NCBI GenBank assembly: GCA_900128395.1
Contig: LT649380.1
Location: forward strand, 1 to 30,670
Source of the DNA: Stramenopiles sp. TOSAG23-2
Lineage: Eukaryota > Sar
Length of the DNA: 30,670 bases
Direction: 5' to 3'
The notes beneath the pieces are model-generated. The model saw nothing but the letters and a program-made list of their open reading frames with translations. It ran no database searches and was not told where the DNA came from. Of the stretch, positions 1-30,670 are shown in pieces; positions within the stretch are counted from its first letter, which is position 1; every line of letters starts with the position of its first letter. The position numbers were made by a program, and so were the translations under genes.

Positions 1-2
1 GT

Positions 3-200
3 ACAACAGAGGAGGGTAACCATAGTATAAATCGTACATGGGCACCAAATCCATTGGAAAATGCAATGCAGAATGAAGAAAGCAGAATTACAAGTACAGA
101 AAGACGTGCAAGTGATATTGAAATGGTTGTTGATGGTCTTGGCGAGTTTCATTTAGATGCATTGAAGAAGAAGAAGCCGAAGAATGGAGAAAGACGATGA
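3..200 (+). CDS. C-terminal end of an unknown protein, cut by the window edge
   Basis: A frame open from the left edge runs 65 codons to a TGA at 198-200, with another stop (TAA) one base downstream in a shifted frame. The peptide is hydrophilic, rich in Glu, Asn, Arg and Ser, with a Lys-rich end (KKKKPKNGERR). The codon composition looks coding and the DNA is less AT-rich than the following 500 bp, which is why I read it as a gene tail. No domain is recognisable from so short a piece. No methionine near the left edge would make it complete, so the start lies outside the window. Confidence 0.5.
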   Translation, partial: TTEEGNHSINRTWAPNPLENAMQNEESRITSTERRASDIEMVVDGLGEFHLDALKKKKPKNGERR

Positions 201-765
201 TAAATATTACGGTGTGACGTGTGACGGTGTGCAAAAATTTTATATTTTTAGTATTCTAATTCCCATTCAAGTATACATTATTGGACATTTGATAGTAGAT
301 TTATAAATAGGACATATTCCGGTAAATACACTACAGAAAACCACCCCGTTTAGTACACACACTTTACAACTTGAATTAGTCAACTCTCTCAGCAAAACAA
401 TCCGACCTAGTTTTTTTATTAATACACTACAGAAAACCACCCCGTTTAGTACACACACTTTACAACTTGAATTAATCAACTCTCTCAGCAAAACAATCCG
501 ACCTAGTTTTTTTATTACAAGTTTGTACCTGGGTACAGGTATACCTGTGGTAATGCTATTTGTGCAAATCTAATATTTGTATAATTGAATTTATTATATA
601 AGGATCTATATTTAAGCTTAATGAAATGAATACATACAGAGGGAAATGAAGATGTGGTATATATATATAAGAAAAAATTGATACAATTATATATAATAGA
701 TTTAAAAAAAAGAAATAAGATTATTATTCGTAATAAATATAAATACATTTAAATACAAAAAAAAA
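201..765. other. Intergenic stretch between the partial gene and the GH3 gene
   Basis: No gene is seen. It holds the 96-bp tandem duplication at 325-516 and then AT-rich leader sequence that becomes very A-rich just before the ATG at 766. Open frames on the minus strand (267-491 and 515-748) are either the duplication translated twice or hydrophobic translations of AT-rich DNA and are not supported as genes. Confidence 0.6.
325..516. repeat. Tandem duplication, 2 x 96 bp
   Basis: Positions 325-420 and 421-516 are the same 96-bp unit head to tail. By eye the two copies differ at one base (GAATTAGTCAAC versus GAATTAATCAAC). The unit ends in a T-run followed by ATT. It does not encode anything convincing. 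It is one of four such segmental duplications in the first 4.7 kb. Confidence 0.93.
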
Positions 766-3042
766 ATGAAAATAATAATATTAATATTATCAATACTAAT
801 AATAGTACTTATTAATATAACAACAACAACTAATGCATTAACGCCAACATATCATGGTTGTGTAACAGAAAAAGCAAAGACATTTAAATATTGTGATACA
901 AGTTTATCATATGAAGAACGTCTTGAAAGTTTGATATCGGAATTAACGCTTGAAGAAAAAGTTAATTTAATTGCACCTGATTCTGCACTTGGTTCTACAT
1001 GTAACGACCATACCCATGGTGTCGAACGTTTAGATGTACCACCATATATGTGGTTAGTGGAAACAAATACTGCTGCTGCTTCAAAATGTTATGCAGAAAA
1101 TGTTTGTGCAACAACATTTAATGGTCCAATAGGTTTAGGTGCTACATTCAATCGTACTGTTTGGTTTCAAAAAGGACAAGTTATTTCCACAGAAATACGA
1201 GCATTTAATAATAAGAATTGGCCTCGTGGTACTGGAGATAAAGATTTTATTGGTATAACTGGATACGGGCCGAATATTAATATTGCACGAGATCCAAGGT
1301 TTGGCAGAACCTCGGAATTACCTGGTGAAGATCCTTATTTATCCGGTCATTATGCAAAACATATGGTGCATGGAACAATGGAAACAGATAAAAATGGACA
1401 TCCACGTATGTTAACATATTTGAAACATTTTACTGCATATAGTACAGAAACAAATCGTGGACATGATACCTATAATATTTCCATGCATGATTTTTTCGAT
1501 ACATATTTAGCCCAATATAAAATAGCATTTACGGAAGGCAAACCAGTTGGTGCAATGTGTTCTTACAATGCGGAAAATGGACATCCTAGTTGTGCAAATG
1601 ATTTCATATTAAATAAAGTTGTACGTGAAATGTGGAAGCAACCAGATGCACATATCACAACAGATTGTGGTGCGGTAAGCAACATGCTTGGGGCACCAGT
1701 ACATGCGCCATCTAATTTATATGCAACGGCATGGACAATTGGTAATGGAACAGATTTGGAGATGGGAACCACATTATGGAATCAAACATTAGTTGAAGCT
1801 GTGAAAACAAATGTGGTTAGTGTTAAGACAGTCGAAGAAAGTATACGGCGTGGTTATATTCATCATTTTAGAGCAGGAAGATTTGATCCAATTGAATCTG
1901 TTGAATGGAGTAATATTGACATTGATGTTGTCAATTCAACGGAACATCGTGCAATCCAATACGATGCTGGATTACAAGCTGTCGTATTATTGAAAAATGA
2001 GGAGAAATTATTGCCATTGGAAAAAGGTAAAAAAATTGCAGTAGTAGGACCAATGGGAATTACACATAGTGGTTTATTATCCGATTATGCAGGAGATCAA
2101 CAATGTTACAATGATCCAAATAATAATTGCATTCCAACAATTGCACAAGCAATTGAGGAATATAACGTTGGAGGCACTACTATGAGTGCCAGTGGTGTAG
2201 ATGTAAACAGTACATCCACGTCTGGTATTGCAGATGCATTGAAGTTAGTAAATGATGCAGATATTGTCATTTTAGCACTAGGTATTGATAAGACAATTGA
2301 ACATGAAGGTCATGATAGGCCATCGATTGGATTACCAGGTCAACAAGAAAATTTTGCAAAACAAGTTCTTGCTACGAAGAAACCTGTTGTGTTAATTTTA
2401 AATAATGGTGGTCCATTGGCTATTGATGATTTAATAGAACCATCAAAAACAATTGTTGAAGCATTTAATTTAGGTGGATTAGGTAGTAAACCATTGGCAT
2501 CCTTAATATTTGGGGATGCAAATAAATGGGGGAAAATGCCATATACAACATATCCAAAAAATTATATCAATGAGCAAAGTATGACAAATTATGATATGGC
2601 AAAAGCTCCTGGTCGTACATACCGTTATTATACTGGTACACCTTTGTTTAAATTTGGTCAAGGGGAAAGTTACACAACTTTTGATATGGAATGTAAACAT
2701 GATGGTTTGACAAAAGATAATGGTGTAACTTTAAAATGTCATTTGAAAAATACGGGTGATATGGATGGTGATGAAGTGATTCAAGTATATCATACGGTTG
2801 GTGAAGAAATCCGTTCAAAAGCAAATCATCCAATTGCTATTAAACAATTAGTAGAATTTGAAAGGGTTAGTGTTGCAAAAGGTGCAGATGTTGATGTTGA
2901 AATATCTTTAACAAACGATTCTTTTGAATTAGTGAATGAACATGGTATGAGTGTTATTTATCCTGGGGAACATACGATAATGTTGGAACGAGGTGTAGAA
3001 GGGGAAACGCCTGTCAAATTTACGTTTGAATTGTCAAGTTAA
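766..3042 (+). CDS. Secreted glycoside hydrolase family 3 (beta-xylosidase/beta-glucosidase-like)
   Basis: Predicted to hydrolyse beta-linked glycans outside the cell or in the endomembrane system. The 758-residue protein opens with a signal peptide (hydrophobic core about residues 3-17, then a Thr/Asn stretch). The GH3 N-terminal barrel shows DPRFG and GEDPYLSG (about 176-194), KHFTAY (220-225) and the nucleophile motif TTDCG with Asp300. The GH3 C-terminal domain has LGID...EHEGHDR and LILNNGGPLAIDD, and the last 130 residues look like the fibronectin-III-like cap. Length is normal for two-domain GH3 enzymes with an Fn3 cap. The TDC form of the nucleophile motif and the WLVE segment resemble plant/fungal beta-xylosidase-type GH3 more than bacterial BglX, but the substrate cannot be fixed from sequence. 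The ATG follows an A-rich leader and there is no intron. Stop is TAA. Confidence 0.93.
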   Translation: MKIIILILSILIIVLINITTTTNALTPTYHGCVTEKAKTFKYCDTSLSYEERLESLISELTLEEKVNLIAPDSALGSTCNDHTHGVERLDVPPYMWLVETNTAAASKCYAENVCATTFNGPIGLGATFNRTVWFQKGQVISTEIRAFNNKNWPRGTGDKDFIGITGYGPNINIARDPRFGRTSELPGEDPYLSGHYAKHMVHGTMETDKNGHPRMLTYLKHFTAYSTETNRGHDTYNISMHDFFDTYLAQYKIAFTEGKPVGAMCSYNAENGHPSCANDFILNKVVREMWKQPDAHITTDCGAVSNMLGAPVHAPSNLYATAWTIGNGTDLEMGTTLWNQTLVEAVKTNVVSVKTVEESIRRGYIHHFRAGRFDPIESVEWSNIDIDVVNSTEHRAIQYDAGLQAVVLLKNEEKLLPLEKGKKIAVVGPMGITHSGLLSDYAGDQQCYNDPNNNCIPTIAQAIEEYNVGGTTMSASGVDVNSTSTSGIADALKLVNDADIVILALGIDKTIEHEGHDRPSIGLPGQQENFAKQVLATKKPVVLILNNGGPLAIDDLIEPSKTIVEAFNLGGLGSKPLASLIFGDANKWGKMPYTTYPKNYINEQSMTNYDMAKAPGRTYRYYTGTPLFKFGQGESYTTFDMECKHDGLTKDNGVTLKCHLKNTGDMDGDEVIQVYHTVGEEIRSKANHPIAIKQLVEFERVSVAKGADVDVEISLTNDSFELVNEHGMSVIYPGEHTIMLERGVEGETPVKFTFELSS

Positions 3043-3260
3043 AAAATAATGTGTCGTGAATTAATAAAATATTTCATTATACGTATTTTATTTATTCAAA
3101 AATATATAGTACTAAAAAAGAAAAGGACGCGAAAACCCGTACTGTAGACTTTGAAACCCTATATATACCTGTATACTTTTATTATAACAATTTAAAGTTA
3201 AAGTTAAAATCCTTTTCCTGGCCTAATTTCTTTTAAGGTCTCGACGAAAAAATTGGAAAG

Positions 3261-3318
3261 AGTCTGACGACGCATACTAGTAGCATTTTAATTTAGTAAT
3301 AGTCTGCGTCGTCAGACT
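3261..3318. repeat. Long inverted repeat (14-bp perfect arms) downstream of the GH3 gene
   Basis: AGTCTGACGACGCA at 3261-3274 is matched by its exact reverse complement at 3305-3318, with a 30-nt loop. It lies about 220 bp past the GH3 stop, so it would be a strong hairpin in the 3' end of that transcript or in the spacer. The right arm runs directly into the first copy of the dispersed repeat at 3316. Function is unknown; an RNA-processing or transcript-end hairpin is possible. Confidence 0.8.
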
Positions 3319-3571
3319 TTCTTTCGGCATTATTATTAATAATAGCATAGCATCAGCATCCTCAAATCACCACCAGCGAGGCGAACTTAAACAAAAGTAC
3401 TGTATTAATTAATAGCTTGGGAAGTTTACATTTGTGTTTTAGTGCTATTGCATGCTAACCGATCTAACTTTCTTTCGGCATTATTATTAATAATAGCATA
3501 GCATCAGCATCCTCAAATCACCACCAGCAGAGGCGAACTTAAACTATATAATACAAAAGTACTGTATTAAT
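3316..3571. repeat. Direct repeat pair (about 94 and 105 bp) separated by 57 bp
   Basis: 3316-3409 and 3467-3571 share the same sequence (beginning ACTTTCTTTCGGCATTATTA and ending AAAGTACTGTATTAAT). The second copy has an extra A in the GCAGAGG segment and an extra 10-bp TATATAATAC-type insert. The spacing between equivalent bases is 151 bp. The core TTCGGCATTAT recurs at about 22281. No coding potential is seen. Confidence 0.88.
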
Positions 3572-3601
3572 ACCTGGTAGTCGTCATAATATTCTAAATA
3601 T

Positions 3602-3875
3602 AAATAGAAGAAATATTCTAATTATAGATAACTTCTTGTATATTTACATTTTCTGTTTATACAATTGAGAAAAAAGCAATTCGATATATAAGAATAGAAC
3701 ACATCAAACAACAACAATCCAATTTATGTGAAGATATCAAATAGAAGAAATATTCTAATTATAGATAACTTCTTGTATATTTACATTTTCTGTTTATACA
3801 ATTGAGAAAAAAGCAATTCGATATATAAGAATAGAACACATCAAACAACAACAATCCAATTTATGTGAAGATATC
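3602..3875. repeat. Tandem duplication, 2 x 137 bp, ending just before the next ATG
   Basis: 3602-3738 and 3739-3875 appear identical by eye. The second copy ends 7 bp before the ATG at 3883, so the duplicated unit is the leader/promoter-proximal DNA of the next gene. It contains CAAACAACAACAATCC, a CA-rich leader-like stretch. Identity of the copies implies a recent event or an assembly artefact. Confidence 0.92.
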
Positions 3876-3882
3876 ATACAAC

Positions 3883-4545
3883 ATGAGGAATAATAATCAT
3901 TTGAAATTTCCTGTAAAGAAAAAAGTTAATAAAAGGAAACCAAATGTAGCAACTTTAAAGCGGTTGCAAATGAGAAGATGGAGTAAAGTTATAGAAAAAA
4001 GAGTGGAAGCAGAAAAAAATAAAATAAACAAGGATAAAACTATAGAAACTTTCAATGTACAAATGAATCTAGAAAAATTGTTAGAAAATATAGTAGTAAC
4101 AAATGCTCCACCACCACCACCACCAACTCCACCTCCTCCAACACCATTAGAGGCAAGAAAAAGCTTAAGAAGAAAAAGTCAAATGTATAATAATAATAAA
4201 ATACAATCGTCAATAACAAATGATAATAATAAAGACAGGAAGAAAAGTATTGCAAGACGACGTAGCCTGAAAATAGATTCATCTATGATAACCAATAATA
4301 ATCATAAAAAACTTTCATCACCTATCTCGCATTCTGCTTCAAAATCGAATCGGGTTAACATAGATAATAAGGTCATGTACCTTACCAAAAAGAAAATTTT
4401 GCAACCATCAGATTATGAGAAATTGCTTGAAGTGCTACAAACAATTCATCCAACTGCGATCATAAATCAAAAAGGTATAATTAATACAACCTTTATAAAC
4501 TGGAGAAAAGTCCAACAGTATATACGAGAAGAGTACATACATTAG
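3883..4545 (+). CDS. Basic, proline-rich protein of unknown function
   Basis: A 220-residue protein that I do not recognise. The start is taken at the ATG at 3883; the frame is open upstream to 3865 but only a GTG is found there. The N-terminal third is very basic (KKKVNKRKPN..., RRW, EKRVEAEKNK) and may be helical. A polyproline tract (PPPPPPTPPPPTP) follows at about residues 76-88, then low-complexity Asn/Ser/Lys sequence with several Arg-Arg-x-Ser kinase-type sites (RRKS, RRRS). The last 55 residues (QPSDYEKLLEVLQ...FINWRKVQQYIREEY) look folded and helical and are the part most likely to be conserved. Stop is TAG, inside the duplicated unit at 4481-4700, so the gene's own 3' end has been copied. 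Composition suggests a nuclear or cytoskeletal protein, but that is a guess. Confidence 0.6.
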   Translation: MRNNNHLKFPVKKKVNKRKPNVATLKRLQMRRWSKVIEKRVEAEKNKINKDKTIETFNVQMNLEKLLENIVVTNAPPPPPPTPPPPTPLEARKSLRRKSQMYNNNKIQSSITNDNNKDRKKSIARRRSLKIDSSMITNNNHKKLSSPISHSASKSNRVNIDNKVMYLTKKKILQPSDYEKLLEVLQTIHPTAIINQKGIINTTFINWRKVQQYIREEYIH

Positions 4546-4700
4546 TTAAAAACTTACGGTAAAACATACGTAATTATTTTTACAAAAGTCTTAATACAAC
4601 CTTTATAAACTGGAGAAAAGTCCAACAGTATATACGAGAAGAGTACATACATTAGTTAAAAACTTACGGTAAAACATACGTAATTATTTTTACAAAAGTC
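4481..4700. repeat. Tandem duplication, 2 x 110 bp, covering the 3' end of the upstream gene
   Basis: 4481-4590 and 4591-4700 appear identical. The unit begins inside the coding region (TTAATACAACCTTTATAAAC), covers the last 21 codons, the stop and about 45 bp of trailer, and carries a small hairpin TTACG...CGTAA (4554-4573, copied at 4664-4683). The second copy of the coding part is dead, lying after the stop. Confidence 0.92.
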
Positions 4701-4986
4701 TGCGTAGAATTTAGTCAAATAGCGATATACTGATTAATATATATACACTCGTAGAAGATATTTTAAATAAAATTATAAAACAAGCGTATCATATGATATA
4801 TGATAAGACACACACAGAAAATATCATATTTTACCGCCTCGTATTATATCATGTACACAATTATGATACACTATTTATTTTTCATATAATCATATATGAT
4901 ATATGATATATATATATATATATATATATTATATGATACTTCGTATTATATCATACGTCGTATGGTGTAAAATCTGTTCCAGCATT
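4701..4986. repeat. AT-rich palindromic spacer between convergent genes
   Basis: No gene is seen. The spacer between the converging 3883-4545 and 4987-8679 genes holds TATCATATGATA-type palindromes (4787-4798, and 4885-4912), a TA microsatellite at about 4908-4929, the 14-mer GATACTTCGTATTA (4935-4948) and the palindrome CATACG-T-CGTATG (about 4953-4965). These could fold in either transcript's 3' end. Confidence 0.7.
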
Positions 4987-7900
4987 TTACTGTGTACTAT
5001 GACGAATTCGTACCAACGGAATTTGAGCTTCATCTTCATCACTATCATCATCATCATCGTCGCTTTCATCATCACTTTCAACGTCTACATCAATTGATAA
5101 CAATAAATAGTTACCTTTCAAATCTTCTCCTGTAATATCTTTAACCAAGTTAGATAATAATACTCCATTTCTGCTTTCAATCAATTCATCATCTAAGAAA
5201 TCGTTGTAAATAGTTATTGGGTTACTACCATGCGTAGATATCAAACTAAGACTAGTATTATCAGAGCCTTTTAAAAAATCATTTTCAAACCAATCTCGGA
5301 ATTCTTCCAACGTCATATCATGGTCAATATCAATAGTATCCCATGTTGTGTAAGTCTTCCCGTTGAACTCATATGCATCCGCTGGTGCAGGTTCAAATTG
5401 ATAATAAGCATTGATTGCTAAATTGAAATTTGAACTTTTATATAAATTTATTAACTCTTCCTTTTTATTACTATTATTATTAGAAACTTCATTGAGGTAG
5501 TTATCATGATTTAAATATTTATATATTTCTAACATTACTGCACCTGTTGTCAATGCTGTCGTAGTTGCTACTGCTGGAATAATACGTCCAACTATTTGAG
5601 CAGATCTCATTTTATCTGCCTCTGGTATGTGATATGAATTAGCACGTATGTTTGAAGTAGCAGTAATGAAATCCATATGGTAATTCGTATCATCATCTTT
5701 CTCAAATTCTTCTAATTGGTAATTATTGTATTGGTCGGCACCTTCAACATATTCAATCAATTCAAGGAATAAAGTCTCTACATTGTTGCTATCAAGTGCT
5801 TCCGCTTCTGCTCCGCCTAATTCTTTTGCTTCTTTTTCATTAGCTGCAATTTTTAAATTTTTATCTGCTGTAAACTCAGGCACGGTTACGTTATATGCAA
5901 TATTCATAATAATATCTATCTCTGTTATATTATTATTATCTTCATTGTTTGTTTTATTGATATGAAATATATTAGCACGTAAATTTGCTGCCGCGATTAT
6001 AAACATTCGGTGATTAGCATTGCTCATATCAAAATTAATTATCGTTGGACATTTCTTTTTCCCTGCCCAGAATGAAGTACCATCATTAGTAAGTTTATCA
6101 GCAGGATAATTGGATAACAGCTGGACAATGGTATGATTAAAGTAGACATCAAATTGTATCCTGGCCCAAGCAATACAATCTTCAAACGATTTTGGTACAT
6201 TACTACCAACCATATCTTTAACATAACGTAAATATTTTAATTTTGAATTTTTTTTGCTTTGTAATTTAGATATATACAAAGCCCTATCTTTCATGTATGT
6301 AAGCGATTGAAGTGGTTTTTCATAAAATTCAGTGAAAAATTTTTCTTTCGCCCATGCTAATGTATGTTCAATCATGTATGGAAATGATTTTAACGTACAT
6401 ACGGGTATGTCAACTTCTGGCTGGTCGTTTGGACCATCACTATAACCTTCCGTTAATGATGGTATAATTGGTTGAACATTTGCTTTCGTCCCTAATGTGC
6501 CAGATTCAAACAATGGTTTCCGATAGAACGAACAACGAGAATCAACATATTTGCGTGCTTCAACATTATCCAAAGCATTGACTACTATATCTATTTCTTC
6601 CCAAAACGTATCGTTAAACATATTCTCCGTTTCCGGTGCTACTTTTACGACATGAGGGATGGCATTGGTATTTTTATTTATATTTGATATAGACTTTACG
6701 GCAACTGTACTTTTCATTTGTCCAACATCATAATCACGAAACAAAAATTGACGATTTAAATTAGAGACTTCAACTGTATCCATATCTGTTACATGAATTT
6801 TGCCGTTATTTCCATTGTTATTTTTACATCCTATTCCTATCATTGCAAAGTTTTTCATGAATTCACAACCTAATGCACCCGATCCAACGAGAAAAATGGA
6901 ACTATTTGCTAGTTTATTTTGAAAATCTTTTCCGAAAACTGCAATTTGACCATCATAACGCGAGCCTGTCGGTTTAACTTGTTCTTCTGTATAAACAACA
7001 CCTTCCTCTTTGGACCATAAACGGGGTAACGATGTGGAAGATTCAAAATGTAACCATTGATTTAATGGTACATATTTGCCACTACATGCTTTAACTACTT
7101 CTTGTCCAACAATACCACCAAAAAATGCTGCCATAGGGGATAATTGGCCACTTGCACCTAATGCTAATGACATGTATAATTTTTCAGTCTTCTTCTTCTC
7201 CACTACGTCGTTGTCATCATTATTATTTATATTCTCATCGTATTTTTTAAATTCCTCCATTGCAAGAGTTGTTATTTTCCTCGCATCTTCAACATTACCA
7301 GGTATACTACAGCGGTTGTATTTTGTTTCAAATATTAATAGTGCTTTTAAAAAAGAATGTAATTTCATTGGTTTTGAAAAATCAATCAAATCTGTTTGTA
7401 CAAATGATGGGAGTTGTTGTTGTGATGATGGTTGATCAGATTCTTCAATTGCATCGTTGAAGGATTGATGTTTAATTATCTCATGTTGTTTCACTTCATT
7501 CCAATATCCACCAGATGTATTTTTTACCCACGTCTCATTTGGTTCAATGTTGTAACTTGTAATATCAATTTTAAAGGATGTTTGTGATATTATTTTACGT
7601 TCCACTTCACCCGTATCAGCATTTTTCATTTCATTTACAATTGGTATGATGGAAAAAATGTTTTTATCATCCTTTTGAGAATCGTGCTGTCGTTGTGGTA
7701 ATCCATTTAAACATTTAATACCAGACAATGTGATTTTATCTGATTCATTTAAACCATGTTTCACATCTGGATCTGTATCAATTTGTAAATATATTTTATC
7801 ATCAACAACGTTGTCGTTGTTTTTCAAAAGTTGCAAACCACAAATAATCCCAGAACGTGGATTTTCACCAGTTGTATCTGATATTTTAAATTGCTCGCCG

Positions 7901-8679
7901 AAATCAGAAAATGCATACCCATATAAACCATATGTACTTGTTGCTATAAAACATATATTATTTATATGGCAATAATTACTAACTCGTTTCAATTCTTCTA
8001 ATGTGCCATCAACATAAACACAGACACTATATTGTCCAAGTCCATCTTTCGTACATGCTAGATTATCAAAAGAATAAATATCTACTGGTGTTAATGGGTT
8101 TAATTCCCGTAGTTTTTCAATACAGACATCTGTCCTTTTTTTACCAATATTATTTACACCAGTATTATCATTATTATTGTTATTGTTGTCATTATCATCT
8201 TGAGTCGTGTAAAAATTAGAAGCCAAATCTTGCGACGTAATTAATTTATTGTCATAAATAGTAAATGATTTTACACCAGCTAAAATGACATTTTTTGCTA
8301 TTTCAATACCAAGTCCAGATAATCCACATAAAAGTACGTTGGAATTCATCATTTTTGCCATGGCAGCAATACCAAAAACATAAATTTGCCTGCTGTAACG
8401 TTGTAAACAAGATTTTGATATTGTATATTCAACATTATCTGTCCCTCTTAATATAACTAATTCAGCAACGTCAGTAGGTGCTTTTACACCTGATAATACA
8501 CATGTACCATTTTCACATGTACGAACTGCAAATGATGTTGGATTAGATGGTGTATCTTCAGTAGCATTTGGATCATTGTTGTTAAGAGCATTATTATTAT
8601 TATTATTACTATTATTATTATTACGCTCTGTATTAATTTTAGTTTCACTTAGAATTTCAACATTAACTAAAGCGCTCAT
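4987..8679 (-). CDS. UBA1: Ubiquitin-activating enzyme E1 (UBA1-like)
   Basis: Activates ubiquitin by adenylation and thioester formation, feeding all E2 enzymes. The 1230-residue protein has the full two-lobed E1 layout. The inactive adenylation lobe starts at QRYSRQIYVFG (about 93-103) with LLCGLSGLGIEIAKN. The active lobe starts at RYDGQIAVFG (about 574) with the nucleotide loop VGSGALGCEF (598-607), the Asp strand VTDMDTVEVSNLNRQFLF (about 630-647) and NALDNVEAR (701-709). The catalytic cysteine is Cys761 in PVCTLKSFP. A ubiquitin-fold domain makes up the C-terminus, ending in the usual PLVRIR-type strand. It is about 170-200 residues longer than typical UBA1, explained by Asn/Asp runs in surface loops: residues 20-36, 161-173, around 480-495, in the second catalytic half, and an acidic run before the end. 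UBA6 or a UBA1 paralogue is not excluded. Stop TAA. Confidence 0.96.
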   Translation of the reverse strand: MSALVNVEILSETKINTERNNNNSNNNNNNALNNNDPNATEDTPSNPTSFAVRTCENGTCVLSGVKAPTDVAELVILRGTDNVEYTISKSCLQRYSRQIYVFGIAAMAKMMNSNVLLCGLSGLGIEIAKNVILAGVKSFTIYDNKLITSQDLASNFYTTQDDNDNNNNNNDNTGVNNIGKKRTDVCIEKLRELNPLTPVDIYSFDNLACTKDGLGQYSVCVYVDGTLEELKRVSNYCHINNICFIATSTYGLYGYAFSDFGEQFKISDTTGENPRSGIICGLQLLKNNDNVVDDKIYLQIDTDPDVKHGLNESDKITLSGIKCLNGLPQRQHDSQKDDKNIFSIIPIVNEMKNADTGEVERKIISQTSFKIDITSYNIEPNETWVKNTSGGYWNEVKQHEIIKHQSFNDAIEESDQPSSQQQLPSFVQTDLIDFSKPMKLHSFLKALLIFETKYNRCSIPGNVEDARKITTLAMEEFKKYDENINNNDDNDVVEKKKTEKLYMSLALGASGQLSPMAAFFGGIVGQEVVKACSGKYVPLNQWLHFESSTSLPRLWSKEEGVVYTEEQVKPTGSRYDGQIAVFGKDFQNKLANSSIFLVGSGALGCEFMKNFAMIGIGCKNNNGNNGKIHVTDMDTVEVSNLNRQFLFRDYDVGQMKSTVAVKSISNINKNTNAIPHVVKVAPETENMFNDTFWEEIDIVVNALDNVEARKYVDSRCSFYRKPLFESGTLGTKANVQPIIPSLTEGYSDGPNDQPEVDIPVCTLKSFPYMIEHTLAWAKEKFFTEFYEKPLQSLTYMKDRALYISKLQSKKNSKLKYLRYVKDMVGSNVPKSFEDCIAWARIQFDVYFNHTIVQLLSNYPADKLTNDGTSFWAGKKKCPTIINFDMSNANHRMFIIAAANLRANIFHINKTNNEDNNNITEIDIIMNIAYNVTVPEFTADKNLKIAANEKEAKELGGAEAEALDSNNVETLFLELIEYVEGADQYNNYQLEEFEKDDDTNYHMDFITATSNIRANSYHIPEADKMRSAQIVGRIIPAVATTTALTTGAVMLEIYKYLNHDNYLNEVSNNNSNKKEELINLYKSSNFNLAINAYYQFEPAPADAYEFNGKTYTTWDTIDIDHDMTLEEFRDWFENDFLKGSDNTSLSLISTHGSNPITIYNDFLDDELIESRNGVLLSNLVKDITGEDLKGNYLLLSIDVDVESDDESDDDDDDSDEDEAQIPLVRIRHSTQ

Positions 8680-9206
8680 TATTCAAAATATTAGTAGTAA
8701 TAAATGTTATTTTTTAAATAAAATGTAATAATATTATTGATGTTATAAAAATAACTGGTTTCTATAGAGTTGAATTCGATAGTGTTTGATGTATGTATGT
8801 GAGTGTTGTTTCTTTGGGGGATAATGGAAGAGTATATTGTAATTGTATGTCTTGTTGCGTATTATATAAAATATTGAGTTTTGTTTTGCACTGCTTTTGT
8901 TTGTATTTTTTTTTTGTTTATTATTTTTTTTTCTTTTTTTTTTTTGAGACGTGTTTTTTTTTGAATCAATACTAGTAATACCTATTAATTAATAATTTAT
9001 TCCCATTTATTATTAGTTTTAGGAAACTGCTGCTATGTCCATGCCAAGTGAACCCTACAAAGAACACGAACGTAAACGGCCTCCATGTGATTCACGTATA
9101 GGCGAATGCCTTGGATAATGCACTATGTGTGCCCCTTTGTAAATCGGAAGGATTTTAAAAAATACATCTTTTGATGTCAAATTTAATTTTACTATTATTA
9201 TTCACA
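8680..9206. other. Upstream region of the E1 gene, with an odd GC-richer patch
   Basis: The E1 leader side (8680-9000) is T-rich on the plus strand, including runs of T at about 8908-8960. From about 9020 to 9150 the composition changes to mixed, GC-richer sequence that contains a 27-codon open frame (9035-9118, preceded by TTTTAG). I could not tie it to a known protein. It adjoins the two odd minus-strand ORFs that follow. Confidence 0.4.
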
Positions 9207-9563
9207 TCAACTCTTGATTTCTTTTTCATTTGATATAATGTTCCAGGTGTATCTTGTCGATTTGGCATTTGCGAATTCTACAAAACGCTTGAAACATGCA
9301 CTATCTCCATCCTGGCTACTCCAGTCTAAAGTAATCGTTGAAATTGTCATCAGTCTTTGTGTCAATGTAAACTCTCTATATGTTTCATGAGATACTACTT
9401 TATTTTTCTTCCAACCTTCTAGTAACTCCCTAACATCCTTGTATGTTTGTATCTTCTTGCAACTTTCTATGGTTAACTTTTCCATATACTCTTTCACTGA
9501 TAAATTATGGTTGTAAGCTGTTGCACTGATAATGGCTAATGCTACAAGCAATATGGATTTCAA
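9207..9563 (-). CDS. Small putative secreted protein with no ATG start
   Basis: A minus-strand frame of about 118 codons encodes a hydrophobic leader (KSILLVALAIISATA) followed by a hydrophilic, helical, Lys/Glu-rich domain with two cysteines (IESCKK and DSACFKR). It reads like a secreted small protein cleaved after ATA. The expected first codon at 9563-9561 is TTG, not ATG; the frame is open only about nine more codons upstream and has no ATG there. So either the start codon has mutated (one A-to-T change), a TTG start is used, or an upstream exon supplies the start. The TTG overlaps the TGA stop of the next upstream ORF. Stop is TGA. I recognise no family. Confidence 0.35.
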   Translation of the reverse strand: MKSILLVALAIISATAYNHNLSVKEYMEKLTIESCKKIQTYKDVRELLEGWKKNKVVSHETYREFTLTQRLMTISTITLDWSSQDGDSACFKRFVEFANAKSTRYTWNIISNEKEIKS

Positions 9564-9913
9564 ATTTTCCCTCCTTGCTGATGCTCCAATTCATCATGAT
9601 TCTTGTTAGTTTGTTCTAAACATTTTCTTAACTCTGTTACAGACATGGTTTTTAATGACTCATAATTCATGCTGTAGCAGGGCCTAAAAAGCTGTAACAC
9701 AGATAACTTTCCATGCCTCCATCTTCTCATCAGCTGATAAAATATGGGCCCTGATTTGGCACCTGATTTCTTCATCTTCACCATCTTCTTCTTTTTTGTG
9801 ATGGTTGATGGTGTTCCAGGTGTTCTAGTTGTTTTTCTTTTCTTTTTTTGAGGTAATCCCCCTCTTAATACAACTTTATTACTTCTTCTTCCTTCCATTT
9901 TCCTTTTACTCAT
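9560..9913 (-). CDS. Small very basic ORF, hypothetical
   Basis: The minus-strand frame from an ATG at 9913 encodes about 117 residues. The first half is extremely basic (RRSNKVVLRGG, QKKKRKTTRTPGTP, TKKKKMVKMKK), like a nucleic-acid-binding or nucleolar tail; the second half (YESLKTMSVTELRKCLEQTNKNHDELE) is likely helical. It starts about 65 bp past the end of the tRNA gene on the same strand and its TGA overlaps the first codon of the secreted ORF. Composition is more GC-rich than the flanks. Not recognised; it could be an exon of a spliced gene, a fragment of an inserted element, or chance. Confidence 0.3.
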   Translation of the reverse strand: MSKRKMEGRRSNKVVLRGGLPQKKKRKTTRTPGTPSTITKKKKMVKMKKSGAKSGPIFYQLMRRWRHGKLSVLQLFRPCYSMNYESLKTMSVTELRKCLEQTNKNHDELEHQQGGKI

Positions 9914-9977
9914 ATAGGTGGATTTAAATATGCACTTGTCAGGATAATGCCAGGACAGCAAAAAGAAAAAGAAAGGT

Positions 9978-10050
9978 TGTCGAACCTCGGACTCGAACCG
10001 AGAATCTTCCGATTAGGAGTCGGACGCGGTAACCATTTCGCCAGACCGAC
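9978..10050 (-). tRNA. tRNA-Arg (anticodon CCU)
   Basis: The minus strand folds as a 73-nt tRNA without intron: acceptor 5' GTCGGTC / 3' GTTCGAC, D arm with TGGCGAAATGG (A box), anticodon stem TCCGA/TCGGA with loop CTCCTAA giving anticodon CCT (reads AGG), T arm CTCGG-TTCGAGT-CCGAG (B box GGTTCGAGTCC) and discriminator A. Downstream on the same strand are T runs (CTTTCTTTTTCTTTTT) suited to Pol III termination. One acceptor pair (position 6-67) is a U-U mismatch next to a G-U pair, which is unusual but may be tolerated. Confidence 0.93.
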
Positions 10051-10366
10051 AAATCTGTAAATTTGTACAAAGCATACCATTAAAGTACACTTGACGTTTT
10101 ATAGGGTTACATATTATAGTAAATGTTGATTTTTATGTATTTATACTAATATTCAATTTACTATGGAAATAGCATTAAACAGCAACATAGCATAGCTCGT
10201 TGAAGCCAAAAAAAGATATTATATAATATTGGAGGAAGATATACATACTGGCATACATGTTTACACCATCCACGTGGACCAAAAGATAGATAACCATTTT
10301 CATGACAATCACAATCCATCAAAACAAAAACAAAAGAGTGTGTGTAAAATTCATTTATATAAAAGA
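10051..10366. other. Spacer between the tRNA and the selenoprotein gene; probable leader
   Basis: No separate gene is seen. The frame of the following gene is open back to about 10229 but only through His/Asn/Lys-rich sequence without an ATG, so it is read as 5' leader. The motif TATGGAAATAGCATTA (10162-10177) recurs exactly at 30570-30585, and GCATAGC-type words recur in other spacers. Confidence 0.5.
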
Positions 10367-11236
10367 ATGGTTACCACTACAACTACCATTAAAACCATGT
10401 CGAAAACATGGTTAATGATATGTTGCATCATTACCATGTCAACCATAATAAATACGGAAGCACAATTATCAAGTAATATTATTCAATTAAATTCTAAAAA
10501 TTGGAAAGATTTAGAAAAATCCCCTCATACTTGGTTCGTCAATTTTTGTCGCCAAGGATGAGGTTATTGTCAAATGTTAAATCCAGAGTGGGAAAAACTC
10601 GCTGCAAAAACGAAAAATGTTGTAAAAGTTGCATATTGGGATACTACTTCATCAGGTCCAACTCCTCGTATTGTTGGTCAAATTCAAGGAACACCCACAA
10701 TTAAAATATTTACACCGGTAATGAAGAAGAATAAAAAAAATCGTAAAAAGGTAGTGTTGGACTATCAATATGAAAGAAAAGCAAAGCCATTGATTAATTT
10801 TGCTTATAGTAAGATGAATTCTTTTGTTGAAATCATAACATCGCCACAGAAATTTGATAAGTACATTGAAAAAAGTGAAAAGTTTGGCTTACCCCAAGCA
10901 TTATTATTTACCAAAGGTACATCAACAAAACCATTGTTAAAATATATGTCTGCTGAATTTCGACGTAGATTATTAATTGGTGAAGTTAGGATGACGAAAA
11001 CAAATAAAGAAATACTTGCGAAATATAATGTTGATGCTAGTGCTGGTACAACTTTATTACTTGTAAAAAATGGTGAAGGGGAAGAAAATATAATTTATAA
11101 TAAAGGAAAATTTACATTTAATAAAGTAAGAAATTTCTTACAAAAACATGCATTAAAAGAAGCAGTCACAGGTCCTGTGAAAAAAGTGAAAAAAGAAACA
11201 ACTGAAGAAAATACGGAAACAAAAAAAGAATTGTAA
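10367..11236 (+). CDS. ER-resident PDI/thioredoxin-like selenoprotein (U-G-Y-C active site; UGA read as Sec)
   Basis: Predicted dithiol/selenol-disulfide oxidoreductase of the ER lumen, 289 residues when the TGA at 10559-10561 is read as selenocysteine (Sec65). The N-terminus has a signal peptide (WLMICCIITMSTII, then EAQ). The thioredoxin fold shows the WFVNF strand, then CRQG-U-G-Y-C-Q, where protein disulfide isomerases have APWCGHC: Sec65 replaces the first active-site Cys and Cys68 is the second. LNPEWEKLA follows the active site as in PDIs, and GTPTIKIF supplies the cis-proline (Pro110). A second domain (about 150-265) looks like a redox-inactive thioredoxin fold. The protein ends KKEL, an ER-retrieval-type tail. 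A SECIS-like hairpin lies about 300 nt past the TAA. The ATG at 10397 is an equally plausible start (Sec55). Without recoding, one gets a 64-residue peptide and a headless ORF. Confidence 0.87.
10559..10561 (+). other. In-frame UGA recoded as selenocysteine
   Basis: The TGA sits exactly where the first cysteine of a thioredoxin CxxC should be (G-U-G-Y-C-Q). Thioredoxin-fold homology continues in the same frame without a break on both sides: WFVNF before, and the LNPEWEKLA helix plus the cis-Pro strand after. TGA is a normal stop elsewhere in the window. Confidence 0.87.
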
Positions 11237-11541
11237 AAAAAAAAGAAAATGAAAGAAAGTATTTATTATACATATATGTATATATATAAAGTATATATAG
11301 TATACATTTGCATATGCAGGTCTATAAAATTGTATGTGGCGTTTAATAACATGATATATATATATATAGGAAAAGATATATTTAGAATATGTATATGGAT
11401 TTAACATTTGACAATAATATAATTAATATAATTAAAAACATATGATAAATAATGAAAAATCATCTTTTTCAATCAATAAACGCATGCAACACACATACAG
11501 AAAATCAGTATATGGATTTGCATATATATTGTGCATACTTT

Positions 11542-11611
11542 TTCTTGTGAATGATATAATCTCCTGTTGAAATACAAATATAAAAATAACAGGAAATATT
11601 GAGAACAAGAA
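11542..11611 (+). promoter_or_regulatory. SECIS-like element in the 3' UTR of the PDI selenoprotein
   Basis: Folded by hand. Helix I is TTCTTGT (11542-11548) with ACAAGAA (11605-11611), 7 bp. The non-Watson-Crick quartet pairs ATGAT (11551-11555) with TGAG (11600-11603): U-G, G-A, A-G, U-U. Helix II pairs 11556-11568 with 11588-11599, ending in CCTGTT/AACAGG, with one mismatch and one bulged A. The 19-nt apical loop (11569-11587) starts GAAA, giving the conserved AA on its 5' side. All core parts of a eukaryotic SECIS are present at a usual distance after the stop. The rest of 11237-11864 is AT-rich trailer and leader with TA palindromes and no gene. Confidence 0.75.
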
Positions 11612-11864
11612 TAATTAAAAAACTTTTAAAAATATAACAGACAAAATATATAATATGCTTTTTTTTATAAAAAATACCAAAATAATTTTATTGTTTTTTT
11701 GAAATTTTTTTATACAAATACACCTCTTCTTCTTCGTATACTCTCTGTGGTATAATCATCTTTCTAATAGAAGAAGACATAAAAATAAAAATATGCATAT
11801 ATGTAAAATAAGAAAGCAATATATATAAATTTCAAATACAATCAAAATAAAATATACATTCACA

Positions 11865-12749
11865 ATGAAAGCAACTATCAATTATTACTTTCCATATGAA
11901 ATTGATGACAATGGAACAGCGTTAAATGGCACATTAGTAGGATATAATACAACAATACATGATGCTAGAACTATAAACACATTCTCATCACAACGTCCGC
12001 ATTTAAATACCTTTGGATTTGATTTAGTTAAGTGTAAACCAATATCTGAATTTAAGTCTATTGAATCTTGTGTAAAAAATAAAAAAGATATTTATCAATA
12101 CATCGTTCGTACTTTAAAAGAAATGACTGGTGCTATAGACGTTATTCCAGGTGCGATGATTACAAGAATATCAACTGTAAAAAAGAATTTGCGAAATTTA
12201 ATGAATGTTCACAACGATGCACATTGTGATTTCGCACCTGGCACGGAACAAAAACAACAACTCATCGACTATTTAAATAATAAACGAAAAATTCAAGCAT
12301 TTGACGACTATACAGGAAAACACTACAATGTAAATAAATTAAATGATATGGACATAAAATGTATTAATTGGTGGCATCCAATAAAACCAGTTGAATCAAA
12401 TCCATTATGTGTAATTGATAGGCGATCATTGAATTTAAATGAAATATTTTCTATTGACTTTCCTGAGTACAACGAAGAAATATTATCAAAAAATACAAAG
12501 TTTTGCAGTTCGAAACATAATGATCAACATAAATGGTATTATTACAGTAATATGAATCCTAATGAAAATTTATTATTTGTAACATATTCATCAGAAGATA
12601 ATTGGAAACCAAATTTACATTCATCATTTGATTTAAATACAAATAATCTTCAAAATAATAATAATAAACGAATAACATCTTCATCACCACGTGAAAGTTT
12701 CGAAGTACGTTGTATATGTTTGTTTGATAAAAAGGTTAGTCGTTTGTGA
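11865..12749 (+). CDS. AsaB/CmcJ-type hydroxylase/desaturase family protein
   Basis: A 294-residue protein resembling the fungal/bacterial family of AsaB, NvfI-type and CmcJ (cephem methoxylase-associated) enzymes, which act as hydroxylases or desaturases in secondary metabolism. Family marks are visible in order: VHNDAHCDF, with a His116-x-Asp118 pair as in iron/2-oxoglutarate-type enzymes; the WWHPIKP segment (169-175) followed by PLCVIDRRSL (180-189), which matches the W-R-P-I...PL-x-x-D-x-R-S/T signature; WYYYSNMNPNENLLFVTYSS (224-243), where the family has a substrate-strand and LLF; LHSSF with His252; and SSPRESFEVR (272-282) with Arg276. The short Asn-rich insert before the end is lineage-typical. 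Substrate is unknown. Stop is TGA; the bases AAG-GTTAGT near the end could be a splice donor, so an extra exon cannot be excluded. Confidence 0.72.
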   Translation: MKATINYYFPYEIDDNGTALNGTLVGYNTTIHDARTINTFSSQRPHLNTFGFDLVKCKPISEFKSIESCVKNKKDIYQYIVRTLKEMTGAIDVIPGAMITRISTVKKNLRNLMNVHNDAHCDFAPGTEQKQQLIDYLNNKRKIQAFDDYTGKHYNVNKLNDMDIKCINWWHPIKPVESNPLCVIDRRSLNLNEIFSIDFPEYNEEILSKNTKFCSSKHNDQHKWYYYSNMNPNENLLFVTYSSEDNWKPNLHSSFDLNTNNLQNNNNKRITSSSPRESFEVRCICLFDKKVSRL

Positions 12750-12822
12750 GAGAGATGTTTTATATTTTCATTATTATGTCTGTATGTCTGCTTGTATATA
12801 TTATATAGGTAGCTTGCTTGTA

Positions 12823-13083
12823 TATACGCTTCGTATAATTTTCTCTCACTCATATACTCGTATTAATATACGTATCATTGGAGAAAAAGAAAGTGTGTGC
12901 GTGTGTGGGAGTTTGCGTGTGTTTTTCGTAAATTATATATATTAATATACGCACATTTTTATATTACGTATGTTTTTTCTTTTTTTTTATATTATTTTTA
13001 AAATACGTGTAAACTTTTTTAATATTTTTTCAATTTTGTCGCATACGAACGGTTCGTACACGAACGCAACTTTTTTGAAGTTG
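12823..13083. repeat. Cluster of CG-containing hairpins between convergent genes
   Basis: The spacer 12750-13148 has no gene. It contains TATACG-CTT-CGTATA (12823-12837), TACGAAC-G-GTTCGTA (13044-13058) and CAACTT-TTTTG-AAGTTG (13067-13083), followed by further CGTACG/ACGTTCG words. In such AT-rich DNA these CG palindromes stand out. They lie where transcripts from the hydroxylase and aldehyde dehydrogenase genes would meet, so a 3'-end or boundary role is possible but unproven. Confidence 0.6.
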
Positions 13084-13148
13084 TACACGTACGTTTTTAA
13101 ACGTTCGTTCCTCATCATTTTTTGTTTGATACTATGATATCCCTTCTT

Positions 13149-14627
13149 TTAAAGTTTACTTTTGACGGCAACTTTTTGTTTACTTGCAACTGTTGATAAC
13201 GCTCTTACGGAAGATTTTTTCTTGATGTTCAATGTAAATGGTTCAAGGAATGCACTTAATCCCCATTTACCATTTTCACGTCCAATTCCTGACCATTTAC
13301 TGCCTCCAAATGGTGTTACAGGAGTAATTGCCAAATGTTGATTCACCCAAGACGTACCTACTTCAAGACGAGCAGCAACTTCTGCTGCTTTCTCTGCATC
13401 TGGTCCCCAAACGGAACCACTCAAACCATAGTTTGTATCATTTGCACGATCAACTGCTTCATCAACTGTTTTGTATTTCATGATAGGGACAGCAGGTCCA
13501 AATTGTTCCTCTGATACAATTTTGAAACTTTCATCGACATCAGCAATAATAGTTGGTTCGTAGATGTAACCTTGACCACGTGCTTTGCCACCAGTAGTAA
13601 TTCTTGCACCATTTTTACGTGCATCTTCAACATATGCAGCAACTTTCTCAAATTGCATTTTATTATTTAATGGACCATATTGACTGCCTTCTGCCATACC
13701 ATCGCCAAACGTAGTATCCTTAGCAATTTTCGTCATTTCTTGTACAAACGATTCGTATTTATCTTCATGAACATAAATACGTTTAATTGCACTACATACT
13801 TGTCCAGAATTTGCAAAGGCACCAGCAAAAATATCAGGTGCAGCACTGACTGGATCAGCCTCTGGAAGAATAATAGCAGCGTCGTTCCCACCTAATTCCA
13901 ACGTAACACGTTTTAAATCATCTGCACATACTTCTTGAATTTTTTTACCAGTTTCAATGGATCCAGTGAAAGATACTTTTGCAAATCTTGGATCGGTTGT
14001 CATCCATGCACCCAAATCATTGCCACCAGCTACGATGTTAACGACACCAGGTGGGAATGTATCACGATATACTTCACCTAATAATAAAGAGGTAAGAGGT
14101 GTATGTGGACTTGGCTTTAATACAATAGTATTGCCCGCATATACAGCAGGGCAAATTTTCCATTGTGCCAATGTTACTGGGAAATTCCATGGGCAAATCG
14201 CAGCTACAACACCTAATGGTTTGTAATGTACTTCCATTCTACTTTCATCATTTTCAGCAATGACTTCAACTGGTGGCATTTCCAAATTAATGGTTGCATC
14301 TATCCATGCAGCTGCACCACCAATTTCACCAGTAGCATCAGCAATAGTTTTGCCTTGTTCAAGCGTTAATAAATGTGCAAATTCTTTCAAGCGTGCCATT
14401 AACTTAGCTTGTGCTGCTTTTAAATATTCTTTGCGCTCAACAAGGGATGTTTTGCTCCATGATTTAAATGCTCTTTTTGCACCTGCAATTGCTTCATTTA
14501 GTTGTGCTTTTGTAGCATCTGGACATTTCGCAAAGACTTGACCAGTTGCTGGATTCAAAACGTCAAAAAAACGTTCCCCTTTCACAGCTTTGCCGTTAAT
14601 AGTATGTGTAAATTCGTAATTTGCCAT
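13149..14627 (-). CDS. NAD(P)-dependent aldehyde dehydrogenase with a C-terminal SKL (peroxisomal)
   Basis: Oxidises an aldehyde to its carboxylic acid. The 492-residue protein is a complete ALDH: ICPWNFPV with the oxyanion Asn148, Lys171 in LKPSPHTP, the Rossmann motif FTGSIETGKKI (220-230), general base Glu244 in TLELGGND, and catalytic nucleophile Cys278 in ANSGQVCSA. EEQFGPAVPIMKY and PFGGSKWSGIGRENG are also present. It most resembles the succinate-semialdehyde/betaine/benzaldehyde-type ALDH group, but the substrate is not readable. Past the normal ALDH end there is a basic tail of about 25 residues (SSVRALSTVASKQKVAVKSKL) ending Ser-Lys-Leu, a textbook PTS1 peroxisomal import signal. 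The ATG at 14627 begins MANYEF; a TA microsatellite lies just upstream. Stop TAA. Codon usage is more balanced than in its neighbours. Confidence 0.95.
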   Translation of the reverse strand: MANYEFTHTINGKAVKGERFFDVLNPATGQVFAKCPDATKAQLNEAIAGAKRAFKSWSKTSLVERKEYLKAAQAKLMARLKEFAHLLTLEQGKTIADATGEIGGAAAWIDATINLEMPPVEVIAENDESRMEVHYKPLGVVAAICPWNFPVTLAQWKICPAVYAGNTIVLKPSPHTPLTSLLLGEVYRDTFPPGVVNIVAGGNDLGAWMTTDPRFAKVSFTGSIETGKKIQEVCADDLKRVTLELGGNDAAIILPEADPVSAAPDIFAGAFANSGQVCSAIKRIYVHEDKYESFVQEMTKIAKDTTFGDGMAEGSQYGPLNNKMQFEKVAAYVEDARKNGARITTGGKARGQGYIYEPTIIADVDESFKIVSEEQFGPAVPIMKYKTVDEAVDRANDTNYGLSGSVWGPDAEKAAEVAARLEVGTSWVNQHLAITPVTPFGGSKWSGIGRENGKWGLSAFLEPFTLNIKKKSSVRALSTVASKQKVAVKSKL

Positions 14628-15594
14628 GGTGTTTATATATATATATGTTTTTTGTTTGGTTCTTATATAATTGTAATATTATAATTGTTTTTTAATTATT
14701 TTTAATATATCTGCAGTTTTTGTTTTTAATAATAATAATATTGATCGTGTGTATAGTATATTTAATACTAACTTGAATTATTTAGATATTTTTTAATATA
14801 TATATAGTTGTATATCGTATCTTTTCTTAATTCATAAGACTGACAAAGGTTGCAAAGTAGGTTGTTGTGTCGATTTTTCTCAGGCCTATTCACCTGCTAT
14901 AATTATATAAATATCTATTTTTTTTTGCGCAATTGTCCATCAAGCAGTATAAAAGCGTACTGTATACAGCATCATTGTAATCATGATGCATTGTGACATT
15001 TGGTTTCATTCATTTTAATCAAAAGAGATCCCAGAGATTTGCAACACATTTGCAACTTTTAGATTTAGATTCTCTATATTCTCCCTGGCTGGAATCTCTG
15101 TCTCTCCGTTTATCCTTAAACTTTATATCTTTAAACACTTAACATTAACATGATAATGAGATTAAGATAATACTTCTAAATTTTGTCGTAGTAGAACAAT
15201 AAAGAATGATTCCCTATCACACATGATGCTATATAATGATAATGCTAAAACCTTACTAATTCTAATAGTCGTCTAATATTAGTCCTTTCTTCGCAATTAC
15301 TTTTTTGTCTAACCACAGCTTAAGCTCTTGCCACACTAACACTCGCCTGAACACCCTTAAATAACATCAAAAAATCAAAAAAATATTTTTTATTATAAGT
15401 ATGTAATATTTATATCTCCCATCATCACAGACGACACATAGACGACACGCAAGCACGCACAAAATAAAATTGGTGAATTTCTACATAGATGCAAACCTAC
15501 CTCTTCTACGTAGAGTAGTCGGCTCCCTATTTTTTTAGCATACACAAATAGATTTTCTGTTGAGGTTATATATATATATATAAATACGTACCTT
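14628..15594. promoter_or_regulatory. Divergent promoter region with a TATA-box candidate
   Basis: This 1-kb stretch separates the start of the aldehyde dehydrogenase (leftward) from the start of the selenoprotein fusion (rightward). No gene is seen. TATAAAAG at 14948-14955 on the plus strand is a canonical TATA box about 640 bp before the fusion's ATG, so if used it implies a long leader or an unannotated transcript. There is a GC-richer patch at about 15300-15360, an AGTCGTCTA motif at 15267-15275, the palindrome CTACGTAG near 15509, and a TA run just before the ATG. Confidence 0.4.
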
Positions 15595-17364
15595 ATGTCA
15601 AATCAACAAACAAACGCATTTATTACTGGCGCCATTGCAGCATTTGGAACAACAGCTGTTGCATTTTATATCCTCAATAAATATAATAATAATAATAATA
15701 ATAATAAATCAAAACCAACACGTCCACCACCACCTATACGTAAAAATATCACTGGATGTGTTGGCAATACGCCAATGGTGAAACTCAATCCATCTCATCT
15801 TGGTATCACAGATTGCCTTGCAAATATTTATGCAAAACTAGAATTTCAAAATCCTGGTGGATCAGTTAAAGATAGGATTGCTGTTTCCATGATTGATGAA
15901 GCAGAACGTTCTGGTCTTATCACACCAGGAAAGACGACGTTAGTAGAAGCAACTTCTGGTAATACGGGTATTGCAATTGCAATGGTAGGAGCAGCACGTG
16001 GATATAAAGTAGTAGTAGCGATGCCTCGTCTACAAGCAATGTTGGAGAGGTATATACTCATTCGAAGTTTTGGTGGTCAAGTCTTGCTGTCTGAACCGGA
16101 AACGAAATCACAAGGATTTTTAGACTTGGCGGAATCATATGCAAAAAAACATCCAAATTGTTACTTGATGCGACAATTTACCAATGATGCTAATCCAGAT
16201 GCTCATTATAAAGCTACAGGTCCAGAAATATGGGAACAAATGGAACAGCGTGTCGATGCCGTTGTCATGGGTGCTGGAACTGGTGGTACGGCAGTTGGTG
16301 TTGGTCGATATATGAAAGAACAAAATTCAAATATTAAAATATGCGTTGTAGAACCAACAGAATCACGTGTCATGCAAGGCTCTGTCCATCGAGTACATTC
16401 AATTGTTGGTATTGGCACAGGTTTACATGTTCCTATGCTTGAAGGTTTGGACCCAGGTGCAGATTTCATACCAGGAAAAGGGCGTGGTATTGTTGATGAA
16501 TTTTTATCGACAGATACACCGGATTCTTTGGATTGTTCATTATTATTGGCAACATCACATGGTCTTTTAGTAGGTCCATCCACAGGTGCTGCTGTACATG
16601 CTGCTCTAGAGCTGGGACGTCGTGAAGATATGCGTGGTAAAAATATTGTTGTTATTGCGCCATCGTCTGGTGTTAGGTATTTACAACATCCAATGTTCAA
16701 ATCGTTAAGAAGGGAAGCATTTAGTGCTCTATCCGTATCTGTAGAATCTTCAGCTGTAATCACAAAAACCGTTGGATCTCCAGAGACATCTTCTTTCAAT
16801 TCACTGAATAAAACTGATGTAGTCAATCGTGTTGAAGGTTGCATTCTTGCATTGGTACGACAATTAATGGATTTACCTAATATTGGTTTAAATGATAATT
16901 TAATTGATCATGGAGCAACAAGTATGACAGCAATGCTGCTTTTAGGAAAATTACGTAGTTCACTTGAAGGTATGTTAGAAGGCAAAGAGCTGCATGGTTT
17001 GAAACTTGCAATTGTAAAAGAACGTTTGTGGGGCACGACACGAGATCTTGCTCGTGGTGTAGTAGGTGTTGATGAAGATTGTAATCTTCTCCCATTTTCT
17101 TCATTTTTGGAGGCAAATATTTTAATTGAATATTGTGGTGGATGAGATCCAGCGTTCGAGGCACATTTTAAAATGTTACGTTCACTGCTTGAACAGCAGT
17201 TTCCACGTATCGTTATAAAAGGTGTTGCGGACGCTGAAAACACTGGAAATTTCATTGTACAAGATCAAAAAGATATGGAACTTTTGTCACCATATGGATT
17301 TCTTTCAACCACTGAACGCCAAAGTAAACTTTTGAAAAGAATTTATGAAAAGTATGAAAAGTAA
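15595..17364 (+). CDS. Selenoprotein fusion: cysteine synthase-like PLP enzyme + carrier domain + SelW-like Rdx domain
   Basis: Reading the TGA at 17143-17145 as Sec gives 589 residues. Residues about 8-27 form a single membrane anchor, followed by Asn and Pro runs. Residues 50-370 are a cysteine synthase/cystathionine beta-synthase fold: GNTPMVKL, PLP lysine Lys92 in GGSVKDR, SGNTG (121-125), GAGTGGT (227-233), GLLVGPSTGAA, and PSSGVRYL near the pyridine nitrogen. Residues 405-460 look like a phosphopantetheine carrier: the DHGATSM motif puts Ser443 at the attachment site. Residues 508-589 match the Rdx (SelW/SelT/SelH) fold: ILIEYCGGU (Cys514-x-x-Sec517), the helix FEAHFKMLRSLLEQQFP, the IVIKGVAD strand, NTGNFIV, then PYGF...SKLLKRI. 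The Sec is exactly at the Rdx CxxU position and the frame continues to TAA. Likely role: sulfur or selenium transfer by a tethered thiol. That is inference. Confidence 0.88.
17143..17145 (+). other. In-frame UGA recoded as selenocysteine (CxxU of the Rdx domain)
   Basis: The codon follows TGT-GGT-GGA, giving Cys-Gly-Gly-Sec, the SelW-family redox motif. About 72 codons of Rdx-type sequence follow in the same frame before a TAA. Terminating here would leave a beta strand and a lone CGG end with no partner residue. Confidence 0.88.
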
Positions 17365-17767
17365 TTATTATATATATATTTATGCATATATGTATACATA
17401 ATGATAAAATATGTAAAAAAAAAAGAAAAAGATCACAAACAAATAAAAAAAGATGGGAATTGTATTTTAAATTTTCAATATTATAATGATAGTCTCAATT
17501 ACAAAAATAGTAATGCATTTTATCAAAAGATAATAATGTGTGATTGGTGACTTGAGAAGCAATTTTGTATTTCAGAGATTTTGTATCTCTAGTAAAAATT
17601 TTGATTTTATATATATACACGCAATCCATCACGTCTATTTAATAGAATTATAATGTGTTATTATAAAGACACAAAACAAATTTTGGTACTGTAGAGTGTA
17701 AAAAAGAGTGTTTATATATATATATGTGGTTTTATATCGTGTTTTTTTTTCTTCGAGTATTAATTTT

Positions 17768-17783
17768 ACGTACGTTCGTACGT
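17768..17783. repeat. Perfect short palindrome ACGTACG-TT-CGTACGT
   Basis: Seven-bp perfect arms with a TT loop in the convergent spacer between the fusion gene and the OsmC gene, embedded in almost pure A/T. It resembles the CGTA hairpins in the other convergent spacers of the window. Confidence 0.7.
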
Positions 17784-17901
17784 GCGTACTTGTATTTAAA
17801 ATATTTATATTTATTATAATATTTTTTATTTTTTTATTTTTTATAAAAAAATATTATATTTTATTTTAAAAAAATGAATATTATTTTTTAATTTTTTTAA
17901 T

Positions 17902-17948
17902 TACATGAAACAGAAGTGTTACAAACTCTCTTCTGGTTATCAGATGTA
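17902..17948 (+). promoter_or_regulatory. Weak SECIS candidate for the fusion selenoprotein
   Basis: A hairpin 540 nt past the stop: TACAT/ATGTA outer helix (17902-17906 with 17944-17948), ATGA at 17905-17908 opposite AGAT at 17942-17945, an inner stem CAGAAG/CTTCTG extended by AA/TT across a bulge, and a 13-nt loop TGTTACAAACTCT with an AA. The order ATGA...AA...GA is right. However, helix II is short (8 bp), the 3' side has an extra internal loop, and the outer helix overlaps the ATGA. It is the best I found in 17365-18317, which otherwise is AT-rich with no gene, but it may be coincidental. Confidence 0.3.
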
Positions 17949-18170
17949 CATGAAAATGAAAATAAATTTGTATAGCACTCGGACAATAATATATGTATTT
18001 AATAAAACGTAGGTTTGAATTCAATTTTCACCGTTTTGTCCTCATTGTGTTGTCTTTTTATTTTGTTTCTCGTTTCGTATCCGATAATGATCTGGAAATA
18101 AATTAATGAAACGACGTTGAGCACTCGTCATTTGTCAGATTATGTTGTTATTAATTATCTTGTTTCCCCG

Positions 18171-18317
18171 TCATTGTTTAAGAAGGTAATTGAACTTCTT
18201 TTCTTTTTGTTTTTCATGTTGTTTTGATTGATCATCTTGATTTTCAGTGTTTGATCTGTTGCTGTTATTTTCTTGATCGTATTGAATACTAGAACAAAAA
18301 AGGAAGCAATTATTCAC
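18171..18317 (-). other. In-frame 48-codon open extension after the OsmC gene's TGA
   Basis: Reading past the TGA at 18318-18320 on the minus strand, the same frame stays open for 48 codons (VNNCFLFCSSIQYDQENN... then Gln/Lys/Glu-rich sequence ending FNYLLKQ) to another TGA at 18171-18173. The composition resembles a charged protein tail rather than the A/T-only DNA around it. The first 29 bases, GTGAAT...TTGTTCTAG, also look like a very short intron. It may be a readthrough or recoded tail, a missed spliced 3' exon, or chance. Confidence 0.3.
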
Positions 18318-19367
18318 TCATTTTTTTTCACTTGGGCGTTTCCAAGACAAATTGACTGGAGTGGATGTTTTGAAAGTGTCTACGAGCGGACAGTGTGCAT
18401 CAACAGCTTCTTTCAATTTCTCTAGCTCTTCTTGTGAAGCGGAAGATTCGATTGTGATAGTACCGGTCATACTTTTTAACCCAACTGCATCGTCTGCTAA
18501 TCCAACAAGTCCGCCAAGATCAATAGGTGCTTCTACTTTGCAAGATATAGACTGAATATCAACTCCCATGACTTGTCCATAATACTTGTAAGTAATTTCT
18601 TGGCACGTACCAAAACTTGCACAAAAAAGATCCAATGGATTTGTACCTTTATTTGTTCCCCCTGGCATTGTTGTCGGCTCATCAACAACAATGGTGTGTC
18701 CACCAGTAAGAGTGGCAGTGGTAAGAAGGCCATCGCCATTCAAAACGGAGGAACTGCTGTATTTGCTTTGCAATGCTATATCGTCCTCTTTTGCTGCACC
18801 AATAAGTGCCATGACACCTTCCACCAAATTTTTCTGTGGGATCTCAGTGGAACCTGTTGGTTCAGCTTTGACAACTTTTGTTGTAAGATCAAGTGGGTTA
18901 ACAAGTGTAGCAACAAGTGGGCAATGGGCATCGACGGCACCTTTAAGCGCATCAAGCTGCTCATCTGATGCATCTGGGGCGTCAATGGTAATGTCGACAT
19001 TGATCCCGCTGAAACCGACTTTTTCACCTACGCCAACAAAACCTGAAAGATTGATATCAGCATCAACAGAAGCTGAAACGGATTTCAAATCAATATCCAT
19101 GACGGTAGCATATAACTTGTATGTGATTTCTTGGCAAGTACCTAATGAAGCGCACATAACATCCAATGGATTTGGTCCAGCGTTTGAACCTCCTGGGAAT
19201 GCTTCTGGTTCATCAATTGTGAAATCAAAACCACCTGGCAATGTAACTTTTGTTGATACACCATCTCCAGCTAATTTACTTTCAGAGCTGTATGTAAATG
19301 TAAGACAAGATTCATCTTCTTGGCGGGCACCAATAAGTCCCATAATATCTTCTTTTTTCGTAGTCAT
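18318..19367 (-). CDS. Tandem double-domain OsmC/Ohr-like protein
   Basis: OsmC/Ohr proteins use a pair of cysteines to reduce organic peroxides or handle reactive sulfur. This 349-residue protein contains two homologous copies of the fold in one chain, residues about 8-168 and 186-345. Each carries the same marks: PGG(S/T)N.G.NPLD, then a Cys-rich helix (MCASLGTCQEITYK, Cys72/Cys78; FCASFGTCQEITYK, Cys249/Cys255), and DAHCPLV (Cys149; Cys326). So both halves keep the peroxidatic and resolving cysteines, and the paired copy probably replaces the usual OsmC homodimer. The halves are clearly diverged, so the duplication is old. No targeting peptide is obvious. The ATG at 19367 is the first in frame. 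The stop is TGA with an open frame beyond it. Confidence 0.85.
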   Translation of the reverse strand: MTTKKEDIMGLIGARQEDESCLTFTYSSESKLAGDGVSTKVTLPGGFDFTIDEPEAFPGGSNAGPNPLDVMCASLGTCQEITYKLYATVMDIDLKSVSASVDADINLSGFVGVGEKVGFSGINVDITIDAPDASDEQLDALKGAVDAHCPLVATLVNPLDLTTKVVKAEPTGSTEIPQKNLVEGVMALIGAAKEDDIALQSKYSSSSVLNGDGLLTTATLTGGHTIVVDEPTTMPGGTNKGTNPLDLFCASFGTCQEITYKYYGQVMGVDIQSISCKVEAPIDLGGLVGLADDAVGLKSMTGTITIESSASQEELEKLKEAVDAHCPLVDTFKTSTPVNLSWKRPSEKK

Positions 19368-20082
19368 TGTTTTAAACTTTGTTTGTTTATTTTTCTTTTT
19401 GATTCAAATATTCTTAATATAGTTTGTCGTTTTATCTTTAATAATATTGATATTTATATATATCTTGTATTTGTACATATATAGATATATATATGTTTAT
19501 ATTTAATAATGTGTGGATATCAAAGATAGCTGCTTATTTTGTCGTATCTTTTTCGAAACATTTCCCTGCTATTTGCCTGTTGTTAATCTGTATTTTCCGC
19601 GTTTTTAGTTTTTTTTGTGTTGTGCGTTGCTTTTGCATGTGGCGGACTGAACGAATATTCTATATATAAGGTTAAGGTATATAGTGCTATATACTATTTA
19701 GTTTTTTTATAAAGTACATATATATACTTACTAGTATAATACCATTTGCATTAAGCATTATCAGGTATCAGGTTTATTATAGGAGGTATTAGTATTACGG
19801 TATTACAGTCGTCTAGTCTAGCTGGCTAGACTGAAAAGTCTAGGACCTAGGACCTACCACCTACCACCAGGTGGTAGATCTGGTAGATGATGATTAAGTC
19901 TAGACTCCTCGTAGAGAGGATCCGACTACGTAGACACTACTACCACCTGGTGGTATTAATACAAGCTAAAGCACTGGCAAGCTGCTATATTGACACTCAC
20001 ACATCACATTATATTATTTTAATAATATATATTATATAAACACACATAAATATAAAATATTGTGTTTTAAAATGTACGCAAT
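19368..20082. other. Spacer upstream of the OsmC gene and downstream of the MORN gene
   Basis: No gene is seen. It contains the OsmC leader side (A-rich on the minus strand) and the palindrome cluster at about 19787-19960, which is the only GC-rich block in the spacer. Confidence 0.6.
19787..19960. repeat. Cluster of nested palindromes (foldback-like element)
   Basis: Several perfect or near-perfect palindromes are packed into about 170 bp: AGTCTAGC-TG-GCTAGACT (19815-19832), CTACCACC-A-GGTGGTAG (19861-19877), AGTCTAGACT near 19899, and TACCACC-T-GGTGGTA (19941-19955). Motif words (AGTCGTCTA, TACC-N-GGTA, TATTAATAC) recur in other spacers at about 3570, 15267, 22200 and 26586. No ORF. It could be a decayed foldback/MITE-type element. 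Confidence 0.65.
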
Positions 20083-22038
20083 TTACAACATTGTACCGGA
20101 CGATGGACCTAAAGCTAGCTCTTCAGAGTTTAAACTTTTTAATACTAATTTTTTCCCTTCCTCACTTAATTGGCGTCTCAATGCTAATGCTGGAGCGCGG
20201 AGAATAGTTGAAGAAGATGATGATGATGCACTCTTTGATACATCATCATCACTTTTTTTTTTCCATTTGCTATTACTTTTTACTTTACCATTTTCCCACA
20301 CTTCTTCTCGATATTTACCATTTTTAGAAGTAAAAACACCTGGTCCGTGCATTTGCGAATTCTTATATTCTCCAACATAGATTCCACCATCTTTATCAAT
20401 ATAAGTGCCGTGTCCCTCTCGTTTTCCATTTTTCCAACCACCTGTATAATTTGCACCATCTGGATACCAAGTATATGTTCCTTCGCCATCCATGTGGCCA
20501 TCTACATAATCACCTTGGTACACATCCTTGTTTTCATAAACTTTTTTTCCTTTTCCATGTTCTTTCCCATTTTGCCATTCTCCAACATAAATTGCACCAC
20601 TTTTATAATGGTATACCCCAAATCCTTGTCTAAAGCCATCCTTTAATTCGCCTTCATATGTACCTCCTGTTTTGTATGTATATTTTCCATGTCCATCCGC
20701 TTTATTTTGTTTGTACTCCCCTTCATATACGGTACCGTTTGCATAAGTATATCGGCCTTTGCCCTCTCTATTGCTCATTACGAAATCACCTATGTAAATA
20801 TCACCATTATCACCAAATACACGTTTACCATGACCATGCATTTTCCCATCTTTCCATGGACCTTCGTACGTCCCGCCACTTTTACCCCATGTATATTTCC
20901 CGTTACCCACTCTTCTTCCATCAATAAAGTTACCATCGTATACATCACCATATTGAGCATAAAACTTTCGGCCTTTGCCGGTCATCTTCCCTTTAATCCA
21001 GTCACCTTCATATATATCTCCATCTTCCTTGCCGCCCTTCCAAACATATTTCCCTTTTCCATGTCGTTGACCACTTACAAAATCTCCAGTATAAATATCA
21101 CCATGTTTGGAATATTTTCTAGTGCCTTTACCTGTCATTTTACCATCTTTCCAATCACCAATATAGAAATCGCCGTCATGTGTACCACCTTTCCATATAT
21201 ATTTGCCTTTACCATGTCTAACATTCCCTCGCATCTGGCCTTCATATACATCTTTAACCGACCCATACGTTTGCTTTTGGATTTGAGCACCATATTTAAC
21301 TTTTAAATCAATTAGAAAATTTTTATCATTTTCCCATTCCCCTTCATACACTTTTCCATTCACAGTCATTTTACCTTTACCATGCCTTAAATCATTTTTA
21401 AATTGACCTTCATAAAAATTGCCATTGGAATATGTATATTTACCTTTGCCATTGATTTTATTATTTTCCCACTCGCCAATGTAAACATCACCATTTGGAT
21501 AGTATTTCTTTACAACACCATGTCCGCCACCATTTTCTGAAATTTCCTTTATAATTGCATCTTTAATTGGATACGGGCTTGCATGTGCGTTATCCAATGG
21601 TGTTTCTCCATCATTATCTTTTTGATTAATTATTTCAAACGGCAAATTTTGTTGCATTAAATAATGAACTACATCTGGTGTCTTTTTACTATAATATGCA
21701 GCAATATGTAAAACATTCCAACCTTCACGCTTTGTACGAATACTAGTATCAGCATTATTTTCCAATAAAAATCTCACGACATTTAATCTTTCATACCTTG
21801 CGGCTGCACCTAATGGTGTGAATGTAATATTACGACTAGTTTTTCCTTCTTTGTTAATATTAAAATATATATTAGATTTTTCTGATGTCACCATTTTTTG
21901 CACATCTTCAATATTTCCTTTTTCACAAGCTACAATTAATGGGTCACCTTTTGGAAAATCTTTTTTATATTTTTCATGCAGCGGTGTCCATGTAATATCT
22001 TTATCGCCATTGCTATATTGTCTCGTCAACGTTGTCAT
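20083..22038 (-). CDS. Ankyrin-MORN repeat protein
   Basis: About 651 residues from the ATG at 22038; an ATG 19 codons upstream (22095) lies in TA-repeat-derived sequence (YTHIYIYVEQ) and is less likely. The N-terminal 150 residues hold about three to four ankyrin-type repeats (DPLIVACEKGNIEDVQKMV; TPLGAAARYERLNVVRFLLENNAD; WNVLHIAAYYSKKTPDVVHYLM; GETPLDNA). Then about 16 MORN repeats run to near the end, each of the form G-x-x-Y-x-G-x-(W/F)-x-x-G-K-x-x-G-x-G-x-x-x-x, from DVYIGEWENNK to GIYVGEYKNSQ, with one degenerate unit containing an insert (residues about 245-270). MORN proteins bind membranes or scaffold cytoskeletal/phosphoinositide components; ankyrin repeats bind proteins. No kinase or other catalytic domain is present, so a scaffold role is likely. 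The tail is Ser-rich and disordered (SASSSSSS). Confidence 0.93.
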   Translation of the reverse strand: MTTLTRQYSNGDKDITWTPLHEKYKKDFPKGDPLIVACEKGNIEDVQKMVTSEKSNIYFNINKEGKTSRNITFTPLGAAARYERLNVVRFLLENNADTSIRTKREGWNVLHIAAYYSKKTPDVVHYLMQQNLPFEIINQKDNDGETPLDNAHASPYPIKDAIIKEISENGGGHGVVKKYYPNGDVYIGEWENNKINGKGKYTYSNGNFYEGQFKNDLRHGKGKMTVNGKVYEGEWENDKNFLIDLKVKYGAQIQKQTYGSVKDVYEGQMRGNVRHGKGKYIWKGGTHDGDFYIGDWKDGKMTGKGTRKYSKHGDIYTGDFVSGQRHGKGKYVWKGGKEDGDIYEGDWIKGKMTGKGRKFYAQYGDVYDGNFIDGRRVGNGKYTWGKSGGTYEGPWKDGKMHGHGKRVFGDNGDIYIGDFVMSNREGKGRYTYANGTVYEGEYKQNKADGHGKYTYKTGGTYEGELKDGFRQGFGVYHYKSGAIYVGEWQNGKEHGKGKKVYENKDVYQGDYVDGHMDGEGTYTWYPDGANYTGGWKNGKREGHGTYIDKDGGIYVGEYKNSQMHGPGVFTSKNGKYREEVWENGKVKSNSKWKKKSDDDVSKSASSSSSSTILRAPALALRRQLSEEGKKLVLKSLNSEELALGPSSGTML

Positions 22039-22539
22039 GTTGTCCAATCTTTGTTCAACATATATGTATATATGTGTATAACTATTTCTACACATAATAT
22101 AATATATATATATATAATATATATATTAATATATATAAAAAGATCAGAGGGAGAGAAGAAAAGATATATTATTAATTATTACTATATTATATATTTTATA
22201 ATACCTGGTATTAAAGTAGACGACTATTTTACAGCCTAGCGGGCTAGGTATTAATAAGGCCATTCGCGTGTAAAATTATTTTCGGCATTATAAAGCATGT
22301 GCATGTGCATGTCATTTGTAGTCTCAAAGTCTCAAAATCTCAAAAAATCACACTTTTTTTTTAAACACCGATCTCCTTAAAAATCAAATTCAAATATTTA
22401 TATTATATTTTTATTACTGTATATTCTTTATTCAATATACAATTATGTTATAAGCTTTAATAATGTAAAATAGAGAAACGTTTACATCCTTCATCTCCCC
22501 TTTCTACCAAACCTTGGTTCTACCAGAATTCATACCACT
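22039..22539. promoter_or_regulatory. Divergent spacer between the MORN and nucleoside-hydrolase genes
   Basis: No gene is seen. It holds TA microsatellites (about 22100-22140), the perfect palindrome AATACC-T-GGTATT (22200-22212), TAGACGACT (reverse complement of AGTCGTCTA, 22217-22225), the palindrome CCTAGC-GG-GCTAGG (about 22234-22247), and TTTTCGGCATTAT (about 22280), which matches the repeat near 3320. Both genes start from it, so it must contain both promoters. Confidence 0.5.
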
Positions 22540-24084
22540 ATGGCGTCACTCCTGACAACATCAACAACAACGATAGTAAAACCGACTAAACCGCCTAAAC
22601 CACCAAACTTATTCAAGGAACCACTACGCGTATGTATTGATGTAGAAATTACAGATACAAGTTCACGTGATATCGACGATACTTTATTATTAATGTTAGT
22701 TGCTAGTGATCCCAGGTTTGATATTGCTTGTGTGACAGTAACTCCCGGATCAAGGGAGCAAATACAAGTAGTTCGTTGCATACTTCACCTTGCTGGAAAA
22801 TCTACTCCTCTACCACCCATAGGAGCAACAGATTGGGGCAATAAAAAACCGGAAAAAGTTAAATTATGCAAAAATGCGAGATATCTTTTAGATTTGAATG
22901 AAGAATATGCAATTCAAGCCAGTGCAGATTTTAGTGATATTCAAGATGCTGGAGAACTTTTGGCTAAACATTGTGGAAAGAACACGACCGTAATAACAGG
23001 GTCTACGCTTGAAAACTTAGCTTCTGCTCTCTCGTGGTGGGAGTTGAAACAAGAAGGTGATATATTTTGCAAACGTTGGATCGGCCAAGGTGGATTTGTG
23101 TCCGATACCCATGTCCCTAACAATTTTCGCGGTGGTACACTTGGGGGTGATACGTGCACTTCTTATAATTTACAGAAATTACAGGCAACTAATGGTGTTT
23201 TAAAGGCTGTAAAAGATGGGCGGATTCTGGAAGGTCTGCTCGTCTCCTCAAAACGCCACCGATTGCCAGCCAATGAGTGGGGCAATGGATGGAAGGTACG
23301 GATGGCAATGGCATCAAATCCAAAAAAAGGAAAAACAGAAAAAAATTACAACGAAAAATTTTACAACAAAGAACGTCGAGATACCCTGAAAGCAATACTG
23401 AGTTTAAATATCCAACCGAACAAAGCTGTTCATGATTTAATGTTACTTGCTGTTTCTATTTTTCCTGGAGTATGTTCCTGGACAAACATGGTTTCCTTGA
23501 AAAGGAAAAAAACAGGGGCCGGCGATGATGGTGGTGGTGGTGGTGATGATGATGAAAAAGAAGAAGAAGAAGAAGAAGAGCAGCAAGAAGAAAAGGAAGT
23601 TATTAAAAATTTAAAAGGAATATTGAAAATAACGTCAAATCCGAATGTACAGAAGAAAAAGGAAGACGATGTTTCGATTCAAAAAAATATTCAATGGAAA
23701 ACAGAATCAATACCTCCTCCTGCACTTAATGAGGATTCTAAAAATGTCGATAAAAGAGGTGTAAGAATGGCGTACATGCACAATGGCATTGATTATTATA
23801 CGCTGGTCTTGCCTCTCTCAGAGAAAGCCGAAACAGAATTTCAAGAACAAGTAAGTGAGAAGGAAATTAACTTTAACGAAGCAGAATATTCAAGGAAAGG
23901 TAAAAAATACAAATATTTTGATTGCTTTAAAGATGAAAAATATAAATATTTCAAACCCATTGTCGTAAAAGGCGCAAAAAAAGATTATCCAAATGGCAAA
24001 AAGAATAGTAAAAAAAAGACTGGGAATGAAAAAGTAAGGGGGAAGAAAAAAAGGGCCAGGAATAGAGGACCAAAACATCGTTAA
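22540..24084 (+). CDS. Inosine/uridine-type nucleoside hydrolase-like protein with long charged tail
   Basis: The first 315 residues fit the IUNH fold, which hydrolyses ribonucleosides to base and ribose. Visible marks: the metal-site segment VCIDVEITDTSSRDIDDTLLL (31-51), an expanded form of the usual DTDPGxDDA; FDIACVTVTPG (60-70) as in the LLGVTTVxGN strand; VITGSTLENLASAL (151-164), matching GPLTNLA; GGFVSDT (184-190); and AVHDLMLLAV (296-305), matching the late HDPLA metal motif with His298-Asp299. The spacing in the first motif is unusual, so catalysis is uncertain. From residue 315 the chain becomes acidic and then strongly basic (DDGGGGGDDDEKEEEEEEE; final KKKTGNEKVRGKKKRARNRGPKHR), which suggests nuclear or nucleolar location or RNA binding; a short ordered segment (RMAYMHNGIDYYTLVLPL) lies between. 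Stop TAA. Confidence 0.7.
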   Translation: MASLLTTSTTTIVKPTKPPKPPNLFKEPLRVCIDVEITDTSSRDIDDTLLLMLVASDPRFDIACVTVTPGSREQIQVVRCILHLAGKSTPLPPIGATDWGNKKPEKVKLCKNARYLLDLNEEYAIQASADFSDIQDAGELLAKHCGKNTTVITGSTLENLASALSWWELKQEGDIFCKRWIGQGGFVSDTHVPNNFRGGTLGGDTCTSYNLQKLQATNGVLKAVKDGRILEGLLVSSKRHRLPANEWGNGWKVRMAMASNPKKGKTEKNYNEKFYNKERRDTLKAILSLNIQPNKAVHDLMLLAVSIFPGVCSWTNMVSLKRKKTGAGDDGGGGGDDDEKEEEEEEEQQEEKEVIKNLKGILKITSNPNVQKKKEDDVSIQKNIQWKTESIPPPALNEDSKNVDKRGVRMAYMHNGIDYYTLVLPLSEKAETEFQEQVSEKEINFNEAEYSRKGKKYKYFDCFKDEKYKYFKPIVVKGAKKDYPNGKKNSKKKTGNEKVRGKKKRARNRGPKHR

Positions 24085-24353
24085 ACAACACGGTGTGTGA
24101 AATTGTTAATGTATATCACATATCATATATCATATATAATATTTTGTGTTTTAATTCAATTATGGTGGTTCGTAACTAATCATACCGTTTGGCTTTTTAA
24201 AATGTGCACAAGTGAATATAGATAAATTATGTGTGTGTAAAATAATGTGTATAAAGTATGATATTGACTTTCACTTATCATATTCATATATAAAAAATTC
24301 TCTTATTTATAAGTTAAAGATTTTATTTACTCATAATGTTATATTCACTATAT

Positions 24354-24405
24354 AAGCCAAGTTTCAAATTCATCATTGTGAAACTTGGCTTGAAGCCAAG
24401 TTTCA
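24354..24405. repeat. Three-armed alternating repeat (two alternative hairpins)
   Basis: AAGCCAAGTTTCA occurs at 24354-24366 and 24393-24405, and its exact reverse complement TGAAACTTGGCTT at 24379-24391 lies between them. The middle arm can pair with the left arm (12-nt loop) or with the right arm (1-nt spacer, so a tight or cruciform hairpin). It lies about 270-320 nt past the nucleoside-hydrolase stop, so it may be in that gene's 3' UTR. Confidence 0.85.
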
Positions 24406-24831
24406 AAAGTAGAGGGATATGTGTAGTTACCAGAAATAATTAATACTATTACCTAACCTGCATACAATAAATATATATATATATGATTTATATATATCAT
24501 ATAGTGAGTAAGAGAAATATATATATATCATATAGAGAGATATATCATAATATGATTAGAGGTCAAATATAGAATGTTATGATATGCATATCATACATAA
24601 TTATAATGCGTATCATATGCATACATACATCATATCTTATTGACACGCACACATTGTGAGAGATAGACACATTTAATATTTTGACTCTGGTTAAAGTTAT
24701 TCTTTTGAGAGTCAGGAATTATTACGAAGTGTAAGGTGTATGATATATGCATATAAAAAATAAAAAATACGCGTACATAATATCATATCATACTCTATGA
24801 TAAAATCACATATATATGTGTTTTTCTCTTA

Positions 24832-24832
24832 C

Positions 24833-24872
<40 letters not shown>
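24832..24872. repeat. (TA)n-(GA)n compound microsatellite
   Basis: About eleven TA units run directly into about nine AG units. It is a simple-sequence repeat in the convergent spacer with no gene nearby on either side for 160 bp. Confidence 0.9.
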
Positions 24873-25036
24873 TATTGAGCATATTACTCGTATTTACCAT
24901 GAGAAGTAAAACTATTATTAACTTATTCGTACGTAGATTTTAACACCATCTTTATCAAATTATCTCTCTGTATCATATACTTCTCTCACTGATACTTCGT
25001 ATTAGAGTGATATATCTGAGATATAAAATTAACAAT

Positions 25037-26239
25037 TTACCCTGGTGGTCCGTATCGTCCATCCCATTCATCATAATCAAATACGTTTGTTAACATGAAA
25101 AAATGAATTAAGGCAGCCAATTCACCTTCGTCTTCAAAACCATCTGATTCAAAGACTTTTATACTTGCACGTTTAGCTACTTTACCTAATGCTGTTCTTG
25201 GCCAATTATTAGTGCTTTTTCCATCTTTATATATATCCACTAATTCATCTGCTAAGCCACCAGTACCTTCTAAAACTATGATTGGGTAACCAAGTTCAGT
25301 TGCAGCCTTTACATGTGGTAAATCCAATTCTTCCGCACCGCCAATTACTACAACGACACATTTACATTTTCGAACATGTGTTATTGCATCTACTACATTC
25401 AATGTTGCCTTAGGAAAGTCGTCGTCATGGCAATTAAATATAACATGTTGATCGTGACCCCAATGCAAACCTTCCGGTGGAGTATGATCTTTTTGACTAT
25501 TTGAAACACCTATTAATGGAAATGCTGTCCTTATTTCCTTTGGAAATTTAACATCACCAGCACACCAATCTATTCCTCCATCTAATAAAACTCCATCCCC
25601 AAATTGCACTGCAGTCGCAATACCTCTACTCATAAATTTCATAGCCCGAAAGCGTTTTTCTGGAGTTAAAGTATTGTAACGCCCAATGCACCAGATCACT
25701 GGCCGTGGTAAAGTTCCCTGTAAACATCGAAAGTCATTAACAAGACTTTGAACTTTATTCATTTTTTTAGCTGGTATGTAACAAATGTCTTCGGGGTGTA
25801 CAGTTGGTTTCGCTTCCCATTTTGATCGTTTTCTATGTGTAGAATATTCATTTTTTTCCATAAGCAATTTAGTATTCATACTAGCGTTTGAATTTATAGA
25901 TGGTCGTGGTGTTTTTTGAGCAACAGGTGGAGGTGAAGGTTTTATTTCAGCTTTTTTCTCAACTTCTTTTTTAGATCTACTAAAAAACGATTTTTTCTTT
26001 TTCGGTTTAGGTTCTGCTTTCGGTTTTTCAGGCTCTTTTGGCTTTGGTTCTTCCACGTCTTCCGACTCAGATACTACTGTTTCCTTTTCTTTCCCCTGTT
26101 TATTGTCTTCTTTTTCTACTTCTACAACTTCCTCGTTTGGAACAGGTGGAGCTTCTTCCTCACCTACATCGACTTCCTCTCCTTTTGTTTTATCACCATC
26201 ATCTTCGCCAAATAGTGCACCATCATCTTTATCTGCCAT
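25037..26239 (-). CDS. LSDAT/SLOG-fold protein with long charged N-terminus
   Basis: A 400-residue protein. Residues 1-145 are disordered: acidic (DDGALFGEDDGDKTKGEE), then Glu/Lys/Pro-rich (PKPKEPEKPKAEPKPKKKK), with a basic-aromatic patch FFSRSKK. Residues about 175-345 form a Rossmann-like SLOG domain of the LSDAT type, the family found in TRPM channel N-termini and related proteins: FGDGVLLDGGIDW (213-225), CVVVVIGGAEE (294-304), and LEGTGGLADELVD (323-335), the glycine-rich nucleotide/ligand loop. No channel or Nudix domain follows; the chain ends DEWDGRYGPPG. SLOG domains bind nucleotide-derived signals, so a sensor or ligand-binding role is likely. No transmembrane segments. The ATG follows a TA microsatellite. 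Stop TAA. Confidence 0.68.
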   Translation of the reverse strand: MADKDDGALFGEDDGDKTKGEEVDVGEEEAPPVPNEEVVEVEKEDNKQGKEKETVVSESEDVEEPKPKEPEKPKAEPKPKKKKSFFSRSKKEVEKKAEIKPSPPPVAQKTPRPSINSNASMNTKLLMEKNEYSTHRKRSKWEAKPTVHPEDICYIPAKKMNKVQSLVNDFRCLQGTLPRPVIWCIGRYNTLTPEKRFRAMKFMSRGIATAVQFGDGVLLDGGIDWCAGDVKFPKEIRTAFPLIGVSNSQKDHTPPEGLHWGHDQHVIFNCHDDDFPKATLNVVDAITHVRKCKCVVVVIGGAEELDLPHVKAATELGYPIIVLEGTGGLADELVDIYKDGKSTNNWPRTALGKVAKRASIKVFESDGFEDEGELAALIHFFMLTNVFDYDEWDGRYGPPG

Positions 26240-26954
26240 ATTTTTACAATGTGTAAATTATATATATATATATATATATAAACTACGCGTGAGAGAATTT
26301 TAAACAATAATTATTTGTATATAATTAAACGTATTATTATTGTATAATTACGTTGTTCGTTTATTTTTCCAGTATTTATTATTTACTGTATATAGATGTA
26401 TACAGTCGTATGTATTATATCTGTAAGATTTACCATAATAGTATTCAATGCTAATTTTATTATTAGAAGTTATAACTGACAATAATTATAAAATATTCTT
26501 AAATAAATATTTAATACTATAATAATATTAATATTAATACTCCGGAAAAAAGAACCTGATGTGGTTCTACTAAATTCGAACTATTAATACCCGGTATTCA
26601 TATAATACAGTAAAAGGCTGGGAAAATAAAAAAAAAGTCTGTGTTTTCTCCCTGGTTTTGTGTTGGGGACACCTCCTTAAAATATAATAGAAATAAAAAA
26701 ATGTCCGAAAAAAATAAAAAAAAAAAAAAAAAAAAGCAGTTTTTTTAGTAGTGTAGTAACTTTCAACTTTCAATACTGTGTTTAATAGATTTTGGATAAA
26801 TGATATAATATTCGCGACACTAATTAGAAAGTTATAGGGTTTATACGGGTATTATGCGTTTAGCAAAATTTTTATATACAAACAGAGCAATAAAAACATA
26901 ATTAATTTAATAATATATATAACAATAGAGGAAACCAAGTATAATTGTACAAAG
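26240..26954. promoter_or_regulatory. Divergent spacer between the SLOG and MFS genes
   Basis: No gene is seen. It holds a TA run (26260-26280), the palindrome AATACC-C-GGTATT (26586-26598), the small hairpin GAACC-TGATGT-GGTTC near 26550-26566, and a poly-A run at about 26715-26735. Both flanking genes start from here. Confidence 0.5.
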
Positions 26955-28283
26955 ATGACAAATGGTACTAGCAAACAGGAAAAAACAGAAGAAAAATATA
27001 CATTGGGTCATACAAAATTAATTTTTCAATTATGGTCTTCGTATATGACTATGATGGCTTCGCGTGCAGTAGTGACGCAAGGTTTAGCCATGGCAATACA
27101 AAATAAAGATTTAATGACGACATCAGCATTTGATACAATGTCAACATATGCACAATTAGCCTCTACGTTTGCCAAGTTAATTGGGGGTACGTTGGCTGAT
27201 TATGTTGGTGGTAAAAATACTTTTACATTTGTTTTAGGTTCATATGTATTGGCTATTTTAGCAATAGCAAGAGCAAAAGCAACAAGTACAATAATATTTG
27301 CATGGACTTGTATCTTAGGTGCCGGTGCACTTGCATGGCCATCCCATGCTATTATTTCAAAACCTTGGGTCCAAAATCTATCGCCATCCGATAAGCAATT
27401 TTCTATTAGTATGTTGAGCACATCCAGTCGTAGTGGTGCTTTTCTTGGTAGCGCAATTGGTGCATGGTTATTAACAAAATTGAATAATGATTGGCGTCGA
27501 CTTTCATATATAACAGCATTTTGGTGTTTAGGTATGTCTTGTTTAACCTATTTCAATATTGTAGAACGTAATAATGGTAGTGGTGGGAAAAAGAATAATG
27601 CTACTGCGAGTATTATTAGTTTGAAGAAAGATACGGAAAGAAAAACAAAGGGAAAAAAAGAACTATCTGGTGGCGAAATTTTGAAAATTGCATTGGGTGA
27701 ACGTAAAATATGGTTAGTATACTTGGGAAGTGCATTAACATTCGCTCCGTATTGTATTGCAAATGGTTTACCTGTAATATTATTAGAATTTTTTAATATG
27801 CCATCTTCACAAATAGGCTTCGTTAGTGGATTATTCCCATTAGTAATGGTACCAAGTGTTGTCATCGGGGGCGCAATACTTGGACGTTTAGATGAATATA
27901 AAAAAGGTGTATTTAACTTAATAACTTGTGGTATTTCCGGTGCAGCATTTTTGTTTTTGGCTACAAAACCACGTTTATCATTAGTTGGTCCAACATTAGC
28001 CGTTGCTGCAGCTACGATGGTTACTCCGTTCTTTATGACTCCGGGAAATTTTTGCCCTGTATATGGTGGCAAATATGCTGGAACATTTACTGGATTAGTT
28101 GATCTTCCAGGAAATATATTAACTACTATAACATTGGCATTATATCCAACAATGAAACGTATTGGTGGATACCCATTAATATTTCGTGTTTACGCATTGA
28201 TGATGTTTGGAACAGCAATTTGTGAATATGAATTTCATCGACTTGAATCTATCAATCCAACAGTTGAAAGTCCATTTGATTAA
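26955..28283 (+). CDS. Major facilitator superfamily transporter (OPA/glycerol-3-phosphate transporter-like)
   Basis: A 442-residue polytopic membrane protein with about 11-12 hydrophobic segments in two halves, split by a basic loop at about residues 205-240 (KKNN...KKDTERKTKGKKE). The first half shows the MFS motif-A region LAKLIGGTLADYVGGKNTF-like (about 75-91) and SSRSGAFLGSAIGAWLL...NDWRRLSYI, as in organophosphate:phosphate antiporters; the second half has GAILGRLDEYKKG. The end CPVYGGKYAGTFTGLVDLPGN (about 366-386) resembles the late MFS helix where carriers test for a shared fold. The substrate cannot be assigned; phosphate esters or organic anions are typical of the closest relatives. 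No signal peptide; the N-terminus is short and cytosolic. Stop TAA. Confidence 0.8.
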   Translation: MTNGTSKQEKTEEKYTLGHTKLIFQLWSSYMTMMASRAVVTQGLAMAIQNKDLMTTSAFDTMSTYAQLASTFAKLIGGTLADYVGGKNTFTFVLGSYVLAILAIARAKATSTIIFAWTCILGAGALAWPSHAIISKPWVQNLSPSDKQFSISMLSTSSRSGAFLGSAIGAWLLTKLNNDWRRLSYITAFWCLGMSCLTYFNIVERNNGSGGKKNNATASIISLKKDTERKTKGKKELSGGEILKIALGERKIWLVYLGSALTFAPYCIANGLPVILLEFFNMPSSQIGFVSGLFPLVMVPSVVIGGAILGRLDEYKKGVFNLITCGISGAAFLFLATKPRLSLVGPTLAVAAATMVTPFFMTPGNFCPVYGGKYAGTFTGLVDLPGNILTTITLALYPTMKRIGGYPLIFRVYALMMFGTAICEYEFHRLESINPTVESPFD

Positions 28284-28693
28284 AACCCCCAAAAAAATAC
28301 AAACATCATTTTTTTATAAATCGGGTGTGTGCCAGAGGTGTACCAGTGTGCAGTTCTTTTTGAAATACTGTATCAGAGTATTGTTATATTTCTTTTTATA
28401 ATTTTTTAACTGTCCAACAAAAATACAAAAGAGTTCGTAAAATTAATACGGAGACCTCATTACCGAAAATATAATACACTGTGGGTAATATATAATTTCA
28501 GGGTGTCACATAATGATACAGTATAATTGACTAATATTTTATATATGATACTTTTTATTTACGAATTTACTGCGCTCCAAATTTTTACGAAAATTTAAAA
28601 TGTTCCCGAGCTTTAAAATTTTATTCTCGCTAATGCCCTTTATCCAGATGAAGAATCAAATTGTTGTTGTTGTGCCTGTCATTTTCACCGAGT
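28284..28693. other. Convergent spacer between the MFS and ankyrin genes
   Basis: No gene is seen. It contains a small G-U-tolerant hairpin TTCGTA...TACGGA (28434-28452), similar in kind to the CG-containing hairpins of the other convergent spacers, in otherwise AT-rich sequence. Confidence 0.5.
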
Positions 28694-29572
28694 TTATACA
28701 CCACCACGATAAAATTCTTTAGTATCGTTTCCACGTTTTGCATTATCTTGCTCGGAGGTACCATCAAAAACCATTAAGAGATAATTTAACACATTCTTGC
28801 GATTTCTTTTTTTCGCCCATTCGATGGCATTTAAATTAAAAGTATTATCCTTATGATATAAATCAGTTTTGCTATATTCGCAAAGTAGCTTGCAGCTTTC
28901 AAAATGCCCACGTTCTGCTGCCAATATCAATGCCGTCTTACCAGTTGTTGTAATAGCATTTACGTTTGCTGGGTGTTCTAACAAAAGGGCTACACACTTG
29001 GATTCATTGTGTCTTGCTGCATACATAATTGGTGTCCATCCAACACGATCATAAATTTCTGTATCAGCACCTTTTTCTTTAAGCAATGTTTGTAAAACAT
29101 TAAAATGACCATTAATAACACAAGCATGCAATGGAGTGAACATGTTAATTTCTTCCACAAAATTGACGTCTGCATCTTCATGCTTTAACATTGTGCGAAC
29201 TTTATCAAGTTGACCACGTGTACATGCAAGTACTAAATTAGTATTATGTAAAGATTTCCTTCTTTTTATAATATTTGCATCGTCTTCATTCTGTTTTTCT
29301 GTACTCGTTTGCGGCAGCTTTCCTGGCTGGGCCTCATTGACTTTGCTTGCAAAGTATCCATCTTCATCTTCATCATAATCAAGCGATAATTTACGTGTAA
29401 TGGAACCTTCCAAATCAACCTTTCCTTCATAAATTTCATCAACTGGAAGATCATCATCATTGATCGTATTGTTATTAAGTAAATCTTCCAAATTTGTTAT
29501 ATTATTATTATTATTATTATTACTGCCATCATCATTGCTTTCCAATGAATTGGAACGGGATAAACTTGTCAT
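28694..29572 (-). CDS. Ankyrin-repeat protein
   Basis: A 292-residue soluble protein. Residues 1-105 are disordered, with Ser/Asn/Asp runs and basic kinase-type sites (RSNSLE, RKLSLD, RRKSLH). Residues about 112-265 hold four to five ankyrin repeats: LVLACTRGQLDKVRTMLKHEDADVNF, FTPLHACVINGHFNVLQTLLKEKGADTEI, WTPIMYAARHNESKCVALLLEHPANVNA, KTALILAAERGHFESCKLLCEYSKTD, and a degenerate last unit (NLNAIEWAKKRNRKNVLNYLL). Ankyrin repeats bind partner proteins; no catalytic domain is present, so an adaptor role regulated by phosphorylation of the tail is the simplest idea. Stop TAA; ATG at 29572 is the first in frame. Confidence 0.92.
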   Translation of the reverse strand: MTSLSRSNSLESNDDGSNNNNNNNITNLEDLLNNNTINDDDLPVDEIYEGKVDLEGSITRKLSLDYDEDEDGYFASKVNEAQPGKLPQTSTEKQNEDDANIIKRRKSLHNTNLVLACTRGQLDKVRTMLKHEDADVNFVEEINMFTPLHACVINGHFNVLQTLLKEKGADTEIYDRVGWTPIMYAARHNESKCVALLLEHPANVNAITTTGKTALILAAERGHFESCKLLCEYSKTDLYHKDNTFNLNAIEWAKKRNRKNVLNYLLMVFDGTSEQDNAKRGNDTKEFYRGGV

Positions 29573-30670
29573 CTTTTTGAGGTTTTACGTATTTGTTTAT
29601 ATATGTTTGCTTAAAATAGATGTAATCTATTTCTTTACACTAATTACTGTTTTTGTTTTTATATTGTATGTTCATTATCTATATCGAGCGAGTGGATGTT
29701 GCATTAATATATTTTATTTATCACATTTTTCGACCCAAATATGGCCATTATTATGGTGCTTATCATCAGAATTAGAAAAGAAGAATATTTTAGAATTGCA
29801 ACAATTATTGAAATAGATGTGTACATTCTAATTTCTAATTCATATTATTATTATAGTTAACTGTGTAGTATACTGTACACATCTCCTATATGTTCACAAC
29901 AGGCTTTTAGGCCATGCTGTGTCCATGTGTCCATGTTCAAAAATCCAGTTTTCGAGCCTATGCTGTGTCGCTGTGTTTTTTTCCATGCTATTCTTATGCT
30001 ACTATTCTGAACCCTACTACACAACTCTATAACATTGCCCCTTCACGGCGTGGCCAAAACATTCAAATTTAGACATAGGAGTTTTGGTGTACTTCCACAG
30101 GAAAACTAGTAGTCTTTTATGGTTTTTGGCAGAAATGGAAGTAATGTTTTTCAGTTTACCTATCACTTTTTATTATACTTTGTTGTATACTACCGGCAAA
30201 GGTGTCCATCATAATAAAAAATGATAATTTTTTGATTTATTATTATTATATTATAGCAGCTATACGCACTACACCTACAAATATATATATTGATTAAAAT
30301 ATTATACACATAATCATATCTACAACTATAAATATATATATATATATAGTTATCAAACGTACACATTTATATATTTATCTATATTAACAAAATCATGACA
30401 AAAGCGACAAATAGTAAAGCATATCAAACACGACCTAAAAAGAAATTTTATAATTGCAAATCATACATCTACTTCTATATTTCTTTCTTGTATATATATA
30501 AATGTTTTTATGGAACATAAAATAAAACTTCTGAAGTTTAAGTGGAAAGCTGGATGCAATTATTAATAATATGGAAATAGCATTACACCATACCTCTCAT
30601 TTTACATAATTTCAATCGTTTTCAATGCTATCCCATGCTAATTCATATAAAGTATGCCATTATATTTTCA
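29573..30670. other. Right-end spacer with no gene seen
   Basis: 1.1 kb upstream of the ankyrin gene. It contains imperfect direct repeats around 29911-29935 and 29956-29975 (shared TGCTGTGTC words), TCCATGCTATTC-type words, TA microsatellites near 30330, and TATGGAAATAGCATTA (30570-30585), which matches 10162-10177. No frame over about 60 codons is convincing. Confidence 0.55.

Follow-up and report, generated by a model that had tools for sequence, protein, structure and literature searches.

The window analysed here, a stretch of 30,670 nucleotides that forms the entire contig C147 of its assembly (17.45 Mb, 793 contigs), very probably encodes a genuine eukaryotic selenoprotein in which a PLP enzyme, a carrier-like domain and a SelW-like domain are fused and an in-frame UGA is recoded (Table 1). 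We put the probability of this reading at about 0.88, a value that covers the identity of the protein and the recoding and does not extend to the reaction scheme considered below. Recoding is the preferred reading because all eight homologues of the front part end at IEYCGG, the tail behind the TGA is conserved, a SECIS-like hairpin follows the gene, and the genome contains both selenocysteine machinery and other genes with in-frame TGA codons.

Re-reading of the sequence bore out the initial annotation in that a single frame, with the TGA as its sole break, runs from ATG 15595 through 516 codons to TGA 17143–17145 and through another 72 codons to TAA 17362–17364. Lys92, the SGNTG (residues 121–125) and GTGGT (residues 228–232) motifs, DHGATSM with Ser443 and Cys514-Gly-Gly-Sec517 likewise all lie where they had been placed. 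The proposed combination of a PLP enzyme, a carrier-like domain, a SelW-like domain and a hydrophobic N-terminus in one recoded selenoprotein is supported by profiles and homologues, and the domains follow each other in the order hydrophobic N-terminus, cysteine-synthase-like PLP domain, carrier-like domain and SelW-like CxxU domain.

Table 1. Features of the predicted selenoprotein gene and its 3' region, in window coordinates
Feature	Position	Strand	Details
Whole predicted selenoprotein gene	15595..17364	+	589 residues, ATG to TAA, Sec as codon 517
N-terminal hydrophobic segment, probable membrane anchor	15619..15675	+	residues 9–27, from hydropathy
Cysteine-synthase-like fold-type-II PLP domain	15751..16662	+	residues 53–356, PALP profile, Lys92, SGNTG, GTGGT
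Carrier (PP-binding) profile match	16843..16965	+	residues 417–457; Ser443 codon 16921–16923
Rdx/SelW-like domain	17119..17361	+	residues 509–589, Cys514-Gly-Gly-Sec517
In-frame TGA, putatively read as selenocysteine 517	17143..17145	+	frame, homologues, tail conservation
Candidate SECIS core	17486..17556	+	ATGAT, 13-bp helix with one bulged U, AAAA at loop entry, TGAG

PLP enzyme and SelW-like domain

The PALP profile matched residues 53–356 with an E-value of 3.9e-66 (223.8 bits, cut-off 35), and Lys92 is kept in all eight rows of an alignment of the window protein with seven homologues. By sequence, the closest solved structures are cysteine synthases, and the domain shares fold type II, the catalytic lysine and the SGNTG and GTGGT loops with cysteine synthase/O-acetylserine sulfhydrylase (CysK). 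It differs from CysK in scoring below the cut-off of the cysK equivalog (309.9 versus 350.95 bits), in carrying about ten more residues ahead of the VDEF segment than the solved enzymes do, and in being fused and probably membrane-anchored. The cystathionine beta-synthase model scored lower on the window enzyme (250.3 bits) than the cysK model. In separate genes, the genome encodes its own cystathionine beta-synthase, which at 630.4 bits exceeds the cut-off of 510.25, as well as a CysK-like protein that at 349.7 bits narrowly misses the cut-off of 350.95; a third match was found in two pieces. The window enzyme therefore looks, from sequence comparison, like a specialised paralogue; it is 38% identical to the genome's cystathionine beta-synthase and 36% to the CysK-like protein, and all three have the active-site motifs in common.

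Ahead of the enzyme, the best 19-residue mean hydropathy is 1.83 in the window protein and between 1.38 and 1.94 in the homologues P0002–P0009, and a similar hydrophobic stretch occurs within the first 55 residues in all eight of them. Residues 9–27 are probably a membrane anchor, which we infer with caution because in P0004, P0005 and P0007 a stretch of the enzyme or the linker equals or exceeds the hydropathy score of the N-terminus.

At the other end of the protein, the Rdx profile matched residues 509–558 with an E-value of 0.014 when the whole protein was scanned, under the curated cut-off, and with an E-value of 0.003 when residues 401–589 were scanned (18.2 bits, cut-off 22.6). On the latter stretch, the NCBIfam model CXXU_selWTH (SelT/SelW/SelH) reached an E-value of 1.7e-5 (25.0 bits, cut-off 34.2). 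Because these scores lie under the curated cut-offs, we call the domain SelW-like. Sequence comparison indicates that IEYCGG and the tail behind the TGA together form one SelW-like domain, with the CxxU motif at its start. As in the SelW/Rdx family (SELENOW, Rdx12/C17orf37), CxxU follows an IEY segment, the FP and TGxF motifs are present and the length is similar. The initial annotation had placed the motif in the exact SelW position, which overstates the match a little, since two extra residues stand directly after Sec in comparison with human SELENOW and with Rdx12/C17orf37 (E 0.1). SelW and Rdx proteins usually stand alone, whereas the window domain sits behind two other domains. For the thioredoxin-like fold expected of this family, the tail modelled alone gave a low confidence of 60.8. 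A second Rdx match in the genome (L006, G000:C574:10793-11065) has CCNCH in place of CxxU and belongs to a frame of about 800–1000 residues with long low-complexity stretches.

Carrier-like domain and possible coupling of the active sites

Between these two domains, the PP-binding profile scored 18.7 bits (E 0.002) on the whole protein, under its cut-off of 20.8, and exceeded the cut-off on residues 401–589 (21.1 bits) and on residues 401–516 alone (22.4 bits, E 1.5e-4). The profile matched all eight aligned sequences, the window protein and seven homologues, and NLIDxGATS with Ser443 is kept in each of the eight rows. The window protein thereby resembles carrier proteins in the motif and its conserved serine, but differs from them in that the profile scan matched no adenylation or condensation domain on the chain and in the phosphopantetheinyl transferase, for which no match was detected in the genome. 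Predicted models of the carrier-like domain and the tail were of low confidence (10-residue means of 27–66).

The gene would encode a protein, probably anchored in the membrane, that carries the PLP domain, the carrier-like domain and the SelW-like CxxU domain. PLP bound to Lys92 could convert an activated serine to aminoacrylate, to which a sulfur nucleophile would then add. The adjacent CxxU centre on the same chain might give reducing power or relay sulfur via a selenenylsulfide, and Ser443 could be a swinging arm that carries an amino acid or a thiol between the two sites, provided that it is pantetheinylated and that loading takes place in trans. This working scheme as a whole is tentative, and so are the initial annotation's proposal that a carrier thiol moves Cys, Sec or persulfide from one centre to the other and any chemistry with selenide. 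The best mechanism that we can offer is a PLP enzyme that catalyses beta-replacement and has its selenothiol partner built in, with the carrier arm as a possible link; we regard it as doubtful. If such a coupling exists, SelW, whose biochemical role is to our knowledge not settled, would gain a partner reaction that is open to assay. A more elaborate form, in which a self-contained, membrane-bound machine for sulfur or selenium transfer lets the PLP site, the pantetheine arm and the CxxU selenol act one after another on a serine derivative attached to the carrier, is improbable; in a family of microbial eukaryotes, it would yield a thiol or a selenol by a route without known counterpart.

A simpler arrangement, to which we give a little under an even chance, contests this mechanism and leaves the identity of the protein and the recoding as they are. 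The selenoprotein would be real, its middle domain would be a non-pantetheinylated spacer, and the CxxU centre, tethered to the enzyme, would act generally as a thiol reductase or an antioxidant. An exon-by-exon search of the organism's own genome found no PF01648 transferase (none in one genome, whereas 10 of 14 control genomes gave a match), which speaks for a spacer, as do the absence of a matched adenylation domain from the protein and a PP-binding score that falls just under or just over the cut-off depending on the stretch scanned. However, the retention of Ser443 and its motif throughout the alignment is hard to square with a mere spacer, and in a search made exon by exon, introns or an incomplete assembly may be the cause of the missing transferase match.

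Like the window gene, several known fusions from algae or marine microbes involve a selenoprotein or a selenium enzyme. An algal survey describes 42 selenoprotein families, of which about half (20) have a thioredoxin-like domain, and reports SELENOM-pVHL, SELENOM-ShKT and GST-MSRA fusions (PMC7539508); Prx and UGSC fusions and Ndh-SelD are also known (PMC7539508, PMC2398784, PMC9402790). In contrast to the window protein, none of the fusions described in the accessible text of these sources joins a PLP enzyme or a carrier domain to SelW. The terms 'cysteine synthase', 'PALP', 'pyridoxal' and 'carrier' do not occur in the accessible text of PMC7539508, and the accessible portions of PMC2398784, PMC9402790, PMC7435645 and PMC2922099 contain no such fusion protein. 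The enzyme-carrier-SelW architecture was not found in the openly accessible literature examined. Here a single chain would combine a selenol with a carrier-like domain and with a PLP enzyme of the kind found in sulfur metabolism, an arrangement kept in about seven distinct sequences.

Evidence for recoding of the TGA

The initial annotation had suggested searching with the two halves of the protein separately, and homologues of both the front part and the tail do exist, as separate protein entries. In the protein database, P0001 is the window's own protein ending at the TGA, with one residue different. The eight non-self homologues P0002–P0009, which include two pairs of near-twins (P0002/P0003 and P0004/P0005) and so amount to about six distinct sequences, end without exception directly before the TGA position; the seven that were aligned, all but P0003, are 62–71% identical to the window protein. 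A search with the tail (residues 506–589) gave matches in five of five candidates. One of them, P0010, is near-identical to the window and has Trp written at the TGA position. The other four, P0011–P0014, begin at an internal Met, with identities of 84, 73, 71 and 67% to the tail of the window protein. The homologues of the two halves are known from proteins alone, as separate database entries. Since gene calls of the front part stop at IEYCGG and the tail fragments are conserved, the part behind the TGA is a conserved protein sequence. Conserved coding sequence thus follows an in-frame UGA in this gene, as is characteristic of eukaryotic selenoproteins, and recoding of the TGA is well supported by these comparisons. 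As the database entries of all eight relatives break off at the Sec position, the family is hidden there as truncated PLP proteins. The open frame itself contributes less: if intergenic stop codons occur at 0.067 per codon, the chance of 72 open codons is 0.0066, and the homologue evidence for recoding is far stronger than this estimate. The position-specific GC content of the tail is coding-like (GC1 0.52, GC3 0.26). P0010 starts with MSQLLQLSSFLEAN where the window has CNLLPFSSFLEAN, a difference that may stem from strain, copy or assembly.

An ordinary stop at 17143, which would leave a 516-residue enzyme-carrier protein as the functional product and the tail as separate or decaying, is very unlikely. 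The database proteins P0001–P0009 do end there, and P0011–P0014 start at an internal Met as if they were separate proteins, but standard gene calls break at TGA, and neither the single SelW-like domain formed across the codon nor the conservation of the tail and the SECIS-like hairpin behind it fits this explanation.

The candidate SECIS hairpin begins 122 nt past the TAA and would direct the ribosome to read UGA 17143–17145 as selenocysteine. Its duplex energy is -12.9 kcal/mol under a final descriptor (ATGA[TC], at least 9 pairs, AAA at loop entry, [TC]GA) that was fixed after viewing all six genes, namely the window gene and a further five redox genes that contain in-frame TGA codons. All five of the latter have a downstream descriptor match, four of them at -11 or better (GPx -21.3, MsrA -14.2, L021 -13.3, L024 -11.5, L023 -6.3); the L023 hairpin is no better than chance matches. 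Among 3000 shuffles of the 953-nt 3' region, 124 contained any match and none reached -12.9, and 20 sampled 10-kb genome stretches (400,000 bases, both strands) contained 14 matches, none at -11 or better and the best at -10.7. The window and the loci together (218,188 bases, both strands) had 11 descriptor matches. A match in L018 is stronger than that of the window (-13.7), but its position on the strand opposite a long open frame suggests a chance match. The first, looser scan (TGA, helix, A-rich loop entry, GA) yielded a match of -12.4 inside the gene at 16924, and one of 2000 shuffles went beyond -12.9. The Rfam SECIS family had no match in the window, nor in the GPx and MsrA loci. The minimum-energy fold of positions 17480–17562 favours another register, in which UCUCAA pairs with UUGAGA, and the folding energy of this segment has a z-score of -1.58; 18 of 200 shuffled sequences fold equally well. 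A SECIS element in the 3'-UTR is thus predicted by the descriptor and its controls, whereas the folding energy argues for it less strongly.

Selenium machinery and other TGA-containing genes of the host

The machinery for selenocysteine is represented in the genome by tRNA-Sec, in two copies over the Rfam cut-off, by SelD and by SepSecS, which was found in three exon-like pieces as in an intron-bearing gene; a search for PSTK gave an ambiguous result. In-frame TGA codons were also found in a GPx gene (one TGA, with a further TGA appearing to end the gene), in one of four MsrA matches and in three of six AhpC/TSA matches, one of them with a UxxU motif. Together with a ubiquitin-activating-enzyme gene on the window's contig, the machinery and these genes lead us to take the host as a selenoprotein-using eukaryote. 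A reading of TGA as tryptophan, or as some other ordinary amino acid, is extremely improbable for this organism. Its one supporting observation, the Trp in P0010, most simply reflects the code chosen by the gene caller. Against it, TGA terminates the OsmC open reading frame at 18318 and apparently GPx, the genome has tRNA-Sec and further genes in which TGA stands at a Sec position, and CxxU is the SelW motif.

The two tRNA-Sec copies (L007 and L008, G000:C227:11214-11299 and 11393-11478) are arranged in tandem, 179 bases apart, and have equal scores. On the same contig, L024 (G000:C227:8925-9152) is an AhpC/TSA-type UxxC frame with a SECIS-like hairpin. L021 (G000:C4), an AhpC/TSA-type frame of 424 residues, contains GVWUPPC and has a strong SECIS-like hairpin, and L023 (G000:C135) is a frame of the same type with two in-frame TGA codons, the UxxU motif GAWUPYUR and a weak hairpin behind it. 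SelD (L010, G000:C587), whose site is of the Cys type (CGGC), forms the rear part of a fusion with a pyridine nucleotide-disulfide oxidoreductase domain. Within the window, an OsmC-domain protein with two matched stretches lies on the minus strand (18318–19367), convergent with the selenoprotein gene, and a thioredoxin-domain frame at 10574–11236 starts inside the domain, which probably involves an upstream exon.
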